Positions 1-64,000 of a stretch of 64,000 bases of DNA are shown here, in pieces. Below the pieces are notes generated by a model. That model saw only the letters and a program-made list of their open reading frames with translations, was not told the origin of the DNA and did no database searches. The position numbers and the translations under genes are program-made. The first letter of the stretch is position 1. Each line of letters opens with the position of its first letter. The DNA is taken from NCBI RefSeq assembly GCF_003939025.1, contig NZ_RQIH01000005.1:1-64000 (forward strand), read 5' to 3'. This stretch comes from Rhizobium sophoriradicis (GTDB lineage: Bacteria > Pseudomonadota > Alphaproteobacteria > Rhizobiales > Rhizobiaceae).

Positions 1-85
1 ACCAGCAATCGCTAATCCGCTTGAGTTTCTTTAGAGCGAGAGACTTCGTCGCCAGCAGCGCCGCCGCCCTCGTTCAGTGAGTGGG
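1..85 (-). other. Putative leader of a leftward rRNA operon
   Basis: This stretch lies directly downstream, on the minus strand, of a strong sigma70-type promoter. It has no open reading frame. On the minus strand it contains GCTCTAAAG (positions 28-37), which loosely resembles an rRNA antitermination boxA. The 16S gene itself is outside the window, so the assignment rests on the promoter and on the known rhizobial neighbourhood of rrn next to an M23 peptidase gene and clpB. Confidence 0.55.
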
Positions 86-115
86 CTTATAGAACCAACC
101 CCTTTTCCAAGTCAA
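86..115 (-). promoter_or_regulatory. Sigma70 promoter, probably of an rRNA operon
   Basis: On the minus strand the sequence shows a -35 box TTGACT (complement of 110-115) and a -10 box TATAAG (complement of 86-91) separated by 18 bp. Immediately upstream of the -35 box, 116-150 is rich in A and T runs, as expected of an UP element. This layout is typical of rhizobial rrn promoters. The alternative is a promoter for some other stable RNA. Confidence 0.7.
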
Positions 116-489
116 CAGCGCTTTTCGAAAAAAATCATTTTTCTTGCATGGCGTTGTTTTTGCAGACGAAATTTCGACCTACGCTCAGATGCGATCGTTC
201 CCCGGATTCCGACCGGCCTCACGGCGCAGGAGAAGTGAACATTCTTCGACTTTTCCCGGGAAAGAACGCCTCTTTCGTCTCCCGCGCCCCGACATGATCA
301 CAATCTGCTGGTCTTAAGAGACACATGATTCACACAGGCAAATGCGCGCAGACTGCCTTTCCGTGGCTGATTTGACTTCCATGCCCAAAATATGCACATC
401 TTTCGCCCCAGCCAGGATGGCCAGGAAATGCTCCCAGAGACGCCAAATGTAAGGATGCGGACCCGACTGCCATGATGACGGAGAAAATG
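116..489. other. Intergenic region between rrn promoter and M23 gene
   Basis: About 370 bp without a gene. The left part (118-180) is A/T-rich and probably serves the leftward rRNA promoter. The remainder should hold the promoter of the rightward M23 peptidase gene, but no convincing -35/-10 pair was found. Small ORFs on the minus strand here have no coding character. Confidence 0.5.
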
Positions 490-2412
490 ATGATCCGCTC
501 GTTGGGCAACGAGCCTCCGCTTCTGGCCGACGGCAGGCGCGCGCCTGACAAGCGCGAGGTTTCCTTGCGCTGGCTCTCGGGCACGTTCCTCACCGGCATT
601 ACATCTTCCGTTCTGATGGGAGTGGCCCTGTTTGCCGCGCTTGATGGCCGCCAGCAGCTGGCGATCCCTGCCGAAGCCTATGCGAGTGCTGCCGCTGCGG
701 CGCATGAGGATACGACCGTCGTCCGCGGTGGCCGGCTGATCGCGCCCGCAATCGCCGCAAAACCGTCAGACCGGGCGATCATGGAAGTGTCGACCGTCGT
801 CCACGACGGCGAAAAGGAGGTCGTGCGCCGCCAGCCCTTCGCGCATGTGAAGATGACGCTGGCCGCCAACCATGTCGCGACAGAGGACTATCCCGACTTC
901 GATCCCCTGGCGATCTTCTCCGCCGACGAGCCGCAGCCTGCCCCGCAAAGCCGCACCGGCGCGATTTATGGCTCCGACGTTGAATCCGAAGTCAGCCTGA
1001 AAACCATTGCCTTCCCGACCGGCAAGACCGGTATGAAGATGGCCTCCGGCCTGTCACTGGAGGAGGTCGAAGAGAATGTCCGCTCCAACGGTTCCGTGCT
1101 GACCGACGGCAACACGCAGCTCGCGGCGCTCTATTACGTCGACCCGCGTCGTTTCTCCAACGAGGATGCCGATGTCGATCTGACCGCCGGTCTCTCCGCC
1201 CGCGTGCTCGAGCAGAACATGACGGTCTCGGCACCGGAATCGATCACGCCGCAGACCGAAGAATTCGCCGACGACATCCTGCCGGTGCGCGTCGACGCAC
1301 CAATCGCCAAGGCGCTGACAGATTCCGGTTATCCGCAGCAATATGCCGATGGCATTGCCGGCATCATCGCCGAGCAGTTGGGAGCCAGTGACCTCGAAAA
1401 AGGCGACGTGCTGCGCATCGGCATCATCCAGAAAGGTGAACAGGCAAAGATCATCCGGGCGAGCGTCTATCGCGGCACCCGCCATCTCGTCACGGTGGCC
1501 GTCGACGACAAGGGCAAATATGTGCCCGGTAGCGAGCCGCCGATGCTGGATGCCATCGCCACAGCTTTTGATGACAATTCCTTCGCCCCGCCGCCCGGCC
1601 AGAACCTGCCGCGCGTTTATGACGGCATCTTTCGCGCTGCCCTTTCCTACGGCATGACCAAGGATATGACCGCGCTGATCATCAAGCTGCTCGCCAGCAA
1701 TGTCGATTTCCAGGCGCAGCTGCGACCGACGGATACGCTCGAGGCCTTCTTCTCCGTCGCCGACAGTGCCGGCCAGGCGACTGCGGATTCCGAACTTCTC
1801 TACGTCAACGCCCGTTTCGGCGATACGCAGACGCGCTTCTATCGCTTCCAGGATCCTGAGGACGGCACGGTCGATTATTTCGACGAGAACGGCAAGAGCA
1901 TCCGCCAGTTCCTGCTGCGCAACCCGGTCCCGAACGGCATCTTCAAATCCGGCTTCGGCATGCGCCGGCACCCGATCCTCGGTTTTGCCCGCATGCATAC
2001 CGGCGTCGATTGGGCGGCACCCCGCGGCACAGCAATCATCGCTGCTGGTAACGGCACGGTCGAGAAGGCCGGGTGGGATTCCGGCGGCTATGGCAACCAG
2101 ACGATCATTCGCCATGCGAACGGTTATGAATCCTCCTACAATCACCAAAGCGCCATCGCCAAAGGCGTCGTGCCCGGCGCCAAGATCCGCCAGGGCCAGG
2201 TGATCGGCTGGGTTGGCACGACGGGCGAATCCACCGGCCCGCATCTGCATTACGAGCTGATCGTCAACGGCACCAAGGTCGACCCCCTGCGCATTCGCCT
2301 GCCAGGCGGCAAATCCTTGCAGGGCGAGGCACTGGCAAAGTTCGAGGATGAGCGCAAGCGCATCGATACGCTGTTGAACAACCAGACACCGGATCAGGTG
2401 GCGAGCAAGTAA
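490..2412 (+). CDS. M23 family metallopeptidase (LytM type), membrane-anchored
   Basis: The product is about 640 residues. A single N-terminal membrane segment (about residues 30-50) is followed by a long periplasmic region. The C-terminal LytM/M23 domain (about residues 500-600) carries the zinc and catalytic motifs H-T-G-V-D and H-L-H-Y. Family members cut peptidoglycan cross-links or activate amidases in the periplasm. The ORF can start at 472, but ATG 490 has GGAG six bases upstream and gives a protein beginning MIRSLGNE; 487 is also possible. A perfect hairpin follows the stop. The gene converges with clpB. Whether it is an active hydrolase or a degenerate activator cannot be settled here, although the metal ligands are present. 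Confidence 0.88.
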   Translation: MIRSLGNEPPLLADGRRAPDKREVSLRWLSGTFLTGITSSVLMGVALFAALDGRQQLAIPAEAYASAAAAAHEDTTVVRGGRLIAPAIAAKPSDRAIMEVSTVVHDGEKEVVRRQPFAHVKMTLAANHVATEDYPDFDPLAIFSADEPQPAPQSRTGAIYGSDVESEVSLKTIAFPTGKTGMKMASGLSLEEVEENVRSNGSVLTDGNTQLAALYYVDPRRFSNEDADVDLTAGLSARVLEQNMTVSAPESITPQTEEFADDILPVRVDAPIAKALTDSGYPQQYADGIAGIIAEQLGASDLEKGDVLRIGIIQKGEQAKIIRASVYRGTRHLVTVAVDDKGKYVPGSEPPMLDAIATAFDDNSFAPPPGQNLPRVYDGIFRAALSYGMTKDMTALIIKLLASNVDFQAQLRPTDTLEAFFSVADSAGQATADSELLYVNARFGDTQTRFYRFQDPEDGTVDYFDENGKSIRQFLLRNPVPNGIFKSGFGMRRHPILGFARMHTGVDWAAPRGTAIIAAGNGTVEKAGWDSGGYGNQTIIRHANGYESSYNHQSAIAKGVVPGAKIRQGQVIGWVGTTGESTGPHLHYELIVNGTKVDPLRIRLPGGKSLQGEALAKFEDERKRIDTLLNNQTPDQVASK

Positions 2413-2465
2413 TCGCCGCCGCAGCCGGCAGGCTGATGAACTGCCGGGGCGTCTCGACCCACAAA

Positions 2466-2489
2466 AAATGGCGGCCAAGGCCGCCATTT
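2466..2489. terminator. Bidirectional terminator between M23 gene and clpB
   Basis: Perfect 11-bp inverted repeat AAATGGCGGCC / GGCCGCCATTT with a 2-nt loop. It is preceded by an A run, so it reads with a U tract on the minus strand, and it lies between two convergent genes. Confidence 0.8.
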
Positions 2490-2511
2490 CTCATTCCTCT
2501 GACAGCTCAGG

Positions 2512-5112
<2,601 letters not shown>

Positions 5113-5274
5113 ATTCCACCTCCATGGATCGTCCTGCCCTCACGAGGCGCAGACCGATGATTGAGATCGACCCCCTGAAAAGGCAGGCCGCGCTTGCCCG
5201 TCTGTCGATTTGGGCAAAGCAGTTCGAGGGGAATATGGTAGCCTGTTCCAAGAGTTTAAAGAGCCCGTAAAATG

Positions 5275-5298
5275 AAAAACCCCGGCACTGGGCCGGGG
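5275..5298 (-). terminator. Rho-independent terminator of the DUF4167 gene
   Basis: A GC-rich stem CCCCGGC / GCCGGGG (5280-5286 with 5292-5298). Read on the minus strand it is followed by TTTTT. It lies 66 bp beyond the stop of the DUF4167 gene and upstream of clpB, so it separates their transcripts. Confidence 0.8.
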
Positions 5299-5363
5299 AT
5301 TTTCAAGCAAATCCGAGCAGATGATGAACGTCCCGCCTCTTCCCGAAGGAGAGACGAAATCCC

Positions 5364-6068
5364 TCACTCCGATGTGGCGTCGGCCAGAACAGGCGCCTCT
5401 GCGGAAGCGCCCTCCCCTTCCGAGGCTGCATCGCCTTCTGCGCCACGACGCGGGCGACGGGGACGGTTGCCGGCGCTGCGGCGGCGAGGCTGGCGTTCGC
5501 GCGGCTGGCCGGCGGAACCTTCCTCATCCATGGCGACCTCGGCGGGAATGCCTTCGATCTCCGGCTGCGGACCGGTTCCATCGATGACCTCGGGCTGAGG
5601 TGCCGGAGCGGGAGCCGGCTGCGGCTGTGCCTGCGGCTGCCTGCTCTGCGGCGGCTGAACGATAACGACATCATCGCCGTCATTGTCGTTGTTATCAATA
5701 TCGTCGCCGTCGCGATCCGCCGCGTCACGGTCATTGTATTCGCCGCGATCGTCGCGCTGGAAACGCTCCTGCATCTGCGCCTGGGCGCTGGCGATGATCC
5801 GATTGTAATGTTCGGCGTGCTGAAGATAGTTCTCGGCCATCACGCGGTCGCCGGAGCTCTGGGCGTCACGGGCAAGTTGCGCGTATTTCTCGGCAATATG
5901 CTGGGCAGTACCGCGAATTTTCACGTCGGGGCCGGAGCTGTCATAGGTCCGGGTCAGCGGATTGCCGCCCTTGCGGTTGAAATTGTTGTTATTGTTATTT
6001 CCACCGCCGCCATTGTTATTGTTGTTACCACGCCCTCGACCGCGCTTGTTTTGCTGTCCTGGCCTCAT
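5364..6068 (-). CDS. DUF4167 domain protein, intrinsically disordered, Arg/Gly/Asn-rich
   Basis: The product is 234 residues if started at the ATG of MRPGQQNKRGRG, the usual start of this family; the ORF extends 18 codons further upstream. The N-terminus is an Arg/Gly stretch followed by two long Asn and Gly runs. A short conserved segment (about residues 30-85; TYDSSGPDVKIRGTAQHI onward) is predicted helical. The rest is disordered: an acidic Asp/Asn part, a Pro/Gln/Ala part and a basic Arg-rich segment before an acidic tail. The family is confined to alphaproteobacteria and lacks an established function. The Arg/Gly-rich N-terminus suggests RNA binding, which is inference. Its neighbours are the translation-termination genes prmC and prfA. 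Confidence 0.85.
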   Translation of the reverse strand: MRPGQQNKRGRGRGNNNNNGGGGNNNNNNFNRKGGNPLTRTYDSSGPDVKIRGTAQHIAEKYAQLARDAQSSGDRVMAENYLQHAEHYNRIIASAQAQMQERFQRDDRGEYNDRDAADRDGDDIDNNDNDGDDVVIVQPPQSRQPQAQPQPAPAPAPQPEVIDGTGPQPEIEGIPAEVAMDEEGSAGQPRERQPRRRSAGNRPRRPRRGAEGDAASEGEGASAEAPVLADATSE

Positions 6069-6411
6069 AGATCGTTCACCTGAATTCTCTGTTTGTGATG
6101 GATACATGGCACCAACCGCCATGACCGGAAAACCGGGTCAGGACCTTTGTGCCGCGAGCATACTGCGCCTCTGCGCCGACCTGCCGCTTGGTTCTCAAGT
6201 CAGTTTGACTGATTCACGCGTTGGGTCGTGTTCAACCGTTGAAACTCTCGTTTAAAAGAGCGGACCCCCGAGGCAAACCAAGTACCGAACGAATCTCGTT
6301 CATTCCTCTCTGCCCAACACGTGTCCGCAACCTATATTGCTTCCCTGGGAAATCCAAGCCTTTTCTTCGCAATAACAATAATGTCCCGTCCGATGCCGCT
6401 ATTATCGCCTT
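6069..6411. other. Intergenic region upstream of the DUF4167 gene
   Basis: About 340 bp without a credible gene between prmC and the DUF4167 gene. It should contain the DUF4167 promoter. A short imperfect hairpin GACCGG-AAAA-CCGGGTC lies at 6122-6138. A near-palindrome TCAGT-TTG-ACTGA lies near 6198-6210. Nothing else stood out. Confidence 0.4.
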
Positions 6412-7272
6412 TTACGCGAGCGCGAAAATGAGCGCCCTGTCGTTCTGACCATAATCTTTCACGGATTTGAGGCAGCTGAAGCCTTTCGCTTCGAAGATCG
6501 CCGTCACATCGTTTCGCTGATCGTAGCCGATTTCCAGTCCGAGAACCCCATCGGGCCTCATGAACCTTGCCGCATCCTTGGCTATGGCATGGTAGGCGTC
6601 AAGCCCATCCGGGCCGCCATCCAGAGCCGCAACCGGATCAAATTTCGTCACTTCGGGAGCGAGATCGTGAATGACATTGGAGGCAATATAGGGCGGATTT
6701 GAGACAATCGCGTGAAAGGAGCCCTGGATGTCCTCGAACCATCTCGACTGTACGGCCTGAAAGCGATCCTGCAATCCGTTTCTTTCCGCGTTTGATCTTG
6801 CCGTTCCAAGGGCATCCGCCGATATGTCGCTACCGATACCTGACGCCTCAGGACACTCGCTCAAAAGCGCAAGGCATATCGCCCCGGTCCCGGTTCCGAT
6901 ATCAAGAATATGGAGATGGCCGTGCACCTTTGCAAGGTCCTTGAGATAGGCAAGCACCGTATCGACCAGGATTTCCGTATCCGGGCGCGGCTCCAGCGTT
7001 TCTGCCGATAGCTGAAGCGGCAGACCGTAAAATTCCCGCTCGCCAAGAATGCGGTGCACCGGCTCATGGTCGAGCCGCCGTTCCATCGCCTTGGAAATCA
7101 TCACGAGCTGGTCAGGAGAAAGTTTCTCGGCCGATCGCGTCAACAGTTCGGTCGACGACTGTTTCAAAAGGCCCGCGACCAGCAGCCGCGCATCGGTTGC
7201 CGGATCGACGATGCCTGCCTCCGTGAAGCGGCGGCGCGCTTCGGCAAGCATATCGCCGACCGTCGCGCTCAT
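6412..7272 (-). CDS. prmC: Release factor glutamine N5-methyltransferase PrmC
   Basis: The product is 286 residues. PrmC methylates the glutamine of the GGQ motif in class I release factors, using S-adenosylmethionine, and so tunes translation termination. An N-terminal helical domain is followed by a Rossmann methyltransferase fold with the SAM loop [14 protein letters not shown] and the signature NPPY that holds the target glutamine. Its ATG overlaps the stop of prfA by 4 bp, so enzyme and substrate are translationally coupled. Confidence 0.95.
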
Positions 7273-8348
7273 AGCTGCTCGCCGAGCTGCGCCAGCTGGC
7301 TTGCCTGATAATCGGCCATCAGCGCATCGACGACCTCCTCGATCTCACCCTCCATCATCCGGTCGAGCTTATAGAGCGTCAGATTGATGCGATGGTCCGT
7401 CACCCGCCCCTGCGGGAAATTATAGGTACGGATACGTTCCGAGCGATCGCCCGAGCCGACCTGGCTCTTGCGATCGGCGGAGCGTTCGCTGTCGGCCCGT
7501 TGCCGCTCGGCATCGTAGAGCCTGGAACGCAGCACCTGCATCGCCTTGGCGCGGTTCTGATGCTGCGATTTTTCCGAGCTGGTGACGACGATGCCGCTCG
7601 GCAGATGGGTGATGCGCACTGCCGAGTCCGTCGTATTGACGTGCTGGCCGCCGGCGCCGGAGGAGCGCATTGTGTCGATGCGGATATCTTCCGGCCGGAT
7701 TTCGATGTCGATCTCCTCTGCCTCCGGCAGCACCGCCACCGTCGCGGCCGAGGTATGGATGCGCCCGCCCGCCTCGGTTTCCGGCACACGCTGCACGCGG
7801 TGTACGCCGGATTCGAATTTCAGCTTGGCAAAGACGCCGCGCCCGGTGATCGTCGCGATGATTTCCTTGTAGCCGCCGGCTTCTCCCTCGCTTGCCGAGA
7901 GCACCTCCACCTTCCAGCCCTTTTCCGAAGCGAAACGCTCATACATGCGAAAGAGATCGCCGGCGAAAAGGGCTGCTTCAGAGCCGCCGGTACCGGCGCG
8001 GATTTCCAGGATCGCGCTTTTTTCGTCCGCCGCATCCTTCGGCAGAAGGAGGATCTGCATTTCCTGCTCCAGCGCCTCGATCCGCTCCTTCACCTCGGGC
8101 AGCTCGAGTTCGGCAAGATCGCGCATCTCGCGATCCACCGATTTGTCCTCGAGCAGCGTGTCGAGGTCGGCAAGCTCGGCGACCGCCTTCTCATAGGCGC
8201 GGATCTTCGTGACGACAGGCTGCAGCTCGGAATATTCGGATGCGAGCTTGACGTAGACGTCGGCGGCCGGGCCTGCCGACATACGCGCTTCGATCTCGTC
8301 GAAACGGCGTTCCAGCTCGCGCATCTTTTCCACGGGAAGCTTCGCCAC
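7269..8348 (-). CDS. prfA: Peptide chain release factor 1
   Basis: The product is 359 residues, the standard RF1 length. RF1 reads UAA and UAG on the ribosome and triggers peptide release. The catalytic GGQ is in [13 protein letters not shown]. The codon-reading region has [15 protein letters not shown], the RF1-type P-x-T form rather than the SPF of RF2. The start MAKLPVEKM is the usual family start. The gene is the third of a leftward run lysC, ptsP, prfA, prmC; prmC follows with a 4-bp overlap. Confidence 0.97.
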
Positions 8349-8377
8349 CCTTCACTCCGATTCTTCTTCGTATATGC

Positions 8378-10645
8378 CTAAAGGGGAATATTGTGGCTCT
8401 CGGCGAAGCGGGCAAGCACCTCGCGCATCGGCACCATGGCGGTGTTGTCGTCCAGCACTTCATCCATCGCCTTCGCCAGCGCGCCGACATCGAGCCCGAG
8501 CAGCATCGCTTTCACTGGCCCGATCGAGGCCGGCGACATCGAAATCGAGCGGAAGCCTATGCCGAGCAGCGCCATTGCCGAAAGCGGCTTGCCGGCAAGT
8601 TCGCCGCAAAGCGTTACCGGCGTCTTGTTCCGGTCCGCCCCACGCACGATGTCGCGCAGGATGCGCAAGAACGGCTTGCCCAGCGGATCGAAGCGGTCCG
8701 ACACACGCGCATTGCCGCGGTCGACGGCCATCGCGAACTGGAACAGGTCATTCGAACCGACCGAAACGAAATCGACCGCCTCCATCAGCTCGTCGAGCTG
8801 CCAGAGCAGCGCCGGCACCTCTAGCATCGCGCCGAATTGCAGCTTGCGCGGCAGCCCGTGGCCGAAGCGCGAGAGATGCTGCACTTCCTTCTGCAGGAGC
8901 TCGCGCACCATCCTCAGCTCGGAAACCTCGGTTACCATCGGCACCATCAGCTTCAGCTCGGTGTCGGCCGACGCCTTCAACAGGGCACGCAGCTGCGTGC
9001 GCAGCAGTCCCGGCCGGTCGAGCGACAGCCGAATGGCGCGCCAGCCGAGTGCCGGGTTTTCCTCCTCGTGGCCGCGGAAATAGGGTACGACCTTGTCGCC
9101 TCCGATATCGAGCGTACGGAAGGTGACGACGCGGCCGGCCGCCTGTTTGATCACATTGCGGTAGAACTGCTCCTGCTCGTCCGCCTTCGGCATGGTGGAG
9201 GCGATCATGAATTGCAGCTCGGTGCGGAAGAGACCGATGCCCTCTGCACCCGATTCCGACAGCTGCGGCAGATCGACCAGCAGGCCGGCATTCATCATCA
9301 ACGAGATCCGCTTGCCGTCTTTGGTGACCGGCTCGATGGCGCGCAGGGCCCGGAACTGCTCCTGCCGTCTGGCGCGGAAGCGGACCTTTTCCTCATAGGA
9401 ACGGCGATGATCGGCCATCGGCCGCAGATGCACATGCCCCTCGTCGGCGTCGATGATCACGGCATCGCCGTTCTCGGCGAGCGCCACGACGCCCGCCGCC
9501 TGACCGATAACAGGAATGCCCATGGCACGCGCGACGATCACCACATGGCTCGTCACCGCCCCTTCCTCCAGCACCAGCCCGCGCACATTGGCTCTGGGAT
9601 AATCGAGCAGTTCCGCCGCCCCCATGGCACGCGCCAGGATGACCGCGTCGCTGGGGAAACCTTCGGCCGTCGTCCGGCCGGTATAACCGGTCAACTGTCT
9701 GAGCAGGCGATTTGCCAGATCCTCGAAATCATGCATGCGCTCGCGCAGATAGGGGTCGGTCAAGCGCATCATCCGCGCTTTGGTGTCGCTCTGCACCTTC
9801 TCGACCGCCGCTTCCGCCGTCAGGCCGTTGCGGATCGCCTCCTCGAGCTTGCGTACCCAGCCCTGGTCATGGGCGAACATGCGGTAGGTTTCGAGCACCT
9901 CGCGATGTTCGCCTTCCATCGAGACGTCGCGACGCGACAGCATGTCGTCGATCGAGATCCTGAGCGAGCCCATGGCTTCCGCCAGCCGCCGGATCTCTTT
10001 CTCCGCATCCTCGTTCAAAAGGTTGGTGACGACAATGCGCGGCTCGTGCAGCACGACGTAGCCGAGGCCGATACCGTCATTATAGGTGTCGCCGTCGACG
10101 GTCACCGAGCGCGTCAGGTCGAGTTCGAGGCCCGGCTTGGTGATCTTCTTGAGCTCGCCGGTGGCGATCATCTCGGCAAGCACCATTGCCGTCGTCTCGA
10201 GCGCTTCCACCTCTTCTTCGCGATAGTTGCGGCTCGCCTTATTCTGCACGACGAGAACGCCGAGCGACCGCCCGGTCCTCAAGATCGGCACGCCAAGGAA
10301 GGAATGGTAGATTTCTTCACCCGTCTCCGGCAGGTAGCGGAACGCCGGGTGCGACTGCGCGTCGGAAAGGTTCAGCGGCTGGGCTGAGGCGGCGATCGTG
10401 CCGACGAGGCCCTGGCCCATCTTCAGCTGCGCCAGGTGCACGGCTTCGCGGTTGAGGCCTTCGGTCGCATAGAGTTCGAGCACGCCGTCGGCGCGCAGCA
10501 CATAGACGGAGCAGACTTCCGCCACCATGTTGCCGGCGATCTGGCGGACGATCCGGTCAAGACGATCCTGCGGCTCCAGCGGCTCTGCCATCAACTCGCG
10601 CAGCCGCCTGAGCAGCACGCGCGGACCGCCGGAAAGGTCTCTCAT
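8378..10645 (-). CDS. ptsP: PTS-Ntr enzyme I (PtsP) with GAF domain
   Basis: The product is 755 residues. It is the first phosphotransferase of the nitrogen-type PTS and passes phosphate from phosphoenolpyruvate to NPr (PtsO) and then EIIA-Ntr. The order is an N-terminal GAF sensor domain (about 20-165), the enzyme I N-terminal domain, the swivelling phosphohistidine domain with His367 in GAVTSHVVIVARAMGIPV, and the C-terminal PEP-binding barrel with GLFRTELQFM. In enteric bacteria the GAF domain senses glutamine; the same role here is inference. The gene sits between lysC and prfA with short gaps (89 and 29 bp), so they probably share a transcript. Confidence 0.95.
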   Translation of the reverse strand: MRDLSGGPRVLLRRLRELMAEPLEPQDRLDRIVRQIAGNMVAEVCSVYVLRADGVLELYATEGLNREAVHLAQLKMGQGLVGTIAASAQPLNLSDAQSHPAFRYLPETGEEIYHSFLGVPILRTGRSLGVLVVQNKASRNYREEEVEALETTAMVLAEMIATGELKKITKPGLELDLTRSVTVDGDTYNDGIGLGYVVLHEPRIVVTNLLNEDAEKEIRRLAEAMGSLRISIDDMLSRRDVSMEGEHREVLETYRMFAHDQGWVRKLEEAIRNGLTAEAAVEKVQSDTKARMMRLTDPYLRERMHDFEDLANRLLRQLTGYTGRTTAEGFPSDAVILARAMGAAELLDYPRANVRGLVLEEGAVTSHVVIVARAMGIPVIGQAAGVVALAENGDAVIIDADEGHVHLRPMADHRRSYEEKVRFRARRQEQFRALRAIEPVTKDGKRISLMMNAGLLVDLPQLSESGAEGIGLFRTELQFMIASTMPKADEQEQFYRNVIKQAAGRVVTFRTLDIGGDKVVPYFRGHEEENPALGWRAIRLSLDRPGLLRTQLRALLKASADTELKLMVPMVTEVSELRMVRELLQKEVQHLSRFGHGLPRKLQFGAMLEVPALLWQLDELMEAVDFVSVGSNDLFQFAMAVDRGNARVSDRFDPLGKPFLRILRDIVRGADRNKTPVTLCGELAGKPLSAMALLGIGFRSISMSPASIGPVKAMLLGLDVGALAKAMDEVLDDNTAMVPMREVLARFAESHNIPL

Positions 10646-10734
10646 GACGTCTCAAGCTCCCGAAACAACGCACTCTGTCCCGGCCGGCCTGCCTTCGTCT
10701 CCTCAACCTGAAGGAGCAGGCCGCCCGCTGGGAA

Positions 10735-12009
10735 TCAATTCTTATCCAGACCGTAGCAGGAATGCAAAGTCCTGACAGCGAGTTCTGCATAGGGACCGTC
10801 GATCAGGATGGAAATCTTGATCTCGGAGGTGGTGATCGCCTTGATGTTGATGCCTTTTTCGGCAAGTGCACGAAACGCGGTCGCTGCCACGCCGGCATGG
10901 CTGCGCATGCCGATACCGATCACCGAGACTTTCACCAGCCCCGATTCGTTCTGCACGACGTCGTAGCCGATCTTCTCCTTATGGTCGCCGAGCACCTTGA
11001 TCGCCTTCTCGACGTCGCCCGACGGTACGGTGAAGGTCATATCGGTCTTCGATCCGTCCTCGGAAATATTCTGGACGATCATGTCGACATTGATATGGGA
11101 TTCGGCAAGCGGCCCGAAGATCGCGGCGGAGACGCCCGGCCGGTCGGCAAGACGGCGAAGCGAGATCTGAGCCTCATCCTTGGCATAGGCGATGCCGGTG
11201 ACTACTTCCTGTTCCACGATTTCATCCTCGTCACAAATCAGCGTTCCGGGCGGGTTCAACAGATCGCCCATGCCCGGAGCATCGGGATCTTCGAAAGACG
11301 AGCGCACGAAGGTACGCACCTTGTGCACCATGGCAAGCTCGACCGAGCGCACCTGCAGCACCTTGGCGCCGAGCGAGGCCATCTCGAGCATTTCTTCGAA
11401 AGCGATCTTCTTCAACCTGCGCGCCTGCGGCACGATGCGCGGATCGGTCGTGTAGACGCCGTCGACATCGGTATAGATATCGCAGCGATCCGCTTTGACA
11501 GCGGCCGCGATGGCGACGGCCGAAGTATCCGATCCGCCGCGCCCGAGCGTCGCGATGCGGTTGTCGGGTCCCAATCCCTGGAAACCGGCAATGACGGCAA
11601 CCTGCCCCTCGCCCATGCGCTTGATGATGTCGGAACCGTCGATCTCCAGGATGCGCGCCGCACCATGGGCATTGTCGGTGCGGATCGGGATCTGCCAACC
11701 CTGCCAGGAGCGCGCGTTGATATCCATCGCCTGCAGCGCGATGGCCAGCAGCCCCGAGGTCACCTGCTCGCCGGAGGCAACGACCGCATCATATTCCCGC
11801 GCATCGTAAAACGGGGAGTTGGCGCCGATCACCTTCGGCGTGCCCTGCACCCAGCCGACCAGCTCATTGGTCTTGCCGGACATGGCCGAAACGACCACCG
11901 CCACCTCGTGGCCAGCCTCGACTTCACGTTTCACATGGCGGGCAACGTTCTTGATGCGGTCCAGGTCAGCGACGGACGTGCCGCCGAATTTCATTACGAT
12001 GCGTGCCAT
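10735..12009 (-). CDS. lysC: Aspartate kinase
   Basis: The product is 424 residues. It phosphorylates aspartate, the first step toward lysine, threonine and methionine. The N-terminal kinase domain opens with MARIVMKFGGTSVAD, containing the KFGGTS nucleotide motif. Two ACT domains at the C-terminus (about residues 270-420) are the usual site of feedback inhibition by lysine and threonine. It is the monofunctional type without homoserine dehydrogenase. It is the first gene of the leftward run and is divergent from ubiG. Confidence 0.95.
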   Translation of the reverse strand: MARIVMKFGGTSVADLDRIKNVARHVKREVEAGHEVAVVVSAMSGKTNELVGWVQGTPKVIGANSPFYDAREYDAVVASGEQVTSGLLAIALQAMDINARSWQGWQIPIRTDNAHGAARILEIDGSDIIKRMGEGQVAVIAGFQGLGPDNRIATLGRGGSDTSAVAIAAAVKADRCDIYTDVDGVYTTDPRIVPQARRLKKIAFEEMLEMASLGAKVLQVRSVELAMVHKVRTFVRSSFEDPDAPGMGDLLNPPGTLICDEDEIVEQEVVTGIAYAKDEAQISLRRLADRPGVSAAIFGPLAESHINVDMIVQNISEDGSKTDMTFTVPSGDVEKAIKVLGDHKEKIGYDVVQNESGLVKVSVIGIGMRSHAGVAATAFRALAEKGINIKAITTSEIKISILIDGPYAELAVRTLHSCYGLDKN

Positions 12010-12307
12010 ATGCCTCTACCACGACTGGCGCCGGGCGAGCGGAAAACCGGACCCGGCATCACGAAAGCCCAGGGGTGACCGGTTGGCGAGAGAGCCGGGA
12101 CCACGAATTCTGGAACCGCTCTAAAGCCCAGGCCCCCAAAGGCCCCAAGTTGCGGCGTCTCTTAGCGAGTTTGGCCGGGGGAGGCAAGCGCGCGCGATAA
12201 AAGCAGTTGCCGGGCTGCTCCACGCCTGCCAGGTCGCCTGCTTCGCGCCCCTTGACTTATGCCCGTGATCATCCGACTTCACATCTGACGAACGCAAGGA
12301 GTGGACG
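12010..12307. other. Divergent promoter region lysC / ubiG
   Basis: About 300 bp between the divergent starts of lysC and ubiG. It must hold both promoters. The small ORFs in it are not convincing. I see no clear operator or riboswitch-like structure; in particular no lysine riboswitch was recognised. Confidence 0.4.
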
Positions 12308-13054
12308 ATGACGGAAGGCGCCAGAAGCACGATCGACCAGGGCGAAGTGGACCGCTTCTCGGCGATGGCGGCGGAATGGTGGAGCCCGACCGGCAAGTTC
12401 AAACCGCTGCACAAATTCAATCCCGTTCGGCTTGCCTATATAAGAGACAAGGCCTGCGAGAATTTCGGCCGCGATCCGAAAAGCCCCCGGCCGCTCGGGG
12501 GTCTGCGCGTCCTCGATATCGGCTGCGGCGGCGGCCTGTTGTCCGAACCGGTCGCCCGCATGGGCGCCTCCGTCGTCGGCGCCGATCCGTCCGAAAAGAA
12601 TATCGGCATCGCCTCGACCCATGCGAAGGCATCCGGCGTCTCGGTCGACTACCGCGCCGTCACCGCCGAGGAACTCGCCGGGGCCGGCGAAACCTTCGAT
12701 ATCGTCCTGAACATGGAAGTGGTGGAACACGTCGCCGACGTCGAGTTCTTCATGACGACCTGCGCGAAGATGGTCCGCCCCGGCGGCCTGATCTTCGTTG
12801 CCACCATCAACCGCACGATGAAGGCGGCAGCGCTTGCCATCTTCGCCGCCGAGAACATCCTGCGCTGGCTGCCGCGCGGCACCCATCAATATGAAAAGCT
12901 CGTGCGTCCGGAAGAGCTGGAAAGGCCGCTTGCCGCAAGCGGCCTCGAAATCACCGACCGCGCGGGCGTCTTCTTCAATCCGCTGTCGAACCAGTGGAAC
13001 CTGTCGAGAGATATGGACGTGAACTATATGCTGCTGGCGAAACGGCCGGCATGA
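12308..13054 (+). CDS. ubiG: Ubiquinone biosynthesis O-methyltransferase UbiG
   Basis: The product is 248 residues. It carries out the two SAM-dependent O-methylations of ubiquinone synthesis. The N-terminus ([20 protein letters not shown]) is characteristic of UbiG, with the EWW motif. The SAM-binding loop is [14 protein letters not shown], and a downstream NMEVVEHV matches motif II. It stands alone and converges with the DUF1178 gene. Confidence 0.95.
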
Positions 13055-13105
13055 TCCGGCATTCATAAGCCGGCTACATTTCGGGCCAGCCGCGCAGACT
13101 GACTA

Positions 13106-13534
13106 TCAGTGCACATCCTCCGGCAGAACCGGAATAGCAGCGATCTCGATGCCTTCTTCGACGAGCGCTTGCGCCTCGTCGAGAGTCGCCTGGCCGATGA
13201 TGCCACGGGCATCAGCCTCGCCGTAATGGATCTTGCGGGCCTCCTCGGGAAACTTCGTGCCGACATCCTCGGAGTTGGCTTTAACGGCGGCGACCGCCTC
13301 TTTCAGTTTCTGCAGGGCCTCCTGCCGCATCGCATCCATCGCCAGCGTCTGCCTCTCGTCCTTCTTGCGCGCGGTCGACACGGAAGGCGCCATCAGCAGC
13401 TTGGAGACGGCGGCGGAATGGCAGACCGGGCAGGTTAGGAAACCGGTCGCGACCTGACGGTCGAATTCGGCGCTTTCTGAAAACCAGCCTTCGAATTCAT
13501 GGGCATTGTCGCAGGTGAGGGAATAGCGGATCAA
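13106..13534 (-). CDS. DUF1178 family protein with zinc-ribbon-like cysteines
   Basis: The product is 142 residues. It starts MIRYSLTCDNAHEFEGWF and has a CPVC pair near residue 36, so an N-terminal zinc ribbon of the FmdB type is plausible. The rest is helical and charged. The family has no assigned function. Its ATG overlaps the stop of the upstream carbon-nitrogen hydrolase by 4 bp, a pairing common in alphaproteobacteria, so both probably work in the same process, but what that is cannot be said from sequence. Confidence 0.85.
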   Translation of the reverse strand: MIRYSLTCDNAHEFEGWFSESAEFDRQVATGFLTCPVCHSAAVSKLLMAPSVSTARKKDERQTLAMDAMRQEALQKLKEAVAAVKANSEDVGTKFPEEARKIHYGEADARGIIGQATLDEAQALVEEGIEIAAIPVLPEDVH

Positions 13535-14388
13535 GCGGCGACGCCTCCTGCGACTGCCCCCGCAATCCTTTCGACCGAGAATTCCCGGCCGTTCCTCAGG
13601 TTCGGGATCTTGTCATGTGCAGCCTTGACCGCGCCGGGATCGATCTCGGCCAGAATGACCGCCTCTCCAGTGGCGCCGGCCGAGGCCAGCACCGTGCCCC
13701 AGGGATCGATGATCATCGAATGACCAAAGGTCTCGCGCCCATCCTCGTGCCGGCCGGCCTGCGCCGCGGCGATCACGAAGACACCGTTCTCGATCGCGCG
13801 GGCGCGCAGCAGGATCTCCCAATGCGCTTCGCCCGTCTGCCGGGTAAAGGCGGCCGGAACCGTCATCACTTCGGCTCCGGCAATCGCCTGGGCGCGGAAG
13901 AGGGCGGGAAAGCGCACGTCGTAGCAGATGGCAAAACCCATTTCTGCAAAGGGCAGCGACAGGACGCGCGCCTCCGAGCCGGCCGTATAGGCCGCACTTT
14001 CACGCCAGCTCTCGCCATTGTCGAGGTCAACATCGAACATATGGATCTTGTCGTAGCGATTGAGGATCCTGCCGTCCGGATCAAACAGGAAACCGCGATT
14101 GGCGATCTTGCCGTCGGAAAGCGCGATCGCCGTCGAGCCGACATGCATGTGAATGCCGAACTCCCTGGCAAGCTCGGAGCCGGTCTTGACGATAATGTCA
14201 TGCGCCTCGTCGGCAAGCACGGCGCGCGCCGCGGCGCGGTCGCGCTGCAGCATGCCGGTCATTTCGGGCGTCTGCACATAGGTCGCGCCCTGGGCGGCAG
14301 CCTCGCGCACCAGCCGCGCCATGGCGGCGGCATTCTTGACCGGATCGACCCCGGAGCACATCTGGATGGCGGCAGCCTTGAAACTCAT
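13531..14388 (-). CDS. Carbon-nitrogen hydrolase (nitrilase superfamily)
   Basis: The product is 285 residues from ATG 14388 (MSFKAAAIQMCSG); the ORF reaches further upstream only into grxC. The Glu-Lys-Cys triad is visible in YVQTPEMTGML, YDKIHMFDVD and FAICYDVRFPAL. The closest subgroup is the Nit1/Nit2 type, which hydrolyses deaminated glutathione or omega-amidated 2-oxo acids. Placement next to a glutaredoxin gene fits a role in glutathione repair, but that is inference. The order comF, grxC, this gene, DUF1178 suggests one leftward operon. Confidence 0.9.
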   Translation of the reverse strand: MSFKAAAIQMCSGVDPVKNAAAMARLVREAAAQGATYVQTPEMTGMLQRDRAAARAVLADEAHDIIVKTGSELAREFGIHMHVGSTAIALSDGKIANRGFLFDPDGRILNRYDKIHMFDVDLDNGESWRESAAYTAGSEARVLSLPFAEMGFAICYDVRFPALFRAQAIAGAEVMTVPAAFTRQTGEAHWEILLRARAIENGVFVIAAAQAGRHEDGRETFGHSMIIDPWGTVLASAGATGEAVILAEIDPGAVKAAHDKIPNLRNGREFSVERIAGAVAGGVAA

Positions 14389-14398
14389 CGGTTCGTCC

Positions 14399-14656
14399 TC
14401 AGGCCGCCAGCATCGGATCGAGCTTGCCGGCGCGGTCGAGCGCAAAGAGATCGTCGCAGCCGCCGACATGTTCGGCGCCGATGAATATCTGCGGGAAGGT
14501 GGTCCGCCCGTTCGACTTGCCGATCATCTCCTGGCGAAGGTCCGGGGAATAGGTTGCGTCGTGCTCGACGTAGTCGACGCCCTTTTCTTCAAGAAGGGAC
14601 TTGGCGCGGCTGCAATAGCCGCAGAACTGCCGTGTATAGATCGTGACGGGTACCAT
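14399..14656 (-). CDS. grxC: Glutaredoxin 3
   Basis: The product is 85 residues from ATG 14656 (MVPVTIYTRQF), which has GGAG upstream. It is a dithiol glutaredoxin with active site CGYC, the TFPQIFIG cis-proline motif, and the GG-D-D glutathione-binding tail. It reduces protein disulfides with glutathione in the cytoplasm. It lies 32 bp after comF and 10 bp before the carbon-nitrogen hydrolase gene. Confidence 0.95.
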   Translation of the reverse strand: MVPVTIYTRQFCGYCSRAKSLLEEKGVDYVEHDATYSPDLRQEMIGKSNGRTTFPQIFIGAEHVGGCDDLFALDRAGKLDPMLAA

Positions 14657-14688
14657 GATATCTCCAGACGGAATGCCGGGTATTTCTG

Positions 14689-15465
14689 TCATATAGGCTC
14701 GGAGAGAGCCCTTGCAAAGGTCAAAACCGTGATCTCGGCCGCACCCGCCTTGCGCAGCGTCCGGCTTGCGGCGGCAACCGTCGCCCCTGTCGTATAAACG
14801 TCGTCGACAAGGACGACGCGTTTGCCGAAAATGTCGTTTTCGCGGCCCTTGGCAATCGCGAAAGCGCCCCTGACATTGTCCTCGCGCGCTTTGGCGCCGA
14901 GGCCAACCTGCTGGCTGGTGCGCTTGACGCGCACAAGCGTGGCGGCAAGCAGCGGCTTGCCGGAAAGCCTTGCCATATGGCGGGCAAGTTCGGCAGCCTG
15001 GTTGAACTTGCGGGTCAGCATGCGGGTGCGGTGCAGCGGAACGGGAATCAGCGCATCGCAGCTTTCGACCGTCCCATCGGAGGCGCGCAGCATCCAGCCG
15101 GCCATCATCGGCGCCAGATCGGTGCGATCGCGATATTTGAGCCCATGCACGAGGTCGCGGACCGCATGGTCGTGGGTCGCCGCGGACCGCAACCGGTCGA
15201 AAGGCGGCGGATTGGCGATTGCCTCAGCGCTGAGAATGCCGGCGCCGAGATCGTGCGAGAAGGGAATGCCGAGCACCTCGCAATAGGGCCGTTCGATGAA
15301 GCGGATGCCGGACCAGCATTTTGCGCACAAACCGCGATGGCCGCCGGCGGAAACACCGCAGACGGAACAAGTCGGCGGATAGAGAAAATCGACAAGTGCC
15401 GAAAACGGCCGCAAGAACTGCGTCCGCAGGAACTCCGCCGGTCTCTCGAAATCGATCGGTGCCAT
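14689..15465 (-). CDS. ComF family phosphoribosyltransferase-like protein
   Basis: The product is 258 residues. It has an N-terminal zinc-finger-like CSVCGVSAGGHRGLCAKC and a C-terminal phosphoribosyltransferase fold with the PRPP motif VVLVDDVYTTGATV. In competent bacteria ComF takes part in DNA uptake; in rhizobia the role is not established. It is the first gene of the leftward operon with grxC and is divergent from the methyltransferase gene at 15531. Confidence 0.9.
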   Translation of the reverse strand: MAPIDFERPAEFLRTQFLRPFSALVDFLYPPTCSVCGVSAGGHRGLCAKCWSGIRFIERPYCEVLGIPFSHDLGAGILSAEAIANPPPFDRLRSAATHDHAVRDLVHGLKYRDRTDLAPMMAGWMLRASDGTVESCDALIPVPLHRTRMLTRKFNQAAELARHMARLSGKPLLAATLVRVKRTSQQVGLGAKAREDNVRGAFAIAKGRENDIFGKRVVLVDDVYTTGATVAAASRTLRKAGAAEITVLTFARALSEPI

Positions 15466-15530
15466 GCCGCCCAGAGTAGCCGGTTCTCATTCAAAGGAAA
15501 ATCGCCTTGCTGCTTCAGCGAGGCGGGACT

Positions 15531-16427
15531 ATGGACATCGCCATGGAAACGATCTTCGACAGAGACCTGATCGCCGCACATCGCCATCGCGCGCTTGCCA
15601 ACAACGACCTGAAAGCCGCCTTCCTGCTGGACATCGCGGCAGAGGAAATGGCCGAGAGGCTGGCGGTCGTCGAGCGGCGTTTCGAAACCGCCGTCGAATT
15701 GCATGGTACGACCGGTGCAGCGGCCCGTGCGGCAATGGCGACGGGCAAGATCGGCACGATGATCCGCGTCGAGAGCGAAAAGGCCTATGCGGGCCGAGGC
15801 GAAACCCTGATCGAAGCGCCTTTCGAAGATGTGCCGCTCGAGCCGCAATCGACCAATCTCGTCCTTGCGCCGCTCAGCCTGCATCTGACCAACGACACGC
15901 CGGGCGTTTTCATCCAGATTCGCCGTGCCTTGAAACCGGACGGCCTGTTCCTGGCGGCTATTCCCGGCGCCGGCACGCTGCAGGAACTGCGCGACGCCCT
16001 CTTGACCGCCGAGGTTGAAATGACCGGCGGCGCCAGCCCGCGCGTCATCCCCTTCGCCGATGTGCGCGATGTCGGCAGTCTCATGCAGCGCGCCGGCTTC
16101 ACCCTGCCGGTGATCGACGCTGAGACCTATACAGTACGATATGATTCTCTCTTTCCGCTGATGCGCGATCTCCGAGCCATGGGCATGAGCAATCCGCTCG
16201 CAGCCCGCGGCCGCATGCCGCTAACGCGCGCCTTCTTCCTGCGGGCGGCAGAGATCTATGCCGAGCGCTATTCCGACCCTGACGGACGGATTCGCGCGAC
16301 CTTTTCGATCATCTATGTGTCCGGATGGGCGGCTCACGAGAGCCAGCAGAAGCCGCTCCGGCCGGGTTCGGCCAAGGCACGCCTTGCCGATGCGCTGAAA
16401 GTGGACGAGCACAAGCTCAGGCAATAA
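15531..16427 (+). CDS. SAM-dependent methyltransferase, BioC/NDUFAF5-like
   Basis: The product is about 298 residues from ATG 15531 (MDIAMETIFDRDL); ATG 15543 is an alternative. The N-terminal helical start, a Rossmann methyltransferase core and the motif LSLHLTNDTPGVFIQIRRAL resemble the alphaproteobacterial relatives of NDUFAF5, which modifies an arginine in a complex I subunit. The glycine-rich SAM loop is not canonical (the region about 40-75 lacks GxGxG), so catalytic activity is uncertain. It is divergent from comF. Confidence 0.75.
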   Translation: MDIAMETIFDRDLIAAHRHRALANNDLKAAFLLDIAAEEMAERLAVVERRFETAVELHGTTGAAARAAMATGKIGTMIRVESEKAYAGRGETLIEAPFEDVPLEPQSTNLVLAPLSLHLTNDTPGVFIQIRRALKPDGLFLAAIPGAGTLQELRDALLTAEVEMTGGASPRVIPFADVRDVGSLMQRAGFTLPVIDAETYTVRYDSLFPLMRDLRAMGMSNPLAARGRMPLTRAFFLRAAEIYAERYSDPDGRIRATFSIIYVSGWAAHESQQKPLRPGSAKARLADALKVDEHKLRQ

Positions 16428-16445
16428 AGCCCTTTGTTTTTATGC

Positions 16446-16519
16446 ATGTCGTTGTCCCGGAACCGCTGCACACTTCCGGGCGACATGGGCATAATATCGA
16501 AAAGTGTCAGCGGTTTTCG
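16446..16519. repeat. Two opposed hairpin repeat units
   Basis: Unit 1 (16446-16487) folds as ATGTCG...CGACAT enclosing CCCGGAA...TTCCGGG, with core CCGCTGCACAC. Unit 2 (16498-16519) is CGAAAA-N10-TTTTCG, with a core that matches the reverse complement of unit 1 (GTGTCAGCGG). From memory, this CCGCTGCACACTT motif is widespread between genes of R. leguminosarum and R. etli. It may also terminate the methyltransferase transcript. Confidence 0.7.
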
Positions 16520-16562
16520 CAGCCCATCGTGCTGCAGTTCGTCAATCTAGACGGTCGCCTCT

Positions 16563-16730
16563 TCAATTGACGGTTATGTTGTTGCTGAGAAGGCTGAAGA
16601 CATTCTGCAGGCTGCCGGTGAAAAAGCCGAGACCCGAGACGAGCGCTGTGCAGATGAGGGCGGCGATCAGGCCGTATTCGACCGCCGTTGCACCCGTGCC
16701 GTCCGCAAAAAATGCTTTCAAAAGACGCAT
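16563..16730 (-). CDS. Flp/Fap-type pilin (class IVb prepilin)
   Basis: The product is 55 residues from ATG 16730 (MRLLKAFFADGTGATAVEYG). It shows the class IVb pilin pattern: a short basic leader, a Gly before the hydrophobic segment, the conserved Glu-Tyr (AVEYGLIAALI) and one transmembrane helix. Pilins of this kind build Tad/Flp adhesion pili after cleavage by a prepilin peptidase. No tad/cpa secretion genes are in the window, so it is an orphan copy here. Confidence 0.85.
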   Translation of the reverse strand: MRLLKAFFADGTGATAVEYGLIAALICTALVSGLGFFTGSLQNVFSLLSNNITVN

Positions 16731-16796
16731 TACCCAGCCCTCTGCGTGAATCGACTGCAATGATTAATACAGGCCATCGGGCGATGGCCGGCATTT

Positions 16797-17114
16797 TCAA
16801 CAACCGGCGCCGACGCCATATCCCTGGACGACGCAGACCGACCCGGGCGTATCCTGAAGGACGCTTCGGCGAATCGTATAACGCTTGCCGCTTTCATTGT
16901 TCGGGATCGATCCGGTGGTTATCGTATCGAAATCCACCGGAGCGCTTGCAAAGACGCTTTTCTTCGAAGAATCCGCCAGCATTGGCGTCAGGATCAGCGT
17001 CAGCGCGACCACCGCCGTGCCAAAGAGAAGGGCGATATTGAGCGCACCCGTCCTGCGCGAGGCAGACGAAGCCCGTTCCTTTTCCCGGACAGCTTTCCAG
17101 AAATCATCGTCCAT
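16797..17114 (-). CDS. Small single-pass membrane protein, unknown function
   Basis: The product is 105 residues from ATG 17114 (MDDDFWKAVREKERA). A charged cytoplasmic start is followed by one membrane helix (about residues 24-46; ALNIALLFGTAVVALTL) and a periplasmic tail with two cysteines near the C-terminus (residues about 97-105, VCVVQGYGVGAGC). I do not recognise a named family. It lies upstream of the Flp pilin gene on the same strand, 66 bp apart, so co-expression is possible. The ORF extends 105 codons upstream, but that part is not protein-like. Confidence 0.65.
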   Translation of the reverse strand: MDDDFWKAVREKERASSASRRTGALNIALLFGTAVVALTLILTPMLADSSKKSVFASAPVDFDTITTGSIPNNESGKRYTIRRSVLQDTPGSVCVVQGYGVGAGC

Positions 17115-17344
17115 GAGGTCAAGCCTTTTAAATACGCACGCCAGATGCTTGATTGAGGCCGATCTTTGGCAGAAGGTGTTAAACGATCCATTAATATCCA
17201 CAGCCGAAAACAGCACGGCGCAATAATAATCAGCAAACGCTAATGCATTGCGCCTGGAAAAGTCCGGCGACTGCAGAATAATGACACATCGACAAAACAA
17301 AAATCGCCGGCGGGTCGCACGGACCAAGCTCAACGAGAGGCGCT

Positions 17345-17758
17345 TTAAAGCAAATCCTGCAGCATCGGGATGAGCGGCTCGTCGGCCGGCGGCATCGGGT
17401 AATCCCGAAGAGCCCCCGCACGCACCCATTTCAGCGCCTGCCCCTCGCGGCCCTGTGCAATGCCTTCATAGCGCCGGCAGATATAGAGCGGCATCAGCAG
17501 ATGGAACGTCTCGTAGGAATGGCTGGCAAAAGTCAGCGGCGCGAGGCAGGCGATCTTCGTCTTGATGCCGAGCTCTTCCTCGAGCTCGCGAACCAGCGTC
17601 TCCTCCGGCGTCTCGCCGGGCTCGACCTTGCCGCCGGGAAACTCCCAAAGCCCGGCCAGCGATTTTCCCTCGGGACGCTGTGCCAATAGAATACGCCCGT
17701 CGGCATCGATCAGCGCGCAGGCGGCGACCAGCAATATCTTCCGGCCTGCCTCGCTCAT
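17345..17758 (-). CDS. mutT: MutT-type NUDIX hydrolase
   Basis: The product is 137 residues from ATG 17758 ([16 protein letters not shown]). The complete Nudix box G-x5-E-x7-REL-x-EE-x-G is present (GGKVEPGE through RELEEELGI). MutT enzymes hydrolyse 8-oxo-dGTP and so prevent A:T to C:G mutations; other nucleotide substrates are possible. The ATG overlaps the stop of the GNAT gene by 4 bp, making argJ, GNAT, mutT a tight leftward unit. Confidence 0.9.
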
Positions 17759-18573
17759 CGCGTCTCCCGCTGCCAATAACAATAATGATAGGCGTCGCGA
17801 AAACCGAGGCGCTCATAGAGTGCGATCGCCGGGCGATTGGAAAGCTTTACCTGCAGCCAAGCCGATCGGGCACTGCGCATGCGGGCCCAGCGCAGCGCCG
17901 AAGTCAGGATTTCGGTGCCTAGTCCTTCGCGCCGCCGCGTTTCGCAGACCGAAAGCGACATGATACCGGCAAGGTCGTTGTCCTGAACGCAGAGCACGGT
18001 CGCAAGAGGTCCCTCTACCGCATTTTCGATCATGAAAAGGCCCGACGGCGGCTTGATCGCGGAAATGATTTCGGCAAGCGCCGGCTTCAAGCTCAGCGGC
18101 GCCCTCTCGACCGTCAGATTGGCGTCGACGAAACGGCCGACGTCATGGGTCGGCAGATGATCGAGCGTATCCGGCAGCGCAGCCTCGATGAGATCGCAGG
18201 TCATCACCACCGTTTCGTCGAACCGCGTCCAGTTCTGCGCGCTGAGAAGCTCGATCAAGACAGGCGAAGCGAGCGGCGTCTGCCGGACGACGGCGGCGCG
18301 GCCATAGGCCTCGAACTTGCGGCTCGCCTTTTCCAGGCGGATCTCGACGTCGCGATGGTCCGAGGGATCGAGCGGCACGATGGAGTTCAGCCGATTGGAC
18401 GGGTGGCCGGCCGTCAACCGGACCTGCCAACTGCCGTCATATTGCACGGATGCCGCCGGCCAGGCACGAAAACCGACAGCCTCCAGCCTGCGGACCAGCG
18501 GCAAATTCTGCGAGGAAATAGATGCCTGCTCCAACGAACGATCAGCTCCGATAGTCGCCATTGATCGCAACAT
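17755..18573 (-). CDS. GNAT family N-acetyltransferase
   Basis: The product is 272 residues. The C-terminal half has the acetyl-CoA pocket [18 protein letters not shown] and the [13 protein letters not shown] motif typical of GNAT enzymes. The N-terminal half may be a second, degenerate GNAT fold. The start at 18573 overlaps argJ by 32 bp; ATG 18561 is an alternative. Location between argJ and mutT is conserved in rhizobia, from memory. The substrate is unknown. Confidence 0.85.
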
Positions 18574-19783
18574 ATTCCTTGGTGAGGTCGCAGGTCCAGA
18601 CGGTTGCCGAACCAGTGCCGAGGCCGATATCGACTTTAACGGGGATATCCTGCGCCTTCATCACATTCGAGGCGGCTTCCTCGGAATAATCGGGATCACG
18701 CTCGCCATTGACGGCGACCCTGACGTCACCGAACCAGATGGCGAGCCGGTCGCGGTCGGCCATCTCGCCGGACTTGCCGACGGCCATGACGATCCGGCCC
18801 CAATTGGCGTCTTCGCCGGCGGCCGCCGTCTTGACCAGCGGCGAATTGGCGATCGACAGGGCGATACGTTTGGCGGCGGCATCGCTCTCGGCACCCGACA
18901 CGGTGATTTCGAGCATCTTGGTGGCGCCCTCGCCGTCACGCACCACCTGCAGCGACAGATCCTTCAGCACTTCGTTGAGAGCGGCGCGAAAGGCGGCAAG
19001 GCGGGGATCGTCGGCGCGTTCGATATGCGCTTGGCCGTCCTCGGCCGCCGCACCCGTCGCAAACAGCATCAGCGTGTCGGAGGTGGAGGTGTCGCTGTCG
19101 ACGGTCATCGAATTGAAGGTCGGGCCGACGCCATCGGATAGCAGCGCCTGCAGCGCGGCCGGCGCGATGTCGGCATCGGTCACAACGAAGGAGAGCATCG
19201 TCGCCATGTCGGGGGCAATCATGCCTGCGCCCTTGGCGATGCCGTTGATCGTCACGGCAACGCCGCCGATCTCGGCGCTGCGGGTCGAAACCTTCGGATA
19301 CGTATCCGTCGTCATGATCGCCTTGGCGGCTTCGAACCAGAAGTCGCCCGTGGCCTCGGCCTGCATCCGGTCCAGGACACCTGAGAATTTGCTGGCGTCG
19401 AGCGGTTCGCCGATGACGCCGGTAGAGGCCAGATAGACCTCGTTCTCACCGCAGCCGACGGCCGCCGCGGCCGATTTCGCCGTCAGCGCGGTCGCCTGGC
19501 GGCCCTTCATGCCGGTAAAGGCATTGGCATTGCCGGAATTGACGACGACGGCGCGGGCGCTGCCATGCGGCAAGTTGGCGCGGCAGAAATCGACCGGCGC
19601 CGACGGGCACTTGGAGCGGGTAAAGACCCCTGCGACGGCGGCCGGCTTGTCGAAGACCATCATCAGCACGTCGGTGCGGTTCTTGTACTTGATACCGGCG
19701 GAAGCCGTCGCCATGCGCACGCCGCGCAACGGCGGCATGGCGACAAAGGATTTCGGAGCAAGCGGAGAGACGGAACCGGACAT
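18542..19783 (-). CDS. argJ: Bifunctional ornithine acetyltransferase / N-acetylglutamate synthase
   Basis: The product is 413 residues from ATG 19783 ([13 protein letters not shown]), the standard rhizobial ArgJ length. It recycles the acetyl group between N-acetylornithine and glutamate in arginine synthesis. The precursor cleaves itself before Thr195 in [14 protein letters not shown], giving alpha and beta chains; that motif is intact. Arginine synthesis continues elsewhere in the window with argH. The 3' end overlaps the GNAT gene. Confidence 0.96.
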
Positions 19784-19859
19784 GATGAAACCTGCCAATG
19801 AGCATTTCCAGGCGGCGTTAGAGCCGGATCGCTGTCTGGAAATGCGACAACATAGTGAA

Positions 19860-19880
19860 GGGCCCGGAAGAACCGGGCCC
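19860..19880 (-). terminator. Terminator-like hairpin after the PPIase gene
   Basis: Perfect 8-bp stem GGGCCCGG / CCGGGCCC with a 5-nt loop, 10 bp beyond the stop of the parvulin-type gene on the minus strand. The T tract after it is weak (CTTCACT), so it may be a partial terminator. Confidence 0.6.
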
Positions 19881-19890
19881 GATGCGAATA

Positions 19891-20772
19891 TTACTGCTGC
19901 GGCGCCGGCTGGGCGGGCTCACTGCCCGGTTCCGGCTGCTTGTTGGCCTGATCATAACCCTTGCGCAGCGTCTCGTCCGATATCTCGATCTTGGCGGACG
20001 TCTTGGCCTGGTTGAGGAGCGCAAGATACTTGTCGCGCATGACGAGCTGACGAACCTGATCCTGCACCTGATCGAAAGGCGGCGGCGGAGCGTCGCGCTT
20101 GTCCTCGACCTTGATGACATGATAGCCGAAGTCGGTCTTCACAGGGGTCTTGGAATAGGTGCCCTTCTCGAGCGCGAAGGCTGCGTCCTCGAATTCCTTG
20201 ACCATGCGGCCGCGCGAGAAATAGCCGAGATCGCCGCCTTCCGACTTGTTCGGATCGGTGGATTTTTCCTTGGCGAGTTCGGCGAAATCCTTGCCGGCGT
20301 CGAGCTGCTTGATGATCTCCTTGGCTTCGTCCTCGGTCTTGACGAGGATATGGCGGGCGTGGACTTCCTCCTGCTTCGGCAGGGCTGCGACTTCCTTGTC
20401 GTAGCGCGCCTTGATTTCGTCAGGGGTCACGGTGTCGACGACATGCTTCTTGAAATAGGCGTTGTGCAGCTCGCGATCGGAAAGATACTGCATGCGCTTC
20501 TTGAATTCATCGGTCTGGTCGAGCTTCTCGGTGATGGCGTCGGCGGCAAGGAGCTTGACGTCGATGGCGGCGGAAAGGGCTGCGACCTTCTTCTGGTCGT
20601 CGGGAAGCTGCGCCAGCTGCGGATCGAGATTGGCGACGGCAAGATCGAGTTCCGACTGGTGGATCTCCAGATTGCCGACCTTGGCGACGACGGCGTCCTC
20701 TGCATGGGCCGGAGCCTGGAATGCAACGAAAGTTGCAAACGCCAGCAGGGCGAATTTATTGGTGCTCAACAT
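19891..20772 (-). CDS. Periplasmic peptidylprolyl isomerase, parvulin (PpiC/SurA-like)
   Basis: The product is 293 residues from ATG 20772 ([15 protein letters not shown]), with AAGGG upstream. An N-terminal signal peptide ends near APAHA-ED. A SurA-type helical chaperone region is followed by a parvulin domain (about 135-235) with the motifs [14 protein letters not shown] and [23 protein letters not shown]. The tail is Pro/Gln-rich. It should assist folding of exported proteins. It is divergent from secA, a setting that fits an export role. Confidence 0.92.
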
Positions 20773-21018
20773 CAAATAACCCTTCACAGTTTCATCGCCG
20801 GCGTCAGCATCGCCTATTCCAGCTCAAAATAGCCATCAACACCGGATTGTGGCCTTTCTGTATCCGCCAAATCCGTTGACATCATTCGACCCCCCTCTTA
20901 TCTGTCACGCAACCTCGCGTCCAGAACAGTTTCCGGGCGTTTCAAGGCGTGCGCCTGATTTTCGGCTGGGCCGCGGACAAGAAACGTCGCGGATGAATAT
21001 TGAGAAAGGACCAGTCAC

Positions 21019-23733
<2,715 letters not shown>

Positions 23734-23752
23734 GGCACATACGACAAATCTG

Positions 23753-23783
23753 AAAATGCCGCCTTCGGGCGGCATTTGCTTTT
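23753..23783 (+). terminator. Rho-independent terminator of secA
   Basis: Perfect 10-bp stem AAATGCCGCC / GGCGGCATTT closed by a TTCG tetraloop (23754-23777), then TTTT at 23780-23783. It lies about 20 bp after the secA stop. Confidence 0.9.
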
Positions 23784-23910
23784 CTGCGGCAACGCCTGGC
23801 AGCTCGGATTCCAGGTCCGCGGCCAGGGCCGTCCCGGAACCGTTTCTTAACCCTGCTCTGTCAAAACTTCGGGGACGATTTGCCTGACCTCAGAGTTTTG
23901 CGTGTTCATC

Positions 23911-25326
23911 ATGGCGGTCATAGAAACAGCGGAGAAGATGCTGCCGGCGGGCCTGCGCCCGATCGGCGGCCGAACGCTGCGCATGCTTGCGGCCGTGCTG
24001 ACCGAAGGCGGCGAGAAGGCCGTCGCTCAGCGCATGGCGCTGACGGCCTTTTCTATCCGCATCCTCAGCGCCGCACTCGCCTTCGTCTCCCAGATCCTGC
24101 TCGCCCGGCTGATGGGCGAATATGAATACGGCATCTTCGTTTTCGTCTGGGTGCTGGTCGTCGTCTTCGGCGACCTCTCCTGCCTTGGCTTCCACACCGC
24201 GATCATCCGCTTTCTGCCGCAGTACAAGGCGGCGGGCGCCTTCGAGGAAATCCGTGGTCTGACCGGTGCGGCACGCATCTTCGCGCTGCTGTCCGGCACG
24301 GCAATGCTTGCCGCCGGCATGCTCGGGCTGCATCTCTTCGGTGATCTGATCGAGCCCTATTATCTCGTCCCGATTTTCCTCGGCCTGTTTGCCATGCCGA
24401 TGATCGCGCTGGGCGATATTCTGGAAGGCACCTCGCGGGCGAATCACTGGCCGGTGATGGCGCTGGGCCCGGTCTATATTATCCGGCCGATCCTCATCAT
24501 CGCCTGCATGCTGATTGCGATTGCGACGGGCGCGGAGCATACGGCCGTCACCGCCATGCAGGCGGCGCTCGTGGCCACCTTCGTCACCGCCCTCGGCCAA
24601 TATGGCGCGACGCTTTACCGCCTTCGCCGGCATTATGACGACGGCCCGCGCAAGGTCGATTTCCTCGCCTGGCTCAGCGTCGCCTTCCCGATCTTCCTGA
24701 TCGAGGGCGTCAGCTTCCTGCTGACCAATTCCGACGTCGTCGTTGTCGGCATCTTCCTCGAGCCGCATGACGTCGCCATCTATTTCGCCGCCGCCAAGAC
24801 CATGGCGCTGGTGCATTTCATCAATTTTTCCGTCAAGGCCGCTTCCGGCCCGCGTTTTTCCTCGATCATCGCCGAGGGCGACCATGCCCAGTTGGCGATC
24901 GCCGCCACCGATGCCGCCCGTTGGACCTTCTGGCCGGCGCTCGGCGTCGGCCTCGCGGTGCTCGCGGCCGGCAACCTGCTGCTGTCGCTGTTCGGCGGGG
25001 CCTTCACCGCGGGTTATCTTGTCATGGCGATCCTGCTTGCCGGCATTCTCGCCAAATCGCTGGTCGGCCCGGCTGAAACGCTGCTGATGATGGCGGGTAA
25101 GCAGAACCTCTGCGTCGCCCTCTATGCCGGTGCATTGGCCGCCAATGTCGGTCTCAACCTCGCTTTGATCCCGCATTACGGCATCGAAGGCACCGCGATT
25201 GCCACCGCCTCGGCCATGGCGGTCGAGGCCGTTCTTCTGCATGTCGCCGTGCGCCGCACGCTCGGCATTGTCCTCTTCGCCTTCGCCAGCCCCTCCGCCG
25301 CAACGCCAGAAATGAGAGTTCGATAG
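23911..25326 (+). CDS. Polysaccharide-type flippase of the MATE/MOP superfamily
   Basis: The product is about 471 residues from ATG 23911 (MAVIETAEKMLP); a GTG at 23902 is an alternative and neither has a good ribosome site. It has about 12-14 membrane helices and the pattern of polysaccharide biosynthesis export proteins (MurJ/Wzx-like) rather than drug MATE pumps. Such proteins flip lipid-linked saccharides across the inner membrane. The stop TAG directly precedes the ATG of the next gene, so the two are coupled. No glycosyltransferases are nearby, so the cargo is unknown. Confidence 0.82.
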   Translation: MAVIETAEKMLPAGLRPIGGRTLRMLAAVLTEGGEKAVAQRMALTAFSIRILSAALAFVSQILLARLMGEYEYGIFVFVWVLVVVFGDLSCLGFHTAIIRFLPQYKAAGAFEEIRGLTGAARIFALLSGTAMLAAGMLGLHLFGDLIEPYYLVPIFLGLFAMPMIALGDILEGTSRANHWPVMALGPVYIIRPILIIACMLIAIATGAEHTAVTAMQAALVATFVTALGQYGATLYRLRRHYDDGPRKVDFLAWLSVAFPIFLIEGVSFLLTNSDVVVVGIFLEPHDVAIYFAAAKTMALVHFINFSVKAASGPRFSSIIAEGDHAQLAIAATDAARWTFWPALGVGLAVLAAGNLLLSLFGGAFTAGYLVMAILLAGILAKSLVGPAETLLMMAGKQNLCVALYAGALAANVGLNLALIPHYGIEGTAIATASAMAVEAVLLHVAVRRTLGIVLFAFASPSAATPEMRVR

Positions 25327-26604
25327 ATGGTGCGTCCGCCCCCCGTCACCGAAAGCACCGACCGCATCACCAACCGCATGATCCATGATCTCGCGTCGCT
25401 GCATTTCGAGGCACCGCAGGCCGAGGCCCGTGCCGAGATCGGCCGGCCCGGACGCGAACTTTGCCTCTATCCCGGCAAGCTCGGCTACGACCTTCAGGAC
25501 GAGCTCGACTTCCTCTCCAACCGGGCGATGGAGCCGAACGTCTTTTTCTCCGGCCGCTTCCTTGCGCCCGCCATGCCGCGGCTCGAAGACAGGCAGGTGA
25601 ATTTCGCCCTGATCCGCGACCACAATGTCGGCCGCAGCCGCATGCGTTTCCTGCTACCGTTTTCGGTCGACAAGCCGGGCTTTGCCGTCGGTCCCTCGAT
25701 CATCCGCGGCTGGTCGAACAGCTTCGGCCCGCTCGGCACGCCGCTCGTCGACAGCGAGGATGCGGCCGAAACCCTCGACAATTTCTTCGAGGGGCTGACC
25801 ATTCCTGATCTCAACCTGCCGGGCACCCTGGTCCTGCCGGATCTGAGATTGAACGGTATTTTCGTGCGCATGCTCAAGGCCGTGGCGCTCGGCCGCAATC
25901 TGCCGCTCACCGTGACCAATCCCTATCTGCGCCCGATGCTGCAGAGCGAGGAAGAGGCGCCTGCCTATCTCAGCAAGACCATCTCCTCCTCGCATATGCG
26001 CGAGATGCGTCGCCAGTGGCGTCAGCTGGAAGAACTCGGGAAGGCGGTCTATGCCGTCGCCCGCCAGCCACGCGAAATCCACGTGCGTTTCGAGGAGTTC
26101 CTGGCGATGGAAGCCGGCGGTTGGAAGGGTAAACGACGAAGCGCTCTCGTCACCGATCGCTATCATACCGCCTTCGCCCGTGAGGCGGTGTCGAACCTTG
26201 CCGCCGTCGATGCCGTACGCATCCATACGATCGACCTCAACGGCAAGGCGATCGCTGCCATCGTCGTTTTGATGATGGGCGGCGAGGCATATACCTGGAA
26301 GACCGCTTATGACGAGAATTATGCCCGCTATTCGCCGGGCAAGCTGTTGATGAGCGAACTCACCGAATGGCATCTCGACGACGCCAATATCGTCCGCTCC
26401 GATTCCTGCGCCGTCTCCGACCACCCGATCATGAGCCGCTTCTGGCAGGAGCGCGAGGAGATGGGAACGCTGGTGATCGGCCTGACGCAGAACGGCGACC
26501 GCGACATGCGCCAGGTCGCCGCCCAGCTCCACATGTACCGCAGCACCCGCAACATGGCGAAGATGCTGCGCGAGAAGATCATGTCGCTCGCCGGCCGGGG
26601 CTAA
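25327..26604 (+). CDS. GNAT-like protein, BioF2/CelD type acyltransferase
   Basis: The product is 425 residues. The C-terminal region (about 220-390) fits the Acetyltransf_6 (CelD/BioF2) fold found in cellulose and exopolysaccharide clusters, for example HMREMRRQWRQLEELG followed by RSALVTDRYHTAFARE and the WKTAYDENYARYSPGKLL stretch. The substrate is not evident. Its ATG abuts the flippase stop, so it probably modifies or partners with the flippase cargo. Its stop overlaps the stop of the convergent acyl-CoA synthetase gene by 4 bp. Confidence 0.75.
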   Translation: MVRPPPVTESTDRITNRMIHDLASLHFEAPQAEARAEIGRPGRELCLYPGKLGYDLQDELDFLSNRAMEPNVFFSGRFLAPAMPRLEDRQVNFALIRDHNVGRSRMRFLLPFSVDKPGFAVGPSIIRGWSNSFGPLGTPLVDSEDAAETLDNFFEGLTIPDLNLPGTLVLPDLRLNGIFVRMLKAVALGRNLPLTVTNPYLRPMLQSEEEAPAYLSKTISSSHMREMRRQWRQLEELGKAVYAVARQPREIHVRFEEFLAMEAGGWKGKRRSALVTDRYHTAFAREAVSNLAAVDAVRIHTIDLNGKAIAAIVVLMMGGEAYTWKTAYDENYARYSPGKLLMSELTEWHLDDANIVRSDSCAVSDHPIMSRFWQEREEMGTLVIGLTQNGDRDMRQVAAQLHMYRSTRNMAKMLREKIMSLAGRG

Positions 26605-28229
26605 CCTTCCGTCGCAGCTTTCTCTCGCAGCAGCCGGCGGATCACCTTGCCGGTCGTCGTCAGCGGCAGTGACTCGACGAATTCCACCTCGCGCGGATAT
26701 TCGTGCATCGAAAGCCGCATCTTCACCCAGTCCCTGATATCGGCCGCCAGCGCCTCGCTCGGCGAGTGGCCCGGCGCCAGCACGATATAGGCTTTGACGA
26801 TCTCAGTGCGCAGTGGATCGGGTTTGCCGACGGCGGCGGCAAGCTGCACGGCGGGATGACCGACCAGGCAATCCTCGATCTCGGCCGGGCCGATGCGATA
26901 TCCCGACGAGGTGATGACATCGTCGTCGCGGCCTTCGAAGGTGACGTAGCCGTCCGCGTCCTGCCGGCCGATATCACCGGTGAGCAGCCAGTCCTTGACG
27001 AATTTTCGCGTCGTCGCCGCCGCGTCATTCCAATAGCCGAGGAACATGACGGGATCGGGACTGGCGATGGCGATCTGGCCCGGCTCGCCTGCCGGCAGTT
27101 CATCCCCCTCATCGTTGACGATCGCGACGCGGTGTCCCGGCACCGCCCGGCCGATAGCACCGGCTCTGCTGACATCGTAGGCAGCGGCAGACGAGAGCAC
27201 GAAATTGCATTCCGTCTGGCCGTAGAATTCGTTGACGGTGATGCCGAGCGTGCGCCGCGCCCATTCATAGGTTTCGCGGCCGAGCGCCTCCCCGGCAGAG
27301 CCGATCGTGCGCAGCACCAGATCATATTTCGAGCGGGGATTGGAAACCGAGCGCATCAGCCTCAGCGCCGTCGGCGGGATGAAGGCATTGCGCACGTCCA
27401 TCTCCGCCATGATCCGATAGGCCATGTCGGCATCGAATTTCTGCGCCGGCGACGAGACGACGGGAACGCCGAGCAGAAGGCTCGGCAGCAGCGCGTTAAG
27501 CAGACCACCGGCCCAGGCCCAGTCGGACGGCGTCCAGACCTTGTCGCCCACCTTTGGAAAACCCTCATGGGCGAACTGCATGCCGGGAATATGGCCGGGC
27601 AGGACGCGGTGGCCATGCAACGCCCCTTTCGGCGGCCCTGTTGTCCCGGAGGTGAAGATCATCAGCGCCGGATCGTCGGGCGTTGTCTTCTCGCCTTCGA
27701 AGACGGGCGCATAGGATACGATGAGATCGGCAAAGGAGAGAGCGTCCGGAGCGCCATCGACGCTGATCACATGCCGCAACTCCGGCAGACGATCGCGGAT
27801 TTGCCGGATCCGATCGAGGCCGAAATCATTGGTGACGATTGCCGCCGCACCCGAGATCCTCAGCCGATATTCCAGCGCCTCGATGCCGAACAGCAACGCC
27901 AGCGGCAAGGCGATCGCGCCCATCTTATAGATTGCGACATGCGCAACCACGGTCTCGAAGGACTGGGGCATCAGCAGAGCGACGCGATCGCCGCGCTTGA
28001 TGCCAAGCGATGCCAGCACATTGGCGAACATCGAAGAGCTGCCGGAGAGTTCGCCATAGGTCAGCGAAAGATGATTGCCGTCCGGACTGAAATGCTCGAG
28101 ACAGACACGCTCCGGATCTCGCGCCGCCCAATCGTCGCTGACGGCGCGGCCGATATTGAAGTCTTCCGGAATCCGCCAGGAGAAATCACGATAGAGATCG
28201 TCGTAACGATCATGGGAGGGCAGTCGCAT
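26601..28229 (-). CDS. AMP-forming acyl-CoA synthetase
   Basis: The product is 542 residues of the ANL adenylation family. Visible motifs are the P-loop-like MIFTSGTTGPPKGALHG, the EFYGQTE region, the hinge LLTGDIGRQDADGYV and the catalytic lysine near the C-terminus in LTTTGKVIRRLL. These enzymes activate acetate, propionate or medium-chain acids to CoA esters. The overall sequence looks like acetyl-/medium-chain acyl-CoA synthetases; the exact substrate is not determinable. It converges with the GNAT-like gene. Confidence 0.9.
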   Translation of the reverse strand: MRLPSHDRYDDLYRDFSWRIPEDFNIGRAVSDDWAARDPERVCLEHFSPDGNHLSLTYGELSGSSSMFANVLASLGIKRGDRVALLMPQSFETVVAHVAIYKMGAIALPLALLFGIEALEYRLRISGAAAIVTNDFGLDRIRQIRDRLPELRHVISVDGAPDALSFADLIVSYAPVFEGEKTTPDDPALMIFTSGTTGPPKGALHGHRVLPGHIPGMQFAHEGFPKVGDKVWTPSDWAWAGGLLNALLPSLLLGVPVVSSPAQKFDADMAYRIMAEMDVRNAFIPPTALRLMRSVSNPRSKYDLVLRTIGSAGEALGRETYEWARRTLGITVNEFYGQTECNFVLSSAAAYDVSRAGAIGRAVPGHRVAIVNDEGDELPAGEPGQIAIASPDPVMFLGYWNDAAATTRKFVKDWLLTGDIGRQDADGYVTFEGRDDDVITSSGYRIGPAEIEDCLVGHPAVQLAAAVGKPDPLRTEIVKAYIVLAPGHSPSEALAADIRDWVKMRLSMHEYPREVEFVESLPLTTTGKVIRRLLREKAATEG

Positions 28230-28429
28230 AGTCTGGCTTCCGGTGAAATGCTGCAGCAGCTAACACCTTGCGGCGCGGATGTGCAAGCCGGCGACGGAAA
28301 CGGCGGCCCCATCACTTATCATTGTACGCATCGCCGCGCCGATTCCGCGTGCGCCTCCCTGCGACTTTGACGGTTTCGCACTAGATCATCAAACGCCGCA
28401 CGGGGTGTCTCATTTCACGGAGTCGTTTC

Positions 28430-29410
28430 ATGGAATACGTCAAATTCGGAAAGACCGGTCTCGAAGTGTCGAAAATCTGCCTGGGCTGCATGACCTTCGG
28501 CGATCCGGGCCGCGGCAATCATGCCTGGAGCCTGCGGGAAGAGGAAAGCCGGGCAATGATCAAGCAGGCGATCGACCTCGGCATCAATTTTCTCGATACG
28601 GCCAACACCTATTCCAACGGTTCCTCGGAAGAGATCGTCGGCCGCGCCATCAAAGACTTCGCCAAGCGCGAGGATATCGTTCTGGCGACCAAGGTGTTCA
28701 ATCGCATGCGGCCGGGTCCAAACGGCGCCGGCCTTTCACGCAAGGCGATCTTCGACGAGATCGACAATAGTCTTCGCCGTCTCGGCACCGACTATGTCGA
28801 CCTCTACCAGATCCACCGTTTCGACTACACGACGCCGATCGAGGAAACGCTGGAAGCGCTGCATGATGTCGTCAAAGCGGGCAAGGCGCGTTATATCGGT
28901 GCCTCCTCGATGTATGCCTGGCAATTCGCCAAGGCGCTCTACGTCTCCCGGCTGAACGGCTGGACGGAATTCGTCAGCATGCAGAACCATCTGAACCTGC
29001 TCTACCGCGAGGAGGAGCGCGAAATGCTGCCGCTCTGCGAAGACCAGAAGATCGCCGTCATTCCCTGGAGCCCTCTTGCCCGCGGCCGTCTGACCCGCGA
29101 CTGGGACGAGATGACGGCGCGCAGCGAGACCGACGAATTCGGCAAGACGCTCTACACGCAATCGATCGATGCCGACCGCAGGATCGTCGAGGCCGTGGCC
29201 GACATCGCCAGCGCCCGCGGCATTTCCCGCGCCCAGGTCGCCACCGCCTGGATCCTGCAGAAGAGCGTGGTGACCGCGCCGATCATCGGCGCGTCCAAAC
29301 CGAACCATCTGGCAGATGCCGTCGCTTCGCTCACGGTCAAGCTCACTGCCGAGGAAATCGCCGTGCTGGAATCACCCTACATCCCGCACGCCGTCGCCGG
29401 CTTCAAATAG
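28430..29410 (+). CDS. Aldo/keto reductase
   Basis: The product is 326 residues, a typical (beta/alpha)8 aldo/keto reductase. The catalytic tetrad is visible as Asp and Tyr in FLDTANTYSNG, Lys in LATKVFNRM and His in LYQIHRFD. It should reduce carbonyls with NADPH. It resembles the YajO/general stress protein 69 group. It stands alone; a GC-rich hairpin follows at 29446. Confidence 0.92.
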   Translation: MEYVKFGKTGLEVSKICLGCMTFGDPGRGNHAWSLREEESRAMIKQAIDLGINFLDTANTYSNGSSEEIVGRAIKDFAKREDIVLATKVFNRMRPGPNGAGLSRKAIFDEIDNSLRRLGTDYVDLYQIHRFDYTTPIEETLEALHDVVKAGKARYIGASSMYAWQFAKALYVSRLNGWTEFVSMQNHLNLLYREEEREMLPLCEDQKIAVIPWSPLARGRLTRDWDEMTARSETDEFGKTLYTQSIDADRRIVEAVADIASARGISRAQVATAWILQKSVVTAPIIGASKPNHLADAVASLTVKLTAEEIAVLESPYIPHAVAGFK

Positions 29411-29445
29411 CTGCATCCTCTTCTCGGCGCCCTCATAAAGGCAGA

Positions 29446-29469
29446 TCCTCTCCCGGCCGCGGGAGAGGA
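29446..29469. terminator. GC-rich hairpin after the aldo/keto reductase gene
   Basis: Perfect 10-bp stem TCCTCTCCCG / CGGGAGAGGA with a GCCG loop, 36 bp after the stop. It lacks a T tract, so it may be a repeated intergenic palindrome rather than an intrinsic terminator. The rest of the gap up to 29601 shows nothing notable. Confidence 0.5.
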
Positions 29470-29601
29470 GTGGGATACGGCACCCAGCGGTCACAGCTCC
29501 GTCCTAGCGGTTACCTGAATATCGAGTAATCGGCTGTCATGACCACCGTTTCTTCACCGAGATCGTTGAGGCCAATGCGCTCATCGCCTTGCGCGACCAA
29601 A

Positions 29602-30180
29602 TTATTTCCGCCTACCGGGATCGAGCTGCCGGCGCATCGTCACCAGAAACTGCTCGGCAAGCGCCCGGTCCTCGACAGCACGGGCCAGAATAACGGCGCC
29701 GATCATCGATGAGAGCGTGGTGGCGGCATTGGCGCGGCGCTCCTCGGCGGTGTCGCCGGGAACAATATCGGCAAGCGTTTCGACCAGCACCGACAGCCCG
29801 TCGCTAAAGACGGCGCGGACGGCGCCGCGGCTGCGGCTGACCTCCTGGATCAGCGTTGCGAAGACGCAGCTGCCGCCCGGATCGTCGACCGTACGCCAAT
29901 GGATATAATGGTCGAGAAGCGTTTCGAGCGGCCGGTCCGGCGAACTGGCGATATGCTCCTTCCAGCGCGTTTCGACCTTGTCGATCAGCTTGCGGCTGAC
30001 CTCTAGCGCCAGCTCGTCCTTCGAAGCGAAATGACCGTAGAAGCCGCCATGCGTCAGCCCCGCCGCCTTCATAATGTCGGCGACGCCAACCCCGTCGAAA
30101 CCGTTCTCGCGGAAAAGCACGCCGGCAACGCTCAGGATCTTTTCGCGGTTTTCGGCAAATTTTTCGCGGCTGACCCGCAT
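29602..30180 (-). CDS. TetR family transcriptional regulator
   Basis: The product is 192 residues. The N-terminal helix-turn-helix is FDGVGVADIMKAAGLTHG followed by FYGHFASKDELA, the standard TetR DNA-binding pattern. The C-terminal domain resembles the TetR_C groups of the AcrR type. It is divergent from the MFS transporter at 30314, and two palindromes lie between them, so autoregulation and repression of the transporter are likely. Confidence 0.93.
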   Translation of the reverse strand: MRVSREKFAENREKILSVAGVLFRENGFDGVGVADIMKAAGLTHGGFYGHFASKDELALEVSRKLIDKVETRWKEHIASSPDRPLETLLDHYIHWRTVDDPGGSCVFATLIQEVSRSRGAVRAVFSDGLSVLVETLADIVPGDTAEERRANAATTLSSMIGAVILARAVEDRALAEQFLVTMRRQLDPGRRK

Positions 30181-30216
30181 TGCTCATCTCCAGAAAATAG
30201 TCGCTTGACAAAATAT

Positions 30217-30259
30217 ATGACGCCCATCATGAATACGCAAGAAATATGATGACCATCAT
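30217..30259. promoter_or_regulatory. Twin palindromes, probable TetR operator
   Basis: Two related palindromes lie between the divergent tetR and MFS genes: ATGACGCCCATCAT at 30217-30230 and ATGATGACCATCAT at 30246-30259. They are 29 bp apart (nearly three helical turns), and both are preceded by an AATAT-like sequence. The half-site is ATGAyG / CATCAT. Binding is inferred, not shown. Confidence 0.7.
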
Positions 30260-30313
30260 GTAAATCGGCAGTCCCGCAGCGCCCTCAAATTGAATTCGAA
30301 CGGAATCTTGCCC

Positions 30314-31609
30314 ATGGTTTCCACCGTCCTTGCCTCAACCCTTGCCCGGCGCAACATTCATTACGGCTGGGTCGTCGTTGCCGCCACCTTCCTCACCATG
30401 TTGGTGACAGCGGGCGCCATGGGCGCACCCGGCGTGCTGATTAAGCCGCTGCAGGACGAATTCGGTTGGGAAACCTCGCAGATTTCCTCCGCACTGGCGA
30501 TCCGGCTGATCCTTTTCGGCTTCATGGGGCCGTTTGCCGCCGCCTTCATGAATTATTTCGGCGTGCGCAAGGTCATAGTCTTTGCATTGGCGCTGATCGG
30601 CATAGGCTTCGTCGGCTCGCTGTTCATGACAACGTTGTGGCAGCTCCTGCTGCTCTGGGGCATCGTCGTCGGCTTCGGCACCGGATTGACGGCCATGGTG
30701 CTCGCCGCGACGGTGTCGACGCGCTGGTTCACCAGGCATCGCGGCCTTGTCGTCGGCATGCTTTCGGCAAGCTCGGCCACCGGCCAGCTCGTCTTTCTGC
30801 CGCTGATGGCGGAACTGACCGAGCGTTACGGCTGGCGCTCGACGGTATTCTTCGTCTGCGCCATGATCATGGTCGCCGCCCTTGCCGTTCTCGCCTTCAT
30901 GCGCGACCGGCCGGCTGACGTCAATTTGCCCTCGTTGGGCGAGGAGCATGTGACGCCGGCACCGGCCAGGCCGACGCTCGGCGCTGCCCTGATGACGCCG
31001 ATCACCACGCTTCGCGAGATTTCAACCACCTCGACCTTCTGGATCCTCTTTGCCACCTTCTTCATCTGCGGTCTCAGCACCAACGGCCTGATCCAGACCC
31101 ATTTCGTCACCCTCTGCGGCGATTTCGGCATCGTGCCGGTGGCCGCCGCCAGCGTGCTGGCCGTCATGGGCATCTTCGATTTCTTCGGCACGATCGGCTC
31201 CGGCTGGCTGTCCGACCGGTTCGACAATCGCTGGCTGCTGTTCTGGTACTACGGCCTGCGTGGCCTGTCGCTGCTCTATCTGCCCTTCAGCGATTTCAGC
31301 TTCTACGGCCTTTCGATCTTCGCCATCTTCTATGGCCTCGACTGGATCGCCACCGTGCCGCCGACCGTCAAGATCGCCGCCGACCGCTTCGGCCGTGAAA
31401 AGGCCGGCCTCGTCTTCGGCTGGGTCTTTGCCGGCCATCAGTTGGGCGCCGCCACCGCCGCCTATGGCGCCGGCCTCTCGCGCACGGAACTGTCGAGCTA
31501 TCTGCCCGCCTTCTTCGTCGCCGGCGCCTTCTGCCTGCTGGCCTCGATCCTGGCGCTCACGCTGAAGAAATCAGGCCTGCCGAGCGCGGCTCCTGCCGCC
31601 GCCCATTGA
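30314..31609 (+). CDS. MFS transporter
   Basis: The product is 431 residues from ATG 30314 (MVSTVLASTLARRNIHYGW). Twelve membrane helices with the HYGWVVVAATFLTM start and the FGxRK-type loop between helices 2 and 3 (NYFGVRKVIVF) suggest the monocarboxylate/oxalate-formate-like MFS group. The substrate is unknown. It is divergent from a TetR gene with operator-like palindromes between, so it is probably inducible. A terminator follows. Confidence 0.92.
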   Translation: MVSTVLASTLARRNIHYGWVVVAATFLTMLVTAGAMGAPGVLIKPLQDEFGWETSQISSALAIRLILFGFMGPFAAAFMNYFGVRKVIVFALALIGIGFVGSLFMTTLWQLLLLWGIVVGFGTGLTAMVLAATVSTRWFTRHRGLVVGMLSASSATGQLVFLPLMAELTERYGWRSTVFFVCAMIMVAALAVLAFMRDRPADVNLPSLGEEHVTPAPARPTLGAALMTPITTLREISTTSTFWILFATFFICGLSTNGLIQTHFVTLCGDFGIVPVAAASVLAVMGIFDFFGTIGSGWLSDRFDNRWLLFWYYGLRGLSLLYLPFSDFSFYGLSIFAIFYGLDWIATVPPTVKIAADRFGREKAGLVFGWVFAGHQLGAATAAYGAGLSRTELSSYLPAFFVAGAFCLLASILALTLKKSGLPSAAPAAAH

Positions 31610-31618
31610 TCAAGCAAG

Positions 31619-31650
31619 ATCCGGCCTCGAAGCAAGGCCGGATTTCTCCA
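31619..31650 (+). terminator. Terminator of the MFS gene
   Basis: Perfect 9-bp stem ATCCGGCCT / AGGCCGGAT with a 7-nt loop (31619-31643), followed by TTCTCC. It lies 10 bp after the stop. Confidence 0.75.
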
Positions 31651-31733
31651 CTCGATCAGTCCGATAACTTAGCCCGACCGTCTTGCGCGCGCGGGCGCTC
31701 ACATGTTAGACAGCCGCCCGGTCTGTATCCGTT

Positions 31734-31818
31734 GCCCCATTGGCGGAATTGGTAGACGCGCTCGACTCAAAATCGAGTTTCGAAAGAAGTGCTGGTTCGA
31801 CTCCGGCATGGGGCACCA
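31734..31818 (+). tRNA. tRNA-Leu (anticodon CAA)
   Basis: The 85-nt sequence folds as a class II tRNA. The acceptor stem is GCCCCAT / ATGGGGC, the D arm contains GGCGGAATTGGTAGACG, and the anticodon stem CTCGA / TCGAG has the loop CTCAAAA, giving anticodon CAA (reads UUG). The variable arm is long, the T loop is GGTTCGACTCC, and the 3' CCA is encoded (31816-31818). Confidence 0.95.
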
Positions 31819-31944
31819 GCCTACGCTCTGTGAGCTTCGGCTCGGCGAGCCGAAGCTTACAGAGCGTAGGCTGTCGCGCCGTAGTTCCGTCAGGAACGAA
31901 GGCGGACTGGTTTCGACCAGCAGCGCCTCGATCCCGATACGGGA
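31819..31944. other. Run of four consecutive stem-loops behind tRNA-Leu
   Basis: Directly after the tRNA CCA end there are four hairpins. (1) 31819-31871: 25-bp arms GCCTACGC...GGCTC with one G.U pair and a 3-nt GGC loop. (2) 31877-31904: CGCC, 3x3 internal loop, GTTCC, loop GTCA, GGAAC, GGCG. (3) 31907-31920: CTGGT-TTCG-ACCAG. (4) 31932-31944: TCCCG-ATA-CGGGA. No ORF fits. It could be a structured RNA, a processed tRNA trailer, or a mobile palindromic element. The first hairpin has no T tract of a normal terminator. Confidence 0.7.
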
Positions 31945-31964
31945 CAATCCGCATCCAGCTGAAA

Positions 31965-32252
31965 CTATTTATTCTTCAGCAGCCACATCTTGCCGGCCAT
32001 GGTGATGCCGTAGACGTCTTTCGAGACATCGTCATCGAGGTGCCGCCGCTCAAGGAAACCCGGCTCCTTCAGCTCGCCCAGCGTCTTAGCGGTGACCGAT
32101 TTGATTTTCTGAGGCCGCTCTTTCCAGCGGTCGTTCTTCGCGTAGGTCACCGTTGCGTTCTGATGCGTCCATTTATTGGCCGGCTGAGGGTAAAGGTCTC
32201 CATCCCTGGCGAGTTTCAGCGCGGCGATCTGGGACGGCGTAAGTTCAATCAT
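31965..32252 (-). CDS. Hypothetical protein, 95 residues, tRNA-proximal
   Basis: The product starts MIELTPSQIAALKLARDG, is lysine-rich (12 of 95) and ends MWLLKNK. The pattern of an N-terminal helix, a middle TAKTLGELKEPGFLE and a C-terminal GITMAGKMWL is compatible with a winged-helix fold, but I do not recognise a family. AGGA lies nine bases before the ATG. It lies 3' of a tRNA gene, a common site for acquired DNA, and has fewer typical rhizobial codons than its neighbours. Reality of the gene is likely but not certain. Confidence 0.6.
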   Translation of the reverse strand: MIELTPSQIAALKLARDGDLYPQPANKWTHQNATVTYAKNDRWKERPQKIKSVTAKTLGELKEPGFLERRHLDDDVSKDVYGITMAGKMWLLKNK

Positions 32253-32373
32253 ACTCGAAAATCCTGTGCAGGCGGTGTTTGCGCTGCAAATGCGCTACTA
32301 CCAAAGGCGTGCTCATAACACCGATGGGCGCGTTTCACCACTGCATTGAGAGTATGCCCGGCATGAAAGGCGA

Positions 32374-32396
32374 AAACCCGGCTCTTTGAACCGGGC
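32374..32396 (-). terminator. Terminator of the small secreted protein gene
   Basis: On the minus strand the stem CCCGGTTC-AAA-GAGCCGGG is followed by TTTT (complement of 32373-32376). It lies about 24 bp beyond the stop of the gene at 32420. Confidence 0.75.
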
Positions 32397-32419
32397 CCCG
32401 CCCTTCTGTGATAGTTTCA

Positions 32420-32704
32420 TCAGTTACAGCGCCGCACAGTCCTGGTAACCTCGCCGTCCTCGGTCTGGCGGGTGACGCTCCTGGTTTCGCATCCATTGTC
32501 GCGATAGCGACGGCGTTCGCGTTCGCGGACACCGAAGGTCACGCCGCGCTCGCTGATGGTAATCCCGGGCCGGACCCGCTCCTGGCGATAGCCGTCGTCA
32601 TCATAGGTGCGCTCTCGGACATAGATGCTGTCGGCGAGGACAGGTGTTGCAAACGAACAGGCGGCAAGCGCCGCCACAGTACAGTTCAGGATGAACTTCC
32701 GCAT
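32420..32704 (-). CDS. Small exported Arg-rich protein, unknown function
   Basis: The product is 94 residues from ATG 32704, which has a good GAAGGAG site. A signal peptide (MRKFILNCTVAALAACSFA...VLA-DS) is followed by a mature part of about 70 residues rich in Arg and Asp/Glu, with ERVRPGITISERGVTFG and two cysteines (CETRSVTRQ and the last Cys-Asn). It should be periplasmic. Similar short exported proteins are common in Rhizobium without assigned roles. The ORF runs 48 codons further upstream, but the signal peptide fixes the start. Confidence 0.8.
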   Translation of the reverse strand: MRKFILNCTVAALAACSFATPVLADSIYVRERTYDDDGYRQERVRPGITISERGVTFGVRERERRRYRDNGCETRSVTRQTEDGEVTRTVRRCN

Positions 32705-32903
32705 GTCGTTTCTCCTTCTCGTGATGAGGGGGCAACGACCTAAGCTAAAACTGGTTCCACATCGCTGGCGCGCCGGCCATGGCGATCCTTTGCCGAGAAT
32801 ATCTGTTCCCGACTGGCCAAGAGCGCCGACCAGGCCCTCAAAATGCAAATCAACTGTTTAATTTTGCTTAGGCTTCGTCCAAGGTGGCGACCGTTACCAT
32901 CAG

Positions 32904-34664
32904 ATGAGGGCGGACGTGCATCAGGAAGTAGGACTTATCGCGACGGTCGCCGTCAGTTTCGTTTTCGCGGCGGTCCTCGGCTATGGCGCGGACCGGCTCC
33001 GGCTGCCGCCGCTCGTCGGCTATCTGATGGCAGGTATCCTGATTGGGCCCCTGACGCCCGGCTTCGTCGCCGACACGGCCCTTGCCGGCCAGCTCGCCGA
33101 AATGGGCGTCATTCTGCTGATGTTCGGCGTCGGCTTGCATTTTTCCGCCTCCGATCTGCTCGCCGTGCGCGGCATCGCCGTGCCCGGCGCGATCGGACGG
33201 ATTTGCCTCGCCACGCTGCTGGGCATCGGCCTTTGCAAGCTCTGGGGCTGGAGCCTCGGCGCCGGGATTGTCTTCGGCCTCAGCCTGTCGGTTGCGAGCA
33301 CCGTCGTGCTCCTGAAGGCGCTGGAGGAGCGCAATCTTGTCAATGCGGCAAGCGGACGCGTCGCTGTCGGTTGGCTGATCGTCGAAGATCTGGCGATGGT
33401 TCTGGCCTTGGTGCTGCTGCCGGCGCTGGCAGAACTTCTCGGTGGCCATGCCGTCGATGCGACCAATCACGGTCTCGGCGAACTGCCGCTGACGCTGACG
33501 ATCGGGCTGACCTTGTTGAAGGTGGCGGCTTTCGCCGCCATGGCGATCTTCCTCGGCCCTCGGATCGTGCCCTGGCTGCTGACGATGATCGCCCGCACCG
33601 GCTCGCGCGAACTCTTCACGCTGACGGTGCTGGCGATCGCGCTCGGCATCGCCTTCGGCTCGGCCGCGATCTTCGGCGTCTCCTTTGCGCTCGGCGCCTT
33701 CTTCGCCGGCGTCATCATGAGCGAATCCCAGCTCAGCCACCGAGCCGCGGCCGATTCGCTGCCGTTGCAGAACGCCTTCTCCGTGCTGTTCTTCGTCTCC
33801 GTCGGCATGCTCTTCGACCCCTCGATCCTGGTGCGCGAGCCGCTGGCCGTAATCGGCGCGCTGGCGCTCGTCATTGTCGGCAAGGCCATCATCACCTTCG
33901 CGATCGTCATGCTGCTGCGCTATCCGATCAGCATGGGCCTGACCTTGGCCGGCGGACTTGCTCAGATTGGCGAATTTTCATTCATCCTCGCCGGCCTCGG
34001 CGTCTCGCTCGGGCTTCTGCCGCATGAGGGCCAGGATCTGATCCTTGCCGCCGCGATCCTGTCGATTACTCTCAACCCCGTCGTGATCTTCGCGAGCGAC
34101 GGCCTTAAGAAATATATGCATTCGACATGGCCTCTCCTTTTCGAAAGCTACGGCAGAAAGAAGCAGAAGACGCTCAGCAAGGAACTGGAAAAGATCAGGG
34201 CGCTCGGCGAGGAGCGCGAACGCCAGTACCAGCTGAAGATGCAGCAGCTGATCGAAACTTTCCCTCTATTCTCCCAGGTCGGCGAGGACGCACAGGAGGA
34301 GCTTCTACTGCTCTTCAAGGCAAAGGCCGCCCCGCCTGGAGAACGCGTCATCCGCCGCGGCGATCGCGGCGATAGCATGTATTTCATCTCCTCGGGCGCC
34401 GTCGAAGTGCGGCTCGCCAGCGGCGCGATCCGCCTCGAACCGGGCGCCTTCTTCGGCGAGATGGCGCTGCTGAGCGGCGGACGGCGCACGGCCGACGTCA
34501 TCGCCGTCGACTTCTGCCAGTTCGAGGTGCTCGAGCGGCGCGACTTCAACATGTTCATGTCGCACCATCCCAATCTGCGGGCGATCGTCAGCGAAATGGC
34601 CCAGAAGCGCACGGAGATGAACGTGCTGCGTCAGCAATGGGAAAAATCGATGGATCTGTCCTGA
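32904..34664 (+). CDS. CPA2 cation:proton antiporter with C-terminal cNMP-binding-like domain
   Basis: The product is 586 residues. Residues about 10-390 form a 12-13 helix Kef/NhaP2-type antiporter domain (PPLVGYLMAGILIGPLTPGF; GVGLHFSASDLL; VASTVVLLKALEERNL). After a charged linker (about 395-445) comes a cyclic-nucleotide-binding fold (about 450-565) with IRRGDRGDSMYFISSGAVEV and FFGEMALLSGGRRTADV; the phosphate-binding Glu and Arg are present. Relatives such as KefB/YbaL usually carry a TrkA-N NAD domain instead. The ion is unknown (K+ or Na+). Control by a nucleotide is inference. Confidence 0.88.
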   Translation: MRADVHQEVGLIATVAVSFVFAAVLGYGADRLRLPPLVGYLMAGILIGPLTPGFVADTALAGQLAEMGVILLMFGVGLHFSASDLLAVRGIAVPGAIGRICLATLLGIGLCKLWGWSLGAGIVFGLSLSVASTVVLLKALEERNLVNAASGRVAVGWLIVEDLAMVLALVLLPALAELLGGHAVDATNHGLGELPLTLTIGLTLLKVAAFAAMAIFLGPRIVPWLLTMIARTGSRELFTLTVLAIALGIAFGSAAIFGVSFALGAFFAGVIMSESQLSHRAAADSLPLQNAFSVLFFVSVGMLFDPSILVREPLAVIGALALVIVGKAIITFAIVMLLRYPISMGLTLAGGLAQIGEFSFILAGLGVSLGLLPHEGQDLILAAAILSITLNPVVIFASDGLKKYMHSTWPLLFESYGRKKQKTLSKELEKIRALGEERERQYQLKMQQLIETFPLFSQVGEDAQEELLLLFKAKAAPPGERVIRRGDRGDSMYFISSGAVEVRLASGAIRLEPGAFFGEMALLSGGRRTADVIAVDFCQFEVLERRDFNMFMSHHPNLRAIVSEMAQKRTEMNVLRQQWEKSMDLS

Positions 34665-34695
34665 AACCGCAGTCCGCCATCGTGCCGCGATCCGT

Positions 34696-34986
34696 TCAGG
34701 AATATGCCGGCCAGTAACCGTCGGAACGGAAATCCGCGGGGATGGGATCGAGCCGCGACAGCGCTTCGGCGGCGAAATCGATCTGCATCGACAGATATTG
34801 CAGCGCCGCCGGCATCGGGGCGCCGGTCACAAATTCCCGGATGCGGGAGGGATGATAACCGCTGTCGTTGAGCCGCCGGACGGCTTCCCGGCGGACGTCG
34901 TCGCGGTTCGGCCTGCCGTCCTCCTCGATACGCCAGTCCGTCAACGCGGCCTGCCCAAGGCCGCCTTCGATCACCTTGAATTTCAT
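34696..34986 (-). CDS. Conserved hypothetical protein, 96 residues
   Basis: The product starts MKFKVIEGGLGQAALTDW at ATG 34986. It is soluble and helical (DDVRREAVRRLNDSGYHPSRIREFV; LQYLSMQIDFAAEALSRL). No motif allows a function to be named. The longer ORF from 35073 adds an N-terminus without coding character. It converges with the antiporter gene, 31 bp apart. Confidence 0.7.
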   Translation of the reverse strand: MKFKVIEGGLGQAALTDWRIEEDGRPNRDDVRREAVRRLNDSGYHPSRIREFVTGAPMPAALQYLSMQIDFAAEALSRLDPIPADFRSDGYWPAYS

Positions 34987-35187
34987 GTCTCGCCACCCTG
35001 CATTCCGACGCGAAAAAGCTTGCCGCAGAATGGCTGATTCGCAATCTTGCGAAATCTTGGAAGACGCGCACACACTCCGGCGTCACAAAATTTTTAGACC
35101 GAGGTGGCACGAAGGACACGGACGAGCATTTACAGCGCTGCCTGCGGCCCCTAAAGCTCTTTTGCATCGCAACAGGAAAGGAACGGA

Positions 35188-35784
35188 ATGCTCCGCAGAC
35201 TTTACGATTGGACCATGTCTCTGGCCGCGCGCAAATCGGCCGAAGTCTGGCTCGCCGTCATCGCCTTCGTCGAAAGCTCCGTCTTTCTCGTCCCTGCCGA
35301 TGTGCTTTTCCTGCCGATGGCGCTCGCCAAACCGGAACGCTCCTATCGCTACGCGTTGGTTGCGACCATCGCCTCCGTGCTCGGCGGCATCGCCGGCTGG
35401 GCGCTCGGCTATTACGCCTATGATGCAATCGCCAGACCAGTTCTTGAGTTCTACAGCAAATTCGATGAATTCGAGCAATGGCGAAGCGCAATTCACGGCG
35501 AATGGGAAATCCTGTTACTATTGCTGGTGACTTCCGGCTTAGCACACCTTCCGCCGATTAAGGTCGTGACCATTCTGGCTGGCGTCATTGGCATGAATCT
35601 AGGCTTCTTTGTTATTTCCGCGATCATAGCTCGCGGTGCTCGGTTCCTGCTTTTGGCGTGGCTGCTTCGTCGATATGGCGAGCCAATCCGCCATTTCGTC
35701 GAGAAACGCCTTGGTCAGATCGTCGGCATCGGTGCAGGCGTCCTCATCACACTCGGAATCGCGTATAAACTGCTTGCCCACTGA
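35188..35784 (+). CDS. YqaA/DedA-family membrane protein
   Basis: The product is 198 residues with about five membrane segments. It carries a SNARE-associated-Golgi (DedA/VTT) pattern: FVESSVFLVPADVLFLPMAL with the acidic and proline residues, then the GWALGYYAYDAI helix, and LLLLVTSGLAHLPPIKVVTILAGVIGMN. Family members are linked to membrane lipid turnover and proton-dependent homeostasis. The dsbB-type gene follows 23 bp downstream, so co-transcription is likely. A good AAAGGAACGG ribosome site supports the start. Confidence 0.88.
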   Translation: MLRRLYDWTMSLAARKSAEVWLAVIAFVESSVFLVPADVLFLPMALAKPERSYRYALVATIASVLGGIAGWALGYYAYDAIARPVLEFYSKFDEFEQWRSAIHGEWEILLLLLVTSGLAHLPPIKVVTILAGVIGMNLGFFVISAIIARGARFLLLAWLLRRYGEPIRHFVEKRLGQIVGIGAGVLITLGIAYKLLAH

Positions 35785-35806
35785 GCCAATTTCGCGGAGT
35801 TCCGCC

Positions 35807-36322
35807 ATGACTGCCACTTCTTCGCCGCTCGCCCGCCCCGGCTTTATCTATTCTATATTGCTCGCTATCGGCATGGCTGCGGTGGTCGGCGCCGCGATCG
35901 GTTTCCAGTATATCGGCGGCTATATTCCCTGCGCCCTCTGCCTGCTGCAGCGGCAACCTTATTATTATGCCATTCCGATCGCCATTCTCGCTGCGATCTG
36001 CGAGCTCGCCGGTCTGCCGAACTGGATTTCCCGCGCAATGATTCTCGCGGCCGGCATCCTGATGCTCGTTACAGCCGGCATGGGCGTCTATCACGCCGGC
36101 GTGGAATGGCACTTCTGGCCGGGCCCGGCCACTTGCTCGACGACGGCAAACGGGCTGACGAGCAATGCCGGCGATCTGCTCACCGAGCTCAATACGATCA
36201 AAGGCCCCTCCTGCACCGATGCGGCGCTGAGAGTGCTCGGCCTGTCTTTTGCAGGCTGGAATGTAATCGCAGGAGTTCTACTCGCGGCCTTCGCCTTTGT
36301 CGGCGTCCGCAAGGCCGCGTGA
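35807..36322 (+). CDS. Disulfide bond formation protein B (DsbB) family
   Basis: The product is 171 residues from ATG 35807 (MTATSSPLARPG). It has four membrane helices and the quinone-linked redox pair CALC after the first helix (GGYIPCALCLLQRQPYYYA). A second pair of cysteines lies in the periplasmic loop (GPATCSTT and GPSCTDA). This is the rhizobial DsbB layout: it re-oxidises a DsbA-like partner and passes electrons to ubiquinone. The start lies 23 bp after the YqaA gene. Confidence 0.9.
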   Translation: MTATSSPLARPGFIYSILLAIGMAAVVGAAIGFQYIGGYIPCALCLLQRQPYYYAIPIAILAAICELAGLPNWISRAMILAAGILMLVTAGMGVYHAGVEWHFWPGPATCSTTANGLTSNAGDLLTELNTIKGPSCTDAALRVLGLSFAGWNVIAGVLLAAFAFVGVRKAA

Positions 36323-36332
36323 TCAGGATCGA

Positions 36333-36890
36333 TCAGGGCTGCAGCTCAGTATCCCAGTAGAGATAATCGAGCCAGCTGTCATGCAGATAGTTCGGCGGAA
36401 ACAGCCGGCCGTTATTGTGCAGATCCTGCACGGTCGGCTGATAGGGCTTCTGCGACGGGAACATGCCCGCCTGCTTCGGAAGCTTGCTGCCCTTGCGCAG
36501 ATTGCAGGGCGAGCAGGCCGCCACGACATTCTCCCAGGTCGTCTCGCCGCCATGGGCGCGCGGGATGACGTGATCGAAGGTCAGATCGTCATGGGCGCCG
36601 CAATACTGGCATTCGAACCGGTCGCGCAGGAAGACGTTGAACCGGGTGAATGCGGGATTACGGGACGGCTGAACGTAGGTCTTCAGGCATACGACACTCG
36701 GAAGCCGCATCGAAAAGCTCGGCGAGGAAACTGAATGTTCATATTCTGCAATGATATTCACACGGTCGAGAAATACCGCCTTGATCGCGTCCTGCCAGGA
36801 CCAAAGCGACAAGGGGTAATAACTCAGCGGCCGATAGTCAGCGTTCAGGACGAGCGCCGGCAGGGCCTGTGGGGAGACTGCAATCGTCAA
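36333..36890 (-). CDS. HNH endonuclease family protein
   Basis: The product is 185 residues from a TTG at 36890 (LTIAVSPQALPALVLNADYRPL), which has GGAGAG upstream; the ATG at 36983 gives a longer, unlikely start. The HNH domain (about 95-155) shows a zinc knuckle CQYC and CSPC with FDHVIPRAHGGETTWENVV between. Family members are mostly uncharacterised housekeeping-type nucleases of alphaproteobacteria. It converges with the DsbB gene, 10 bp apart. Confidence 0.88.
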   Translation of the reverse strand: MTIAVSPQALPALVLNADYRPLSYYPLSLWSWQDAIKAVFLDRVNIIAEYEHSVSSPSFSMRLPSVVCLKTYVQPSRNPAFTRFNVFLRDRFECQYCGAHDDLTFDHVIPRAHGGETTWENVVAACSPCNLRKGSKLPKQAGMFPSQKPYQPTVQDLHNNGRLFPPNYLHDSWLDYLYWDTELQP

Positions 36891-37001
36891 GGGACTCTCC
36901 TGATCGATTCGGCATCTGCACCTGTATATTAGGCCGGTTGTTACAGGATTGTGAAGTCCAATAAATTCAGAGGATAAAGGCAATTTAAAGAGTGTGACCG
37001 A

Positions 37002-37646
37002 TCAGCCGACTGGCACCATGTCACGACGCATTTTCGTGGCGTAATAGGCCCAGAAAAGCCGGGCTGCCACCGAGCGCCACGGCGACCAGACTTCCGAAAG
37101 CTTGGCAAGCGCCTTCGCTTGCGGCCGCGCCGCAAGTCCGAGCGCCGCGCCGACGGCGTTCTGCAGCGCGACATCGCCGGCCGGAAAGACATCGGCATGG
37201 CCGCCGCAGAACATCAGATAGACCTCCGCCGTCCACGGGCCTACGCCCTTCAGCCCCGTCAGTTCGCCAAGCGCTTCGCCCGGCGGCTTCAGGCAGAGCC
37301 CGGAAAGATCGAGGCCGCCGGAGGCAACCGCTTCAGCGATCCGCGTCAGCGTATCGGCCTTGGCGCGCGACAGGCCGAATTCCCGCCATGCCTCGGGGTG
37401 AAACAGCAGGTAAGCTTCCGCCGTGAGCGGACCGTCCGCCGGCAGCATGCGCCGCCAGATCGCCTCGGCGCTGGCACGCGAGACCATTTGCGACACGATG
37501 ATATGGGCAAGGCCGGCAAATCCGGGCTCGCGCAGTCGCAGCGGAAGCGGGCCAACATCCGCTGCGATCGGTGCGAGGCGCGGATCGAGGCGAAGCAGCA
37601 CTTCGAGCCCCAGCCTGACGTCATCGTCGTTGCGAATGATCTGCAC
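37002..37646 (-). CDS. DNA-3-methyladenine glycosylase II (AlkA family)
   Basis: The product is 214 residues from a GTG at 37646 (VQIIRNDDDVRLGLE). It has the helix-hairpin-helix GPD motif of base-excision glycosylases: LTGLKGVGPWTAEVYLMF with a catalytic Asp in FPAGDVALQNAV. It removes alkylated purines from DNA. The ORF continues to 38054 antisense to gluQ, but that part is a reading-frame artefact. It is divergent from gluQ with only 47 bp between starts. Confidence 0.9.
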   Translation of the reverse strand: MQIIRNDDDVRLGLEVLLRLDPRLAPIAADVGPLPLRLREPGFAGLAHIIVSQMVSRASAEAIWRRMLPADGPLTAEAYLLFHPEAWREFGLSRAKADTLTRIAEAVASGGLDLSGLCLKPPGEALGELTGLKGVGPWTAEVYLMFCGGHADVFPAGDVALQNAVGAALGLAARPQAKALAKLSEVWSPWRSVAARLFWAYYATKMRRDMVPVG

Positions 37647-37693
37647 CTCGCGCCCCCAGTGGTTCAAAACCAAAATCCGTGGCAGAAGAAAGC

Positions 37694-38575
37694 ATGACCA
37701 CGAGCGAGCGTCAAAAACCTGTCTTTCGTTTTGCGCCGAGTCCCAACGGATCGCTGCATCTCGGCCATGCCCTGTCGGCCTTTTTGAACCGCGACATGGC
37801 CGAAGCCTCTCATGGCCGCCTGCTGCTGCGCATCGAGGATATCGACCAGGCTCGCTGCACCCCCGAATTCGAAGCCGGCATCCTGCGGGACATCGACTGG
37901 CTTGGCATCGACTGGGAAAGTCCGGTGCGGCGCCAGTCGGAGCATTTTCCGGAGTACCAGGCGGCGCTGCATGCGCTGATCGAACGTGGCCTGGTCTATC
38001 CGGCTTTCCTGACGCGCGGCGAAGTGAAGGCGCGTGTCGCCGCTTACGAGGCAACGGGCCAATCCTGGCCGCGCGATCCCGACGGCACGCCGCATTATCC
38101 GCCGATTGATCGCGAGCGGCCGGAAACCGAATGGCGGGAGATCCTTTCCTCCGGGAAAAAACATGCCTGGCGGCTCGACATGCGCAAGGCGCTCGACCTG
38201 ATCGGCGAACTGCTGTTCTGGACGGAAACCGGTGACGGCAGGACAGGCGAGATCGCCGCCGAACCTGGCGTCTGGGGAGATGTCATCCTGTCGCGCTCGG
38301 ATGCTCCTTCGAGCTACCATCTGTCGGTGGTAGTCGATGATGCCCTGCAGGGCGTCACCCATGTCGTGCGCGGGCTCGACCTTTTCCACGCCACATCGGT
38401 ACACCGGCTGCTGCAGGTTCTGCTCGGCCTGCCGCCGCCCCTCTACCACCATCATCGTCTCATTCTCGACGCCGATGGCCGCAAGCTTTCGAAAAGCGAA
38501 GGTGACAGCGGGCTCGCCGAATTGCGTGCCCGGGGCATGTCAGGGGCCGACATTCGCCGCCTTGTCGGGCTCTGA
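37694..38575 (+). CDS. gluQ: Glutamyl-Q tRNA(Asp) synthetase
   Basis: The product is 293 residues from ATG 37694 (MTTSERQKPVFRF); GTG 37679 is an alternative. It is a shortened glutamyl-tRNA synthetase lacking the anticodon-binding domain that attaches glutamate to queuosine in tRNA-Asp. The class I signatures are RFAPSPNGSLHLGH and a KMSKS-like RKLSKSEG. Its 3' end overlaps the convergent YihY-family gene by 36 bp. Confidence 0.92.
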   Translation: MTTSERQKPVFRFAPSPNGSLHLGHALSAFLNRDMAEASHGRLLLRIEDIDQARCTPEFEAGILRDIDWLGIDWESPVRRQSEHFPEYQAALHALIERGLVYPAFLTRGEVKARVAAYEATGQSWPRDPDGTPHYPPIDRERPETEWREILSSGKKHAWRLDMRKALDLIGELLFWTETGDGRTGEIAAEPGVWGDVILSRSDAPSSYHLSVVVDDALQGVTHVVRGLDLFHATSVHRLLQVLLGLPPPLYHHHRLILDADGRKLSKSEGDSGLAELRARGMSGADIRRLVGL

Positions 38576-39463
38576 GCGCCGTTCGACACGCTCTCTGCCG
38601 ACGATCGAAAGCGTATGCGAGAACATCCGGAAGACGCGGAACTTGATCAGCGCCGCATTGATCTCCGCGCCGATAATGAAGATGGCGCCGACCATGTAGA
38701 GAAAGATCAGCACGATCATCACCGAGGCGAGACCGGCATAGGTTGCCGTATAATTGGCGAAGGTCGCCAGATAGTAGGCAAAGATCAGCGCGCCGGCGAG
38801 CCAGAGAAGCAGCGTCAGCAAGACCCCGGGGATAACATCGAAAACCCGCCGCTTGCCGGCCGGCAGCCAGAGATGCATGACCAGCAGGCCGACGGTCAGC
38901 ACGACAAGTGTGCCGTAAATGCGCCAGCTGAAGACGATGCCGAGCGTATCGGCAAACAGCGGAAACCAATTCCTGGCATAATCGAGCGCCAACGGCACCG
39001 CCACCAGCAGGATGCTGATCGCCGCGAAGATGATCACCGCGATCAGCACGTAGCCGAGGCTGGCCAGGCGGGTGAAATACCACGCCCGGGTTTCCTGCAC
39101 CCGGTAGGCGCGATTGAGCGAGATGCGCAGCGCTTCGACGCCGTTCGATGCGAAATAGGCGGCCGCCAGCACCGAGATCGTCAGCAGCCCGCCGCGTTGA
39201 ATGGTCAGGACCTGCAGCACCTGGTCGGCCAGCGGCTTGGCGATCGCTTCTGGCCAGGTGTCGAAGATCAGATGGATGGCGGTGGAGGAAAACTGATCGG
39301 CGCCGAGGAAGCTTGCAAGCGCGGTACCGAAGATCAGGAAAGGGAAAACCGCAAGCAGGCTCGACAGCGCCACGTGGCTTGCCATCGCAAATCCGTCGTC
39401 CTCGACCATATGACAGATCGCGTCATAGACCACGTCGTAGATCGTGCGCAGCACCTTCCGCAT
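38540..39463 (-). CDS. YihY/BrkB-family inner membrane protein
   Basis: The product is 307 residues from ATG 39463 (MRKVLRTIYDVVYDAI), with GGAG upstream. About six membrane helices and the family motif DGFAMASHVALSSLLAVFPFLIF are visible. The family was once called ribonuclease BN, but members are now regarded as membrane proteins of unsettled function. The ORF extends 137 codons upstream over the SDR gene in a frame without coding signal. It converges with gluQ. Confidence 0.9.
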   Translation of the reverse strand: MRKVLRTIYDVVYDAICHMVEDDGFAMASHVALSSLLAVFPFLIFGTALASFLGADQFSSTAIHLIFDTWPEAIAKPLADQVLQVLTIQRGGLLTISVLAAAYFASNGVEALRISLNRAYRVQETRAWYFTRLASLGYVLIAVIIFAAISILLVAVPLALDYARNWFPLFADTLGIVFSWRIYGTLVVLTVGLLVMHLWLPAGKRRVFDVIPGVLLTLLLWLAGALIFAYYLATFANYTATYAGLASVMIVLIFLYMVGAIFIIGAEINAALIKFRVFRMFSHTLSIVGRERVERRSEPDKAANVGP

Positions 39464-39538
39464 TCCGTCTCCGGCTTCGAGATTGTATCCTCTGGCCGAA
39501 TATGGGAAACGAGTCCCATTTTGTACAGGAATCATTCC

Positions 39539-40372
39539 ATGGTGGAGCAGCGAACAATCGTCGTCACCGGCTGTTCCTCCGGCATCGGCGCTCATTGCGC
39601 CCGGGCGCTGAAAGCCGATGGCTGGCGCGTCTTTGCGACGGTACGCAAAACCGATGATCTGGCGGCCCTTCAAGCCGACGGCATTGAAGCCTTCCTGATG
39701 GATTATGCCCGAACCGAGACGATCACCGAGCTGGTCGGCACGGCTCTCGAACGCAGCGGCGGTCGCGTCGACGCGCTCTTCAACAACGGCGCCTATGGCC
39801 AGCCGGGCGCCGTCGAGGATCTTTCGACGGCAGCGCTGCGCGCCCAGTTCGAAGCGAATTTCTTCGGCTGGCACGAATTGACGCGGCAGGTCATTCCGTC
39901 AATGCGCAAACATGGCCAGGGCCGGATCGTGCAATGCTCGTCCATTCTCGGGGTGGTCCCCTATCGCTATCGCGGCGCCTATACCGCCTCCAAATTCGCG
40001 CTCGAGGGCCTCAGCATCACCCTGCGCATGGAGCTCCACGGCAGCGGCATCCATGTGAGCCTGATCGAGCCGGGACCGATCGCCACACGTTTCACCGCCA
40101 ATGCGCTCGCAAAGTTCAATGAGAATATCGACGTCGAGAACTCGCCGCACGCAGCCGATTATATCAGACAGTTGGCGAGGCTCGAGGGTACGGGGCCGGT
40201 CAACCGCCATAAACTTGGCCCGGAGGCGGTCTATTCGGTATTGAAACACGCATTGAAGGCGAAAAACCCAAGGCCACATTATCCTGTAACGACTCCGGCT
40301 AAACAGGGCATGTTCCTGAAGCGGCTGCTCCCGGCGGGCCTCTTCTACAACCTGATGCGCTGGACGGACTGA
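39539..40372 (+). CDS. Short-chain dehydrogenase/reductase
   Basis: The product is 277 residues from ATG 39539 (MVEQRTIVVTG). The Rossmann cofactor motif TGCSSGIG, the NNGAYGQPG segment and the catalytic YTASK (Tyr-x-x-x-Lys) are present, so it is an active-type classical SDR. The substrate is unknown. The HIG1-domain gene starts 18 bp after its stop, so both may be in one transcript. Confidence 0.93.
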   Translation: MVEQRTIVVTGCSSGIGAHCARALKADGWRVFATVRKTDDLAALQADGIEAFLMDYARTETITELVGTALERSGGRVDALFNNGAYGQPGAVEDLSTAALRAQFEANFFGWHELTRQVIPSMRKHGQGRIVQCSSILGVVPYRYRGAYTASKFALEGLSITLRMELHGSGIHVSLIEPGPIATRFTANALAKFNENIDVENSPHAADYIRQLARLEGTGPVNRHKLGPEAVYSVLKHALKAKNPRPHYPVTTPAKQGMFLKRLLPAGLFYNLMRWTD

Positions 40373-40389
40373 TTAGAAAGCTGAGCGGC

Positions 40390-40593
40390 ATGTCCACGGT
40401 CACCTATATCCTTGCGATCATCGTCATGGGCATCGTCGCCCTGGTGCTGATCCGCGGCCTCTTCAACATGATGAAGGGCGGCGACGCCAACCTTTCCAAC
40501 AAGCTGATGCAGCTTCGCGTCCTGCTGCAGGCAGTCGCTGTCATCCTGATCATGGTGACGCTCTGGCTGACCGGCGGCGGCCGCCCGACCTGA
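40390..40593 (+). CDS. Small twin-transmembrane protein, HIG1 domain
   Basis: The product is 67 residues with two membrane helices (about 4-24 and 44-62) and a short loop with NMMKGGDANLSNKLMQLRV, the HIG1-domain signature. Mitochondrial relatives (Rcf1/HIGD1A) associate with cytochrome c oxidase. A similar respiratory role in alphaproteobacteria is plausible but not shown here. It lies just downstream of the SDR gene and just before a repeat-rich gap. Confidence 0.85.
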   Translation: MSTVTYILAIIVMGIVALVLIRGLFNMMKGGDANLSNKLMQLRVLLQAVAVILIMVTLWLTGGGRPT

Positions 40594-40644
40594 GGACCGA
40601 CCTAACTATAGAGGGGTAAATATGGGTACTATCGCCTCCTCGAA

Positions 40645-40787
40645 CTCCCTCATTCCTGTGCACGTCACAGGAATCCAGCCACCGCGCGTCCGCGCGGTGA
40701 ATAACAAAATCCGACGTTCAAAAGAGTCTCCCGCGCCCAAGGACTTGGGCGCACTGGATTCCTGTGACGAGCACAGGAATGAGGGAG
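40645..40787. repeat. Palindromic element with 34-bp arms and two internal hairpins
   Basis: Outer arms 40645-40678 and 40754-40787 are complementary with a single mismatch (CTCCCTCATTCC...GAATCCAG). Inside are two hairpins: ACCGCGCG / CGCGCGGT (40681-40698) and GCGCCCAAG / CTTGGGCGC (40733-40752). The structure is a cruciform or three-way RNA junction. It resembles a MITE or REP-like intergenic element. The ORF crossing it has no coding character. Confidence 0.85.
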
Positions 40788-40863
40788 GTGAGGTAAGCGG
40801 CTTGAGGACGCACCCCGACGGGGGGTGTGTCAGTATGCCGGGGCGAATTTGGCGAGAAGGCCA

Positions 40864-40974
40864 ACCCCACCCTCAGTCATCCCAGGGCTTGACCCGAGGA
40901 TCCATCCTCCTAACCGCTGACGGATGCGGTGTGGATGCTCGGGTCAAGCCCGAGCATGACGGAGAGTGGGGTGG
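40864..40974. repeat. Second imperfect palindromic element
   Basis: Arms around 40864-40906 and 40932-40974 share AACCCCAC, GTCAT, GGGCTTGACCCGAG and ATCCA in inverted order. The right arm is itself a hairpin TGCTCGGG-TCAAG-CCCGAGCA (40936-40956). From memory, the GGGTCAAGCCCGAGCATGACGG motif recurs between genes across Rhizobiales. It lies 31 bp before the cobalamin adenosyltransferase gene. Confidence 0.75.
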
Positions 40975-41004
40975 TTCAACCCTCCCCTCGATCGGCGGTG
41001 CGGC

Positions 41005-41583
41005 ATGGTGAAGCTCAACAAGATTTACACGAAGACCGGCGACGACGGCACGACAGGCTTAGCTTCCGGCCCGCGCCGCCGGAAGGACGATCTGCGTGTC
41101 GAGGCCTATGGCACGATCGACGAGGCCAACTCCGCGATCGGCCTGGCGCGGCTTTACACGACCGACATGGCCGAGCTCGACACCATGCTGATGTCGATCC
41201 AGAACGATCTCTTCGACCTCGGCGCCGATCTCGCGACACCCGATACCGGCGAGCCGCCGGCCTATGAGCCGCTGCGGATCGTCGAGACACAGGTCGAGCG
41301 CATCGAGCGCGATATCGATCGGCTGAACGCCCGGCTCGGGCCGCTGACATCCTTCATTCTACCGGGCGGCAGCCCGGCCGCCGCGCATCTGCATCTCGCC
41401 CGCACGATCGCCCGCCGGGCCGAACGGCTGATGGTGACGCTGGCGCGCATGGAGGGCGAAATCGTCGGCGGGACCGCGATGAAATATATCAACCGGCTTT
41501 CGGATTTCCTCTTCGTCGCTGCCCGCCATGCAAATGACCAGGGTCGTGCGGATGTGCTTTGGGTTCCGGGAAAAAACAGATAG
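41005..41583 (+). CDS. Cob(I)alamin adenosyltransferase (PduO type)
   Basis: The product is 192 residues from ATG 41005 (MVKLNKIYTKTGDDGTTGL). The ATP-binding N-terminal motif KIYTKTGDDGTTGL and the DDLRVEAYGTIDEANS region are those of PduO-type enzymes, which transfer an adenosyl group from ATP to cob(I)alamin to make coenzyme B12. The C-terminal RAERLMVTLAR completes the site. Its product serves methylmalonyl-CoA mutase and other B12 enzymes not in this window. The rhomboid gene follows 32 bp downstream. Confidence 0.94.
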   Translation: MVKLNKIYTKTGDDGTTGLASGPRRRKDDLRVEAYGTIDEANSAIGLARLYTTDMAELDTMLMSIQNDLFDLGADLATPDTGEPPAYEPLRIVETQVERIERDIDRLNARLGPLTSFILPGGSPAAAHLHLARTIARRAERLMVTLARMEGEIVGGTAMKYINRLSDFLFVAARHANDQGRADVLWVPGKNR

Positions 41584-41615
41584 GTTTGCCGCGATCACGA
41601 TTGCCGGGGGGCCTT

Positions 41616-42404
41616 ATGTTCATACCATTTCACGACGCCAATACGCTGAAACATATCAAGGTCCAGTGGGTGACGCTGGCTTTGATCGCGCTGAATGTCG
41701 CAGTCTGGCTCTTTATCAACCTGGAGAGCGAACAGGCTGCCCAGGCAACGACCGTTGGCCTCGGCTACATCCCGGCGATCGCCTTCGGGCAGGCACAGTT
41801 GGCTGAGGGATTGGAGATCGTGCCGGAGCCGCTGACCTATCTCACCTATGCCTTCGTCCATTCGGGCTTCTGGCATCTGGCTTCCAATATGGTCTTCCTG
41901 TGGGTCTTCGGCGACAATGTCGAGGATGCGATGGGGCATATGCGCTTCCTGCTTTTCTATCTCCTCTGCGCGGCCGTCGGCGCGCTTTGCCACGGCTTGC
42001 TGACGACGACACCGGAAGCGCCGCTGGTCGGCGCCTCGGGGGCGATCTCCGGGGTCGTTGCCGCTTATGTCATACTGCATCCGCGCGTCAGGGTCTGGGT
42101 GCTGGTGTTCTTCCGTGTGCCCTTGCCCCTGCCGGCCTTCGTGCCGCTGCTTTTGTGGATCGGCCAGCAGTTCTTCATGCTGGCGATTGCACCCGATGGA
42201 GACGTCTCCTGGGGCGCCCATGTCGGCGGCATTCTTGCCGGTGCTGTGTTAATCCTGGTGCTGCGTCGTCGCGGCGTACCGCTGTTCGATCAGGAAATCG
42301 TGACGCCGCGCGCCGTGAGGAACGAAGCCGGCGCGGGTACGGCCATTGCGGCCGGCGCGAACGGACGGATCGAGCGTCTTCCCTGGGACCGTGGCCGAGG
42401 TTAA
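41616..42404 (+). CDS. Rhomboid-family intramembrane serine protease
   Basis: The product is 262 residues from ATG 41616 (MFIPFHDANTLKHIKVQ). Six to seven membrane helices are present. The catalytic serine is in GASGAISG and the histidine in WGAHVGGILAG; the helix-2 HSGFWHLASNMVFLWVFGD is also typical. It cleaves membrane helices of unknown client proteins. It is downstream of the adenosyltransferase gene. After it comes the etfBA promoter region. Confidence 0.92.
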   Translation: MFIPFHDANTLKHIKVQWVTLALIALNVAVWLFINLESEQAAQATTVGLGYIPAIAFGQAQLAEGLEIVPEPLTYLTYAFVHSGFWHLASNMVFLWVFGDNVEDAMGHMRFLLFYLLCAAVGALCHGLLTTTPEAPLVGASGAISGVVAAYVILHPRVRVWVLVFFRVPLPLPAFVPLLLWIGQQFFMLAIAPDGDVSWGAHVGGILAGAVLILVLRRRGVPLFDQEIVTPRAVRNEAGAGTAIAAGANGRIERLPWDRGRG

Positions 42405-42412
42405 CAGATGGA

Positions 42413-42434
42413 TTGACGTGCACGTAAACGTCAA
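42413..42434. promoter_or_regulatory. Palindromic operator-like site upstream of etfBA
   Basis: The inverted repeat TTGACGT-N8-ACGTCAA has an internal ACGTaaACGT. It begins 8 bp after the rhomboid stop and ends 156 bp before etfB. It resembles MerR-family (LiuR-type) operators reported for acyl-CoA catabolism genes, but this is from memory and not tested. Confidence 0.55.
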
Positions 42435-42590
42435 TATATTGCGAAAGCAATGCCCGGCCTGCGTCATTGCAAGCGTTGTATTTGGAGGAAAAACGCGTAT
42501 CCATGTCGCCATTCGACAATCGAAGCGACGCTCGAGCGCGCATTTTCCTTAAAGCCTCGCTGAGCCAGTTTTCTTGAAGGAAGGACCCCC

Positions 42591-43340
42591 ATGAAGATTC
42601 TCGTGCCCGTCAAACGGGTTGTCGACTACAACGTGAAGATCCGGGTGAAGCCGGATGGTTCGGGTGTCGAGCTTGCCAATGTGAAGATGTCGATGAACCC
42701 GTTCGACGAGATCTCGGTGGAAGAGGCGCTGCGGCTGAAGGAGGCCGGCAAGGCCGAAGAAGTGGTGGTGGTGTCGATCGGCCCGGCCAAGGCCGAGGAG
42801 ACGCTGCGCACGGCGCTGGCCATGGGTGCCGACCGGGCGATCCTCATCGAGACCGACGATGCCGTCGAGCCGCTCGCCGTCGCCAAGATCCTCAAAGGTG
42901 TCGCCGATGCCGAACAGCCGGGCCTGATCATCACGGGCAAGCAGGCAATCGACGACGATTCCAACCAGACCGGCCAGATGCTGGCGGCGCTGCTGGGTTC
43001 GGCCCAGGCGACCTTCGCCTCGAAGATCGAGATCGGTGACGGCAAGGCGACCGTGACCCGCGAGGTCGACGGCGGCCTGCAGACGATCGAGATCAAGTTG
43101 CCGGCGGTCGTCACCACCGATCTTCGCCTGAACGAGCCGCGTTATGCCTCGCTGCCCAACATCATGAAGGCGAAGAAGAAGCCGCTCGACAAGAAGAGCC
43201 CGGCCGATTTCGGCGTCGACACGACGCCGCGGCTGAAGGTGTTGAAGACCGAGGAGCCGAGTGGCCGCAAGGCCGGCGTCAAGGTCAAGTCGGTGGCCGA
43301 ACTTGTCGACAAGCTGAAGAACGAAGCCGGCGTGCTGTAA
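42591..43340 (+). CDS. etfB: Electron transfer flavoprotein subunit beta
   Basis: The product is 249 residues, the usual length. EtfB binds AMP and pairs with EtfA to take electrons from acyl-CoA and other dehydrogenases to ETF:ubiquinone oxidoreductase. The start [20 protein letters not shown] and the middle [25 protein letters not shown] are characteristic. A strong AGGAAGGA site precedes the ATG. etfA follows 27 bp downstream. Confidence 0.97.
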
Positions 43341-43367
43341 TCGGGTTGGAACAGGAGCAACTAAATC

Positions 43368-44297
43368 ATGACCATTCTTCTTCTGGCCGACCATGACGGC
43401 AATCACCTCTCCGACCAGACCGCCAAGGCGTTGACGGCGGCAAGCCAGATTGGCTCCGACGTGCATATCCTGGTCGCCGGCAAGGCCGCCAAGGCGGCGG
43501 CCGACCAGGCTGCCAAACTTTCCGGCGTCTCGAAAGTGCTGCTGGCCGAAAGCGACGCGCTTGCCAACAATCTCGCCGAGCCGCTGGCCGATCTGATCGT
43601 CTCGCTCGCCGGCTCCTACGACACGATCGTCTCGGCCGCCACCTCGGTCGGCAAGACGGTGCTGCCGCGCGTCGCTGCCCTCATCGATGTCGCCCAGGTC
43701 TCGGAGATCATCGAGGTCGTCAGCCCCGACACCTTCAAGCGGCCGATTTATGCCGGCAATGCCATCCAGACGGTGCAGGCAAGCGATGCGAAGAAGGTCA
43801 TCACCGTGCGCACCGCCTCGTTTGCTTCGGCACCGGCAAGCGGCTCTGCAACGGTCGAGGCGATCCCTGCTGCTTCCGATCCGGGTCTGTCGCGCTTCGT
43901 CGCCGATGCACTGTCGGCCTCCGACCGTCCGGAACTGACCTCGGCGAAGATCATCATCTCCGGCGGCCGCGCGCTCGGCTCGGCCGAGAAGTTCAAGGAG
44001 GTCATACTGCCGGTTGCCGACAAGCTGGGCGCTGCCGTCGGCGCATCGCGTGCCGCCGTCGATGCAGGCTATGCTCCGAACGACTGGCAGGTCGGCCAGA
44101 CCGGCAAGGTGGTGGCGCCCGATCTCTATATCGCCGCCGGCATCTCCGGGGCCATCCAGCATCTGGCCGGCATGAAGGATTCGAAGGTGATCGTCGCCAT
44201 CAACAAGGACGAGGAGGCGCCGATCTTCCAGGTCGCCGACTACGGCCTCGTCGCCGATCTGTTCGACGCCCTGCCGGAACTGCAAAAGGCGCTCTAA
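43368..44297 (+). CDS. etfA: Electron transfer flavoprotein subunit alpha
   Basis: The product is 309 residues. EtfA carries the FAD; the C-terminal binding region reads [35 protein letters not shown] in pieces across residues about 250-295. The start [14 protein letters not shown] follows AGGAG. It forms an operon with etfB, and a 3-hydroxybutyryl-CoA dehydrogenase gene lies 150 bp downstream, consistent with fatty-acid or polyhydroxybutyrate-related oxidation. Confidence 0.97.
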
Positions 44298-44318
44298 CGA
44301 GGGCAAATGCTTTTTTCT

Positions 44319-44395
44319 TTCGCACTTGCGAATGACTGGAAAATTGTCTCTTATCGAGCTACTACTTACTGCCGGGCGATCCTTCGTCCGGCAGT
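44319..44395. terminator. Two hairpins between etfA and the HBD gene
   Basis: Hairpin 1 is TTCGCA-CT-TGCGAA at 44319-44332. Hairpin 2 is ACTGCCGG / CCGGCAGT at 44368-44395 with a 12-nt loop that can pair partly. Neither is followed by a long T run. They may end or attenuate the etfBA transcript. Confidence 0.5.
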
Positions 44396-44447
44396 ATTGC
44401 TAAAATAAGGCGGCAACGCGGGGGCGAATGCCGTGTGGGGTTTGGAG

Positions 44448-45329
44448 ATGAGTGCGGTGTTAAAGAATATTGGGATTATCGGTGCGGGCCAGATGGGCTG
44501 CGGCATCGCGCATGTTTCGGCCGCCGCAGGTTATAGGGTTCATATCTACGATCTCTCGCAGGACCGCATTGAATCCGGCCTTGCCACCATCAACGGCAAT
44601 CTCGCCCGGCTGGTGACGAACGGCAAGATGACCGATGAAGAGCGTAAATCGACCTTGTCGCGCGTCACCGGCTCCGCCGATGTCAATGACCTCGCTCCGT
44701 CCGATCTGGTCATCGAGGCGGCCACCGAGGACGAAAGTGTCAAGCGCAAGATTTATAGTCAGGTTTGTCCGGTAATGAAACCGGAAGCGCTGCTTGCCAC
44801 CAATACTTCCTCTCTTTCGATTACCCGGCTTGCCGCCGCCACCGACCGCCCCGAGCGCTTCATGGGCATACATTTCATGAACCCGGTGCCTGTCATGAAG
44901 CTGGTCGAACTGGTGCGCGGCATCGCCACCGATGAGAAGACCTTCTCCGCCGCCAAGGAATTCGTCGGCACGCTGGAAAAGACCATTACCGTCGCCGAGG
45001 ACTTCCCGGCCTTCATCGTCAACCGCATTCTGCTGCCGATGATCAACGAAGCTATCTACACGCTGTATGAAGGTGTCGGCACGGTCGACGCCATCGACAC
45101 GGCGATGAAGCTCGGCGCCAACCATCCGATGGGGCCGCTGCAGCTTGCCGATTTCATCGGCCTCGACACCTGCCTGTCGATCATGCAGGTGCTGCATGAC
45201 GGCTTGGCGGACTCGAAATATCGCCCCTGCCCGCTGCTGGTGAAATATGTCGAAGCCGGCTGGCTCGGACGCAAATCCGGCCGCGGCTTCTACGATTATC
45301 GCGGCGAAGTGCCGGTCCCGACGCGCTAA
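44448..45329 (+). CDS. 3-hydroxybutyryl-CoA dehydrogenase
   Basis: The product is 293 residues from ATG 44448 (MSAVLKNIGIIGAGQMGCG); a GTG at 44433 is possible. The NAD-binding motif GAGQMGCGIAHVSAAAGY and the C-terminal domain with NRILLPMINEAIYTLYEGV and FIGLDTCL are those of the 3-hydroxyacyl-CoA dehydrogenase family. It interconverts acetoacetyl-CoA and 3-hydroxybutyryl-CoA. Placement after etfBA links it to acyl-CoA metabolism. Confidence 0.92.
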   Translation: MSAVLKNIGIIGAGQMGCGIAHVSAAAGYRVHIYDLSQDRIESGLATINGNLARLVTNGKMTDEERKSTLSRVTGSADVNDLAPSDLVIEAATEDESVKRKIYSQVCPVMKPEALLATNTSSLSITRLAAATDRPERFMGIHFMNPVPVMKLVELVRGIATDEKTFSAAKEFVGTLEKTITVAEDFPAFIVNRILLPMINEAIYTLYEGVGTVDAIDTAMKLGANHPMGPLQLADFIGLDTCLSIMQVLHDGLADSKYRPCPLLVKYVEAGWLGRKSGRGFYDYRGEVPVPTR

Positions 45330-45406
45330 GCGGGACATCACCAAAAAGGGCGAATGGACCGGACGCCCGTGAAATGCTTTCCTTGCCGTGAACGGGGGGA
45401 AACGCC

Positions 45407-45499
45407 ATGTCGACCGAAACACCGATGTTCTTGCTGCAATGCTGCGTCCTTATCGGAATTGCCGGCGTTTTCCTGATCAGAGGAGATGGCGACTCCTGA
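45407..45499 (+). CDS. Candidate 30-residue single-pass membrane microprotein
   Basis: An ORF of 30 codons starts at ATG 45407 and stops at 45499. GGGGGG at about 45394 lies seven bases before the ATG. The peptide MSTETPMFLLQCCVLIGIAG continues to FLIRGDGDS: one hydrophobic helix (about residues 7-24) with two adjacent cysteines and a charged tail. It lies between the HBD gene and the convergent tlpA, 78 bp after the former. No family is recognised; expression is unproven. Confidence 0.5.
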   Translation: MSTETPMFLLQCCVLIGIAGVFLIRGDGDS

Positions 45500-45508
45500 T
45501 CGATATCC

Positions 45509-46171
45509 TTACGATCCGATCGCACCCTTGATCAAAGTCTTGGCGTCCTCGCTGTCCCAGGCGGCGGGTCCGTTCATGGCGGAGATCAGGCAGCCCTTGT
45601 TGTCGAGCAGCAGCGTCACCGGCAGGCCGAAGGCGAGACCTTCCTTTTTCAGGCTATTGAAGACGCCGATGGTATTGTCGCGATAAAGCTGCAGCGCATC
45701 GACGCCGGTCTCGGCGAGGAAAGTCTTCGGCTTCTCGTCATCCCCCGTATCGATATTGACCGGCACAACCTGGAACTTGTCGCTGCCCATCTGCTTTTCC
45801 AGTGCGTTCAGCGCCGGCATCTCCTCGCGGCAGGGCACGCACCACGTTGCCCAGAGATTGAGCAGCACGGTCTTGCCGGCGAAATGGTCGAGCGTCAGCG
45901 GCTTGCCGTCAGGGCCGTTGAAGGACACTCCGGTCAGCTTGCGAGGCTCGTTGGCGGCGACCATTGCGGCAACCTGGCCCTTCATCAGCGGCGTCAGATT
46001 GGCGGCGCGTTCCCTCGCCATCGGGCATTCGGCCGAAGCGGTATCGCCGATGCCATTGCCAATCCCCGTCTCCTTCACGTATACCGCTGCCGCACCGGCA
46101 ACAACGCCTGCAACGGCGGCGATTGCGATCAGTTTTACGGACGGCAGACCGAAGGGTTTTTTTGTCGTCAT
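45509..46171 (-). CDS. tlpA: Thioredoxin-like TlpA, membrane-anchored thiol-disulfide reductase
   Basis: The product is 220 residues from ATG 46171 ([14 protein letters not shown]), with GGAG upstream. An N-terminal anchor helix (about 12-32) is followed by a periplasmic thioredoxin fold with active site WCVPC ([17 protein letters not shown]). In Bradyrhizobium TlpA supplies reductant for cytochrome oxidase copper-centre assembly. It is divergent from argH with 22 bp between start codons. Confidence 0.93.
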
Positions 46172-46193
46172 TTCATTCTCCAGGACGGGCATC

Positions 46194-47597
46194 ATGGCCG
46201 AGAGCAACACGGACACCAAATCCTCCAACCAGATGTGGGGTGGGCGCTTCGCCTCCGGCCCGGACGCGATCATGGAGGAGATAAATGCCTCGATCGGTTT
46301 CGACAAGAAGCTATTCGCGCAGGATATCCGCGGTTCCATCGCCCATGCGACGATGCTCGCCCATCAGGGGATCATTTCGGCCGAAGATAAGGACAAGATC
46401 GTTCACGGACTAAACACGATCCTGTCAGAAATCGAAGGCGGCAATTTCGAATTCTCACGCCGGCTCGAAGACATCCATATGAACATCGAGGCGCGCCTGG
46501 CGACGCTGATCGGACCGGCGGCCGGCCGGCTGCACACCGCCCGCTCGCGCAACGACCAGGTGGCGCTCGACTTCCGCCTCTGGGTGAAGGAGGAGTTGCA
46601 GAAGACGGAGCAGATGCTAACTGGCCTGATCGCCGCCTTCCTCGACCGCGCCGAGGAACATGCCGAAAGCGTCATGCCGGGCTTCACCCATCTGCAGACC
46701 GCCCAACCCGTCACCTTCGGCCATCATTGCATGGCCTATGTCGAAATGTTCGGCCGCGACCGCTCGCGGGTGCGCCACGCCATCGAACATCTGGACGAAA
46801 GCCCGATCGGTGCGGCTGCCCTCGCCGGCACCGGCTATCCAATCGACCGCCATATGACGGCCAAGGCGCTCGGTTTCCGCGAGCCGACCCGCAATTCCAT
46901 CGACACGGTCTCCGACCGCGACTTCGCCATCGAGTTCCTGGCGATCGCCGCGATCACGGGCATGCATCTGTCGCGCCTGGCCGAAGAGATCGTCATCTGG
47001 TCGACACCGCAATTCGGTTTCATCCGCCTGTCAGACGCCTTCTCGACCGGTTCCTCGATCATGCCGCAGAAGAAGAACCCGGACGCGGCCGAACTGGTGC
47101 GCGCCAAGACCGGCCGCATCAACGGCTCGCTGATCGCACTGCTGACAATCATGAAAGGCCTGCCGCTCGCCTATTCCAAGGACATGCAGGAAGACAAGGA
47201 ACAGGTCTTCGACGCGGCCGAGAGCCTGGAACTGGCGATCGCCGCCATGACCGGCATGGTGCGCGACATGACCGTCAACACCGCGCGCATGAAGGCGGCG
47301 GCCGGCTCCGGCTTCTCGACGGCGACCGACCTTGCCGACTGGCTGGTGCGTGAAGCCGGTCTGCCCTTCCGCGATGCCCATCACGTCACCGGCCGCGCCG
47401 TGGCGCTGGCCGAAAGCAAGGGCTGCGACCTCGCCGAACTGCCGCTCGCCGACCTGCAGGCGATCCATTCCGCGATCACCGACAAGGTCTATGACGTTCT
47501 GACGGTCGAAGCCTCGGTCGCCAGCCGCAAGAGCTTCGGCGGCACGGCGCCGTCCGAGGTGCGCAAGCAGATCGCCTTCTGGCGCGCCCGCAACTGA
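46194..47597 (+). CDS. argH: Argininosuccinate lyase
   Basis: The product is 467 residues from ATG 46194 ([19 protein letters not shown]). It catalyses the last step of arginine synthesis. The fumarase/aspartase superfamily signature [12 protein letters not shown] is intact, as are the [17 protein letters not shown] and the catalytic-histidine region [11 protein letters not shown]. The longer ORF start at 45756 overlaps tlpA on the other strand and is not credible. A hairpin follows the stop. Confidence 0.97.
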
Positions 47598-47601
47598 AAG
47601 A

Positions 47602-47628
47602 AAGGCGAGGCGGAAGCCGCTTCGCCTT
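47602..47628 (+). terminator. Hairpin after argH
   Basis: Stem AAGGCGAGGCGG / CCGCTTCGCCTT (12 bp with one G.U pair) begins 4 bp after the argH stop. There is no T tract, so the argH, lipoprotein, lysA genes could still be partly co-transcribed. Confidence 0.5.
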
Positions 47629-47749
47629 CCGCGCACCGGGGGAAAGACCATCCAACAATCAGGGTGCACAAGGCGGAGAAACTTCGCTATGAAGATGTCC
47701 ATCGTTCGGAATGAATGATGTCCGCCATATCTCGTACAAGAGGATATCC

Positions 47750-47944
47750 ATGCAGAAGAGCTTGCCGCACCTCATTCGCTTGACGGCAGTCGTCGCCGTC
47801 ATCGGCCTTGCCGTTGCCGGATGCGGGCGTAAGGGCGATCTCGACCCGCCGAGTGCTGCGGCAACGAAAGAAGGCGACGTTTCCAAGCCGACGAAACAGC
47901 CGGGAACCGTTGACAAGCCCTTCCTTCTCGATCCTCTTCTTTAA
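47750..47944 (+). CDS. Small lipoprotein (LptM/YifL-like)
   Basis: The product is 64 residues from ATG 47750 (MQKSLPHLIRLTAVVAVIG), with AGAGGA upstream. The lipobox LAVAGCGRKGDL fits cleavage before Cys by signal peptidase II and the CGxKGxL pattern of LptM, a helper of the LPS translocon LptDE in enteric bacteria. The short mature part is Lys/Pro-rich. It sits 11 bp before lysA, as in many Proteobacteria. Confidence 0.88.
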   Translation: MQKSLPHLIRLTAVVAVIGLAVAGCGRKGDLDPPSAAATKEGDVSKPTKQPGTVDKPFLLDPLL

Positions 47945-47955
47945 GGCATAAGTCC

Positions 47956-49224
47956 GTGAACCATTTCGAGTACCGCGACGGCATCCTTCACGCCGAGAAC
48001 GTTCCCGTTCCCGAGATCGCCAAGGCGGTCGGCACGCCGTTCTACGTCTATTCCACCGCAACCCTGGAACGCCATTACCGGGTCTTCTCCGAAGCCTTCG
48101 CCGATATGGACTCGATGGTCTGTTACGCGATGAAGGCGAACTCGAACCAGGCGGTGCTGAAGACGCTGGGTCGACTCGGCGCCGGCATCGACGTCGTCTC
48201 GGAAGGGGAGCTGCGCCGCGCACTCGCAGCCGACATTCCGGCAAGCCGCATCATGTTTTCAGGCGTCGGCAAAACCCCGTCGGAGATGGATTTCGCGCTC
48301 GAGGCCGGCATCTACTGCTTCAACGTCGAATCCGAACCCGAGCTCGAAATCCTCAACCAGCGCGCCGTCAGCGCCGGAAAGAAGGCTCCCGTCTCCTTCC
48401 GCATCAACCCGGATGTCGACGCAAAGACGCATTCGAAGATCTCGACCGGCAAGAAGGAAAACAAGTTCGGCATCTCCTGGGAGCGCGCCCGCGCGATCTA
48501 CGCCCACGCCGCCAAGCTGCCCGGCATCGAGGTCACCGGCATCGACATGCATATCGGCAGCCAGATCACCGAGCTGCAGCCTTTCGACGACGCTTTCAAG
48601 CTGCTGCGCGACCTTGTCGCGACGCTCCGCGCCGATGGCCACACGATCGATCACGTCGATATCGGCGGCGGCCTCGGTGTCCCCTATAAGGACGACAACA
48701 ATCCGCCGCCGCTGCCGGATGCCTATGCGGCGATCGTCAAGAACCAGCTGCGCGATCTGAATTGCAAGGTCATCACCGAGCCCGGCCGCCTGATCGTCGG
48801 CAATGCCGGAATCCTCGTGACCGAGGTGCTTTATGTGAAGGACAGCGGCGAAAAGACCTTCGTCATCGTCGACGGCGCGATGAATGATCTCATTCGCCCG
48901 ACCCTCTACGAGGCCTATCACGAAATCCGCCCGGTGACGATTTCGGCAGCGAACGCGCCGCGCATCCGCGCCGACGTCGTCGGCCCCGTTTGCGAGACCG
49001 GCGACTATCTGGCGCTCGACCGCGAAATGGCGATGCCGAAGCCCGGTGATCTGCTGGCCGTCAGCACGGCCGGCGCCTACGGCGCCGTCCAGGCCGGCAC
49101 CTATAACAGCCGCTTGCTGGTCCCCGAAGTCCTGGTCAAGGGCAGCGATTTCCATGCGATACGACCGCGTAGAACCTATGCCGAGCTGATCAGTCTCGAC
49201 TCCGTTCCCGCCTGGCTCGACTAA
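47956..49224 (+). CDS. lysA: Diaminopimelate decarboxylase
   Basis: The product is 422 residues starting at GTG 47956 (VNHFEYRDGILHAENV). It decarboxylates meso-diaminopimelate to lysine with PLP. The PLP lysine is in VCYAMKANSNQAVLK, the HIGSQ loop binds substrate, and the C-terminal GPVCETGDYLA contains the active-site cysteine. With lysC at the left of the window it marks lysine synthesis. The lipoprotein gene upstream is 11 bp away. Confidence 0.97.
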   Translation: MNHFEYRDGILHAENVPVPEIAKAVGTPFYVYSTATLERHYRVFSEAFADMDSMVCYAMKANSNQAVLKTLGRLGAGIDVVSEGELRRALAADIPASRIMFSGVGKTPSEMDFALEAGIYCFNVESEPELEILNQRAVSAGKKAPVSFRINPDVDAKTHSKISTGKKENKFGISWERARAIYAHAAKLPGIEVTGIDMHIGSQITELQPFDDAFKLLRDLVATLRADGHTIDHVDIGGGLGVPYKDDNNPPPLPDAYAAIVKNQLRDLNCKVITEPGRLIVGNAGILVTEVLYVKDSGEKTFVIVDGAMNDLIRPTLYEAYHEIRPVTISAANAPRIRADVVGPVCETGDYLALDREMAMPKPGDLLAVSTAGAYGAVQAGTYNSRLLVPEVLVKGSDFHAIRPRRTYAELISLDSVPAWLD

Positions 49225-49489
49225 AGCTTGTCGCGCAACGTGTGCGGCGGTTTTACGATCACGGCGTGCGCAAAACAAAGAACCTAAAGCGCGGGAAGCG
49301 ACCTGAAAAATCGCGGCGCGCTTCAGGTAGAGCATCACTTTTTGGCGAATAAACGTGAAAAGCCGGTATTGCCGGCCGCTCGCCCTCGCCTTCGCCACAA
49401 AGAGTGTTATCCTTGTCAGCCATGAGCGTATTGCCCCGCAATCGCCGGAAGCGCCCTCTGTTCCACTTGAGATCGCGGAGACCGGACCG

Positions 49490-52141
49490 ATGACAAGCCC
49501 CTTCAGGCAGAAGAAAGGTGCATTTGCGCTCCGCCCTGCCCTTGCCCGGCTGGTGACGACGAAACGGTTGCTGGCCCGCATCGTGCTTTTTTGCGAGCAG
49601 CTGCTGCCACCTCTGTTGCCGGTCCTGTCGGTCGCTGCCCTTTATCTCTCCGCCTCCTGGTTCGGTGTCTTCCGCAGTGTGCCGGACTGGCTGCGCATCC
49701 TGTTGTTGATCGCTTTCGCTCTCGCTTTGCTTGTCGCGCTCCTTCCCTTCCGCAATCTGCGCTGGCCGAGGATCGCCGAAGCCGATCGCATGCTGGAAGA
49801 GCGCAACGGCCTGCCGCACCAGCCGGTCACCGTCCAGGAAGACGAGCCGGCCTCCGATGCGGCCTTCGCTCGGGCGCTTTGGCGCGAGCACCAGCTGCGC
49901 ATGGCCGAAAAGATCGCAGCCCTCGATGCGGGTATGCCGAGACCTGATATTGCCGGGCACGACCGTTTCGCCCTTCGCGCCATTCCGGCGCTGCTTGTTG
50001 TCACGGCCTTTGCTTATTCGCTGTCGATCAATGGCGGTTCGGTCAGTGACGCCTTGCAGGCAGCACCCGAACAGGTGACGGTCGATCCGGCGGTGCGCAT
50101 CGACGCCTGGGTGACGCCGCCCTCCTATACCGGCCGCGCGCCGGTCTACCTGACCGCCGACGGCAGTGAACAGGCGCCGATCGGCATTCCGCAGTTTTCC
50201 GCTCTGACCGTGCGCGTCAGCGGCGGAAAGACGGCCGAAAAGGTCGTGTTCCGCAAAGCTAACGGTCAGGCGCAGGAGATCGCCGTGCAGGCGGACGCAA
50301 GCCGGCGCCAGACGGCTGCGACGGCCGACAACCAGCCGGATGCCGCACCGGCCGGCCAGGCCGCCATCGCGCAGACGCATGCGATGAAGCTCGAGGAGAA
50401 CGGCACGCTCGAAGTGAACGGCCGCCGCTGGAGCTTCGACATCCTTCCCGACAAGGCGCCGGAAATTGCCTTTGACGGCTTGCCGAAGCCCAGTGTCAAC
50501 GGCGCGCTTGAGATTGGGTTCACCGTCAAGGACGACTACGGCGTCCAAGAGGCCCATGCGGAGATCGTACCGGTCGAAACCGATCCGGAAGCAACGCCTC
50601 TCTACCCATTGCCGGAGTACAGGCTGGATATCCCCCGCCGCAACGCCCGCGACACCAAGGGTGTGACCAGCCGGAACCTGACCGAACATCCGCTCGCCGG
50701 CAAACGCGTGCGCGTGACGCTTGTCGCCAAGGACGGAGCCGGCCAGACGGGCCGCAGTCCGCCGCACGAGATGACGCTGCCGTCGCGGCCCTTCAACGAG
50801 CCGCTTGCCGCCGCCGTCGCCGAGGAACGGCAGGTTTTCGCCCTCGACACCCGCAAGATGCCGCAGGCGATCGCGCTGAACCAAGCGCTGACCATCCGTC
50901 CCGAGGAGACCATCCCCAAGCTCACCAACTACCTGCTGCTGGAATCCGCCTTGGCGCGCATGAAGCTCGCAAGGAGCGAGGAGGCGCTGAAGGATACGGC
51001 CCAATATCTCTGGGAAATCGCCCTCGGCATGGAGGACGGCGATCTTTCCCTTGCCGAGCGCAAGCTGCGCCAGGCTCAGCAGAATCTTGCCGATGCGTTG
51101 AACCGCAACGCCCCGGACGAAGAGATCAAGAAGCTGATGGACGAGCTGCGCAAGGCGATGCAGGACTATCTGAGCGAGCTTGCCGAGCGCATGCAGAATG
51201 CGCCGATGCAGCCGAACCAGAACGCCCAGAACATCCTGCGCCAGCAGGATCTGGAACGGATGATGGACCAGATCGAAAATCTCGCCCGTTCCGGCAACCG
51301 TGACGCGGCCCAGCAGATGCTGTCGGAATTGCAGCGCATGATGAACAACCTGCAGGCCGGCCGGCCGCAGCGGGGCCAGCAGAGCCAGGAGAACAGTGAG
51401 GCCCGCAAGCAGATCGACAAGCTCGGCCAAATCCTGCGCGACCAGCAGAAGCTGATGGAACAGACCTTCCGCCTTGATCAGCAGCTCAAGGACCGCCTGC
51501 AGCGCGGCGAACCCGATATGGGCGAAAACGATCCGCTGCTCGACGAGATGCTCCCCGGCGAAAACGGCGAGCCGCAGGAGCAGCAACAGGGCCAGCAAGG
51601 CCAGGAAGGCCAGCAGCCCTCTGATCAGATGACGGCCGAACAGCTGCACGAGGCGCTGAAACAGCTGCGCGCCCAACAGGATGGGCTTGGCAAGCAGCTG
51701 GGTGAATTGCAGAAAAAGCTCGGCGAAATGGGCATGAAGCCCGGCCCCGGCTTCGGCCAGGCGCAGCGCGAGATGGAAGGCGCCGGCCGCGAACTTGGCC
51801 AGGGCCGCGGCCAACCGGCCATCGAAAACCAGGGTCGCGCGCTGGAGGCGCTTCGCCAAGGCGCCCGTGACATGATGAACCAGATGATGCAGGCGCAGCA
51901 GGGCCAGCAGGGGCAAGGCCCGAACGGCCAGGTCGGCCAGGGCGACCAGAACGGCCGCGATCCGCTCGGCCGGCCGCGCATGAGCGAGAGATATATCGAG
52001 GACGACGGCGTGAAGGTGCCTGACGAAATCGACGTTCAGCGGGCGCGGGAAATCCTCGATGCGATCCGCGAAAAGCTCGGCAACAATCCGCCGCAGGAAA
52101 TGGAACGCCGATATCTCGAACGGCTGCTGGATATCCAATAG
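49490..52141 (+). CDS. TIGR02302/DUF4175 family membrane protein
   Basis: The product is 883 residues from ATG 49490 (MTSPFRQKKGAFALR), with GGAG upstream; the ORF reaches back to a GTG at 49355. Two membrane helices (about 40-90) are followed by a long periplasmic or cytoplasmic region and a C-terminal third of Gln/Gly/Glu-rich coiled-coil repeats (for example QQGQQGQEGQQ). The family is found in alphaproteobacteria and has no established function. It follows lysA by about 265 bp. A bidirectional terminator follows. Confidence 0.88.
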   Translation: MTSPFRQKKGAFALRPALARLVTTKRLLARIVLFCEQLLPPLLPVLSVAALYLSASWFGVFRSVPDWLRILLLIAFALALLVALLPFRNLRWPRIAEADRMLEERNGLPHQPVTVQEDEPASDAAFARALWREHQLRMAEKIAALDAGMPRPDIAGHDRFALRAIPALLVVTAFAYSLSINGGSVSDALQAAPEQVTVDPAVRIDAWVTPPSYTGRAPVYLTADGSEQAPIGIPQFSALTVRVSGGKTAEKVVFRKANGQAQEIAVQADASRRQTAATADNQPDAAPAGQAAIAQTHAMKLEENGTLEVNGRRWSFDILPDKAPEIAFDGLPKPSVNGALEIGFTVKDDYGVQEAHAEIVPVETDPEATPLYPLPEYRLDIPRRNARDTKGVTSRNLTEHPLAGKRVRVTLVAKDGAGQTGRSPPHEMTLPSRPFNEPLAAAVAEERQVFALDTRKMPQAIALNQALTIRPEETIPKLTNYLLLESALARMKLARSEEALKDTAQYLWEIALGMEDGDLSLAERKLRQAQQNLADALNRNAPDEEIKKLMDELRKAMQDYLSELAERMQNAPMQPNQNAQNILRQQDLERMMDQIENLARSGNRDAAQQMLSELQRMMNNLQAGRPQRGQQSQENSEARKQIDKLGQILRDQQKLMEQTFRLDQQLKDRLQRGEPDMGENDPLLDEMLPGENGEPQEQQQGQQGQEGQQPSDQMTAEQLHEALKQLRAQQDGLGKQLGELQKKLGEMGMKPGPGFGQAQREMEGAGRELGQGRGQPAIENQGRALEALRQGARDMMNQMMQAQQGQQGQGPNGQVGQGDQNGRDPLGRPRMSERYIEDDGVKVPDEIDVQRAREILDAIREKLGNNPPQEMERRYLERLLDIQ

Positions 52142-52150
52142 GCGCTCAAG

Positions 52151-52193
52151 CGCGTAACCCCGAAAATCGCAACCGGGTTTTCGGGGTTACGCG
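52151..52193. terminator. Bidirectional terminator
   Basis: Perfect 16-bp arms CGCGTAACCCCGAAAA / TTTTCGGGGTTACGCG (52151-52166 and 52178-52193) with an 11-nt loop. The A and T runs inside the arms lie on both sides, as expected of a terminator serving the convergent DUF4175-family gene and cpdR. Confidence 0.85.
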
Positions 52194-52211
52194 TGAAATT
52201 TCGAATAGGCG

Positions 52212-52571
52212 TTAGGCGACCAGCGCCCGGGCAACCGCCTTGCGGATATCGGGAAGCGCGAATGGCTTGGCGACGACGTCGATGATCTTTTCGGCAAGGT
52301 CGTCGGCTCGTTCGCGCTGCTCGGCATATCCGGTCATCAGCAGGATCTTCAGGCCGGGAAAGGCATCCTTGGCCTGATGGGCGAGTTCGATGCCGTCCAT
52401 CACAGGCATGCGGATATCGGAAAGCAGCAGGTCGTAGACGCCGTCCTTGAGCTTCTCCAGTCCCTCGGCGCCGTCGGCCGCTTCATCCGTCTCGTGACCG
52501 TCGAGCCTGAGCGCCCGGGCTACGAAAGACCGCAGGGAGTCCTCGTCTTCCGTAATCAGAATTCTTGCCAT
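52212..52571 (-). CDS. cpdR: Single-domain response regulator CpdR
   Basis: The product is 119 residues and consists of a receiver domain only. The phosphorylated Asp52 is in LLLSDIRMPVMDG; the acidic pocket is TEDED near residue 8; Thr and Lys are in LMTGYAEQ and VAKPFALPDI. It matches CpdR, the adaptor switch that when unphosphorylated sends ClpXP to its targets and helps control the cell cycle under the CckA-ChpT relay. No kinase is nearby, as is usual. Confidence 0.94.
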   Translation of the reverse strand: MARILITEDEDSLRSFVARALRLDGHETDEAADGAEGLEKLKDGVYDLLLSDIRMPVMDGIELAHQAKDAFPGLKILLMTGYAEQRERADDLAEKIIDVVAKPFALPDIRKAVARALVA

Positions 52572-52738
52572 ATGTGCATTGCTCCGTCTTCAGCCCCGCG
52601 ACGGAAATCACCAGACTTTCCTTTTCGATCGGTAAAGATGGCGAAGCGATGGACGGGATGGTTAACAACCCGTCTCGAGCGGCAGCGCAGCGCGGCGCCT
52701 CTTTCAGACGTGCGAAGGCGCTGCAGCACTCCCGATCA

Positions 52739-53281
52739 TTAGGCGTCGCCGGTCACTACGCCGACGAAGGGCAATTCACGAAAAGCATAGGCGACATCCA
52801 TGCCGTAGCCGACGACGAAATAGTCGGGGCATTCGAAGCCGACATAATCGGCCTCCAGCTTTTCCTTGCGCTTGACGCGCTTGTCGAGCAGCACGGCGAT
52901 CGTGACGTTGCGTGCGCCACGTTCGAACAGCAGCTCCTTGGCAAAAAGCAGCGTCCGGCCGGATTCGAGAATATCGTCGATCAACAGGACATCGCGGCCA
53001 TGCACATCGCTGTCGATATCCTTGACGATGCGCACGCCCTGCGAGACCGTACCGCTGCCATAGCTCGACAGCGTGATGAACTCGACCTCCGGGGCAAGCC
53101 CGGTGTCATGCAGGGCGCGGATCAGGTCAGCGGCGAAAATGAAGGAACCCTTGAGCACGGCGATGACGAGCAGGTCCTTGGTCGGGCCGTTGGCGATCTC
53201 CCGCGCCATCGAATGATTGCGTTCGGCGATCTGTTCGGCGGTGAAGAGCGGCTCGATATTTTTTCCACGCACGACAGGCAT
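52739..53281 (-). CDS. hpt: Hypoxanthine phosphoribosyltransferase
   Basis: The product is 180 residues from ATG 53281 (MPVVRGKNIEPLF). It salvages hypoxanthine and guanine to IMP and GMP. The PRPP-binding motif VLLIDDILESGRTL and the base-binding Lys region (PDYFVVGYGMD) are present. The ORF extends 13 codons upstream without support. It is separated from the next gene by a 273-bp palindromic element. Confidence 0.95.
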   Translation of the reverse strand: MPVVRGKNIEPLFTAEQIAERNHSMAREIANGPTKDLLVIAVLKGSFIFAADLIRALHDTGLAPEVEFITLSSYGSGTVSQGVRIVKDIDSDVHGRDVLLIDDILESGRTLLFAKELLFERGARNVTIAVLLDKRVKRKEKLEADYVGFECPDYFVVGYGMDVAYAFRELPFVGVVTGDA

Positions 53282-53413
53282 AAGGCTTGCTCCATAAAAA
53301 GAAGGGTAAGCCGTTAGCACATATGCGAGCGTGAAACAGCCTCGCCAGCCAGGAAATTAACCGGATTAGCGCGATCTGTGGCAGGAAAGTCGGCGATGAC
53401 CCATCCGGCGCGC

Positions 53414-53686
53414 TAGAGCCTTTCCTGGTTAGATTGAAGCATTCTGTTGGCTCAAACGGAGTCGGATGGTCGACCGGCCGGCGCGCGTCGTAGCCCAGTT
53501 CTACGGCCAAGCCGGCCGGTCGAACAGCCGGCCCGTTTCAGCCAACCCGAAGGGCCGGGCATCTTTCCGCCAGGATCAGAGGCGATCGGCTCGGACGTAC
53601 CAAGGGGTATGCCCATCGCCAATCGCCTCTGCCCTGACGAAAACCTGCTCCGGCAGAATGCTTCAATCTAACCCGGAAAGGCTCTA
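53414..53686. repeat. 273-bp structured palindromic element (MITE-like)
   Basis: Terminal arms 53414-53446 and 53654-53686 are 33 bp, complementary with one mismatch, and begin and end with TA. Internal inverted repeats are nested: GACCGGCCGGC / GCCGGCCGGTC (53472-53482 with 53511-53521), CGTAG / CTACG, CCGGCCC / GGGCCGG, and AGAGGCGAT / ATCGCCTCT near 53579-53631. The stop codon of the adjacent gene at 53684 is supplied by the right arm. The 73-codon ORF inside is not credible. Confidence 0.85.
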
Positions 53687-54337
53687 AGGCAGGAACGATA
53701 GCCGGACCTCTGGCACTGTTCCGCCGGCATGCTGAACGCGCGCCGAAAAGCCCCGGCTCTGGCCGCCATAAATGACGTCGACAGGCGGGTTGATGACGAC
53801 GCTCGCGGTCAACCGCTCGTCGGTCACGAGATCGGCGCGGATCGGCTGCAGCGTCTGCGTCGTGCCGCTGTCGTTCTCGATGATGCCGTTGATGACGAGC
53901 ACGCGCATGCCGTTCGCATCACGCGGCGTCACCGTCACATGGGTGAAATGCAGCGGCGCTCCGGAATAGGCGCTCTGGTTGGAAAAGCCGGAAAAACCAC
54001 CGGCAAGTCCGAAGACGAGCACGGCGATGGCCAGCACGAGCGTCGCGAAGCTGCGCAATGAGGCGCGCTGCAGCCAGGATTCCGCAGCCCGTAGCCCAGA
54101 AGCCGCCATCGCGAGCATGAACGGGGGCTCTGCGGCGCGTGCGGTGGCCGCGCGCCTGCGGTTGTCATTATTGGTTCTGGCGTTGAACTCCTTCGGTCGA
54201 ACGCTGCCGAGCGTGACGAATTCGGCGTCAGCAATATCGACAGGGCGCGGATTGCGGAACGGGCGGTTTGCGGGTTCGGGCGGCAGGAAATCATAGGCCC
54301 GGCCCGGTGTCCGGCGGCTGAAGAAGGATGCTTCCAT
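53684..54337 (-). CDS. Membrane protein of unknown function, divergent from ftsE
   Basis: The product is 217 residues from ATG 54337 (MEASFFSRRTPGRAYDF), with GAGGAAG upstream. A Pro-rich cytoplasmic N-terminus is followed by one membrane helix (about 95-117) and a C-terminal beta-rich periplasmic domain (HFTHVTVTPRDANGMRVLVING), which resembles the DUF3426-like domain of proteins found beside ftsE in alphaproteobacteria. No zinc-ribbon is visible. Its TAG stop lies in the palindromic element. Confidence 0.75.
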   Translation of the reverse strand: MEASFFSRRTPGRAYDFLPPEPANRPFRNPRPVDIADAEFVTLGSVRPKEFNARTNNDNRRRAATARAAEPPFMLAMAASGLRAAESWLQRASLRSFATLVLAIAVLVFGLAGGFSGFSNQSAYSGAPLHFTHVTVTPRDANGMRVLVINGIIENDSGTTQTLQPIRADLVTDERLTASVVINPPVDVIYGGQSRGFSARVQHAGGTVPEVRLSFLP

Positions 54338-54542
54338 GGTGGCTTCCTCGCAGATGTCCACATGGTTTCGCTGCCAGGGGAAATCTGGCATTGAAACGAA
54401 TCCTGCTCAGTCGTAAATTTTAATGGTTAATGCTTCGCAAAGATCGCCATCAAACGGGCGTCTTTCCGGCAAAATTTACCGGCTGTTAACGGTGTTGGTT
54501 AACAAGTCGCACGGTGAAACCAAGAACAGACTGAGCTGCCCG

Positions 54543-55202
54543 TTGATTCACTTCGAGAATGTCGGTTTGCGCTACGGCATGGGCCCGGAAATCCTCCGGG
54601 ACCTGACCTTCGACATTCCGAAGAAATCCTTTCAGTTCCTGACCGGCCCGTCCGGCGCTGGCAAGACATCGCTGCTGCGGCTGCTCTTCATGTCGCTGCA
54701 GCCGACGCGCGGTCTGATCCGCATGTTCGGGCGGGACATTTCCGAAATTCCCCGTCCCGAGTTGCCGCTGCTGCGCCGGCGCGTCGGCATCGTCTTCCAG
54801 GATTTCCGCCTGCTCGATCATCTCACCACTTATGAGAATGTCGCTTTGCCCTTACGGGTGCGCGGCAAGGAGGAAAGCTCCTACAAGACCGACGTCCTGG
54901 AACTGTTGAAATGGGTTGGCCTTGGCGAACGCATCAACGTGCTGCCGCCGGTGCTCTCCGGCGGCGAGAAGCAGCGCGCCGCCATCGCCCGGGCGCTGAT
55001 GGACCGGCCGGAAGTCCTGCTGGCCGACGAGCCCACCGGCAATGTCGACCCGCCGATGGCCCGGCGCCTGCTCAATCTGTTCCTTGAGCTCAACCGGCTC
55101 GGCACGGCGGTCGTGATCGCTACCCACGATCTGGCGCTTATGGAGCAGGTGGAGGCCCGCCGCATGATCCTTTCGGAAGGGCATCTCGATATCTATGACT
55201 GA
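54543..55202 (+). CDS. ftsE: Cell division ATP-binding protein FtsE
   Basis: The product is 219 residues from TTG 54543 (LIHFENVGLRYGMGP), the usual FtsE N-terminus; the ORF is open to ATG 54423, but that part lacks coding character. The ABC motifs are GPSGAGKTS (Walker A), LSGGEKQR (signature) and LLADEPTGNVD (Walker B). With FtsX it forms an inner-membrane complex that drives peptidoglycan hydrolysis at the septum. ftsX overlaps by 8 bp. Confidence 0.94.
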   Translation: MIHFENVGLRYGMGPEILRDLTFDIPKKSFQFLTGPSGAGKTSLLRLLFMSLQPTRGLIRMFGRDISEIPRPELPLLRRRVGIVFQDFRLLDHLTTYENVALPLRVRGKEESSYKTDVLELLKWVGLGERINVLPPVLSGGEKQRAAIARALMDRPEVLLADEPTGNVDPPMARRLLNLFLELNRLGTAVVIATHDLALMEQVEARRMILSEGHLDIYD

Positions 55203-56208
55203 GCCCCCATCCAGCAACCGGGAGAAGACGCCGGCCCAGGCCCAGCAGAAGCGGCCGGAAATGCGCGTGCGCCCGACTGCGCCGATCCTGCCGCCGTCCA
55301 ACATTCAGGGCAACGCCCTGATGGTAGTGATATCGATCATGGCTTTTCTCGCCTGCCTGACGCTCGGCGGCGTCAGCATGGTGCGTTCGACGGCAGCAAG
55401 CTGGGAAAGCCAGATCTCCCGCGAGATCACCATCCAGATCAAGCCTGACGACAATCTCGACATGGAGAAGGCGCTGACGCAGGCGCGCGACCTGGCGCTG
55501 ACGTTCGTCGGCACGAAGAGCGGCCAGATCGTCGACGAGGCAGCCACCGCCCGTCTGCTCGAACCCTGGCTCGGCCCCGGCCTCGACCTCAAGGATCTGC
55601 CCGTCCCCCGGCTCGTCGTCATCACCATCGACGAGAGCAACCCGCCCGATTTCGATGCAATGCGCGGCCTCCTGAAGGACAGCATCCCGCAGGCGAGCCT
55701 CGACGATCACCGCACCTGGGTCGACCGGCTGGTGTCCATGGCGCACACGACGGTGCTGATCGGCACCGGCGTCCTGCTGCTGGTCTTTTCGGCAATGGTG
55801 CTGACCGTCGTCTTCGCCACGCGCGGCGCGCTGTCGGGCAACCGACACATCGTCGAAGTGCTGCATTTCGTCGGCGCCGAAAGCTCCTTCGTCGCCACCG
55901 AATTCCAGAAGCATTTCCTGAAGATCAGCCTCAAGGGCTCGGCGGTCGGCAGCGCCCTTGCCGCTCTTTTCTTCGCCACCGCCGGCTTTTGGCAAAGCCG
56001 TACCCTGGCGACGCCAGAAACGGATCAGGCAACCGCGCTGTTCGGCACCTTTTCCGTCGGCGTACTCGGTTATGCCGGCATCTTCGCGACCATGATCGTT
56101 ATCGCGCTGCTAACGACCGTCACCGCGCGGCTGACCGTCATGCGGACGATCTATGAAATCGATACATTGCGCTCGGACCCGACGCGCACCGACGGCATCG
56201 CAAGTTGA
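55195..56208 (+). CDS. ftsX: Cell division protein FtsX
   Basis: The product is 337 residues. A basic cytoplasmic N-terminus, a first membrane helix (about 42-62), a periplasmic domain of about 120 residues and three further helices at the C-terminus give the FtsX/permease layout (LHFVGAESSFVATEFQKHFL is the coupling segment). It pairs with FtsE to activate cell-wall hydrolases during division. The M23 peptidase at 490 is a possible type of partner, by family analogy only. Confidence 0.92.
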   Translation: MTEPPSSNREKTPAQAQQKRPEMRVRPTAPILPPSNIQGNALMVVISIMAFLACLTLGGVSMVRSTAASWESQISREITIQIKPDDNLDMEKALTQARDLALTFVGTKSGQIVDEAATARLLEPWLGPGLDLKDLPVPRLVVITIDESNPPDFDAMRGLLKDSIPQASLDDHRTWVDRLVSMAHTTVLIGTGVLLLVFSAMVLTVVFATRGALSGNRHIVEVLHFVGAESSFVATEFQKHFLKISLKGSAVGSALAALFFATAGFWQSRTLATPETDQATALFGTFSVGVLGYAGIFATMIVIALLTTVTARLTVMRTIYEIDTLRSDPTRTDGIAS

Positions 56209-56275
56209 TCGTGACCATGTCGTTTTGTCATTAAAGCGTCTGTTCCACGCCGTAATCAGCGTATAATCACGATTC

Positions 56276-56992
56276 ATGACCATGGGCCATACGACACGCA
56301 ACCCGATTCGGCAGGATCCGGAGCTTGATCGCCCGGCGGGCCTGCCGCCGCGACGCGGCCCGATACGCCGCCTGCTGCGCTGGGGCGGCTTTGGTTGCGT
56401 CCTGGCGATCGCCCTGTTGTTCGGCGGCTTCCTGCGCTTTGCCGATTCCGTGACGACGCTTAAGCCCCCGGTCGAACCGAAGGCGGACGCGATCGTCGTG
56501 CTGACAGGGGGCTACCAGCGCATCGACCAGGCCGTGGAACTGTTGCAGAAGGGTGCCGGCAAGCGGCTCCTGATCTCCGGCGTCCACCCGACGACGACGC
56601 CGGCTCAGATCCGCAAGATGACGCAGGGCTCGGCCGATCTTTTCTCCTGCTGCGTCGATATCGGTCATGATGCGATAGACACGATCGGCAATGCCGAGGA
56701 AACCTCCAACTGGATCCATGCCAAGGGATACAGAAGCGTGCTGGTCGTCACCAACAATTACCATATGCCGCGCACCCTCGCCGAGCTCTCCTATGTCGAT
56801 CCCGACATCGAGTTCATCCCCTATCCCGTGGTCAACTCGGATCTGAAGACCCGCAACTGGTTCACCGATCCGAACGCGATGCGCGTCATGCTGGCCGAAT
56901 ATCTGAAGGTGCTGCTGGCCGGCGCCCGCAACATCACCGGCTTCGGCCGTCATACCGGATTGCGCTCGGCCAGCGTATCCGCCTCAGACTAG
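56276..56992 (+). CDS. YdcF family protein (DUF218, ElyC/SanA-like)
   Basis: The product is 238 residues. One N-terminal membrane helix (about 34-56) is followed by a DUF218 domain with DAIVVLTGGYQRIDQAVELL and RKMTQGSAD, then YRSVLVVTNNYHMPRTLAEL. Relatives ElyC and SanA affect envelope integrity in Escherichia coli. A TATAAT box lies at 56262-56267, only 8 bp before the ATG, so the mRNA may be nearly leaderless. It follows ftsX and precedes plsC. Confidence 0.88.
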   Translation: MTMGHTTRNPIRQDPELDRPAGLPPRRGPIRRLLRWGGFGCVLAIALLFGGFLRFADSVTTLKPPVEPKADAIVVLTGGYQRIDQAVELLQKGAGKRLLISGVHPTTTPAQIRKMTQGSADLFSCCVDIGHDAIDTIGNAEETSNWIHAKGYRSVLVVTNNYHMPRTLAELSYVDPDIEFIPYPVVNSDLKTRNWFTDPNAMRVMLAEYLKVLLAGARNITGFGRHTGLRSASVSASD

Positions 56993-57060
56993 GTTTTACA
57001 TTCGGATGGCATCAAACGCTTTTTATGACGGACAATATCGTGTAGGCCGGTCGCGTGAGC

Positions 57061-57876
57061 ATGCCTCGGGAAAATTTCATGATCGCCCTGCGTTCCGTCC
57101 TCTTCAACACGATCTTCTATGCCAATCTCATCATCCGGATGATCGTGCTCTCGCCCTATTATTTCGTGGTGCCGCGGCTTACCGCCTATGAAATCCCGAA
57201 GAACTGGGCGCGCTCCAATCACTGGCTGATGCGCGTGATCGTCGGAACGACCTTTGAGATCGAAGGACTGGAGAACCTGCCTGACGGCAGCTACATCCTG
57301 GCGCCGAAGCATCAGTCCTTCTGGGACACCTATGCGCTGCTGCCGCGGCTCAAGGACCCGGTCTACATTTTGAAGCGCGAGCTGATGTGGATTCCGCTCT
57401 TCGGCTGGTATGCAAAAAAGCAGCGCATGATCCCGGTCGATCGCGGCGCCCGCGGCAAGGTGATGGTGGACGTGTTGAAGCGCACGAGGGAAGAGCTTTC
57501 GACCGGCCGCCAGCTCATCATCTATCCCGAGGGCACCCGCCGCCCGCCAGGCGCCGAGCCGGTCTATAAATACGGCATAGCCCGCATGTACCGCGACCTT
57601 GGCATTCCCGTCGTGCCGGTCGCCATGCATCCCGGCCTGTTCTGGCCGCGGCGGAGCATCCGCCGTTATCCCGGCCATTTCAAGGTGAGAATCCTGCCGC
57701 CGATCATGCCGGGAATGGATCCGGACGCCTTCTTCGCCCACCTGATCGAGGTGACCGAACGGGCAAGCGACGAGCTCTTGCTCGACACCATCGAACGGAA
57801 TCCGCATCTGCCGCTGCCGCCGACAGCGATCGCCAGGTTGACCGAGCTACGCAAAGTGAAGGCGGCGACGGCCTGA
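57061..57876 (+). CDS. plsC: 1-acylglycerol-3-phosphate acyltransferase
   Basis: The product is about 271 residues; ATG 57079 (MIALRSVLFN) is an equally plausible start. The acyltransferase box HX4D is present in PKHQSFWDTYALL and the phosphate-binding EGTR in YPEGTRRPPG. It makes phosphatidic acid from lysophosphatidic acid at the inner membrane. It ends a cell-envelope run ftsE, ftsX, YdcF, plsC. Substrate preference is not deducible; rhizobia encode several PlsC-like proteins, including ornithine-lipid acyltransferases. Confidence 0.88.
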   Translation: MPRENFMIALRSVLFNTIFYANLIIRMIVLSPYYFVVPRLTAYEIPKNWARSNHWLMRVIVGTTFEIEGLENLPDGSYILAPKHQSFWDTYALLPRLKDPVYILKRELMWIPLFGWYAKKQRMIPVDRGARGKVMVDVLKRTREELSTGRQLIIYPEGTRRPPGAEPVYKYGIARMYRDLGIPVVPVAMHPGLFWPRRSIRRYPGHFKVRILPPIMPGMDPDAFFAHLIEVTERASDELLLDTIERNPHLPLPPTAIARLTELRKVKAATA

Positions 57877-57911
57877 AATTACAAGGACGCTGTAACACTT
57901 TGAGTTGCTGT

Positions 57912-57947
57912 CTGATTCCTTAAATCGATACCGATTTAAAGAATCAG
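57912..57947. terminator. Palindrome overlapping the chaC stop
   Basis: Arms CTGATTCCTTAAATCG and CGATTTAAAGAATCAG (57912-57927 and 57932-57947) pair with a single mismatch around a 4-nt loop. It lies between the convergent plsC and chaC genes, and the chaC stop codon is in the right arm. From memory, the TTAAATCG-CGATTTAA motif recurs in rhizobial intergenic regions. Confidence 0.7.
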
Positions 57948-58474
57948 GCAGCCCGCAGCCGTTCCACCTCGTTGACGACCTGCTCCAGCCACTGATCGCG
58001 AATGCCCATCTGCCTCAGATGCGCAAGCGTGTTGAAGACATAGGCATCGTTCGGACCGGACTGGCCCCTGGCCTCGTTCACCACCCGTGCCGCCGCGAGC
58101 GTGTCAAGCGTGCCGGCATATTGCTCGTGGTCGCGATCAGCGATATAGGTCACCGCCTGCGTCCTGCGACCCCCTGCGAACTGCAGCCGGACCCGGCGTT
58201 CCAGATAGACATTGGTGACAAGTTCGCGGGCGCGGAGATACTCGATCACCTCATCCCATCTGTCCGGCGCAATCCGGAAGGCCATGCCGCGGCAGGCGCC
58301 GCCCCTGTCGAGGCCGAGGACGAGGCCCGGATTGTCGCGCGTTCCGCGATGAACGAAGGACCGGACACAGAGCGAACGCCTGTAACCATGCACCAGGGCT
58401 TCTGCCCGTTCCAGAAACTCAAAGCCCGGATTCCACATCAGCGAGCCGTAGCCAAACACCCAAAATTCGTCCAT
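57944..58474 (-). CDS. Gamma-glutamylcyclotransferase, ChaC type
   Basis: The product is 176 residues from ATG 58474 (MDEFWVFGYGSLMWNPGF); ATG 58513 is an alternative that would overlap the divergent leader. The substrate loop YGSLMWNPGF and the RSFVHRGT region mark the ChaC family, which cleaves glutathione to 5-oxoproline and Cys-Gly. It is divergent from the DUF2125 gene. Confidence 0.93.
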   Translation of the reverse strand: MDEFWVFGYGSLMWNPGFEFLERAEALVHGYRRSLCVRSFVHRGTRDNPGLVLGLDRGGACRGMAFRIAPDRWDEVIEYLRARELVTNVYLERRVRLQFAGGRRTQAVTYIADRDHEQYAGTLDTLAAARVVNEARGQSGPNDAYVFNTLAHLRQMGIRDQWLEQVVNEVERLRAA

Positions 58475-58524
58475 ATCGCACGCCAGACCGGAATCACATT
58501 CGCGATTCACCATTGGAGAACATC

Positions 58525-59541
58525 ATGGCAGCGTCAAGCCGATCCGGCAGCGGTCAATCCAGCAGCGGCAAGAAATTCTGGTTGCTGGGCGGAGGCATTC
58601 TCCTGGTGATCGCGCTTTATACCGGCGGCTGGTTCTATGCGGCATCGGCGTTGAAGACCACGGTGCTGAAAGCGATCGCGCCGCGCGATCAGGCGGGCGT
58701 CAGCGGCGAATGCTCCGATATCGAATTCCGCGGCTATCCCTTCCGCATCGGCCTGTTCTGCTCCAAGGTCGATGTCGACGACAGCGTCAACGGCGTCTCC
58801 GCCACCTTCGGCGCCCTGCGCTCGGCAGCCCAGGTCTATGCGCCCGGCAATATCGTCTGGGAACTCGATTCCCCGGCCGAGATCCGCACCAGCAACGGCC
58901 TCTCGATCTCGGCCCAGTGGGCGAACCTGCAGTCGAGCCTGGCGACCAGACTGAAGGGCATCGACCGCAGCTCGATCCTCATCGAGGGCCTGAAGGCGAC
59001 GGCGGTCTCTTCCTTCACCGGCCAGACCGTAAGCTTCGATGCCGCCCGTACGGAAATCCATCTGCGCCAGAACGGCGCCGATCTCGACGGCGCGATCTCC
59101 GTGCAGGATGCGAATACCGCAATCACGGACTGGCCCCAGGTCTTCCCGAAACTCTCCGCCAGCATCGATCTCACCGTTACCGGCAAGGCCGGCCTGATCG
59201 ACGGCAGCGACCCGAATGGCCTCAATGGCGCAGCCGGCGAGCTGCGCCGCGTCGTCGCCGACATCGGGGACGGCAAGGTCATGACGCTGACCGGTCCCTT
59301 CTCCTTCGACGAACAGGGTTTCCTGTCGGGAAAATTCAAGCTGGAGATCGAACGGCTCGGACCATGGGGCGACAGCCTGAAGCAGACCTTCCCGGACATT
59401 GCATCGACCGTCAACACGGCGACCAAGCTCTTGAAATCGCTTGCCGGCGGCAAGGATAAGGTGTCGGTCGATCTCGTTGTCGATCATGGCAACGCCACCG
59501 TCAGCGGCTTCATCCCGCTCGGCCGGATACCGCCGATCTGA
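58525..59541 (+). CDS. DUF2125 domain protein, membrane-anchored
   Basis: The product is 338 residues from ATG 58525 (MAASSRSGSGQSSSG), with GGAG six bases upstream; the ORF's TTG at 58513 is less likely. An N-terminal membrane helix (about 17-38) is followed by a periplasmic region; the DUF2125 domain covers most of the rest (SDIEFRGYPFRIGLFC is characteristic). The family is alphaproteobacterial with unknown function. It converges with a GNAT gene, 12 bp apart. Confidence 0.88.
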   Translation: MAASSRSGSGQSSSGKKFWLLGGGILLVIALYTGGWFYAASALKTTVLKAIAPRDQAGVSGECSDIEFRGYPFRIGLFCSKVDVDDSVNGVSATFGALRSAAQVYAPGNIVWELDSPAEIRTSNGLSISAQWANLQSSLATRLKGIDRSSILIEGLKATAVSSFTGQTVSFDAARTEIHLRQNGADLDGAISVQDANTAITDWPQVFPKLSASIDLTVTGKAGLIDGSDPNGLNGAAGELRRVVADIGDGKVMTLTGPFSFDEQGFLSGKFKLEIERLGPWGDSLKQTFPDIASTVNTATKLLKSLAGGKDKVSVDLVVDHGNATVSGFIPLGRIPPI

Positions 59542-59553
59542 GAGGCTCGCCTT

Positions 59554-59973
59554 TCAGCCGATGTGCTTGATGAAGAAAACCTCGGGCACCGATTGCAGAC
59601 CGGGCAGCTCGATGGCGCCGGTTTCGATAAATCCGTTGCGGCGATGCCAGTCCTGCGGCCGGCTCTCGTCGCATTCGCTCGATGTCATCAGCATGCGGGC
59701 GCCCTCGGCACGCATCGCCTGTTCCCAGGCAAGAAACAGCGCCGTGCCGACACCCGACCGGCGACGGGCAGTCTGGATACGGATCATTTCCATATAGGGA
59801 ACCCTGCCCCAGAAGCGCGAGAAGCGCAGGAAGCCAACGATCTCGCCGGCCTCCTTGGCGACGAGATATTCGCCGAGCGCCACGCATCGCGATATCCATG
59901 CCTTGCCGGCATTGGCATCTTCGCGCACCAGCCAATCGATATCCGCCTGGGTCGCGCTGACCACCTCCACCAT
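59554..59973 (-). CDS. GNAT family N-acetyltransferase
   Basis: The product is 139 residues from ATG 59973 (MVEVVSATQADIDWLV); the longer ORF start lies inside tyrC. The acetyl-CoA motif RRRSGVGTALFLAWEQ and the C-terminal WHRRNGFIETG are typical of GNAT enzymes. The substrate is unknown. It starts 8 bp after the tyrC stop, so hisC, tyrC and this gene may form one leftward operon. Confidence 0.88.
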   Translation of the reverse strand: MVEVVSATQADIDWLVREDANAGKAWISRCVALGEYLVAKEAGEIVGFLRFSRFWGRVPYMEMIRIQTARRRSGVGTALFLAWEQAMRAEGARMLMTSSECDESRPQDWHRRNGFIETGAIELPGLQSVPEVFFIKHIG

Positions 59974-59980
59974 CGCGCGG

Positions 59981-60907
59981 CTACTTCTTGTCCAGCGGAT
60001 GGGGGCGGCCGAAATCGGGGGCATCGACGTCCTGGCCGGCCTGGACGATCGAGCGGCGGATGGCGCGCGTGCGGGTGAAAAGTTCGAAGATCTTGTCGCC
60101 CTCACCCCAGCGGATCGCCCGCTGCAGATAGGCGAGATCCTCCGAGAAGCGTGCCAGCATTTCAAGGATGGCATCGCGATTGTGCAGGCAGACATCGCGC
60201 CACATCGTCGGGTCGGAGGCGGCGAGACGGGTGAAGTCGCGAAAGCCGGAGGCGGAATATTTGATGACTTCCGATTCCGTCACCGTCTCCAGATCGTCGG
60301 CGGTGCCGACGATGTTGTAGGCGATGATATGCGGCAGGTGCGAGACGATCGCCAGCACCTTGTCGTGATGTTCCGCATCCATCTCGTCGACCTTCGAGCC
60401 GAGCGCCTCCCAAAAGCCGCGCAGCCGCTTCAGCGCCGTCTCGTCGGTTTCCGCGACCGGCGTGAAGATGCACCAGCGGCCTTCGAAGAGGCCGGGAAAG
60501 CCGGCATCGGGACCGGACTTTTCCGTGCCGGCCAGCGGATGGCCGGGGATGAAATGTACATTCTCAGGCATATGCGGCTGCATCTGCGCGATGACGGACG
60601 CCTTGGTGGAGCCGACATCGGTGACGATTGCGCCGGGCTGGAGGTTGCCGGCGATTTCCTTCGCCACGCTTTCCGAAGCACCGACCGGCACCGAAACGAT
60701 GATGAGGTCGGCATGCTTGACGGCCTCTGCCGAAGAGGTCGTATAGCGATCGCCGAGGCCAAGCTCTTCGGCACGCTTCAGCGTATCGGCGCTGCGTGTG
60801 GCGACGACGATCTCTTTCGTCAGCCCGAGCCGCCGAATGTCGTGGGCGAGCGAAGATCCGATCAGGCCGATGCCGATCAGCGCGATTCGGTCAAACAGCA
60901 CGCTCAT
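59981..60907 (-). CDS. tyrC: Prephenate/arogenate dehydrogenase
   Basis: The product is 308 residues. It oxidises and decarboxylates prephenate or arogenate toward tyrosine. The NAD-binding loop is [16 protein letters not shown] and the substrate His is in the [13 protein letters not shown] motif. In rhizobia this enzyme is the cyclohexadienyl type (TyrC). The ATG overlaps the hisC stop by 4 bp, a pairing typical of alphaproteobacteria, where HisC-like enzymes also transaminate aromatic intermediates. Confidence 0.94.
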
Positions 60908-62013
60908 GCCTGACGTCCCATGAATTCGCGGAGTGCTGCGATGACGCCGCGATTGGCCTCTTCAGGACCGATGCTCATGCGCAGCGCATTGGAAAAGCCG
61001 TAGCTGCGCACGGCTCGCAGGATGTAACCGCGGCTCGTCAGTAGTTCGTCCGCATCGGCGGCACGCTTGCCATCGATCTCGGGGAAATGGATGAGGACGA
61101 AATTGGCGACCGAAGGCGTGACTTTCAGCCCGATCGCTTCCAGCGCCTCCGTCAGCGTTTCCACCCACATCTGGTTGTAGGAGACGGCCTGCTGGACGAA
61201 AGCCTGGTCGCGGATGGCCGCGGCACCGGCAGCGATCGCCGCCGCATTCAGGTTGAACGGCGCGCGGACGCGGTTCACCGCGTCGACGATCTCGGCCGGC
61301 GCGTACATCCAGCCGACGCGCAGCGCCGCCAGACCGTAGGCCTTCGAAAAGGTGCGGGTCATCACCACGTTGGAGCTGGAAGACACTACCTCGATGCCGG
61401 CTTCGTAGTCGTTGCGGCGCACATATTCGGCGTAAGCCGCATCGAGCACGAGGACGACGTGTTTCGGCAGGCTTGCCTGCAGGCGGCGGATTTCGCTGAC
61501 CGGAACATAAGTGCCGGTGGGATTGCCGGGATTGGCGATGAAGACGATCTTCGTCCTTTCCGTCACCGCGGCCAAAATCGCGTCGACATCGACGGTGTAG
61601 TCCTTTTCCTTGACGACGACGGGCGTGGCACCCGTCCCCATGATCTGGATCTTGTAGACGAGGAAGCCGTGCTCGGTGATGATGCCTTCGTCGCCCGGGC
61701 CGAGATAGACATGGCAGAGCAGGCCGAGCAGTTCGTCCGAACCGTTGCCGCAGAGGATGTTTGCCGGATTGAGGCCGTGCACGGCGGCGATCGCCTCGCG
61801 CAGTTCGATCGCCTGTCCGTCGGGATACCGTCCGAGATTATCGGCAGCGGCCTTGACGGCCTCGATCGCTTTCGGGCTGGCGCCGAGCGGCGTTTCGTTG
61901 GAAGAGAGCTTGTAGACTCGGGCAACACCCGGCGCATGTTCCTTGCCCGGCACATAGGATGCAATATCGAGAATACCGGGACGCGGAACGGGCTTGCTGA
62001 TCTCAACGCTCAT
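60904..62013 (-). CDS. hisC: Histidinol-phosphate aminotransferase
   Basis: The product is 369 residues from ATG 62013 ([14 protein letters not shown]). It is a class I/II PLP aminotransferase; the PLP lysine is in [17 protein letters not shown], with NPGNPTGT and NETPLG earlier. It converts imidazole-acetol phosphate to histidinol phosphate and may also act on prephenate or phenylpyruvate, as its pairing with tyrC suggests. hisC and tyrC overlap by 4 bp. Confidence 0.94.
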
Positions 62014-62093
62014 GGGTCGACCTTGGATTTTCCGGAAAATGACCAAGTGGCATTAAAGCGGAATGCGGTTCTTGTCGAGAGCCCGGAACGGGG

Positions 62094-62834
62094 TCACCGG
62101 TTGCGCGCCGTCGGCACGCCGTGGGGTGCGAGCACCGGTACGAAGACGCGGCGGGAAGCGCGTGCCGCCACCGGCAGTCCCTGATAGAGCCGCTTCTGCG
62201 CCTCGACGATGATGACGCCCGAAAAGGCTGGCCACAGCGTCCGGCCGATCCGCTCGAAGGCGCGGCGAAGCCGCAGGATGGTCCTGAGTTTCGAGGGCGG
62301 AAAGAACAGCGCTTCGGCCGTCGCGCCGGGCGTGAAATTCGTCTCGCGCAGCAGATGCGTCAGCTGACCGCGCGAATAGGGCCGGCCCGAACCAAAGGGC
62401 GTATGCTCCATGCGGGCCCACACGCCGCGCCGGTTCGGCACGACGATGACAAGCCGTCCGCCCGGTGCCAGCACCCGCCAGAGTTCCTTCAGCGTCTCGC
62501 GCGGGCTTTCGGCAAATTCCAGCGAATGCACCATCAACACCCGGTCGATCGAGGAATCCGGCAGCGGCAGTTCCTCATCGAAAATCAGCGTCGTCGACGA
62601 CAGCGAGCCCATCGGCCAGTTCACTGCGCCCTGTCCGGCCGGCATGAAGGCGAAGGTGCGTTCGGTATCGGCCTGGAATCGATCGAGGAAGGGCACGGCA
62701 TAACCGAGACCGACAAGGCGCTCCTGCGGCAGGCGCACCCAGAGCGACGACAGCGCCATGGCGATCGACTGCTCGGCAAAACGCCCGAGGTCGGAATGAT
62801 AGAACTGACGTAGGTCGACGATATCGGCGTGCAT
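62094..62834 (-). CDS. Class I SAM-dependent methyltransferase
   Basis: The product is 246 residues from ATG 62834 (MHADIVDLRQFYHSDLG). The core has DRVLMVHSLEFAESPRETLKELWRVLAPGGRLVIVVPN, with the post-motif pattern of a UbiE/COQ5-like fold. The canonical GxGxG loop is weak (VGLGYAVPFL), so the enzyme type is uncertain. It is divergent from gloB with 89 bp between starts, a neighbourhood common in rhizobia. Confidence 0.85.
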   Translation of the reverse strand: MHADIVDLRQFYHSDLGRFAEQSIAMALSSLWVRLPQERLVGLGYAVPFLDRFQADTERTFAFMPAGQGAVNWPMGSLSSTTLIFDEELPLPDSSIDRVLMVHSLEFAESPRETLKELWRVLAPGGRLVIVVPNRRGVWARMEHTPFGSGRPYSRGQLTHLLRETNFTPGATAEALFFPPSKLRTILRLRRAFERIGRTLWPAFSGVIIVEAQKRLYQGLPVAARASRRVFVPVLAPHGVPTARNR

Positions 62835-62923
62835 TGCAATAAATGTTATCAGCGGGCGGTTGGACTTCAAGGCCGGAACCTCTACATTCCCGCGAGACTC
62901 GCATGACAAAGGATTATTGAACG

Positions 62924-63694
62924 ATGAAACCTTTGGAATTAGACGTTTTTCTCTGCCGCACCGATAACTTCGGCGTTCTCGTGCACGATCCGGAGACGGG
63001 ATTTACCGCGGCGATCGATGCGCCGGAGGAGGCGCCGATCCTGGAAGCGGCGACACGGCGCGGCTGGAAGATCACGCATATCTTTACCACCCATCATCAC
63101 ACCGATCACGTCGCCGCCAATCTGGCGCTGAAGGAGCAGTTCGGCTGTGAAATTATCGGCCCGATCAACGAGGCCGTTGCCATTCCCGGCCTCGACCGGA
63201 CGATGGCGGATGGCGACAGGTTCCTCTTCGGCAACCACACGGTCAACGTGATCGAGACGCCGGGCCACACCGCCGGCCACATCTGCTATCACTTCGTCGA
63301 TGACAAGCTGCTTTTTGCCGCCGACACGCTGTTTGCTCTCGGCTGCGGCCGTCTGTTCGAGCGCCCAGCCGCCGACATGTGGCATTCGCTGCAGAAACTT
63401 GCCGTGCTGCCGGATGAGACGGCCATCTATTTCGGCCATGAATATACGCTCTCTAACGCCCGCTTCGCGCTGACGATCGATCCCGACAACGAACGCCTGA
63501 AGAGCCGCGCCGCCGAGATCGAGGCTTTGCGCGCCGAGGGCAAATTCACCATTCCGACGACACTGGGACTGGAAAAGGAAACCAATCCATTCCTGCGCGC
63601 CGGCGATCCGGCCATCCGCCGCAACCTGATCATGGAGGGCAAGACGAACGAGGAAGTCTTCGCCGAAATCCGCAAGCGCAAGGACAATTTCTGA
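62924..63694 (+). CDS. gloB: Hydroxyacylglutathione hydrolase (glyoxalase II)
   Basis: The product is 256 residues. It hydrolyses S-lactoylglutathione to lactate and glutathione, the second step of methylglyoxal detoxification. The metallo-beta-lactamase metal motif [11 protein letters not shown] is intact, followed by [14 protein letters not shown] and the C-terminal glutathione-binding FGHEYTLSN region. The ATG of the next gene overlaps its stop (TGATG). Confidence 0.96.
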
Positions 63695-64000
63695 TGTCGC
63701 CCGAGGACATTGTCCGGCAACTTGGCTTGCAGCCGCATCCGGAAGGCGGTTGGTACGTCGAGACATTCCGCGATGCGGCGGGCGGAGAGCGCGGACATTC
63801 GACCGCGATCTATTACCTCCTGACCAGCGGGCAGCGCTCGCACTGGCATCGCGTCCACGACGCCGCCGAGATTTGGCATTATTACGCCGGCGCGCCGCTG
63901 GCGCTGCACCGCTCTCAGGATGGGGCGGCAAGCGAGACCCTGACGCTCGGACCGAATCTGATCGCCGGCGAGCGGCCGCAAGCGGTCATTCCCGCCAATT
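63694..64000 (+). CDS. DUF985/cupin_5 protein, truncated by window end
   Basis: Starts at ATG 63694 overlapping the gloB stop and runs open to the edge; at least 102 codons are visible. The sequence [25 protein letters not shown] followed by RGHSTAIYYLLTSGQRSHWHRVHDAAEIWHYYAG is that of the cupin_5 family. The histidines in SHWHRVHDAAE are likely metal ligands. Function of the family is not established. It probably shares a transcript with gloB. The C-terminus is missing because of the window, not from a break in the gene. Confidence 0.9.
   Translation, partial: MSPEDIVRQLGLQPHPEGGWYVETFRDAAGGERGHSTAIYYLLTSGQRSHWHRVHDAAEIWHYYAGAPLALHRSQDGAASETLTLGPNLIAGERPQAVIPAN

Follow-up and report, generated by a model that had tools for sequence, protein, structure and literature searches.

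The 273-bp palindrome at positions 53414-53686 of the window, by which we mean the whole 64,000-nucleotide stretch analysed here, very probably belongs to a family of non-autonomous palindromic MITEs of Rhizobium that is moved in trans by a transposase of the IS630 family (Tc1/mariner superfamily). Judged from sequence, every MITE feature that was examined is present: the element has no transposase of its own, carries terminal inverted repeats, appears to duplicate a TA target and occurs in dispersed copies. Sequence comparison shows that the element is multicopy, that its ends are similar to the ends of IS630 elements in the same hosts, that its targets read YTAR with a TA on either side, and that close relatives exist with and without it at a given site. 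This kind of element is well known. No paper naming this Rhizobium family was found in the open-licence literature, which does not show that the family is unpublished.

Architecture of the palindrome

The terminal inverted repeats are 33 nt each and lie at 53414-53446 on the forward strand (TAGAGCCTTTCCTGGTTAGATTGAAGCATTCTG) and at 53654-53686 on the reverse strand, where the right repeat is the reverse complement of the left. They pair at 32 of 33 positions (97%), bearing out the preliminary description of 33-bp arms with a single mismatch. The first TA of the left repeat and the outer TA of the right one would be the two copies of a duplicated target. Inside the arms lie inner hairpin A (TTGGCT...AGCCAA; 53447-53546, element positions 34-133), a junction (53547-53557) and inner hairpin C (CCGGGCA...TGCTCCGG; 53558-53653, start approximate, element positions ~145-240). 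The hairpins are indeed nested as first described, but not as three equal sets, since two are large (A and C) and the one between them is tiny. The junction marks the place where a module B of ~84 bp, absent from the focal copy, sits in the 355-357-bp class of copies; in an alignment of 11 own-genome copies module B showed, by eye, two further small hairpins. The DNA fold of 53400-53700 reached -105.7 kcal/mol compared with -54.5 +/- 3.9 for shuffles (z -13.3), a value equalled by none of 100 shuffled sequences.

Only two TA-ended palindromes in the whole 64-kb window passed an arm-pairing test (15 of 18 positions). One is 53414-53686, which appeared in two registers, and the other is a 47-bp hairpin at 31822-31868; when the window was base-shuffled five times, the test gave a single chance pair. 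The 47-bp hairpin lies shortly 3' of the tRNA gene at 31734-31815 and may be its terminator. That tRNA, at 31734, is also the sole match of the window to Rfam at gathering scores, no RNA family being found at 53414-53686. A transposase gene inside the element was likewise not found, the frames of the focal copy (73-127 aa) having no Pfam match. In 58 of the 74 copies a 74-aa frame stays open for 74 codons or more, so the element may still encode a short peptide. A GANTC site (GAGTC) at 53459-53463 in hairpin A is kept in most aligned copies, with about one such site expected by chance per 273 bp; the CIR elements of Caulobacter likewise bear a GANTC methylation site, according to the part of PMC2229807 that is available.

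The window holds further repeats. The one at 40645-40787 (CTCCCTCATTCCTG...CAGGAATGAGGGAG) had been likened to the element in architecture and set apart in sequence. The architectural likeness stands and does not extend to kinship, as this is a different family without TA at its ends; it has 18 further near-full-length copies in its own genome at 78-90% identity, plus shorter pieces. Following it, another palindromic-looking repeat (CATCCCAGGGCTTGACCCGAGGATCC...) was seen by eye at 40800-40960.

Copies, modules and distribution

A search of the own 6.66-Mb genome for the arm with up to three mismatches, as the preliminary description had proposed, returned 26 occurrences (none for the reversed control pattern) and established the element as multicopy. 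These form 11 complete copies (22 arms), six of 272-273 bp and five of 355-357 bp, plus four single arms; BLAST added one further, more decayed arm on contig C65. The other five copies of the 273-bp class are 95-97% identical to the focal copy. Copies are thus many and their position varies, contrary to the case the preliminary description had allowed for, in which there is no second copy, or gene length is unchanged and the position fixed in all relatives.

Matches were found in 22 of 61 related genomes, all of them among the 37 of the genus (own genome included; three with a single weak match), and in none of the 24 genomes of other families. An arm-like pattern for IS-like inner ends matched 70 of the 148 genomes of the genus. 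In two or more of these (G080, G083) the match was solely an IS630-type end, and the other matches listed were mainly element copies. A separate scan for the arm gave, among the matches listed, Rhizobium species of the leguminosarum-etli-phaseoli group, and the host is probably a member of it too. Of the 157 plasmid records that megablast matched to the element, 148 are from Rhizobium, 8 from Sinorhizobium and 1 from Agrobacterium; a more sensitive search raised the total to 182, with 168 from Rhizobium, 12 from Sinorhizobium and one each from Agrobacterium and Martelella. A phage origin was considered and rejected, phage sequences giving no match at E 1e-5.

Across 223 loci, 157 arm pairs were recovered, 155 of them shorter than 400 bp. 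Over 114 flank-distinct sites, the classes were A+C (273 bp) at 75 sites, A+B+C (~356 bp) at 19, A and C with another middle (~295 bp) at 10, and others, including forms with A or C alone, at 10. Three 165-bp relatives carry one large hairpin without the other, A without C in L146 and L159 and C without A in L170. At L215:5615-5886 the shared arms enclose an unrelated interior, perhaps a sister element. An autonomous parent sharing the complete arms was considered among these pairs and rejected, the only two longer than 400 bp being L049 (827 bp) and L141 (1599 bp). At L141:1269-2867 the element ends surround a long insert with one scanned frame of 226 aa, membrane-like by eye and matching no family, and at L049:733-1559 they surround an insert with a short frame that looks lipoprotein-like by eye.

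Target sites and unoccupied alleles

The target was examined at the same 114 sites, which were kept from 156 elements of up to 460 bp, longer elements being left out. A terminal TA occurs on the left in 105 and on the right in 104; C or T precedes the element in 108 and A or G follows it in 104, giving a YTAR consensus. The targets reconstructed for the 95 sites with TA at both ends were CTAG (35), CTAA (21), TTAA (20), TTAG (9) and others (10). IS630 itself reportedly targets the TA of a favoured CTAG (Tenzen and Ohtsubo 1991).

Unoccupied alleles were sought for seven occupied plasmid loci, reading one to three unoccupied relatives per locus, picked by hand, and leaving out L217. One of the seven is exact at every base: at L219 the TA-element-TA is replaced in L336 by exactly one TA. 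The flanks of L218 fit a single TA in L341-L343, the left copy in L218 now reading AA, and L221 is length-exact against L335 and L337, whose empty alleles read CA at the target. L216 is two bases off, being longer than L333, and differs more from a second empty allele, L338. L222 had no unoccupied record among the matches listed and L223 gave no alignment, so neither yielded a usable empty site. The remaining locus, L220 (strain N731), faces TAGTCTA in the 99.6% identical unoccupied allele L334 (N871), while the more distant and loosely aligned L339 and L340 appear to have one TA there. Since plain insertion into TAGTCTA could not have given the occupied allele, this sequence fits a remnant of imperfect excision, in which a single base from one end and two from the opposite end would have remained. 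Occupied and unoccupied states thus vary between near-identical plasmids, and the alleles support a duplication of the TA target upon insertion. For the focal insertion no base-exact unoccupied allele was found, the nearest (L062) lacking 19 bp beside the stop.

Insertion at stop codons between converging genes

Gene context was read with a home-made codon-score caller, run alike on the flanks of the element and on a 767-kb element-free control. The 114 sites were reduced to 104 and then 102 by dropping those with a flank below 400 bp and those not bordered left and right by called genes. At 48 of 102 sites, five of them at both ends, the end of the element forms the stop of a gene, compared with stop codons at 97 of 932 control YTAR sites outside coding interiors (10%; odds ratio 7.7). 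When sites with similar flanks are merged, the terminal TAG is the stop of the neighbouring gene at 43 of 95 (odds ratio 7.1). The neighbours converge at 57 of 102 sites as against 95 of 615 control gene pairs, and inside converging gaps alone stops are formed at 36 of 57 sites versus 31 of 114 (odds ratio 4.6, p ~1e-5). The YTAR preference explains why stops are usable and does not fully explain the excess in converging gaps.

The overlap between gene and element is narrow, 53 gene 3' ends reaching into it by exactly 3 nt and four by 19-24 nt, which indicates that mostly stops are hit and that genes are not cut at random. For five plasmid genes the annotated length with the element was the same as in a close unoccupied relative in every case (612, 924, 1194, 912 and 1338 nt); two more distant relatives of the 1194-nt acyltransferase gene measure 1146 and 1161 nt.

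Palindrome upkeep and a possible role at 3' ends

This gene context might also be read as the work of a part that functions at 3' ends, either as a bidirectional terminator or as a hairpin that stabilises mRNA, and is selected between converging genes. We consider it unlikely that this is mainly what the element is, a role at mRNA 3' ends as such being possible. The frequency of converging neighbours speaks for it, as does the conservation of the stems, which diverge by 2.0% at paired and 9.3% at unpaired positions (about five-fold less in stems). In 74 copies aligned over 98 consensus pairs (L215 having been left out of the 75-row alignment for the other interior between its arms), 6,844 of 7,247 cells are Watson-Crick. 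Double compensating changes occupy 74 cells at 16 pairs, compared with averages of 19.3 and 3.3 in shuffles (at most 30 and 8) and with 2-9 double cells at 2-8 pairs in slid-partner controls. The consensus structure was predicted from the tested alignment and the shuffles keep relatedness, so that this excess is upper-bound evidence.

The details fit such a part less well. Compensation falls mostly in the outer arms (50 cells at 6 pairs), then in hairpin A (22 at 8), with hardly any in hairpin C (just 2 at 2). Broken Watson-Crick pairs comprise 41 G-U and 41 A-C cells (9:11 for the arms, 25:14 for hairpin A and 7:16 for hairpin C), and their equality gives no overall sign of selection on one RNA strand. 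The element contains no promoter-like site and a lone, weak terminator-like one, where shuffles give 0.7, and its presence differs among near-identical plasmids. Moreover, the pneumococcal RUP and IS are also enriched between converging genes, which is read as tolerance in the part of PMC3049150 available.

The arms of one copy pair with each other at 31.9 of 33 positions on average over the 74 copies and at 31.0 with the arms of other copies. Template-switch repair of imperfect palindromes, an established mechanism, would yield the same pattern of stem conservation. Upkeep of the palindrome at the DNA level is at least as likely a cause of that pattern as a role of the RNA.

Relation to IS630 ends

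The ends of the element were compared with 81 IS630 (DDE_3) loci, a set that includes repeats, overlaps and other families, and with 60 control loci. Paired TA-flanked ends 1046-1087 bp apart were found at eight of the 81 IS630 loci, seven from the genus and L266 from another family; they start with TAGAGC in seven and TAGAGT in L264, and five other IS630 loci have TAGTGG or TAGGCT ends. The best single end matches the first 30 nt of the element at 21-24 positions in 23 of 81 IS630 loci (24 once, in L262 of another family; 23 eight times, 22 nine times and 21 five times), and at 16-20 in the remaining 58. Control loci score 16-20 in 57 of 60; the exceptions are L059 and L069, where the element itself is present, and L228 with an IS630-type end. 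The similarity spans the outer TAGAGC and the inner GAAGC blocks and reaches at most 23 of 30 in the genus; no closer IS630 end was found there among the 81 loci. The preliminary description had called for a transposase with matching inverted repeats, and the outcome is partial, as related IS630 ends were found and an exact partner was not. The own genome itself gave just two partial DDE_3 matches. At L278, two overlapping frames encode DDE_3 and a helix-turn-helix, and the longer passes the NCBIfam IS630 model with the shorter below cut-off, so that L278 scores as a predicted IS630 transposase. An IS630-family element studied elsewhere duplicated TA in the normal way in 34 of 39 products, its cleavage on supercoiled DNA falling two bases inside the 5' ends, as reported in the accessible portion of PMC2170065.

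Movement by an IS5-family (IS427/ISL2-like) transposase in place of IS630 appears improbable. Paired ends were found at six of the 60 control loci, all six IS5. The IS5-type locus L243 has TAGAGCC-type ends (TAGAGCCTGACC / TAGAGGCTGACT) 1037 bp apart, and some IS5 elements choose YTAR targets. The arm, however, agrees with IS630 ends at 21-24 of 30 positions including the inner GAAGC block, whereas the best end among 30 IS5 loci scores no higher than 20, save for L228 with its IS630-type end.

A REP/RAYT-type or RIME-type palindrome would equally be multicopy and mostly intergenic, and RIME elements of rhizobia are said to be intergenic mosaics. Such an origin in place of a MITE is very improbable, as it accounts poorly for long terminal inverted repeats with TA duplication. 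RIME are common in S. meliloti, but just 12 Sinorhizobium plasmid records match the element in the more sensitive search, and the one from S. meliloti among the matches listed is weak, covering 36% of the query at 76%. The element, with 273 bp and TAGAGC ends, also lacks the GTAG/CGTC-tagged 20-40-bp unit of REP described in the available part of PMC3733652.

The gene at 53684 and its surroundings

The gene at 53684-54391 on the reverse strand, which has no Pfam match, ends in a TAG (53684-53686) formed by the last bases of the element, as the preliminary description had observed. Downstream, a phosphoribosyltransferase gene (Pfam PF00156) lies at 52739-53281 on the reverse strand, its start taken at an ATG conserved in relatives and its frame open to 53320. 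A protein search for the 53684 gene matched 37 of 61 genomes (own included), and the locus was read in 29 of the 36 relatives. The orthologue ends at the same codon, directly after LSF[L/M/A/Q]P, in 28 of these 29, the exception being L082 without a stop there, and none of the 29 carries the element in the gap that follows. The stop-to-next-gene gap is 408 bp in the focal genome and 117-141 bp in the nine closest measurable relatives, an excess of the size that a 271-bp insertion predicts. In L063 no further gene was reached within 1500 bp, and the arm scores at best 16 of 30 in that locus, a background value.

The preliminary description had offered two readings, that the element entered and truncated this gene or that it lands at stop/TA sites, and had suggested looking for a longer C-terminus in relatives without it. 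Landing is the part that stands; truncation, for which it can be said that the TAG comes from the element, has practically no chance of being right and is refuted by the stop shared among 28 of 29 relatives, all the more as it would spread the overlaps noted above over three frames in place of 53 at exactly 3 nt and four at 19-24 nt.

Other sequences were seen at the same stop. In other Rhizobium genomes, L077 and L083 have unrelated TA-ended palindromes there (TAAAGCGTG...CACGCTTTA and TAGAACGGTTCC...GGAACCGTTCTA), and L063 has a longer insertion starting TAGAGCGCAC. The stop of these orthologues is perhaps a recurrent landing site.

Proposed mechanism and significance

For the IS630-driven MITE that we favour, we suggest that the transposase attaches to the ~30-bp ends and, after cutting, inserts the element into a TA. 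TAG or TAA stops preceded by C or T are YTAR sites, and insertion there would put a new TAG at the edge of the element, so that gene length is kept. Insertions elsewhere in genes or at promoters would presumably be lost, leaving copies at gene 3' ends and mostly between converging genes. The inner hairpins would be passenger modules, the palindromes being maintained by transposition, template-switch repair or both. A more speculative extension, which we would entertain only tentatively, is that transposase or host machinery steers the element to stops, where TAG-tipped arms would make each insertion mend the gene it hits, converging genes would be separated with nothing lost, stacked hairpins would shield each of them from transcription of the other, and modules or foreign stretches such as the 1.6 kb of L141 and the 0.8 kb of L049 would ride along.

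The MITE reading would account for a conspicuous repeat of Rhizobium genomes and provides a natural collection of insertions that spare genes and can be compared with their empty alleles. It offers a quantitative and testable link between TA/CTAG-type insertion and stop codons, and it counsels caution in annotation, as an inserted repeat supplies the apparent stop of many Rhizobium genes.

Comparison with known repeats and insertion sequences

Among rhizobial repeats, RIME and the Sm repeats are, as far as their partial descriptions go, repeated and intergenic like the element, and RIME are called mosaic. Their distribution differs from that of the element as far as plasmids show, and the separation is made by description. 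The Correia/NEMIS and CIR repeats share a terminal TA with the element. CIR are alphaproteobacterial and consist of two long inverted repeats and a linker; they are listed without terminal inverted repeats, unlike the element, in the portion of PMC2229807 at hand, and are again set apart by description. IS630 and ISY100 (IS630-Tc1-mariner family) resemble the element in their TA duplication (PMC2170065, in the part available), and IS630 copies in Rhizobium resemble it in ends of ~30 bp that in several start with TAGAGC. They differ in carrying a transposase, of which the Rhizobium element has none.

By analogy, and within what the available text describes, the RUP of Streptococcus pneumoniae is the closest precedent. 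It is a MITE proposed to be moved by IS630-Spn1. Like the element, it lacks a transposase, has terminal inverted repeats that resemble the ends of an IS630 in the same host, targets TA and is enriched between converging genes (PMC2229807, PMC3049150, in the parts accessible). The likeness is one of description, RUP being simple and 107 bp long, whereas most copies of the Rhizobium element measure 165-357 bp and contain nested, modular hairpins between ends of ~33 bp.
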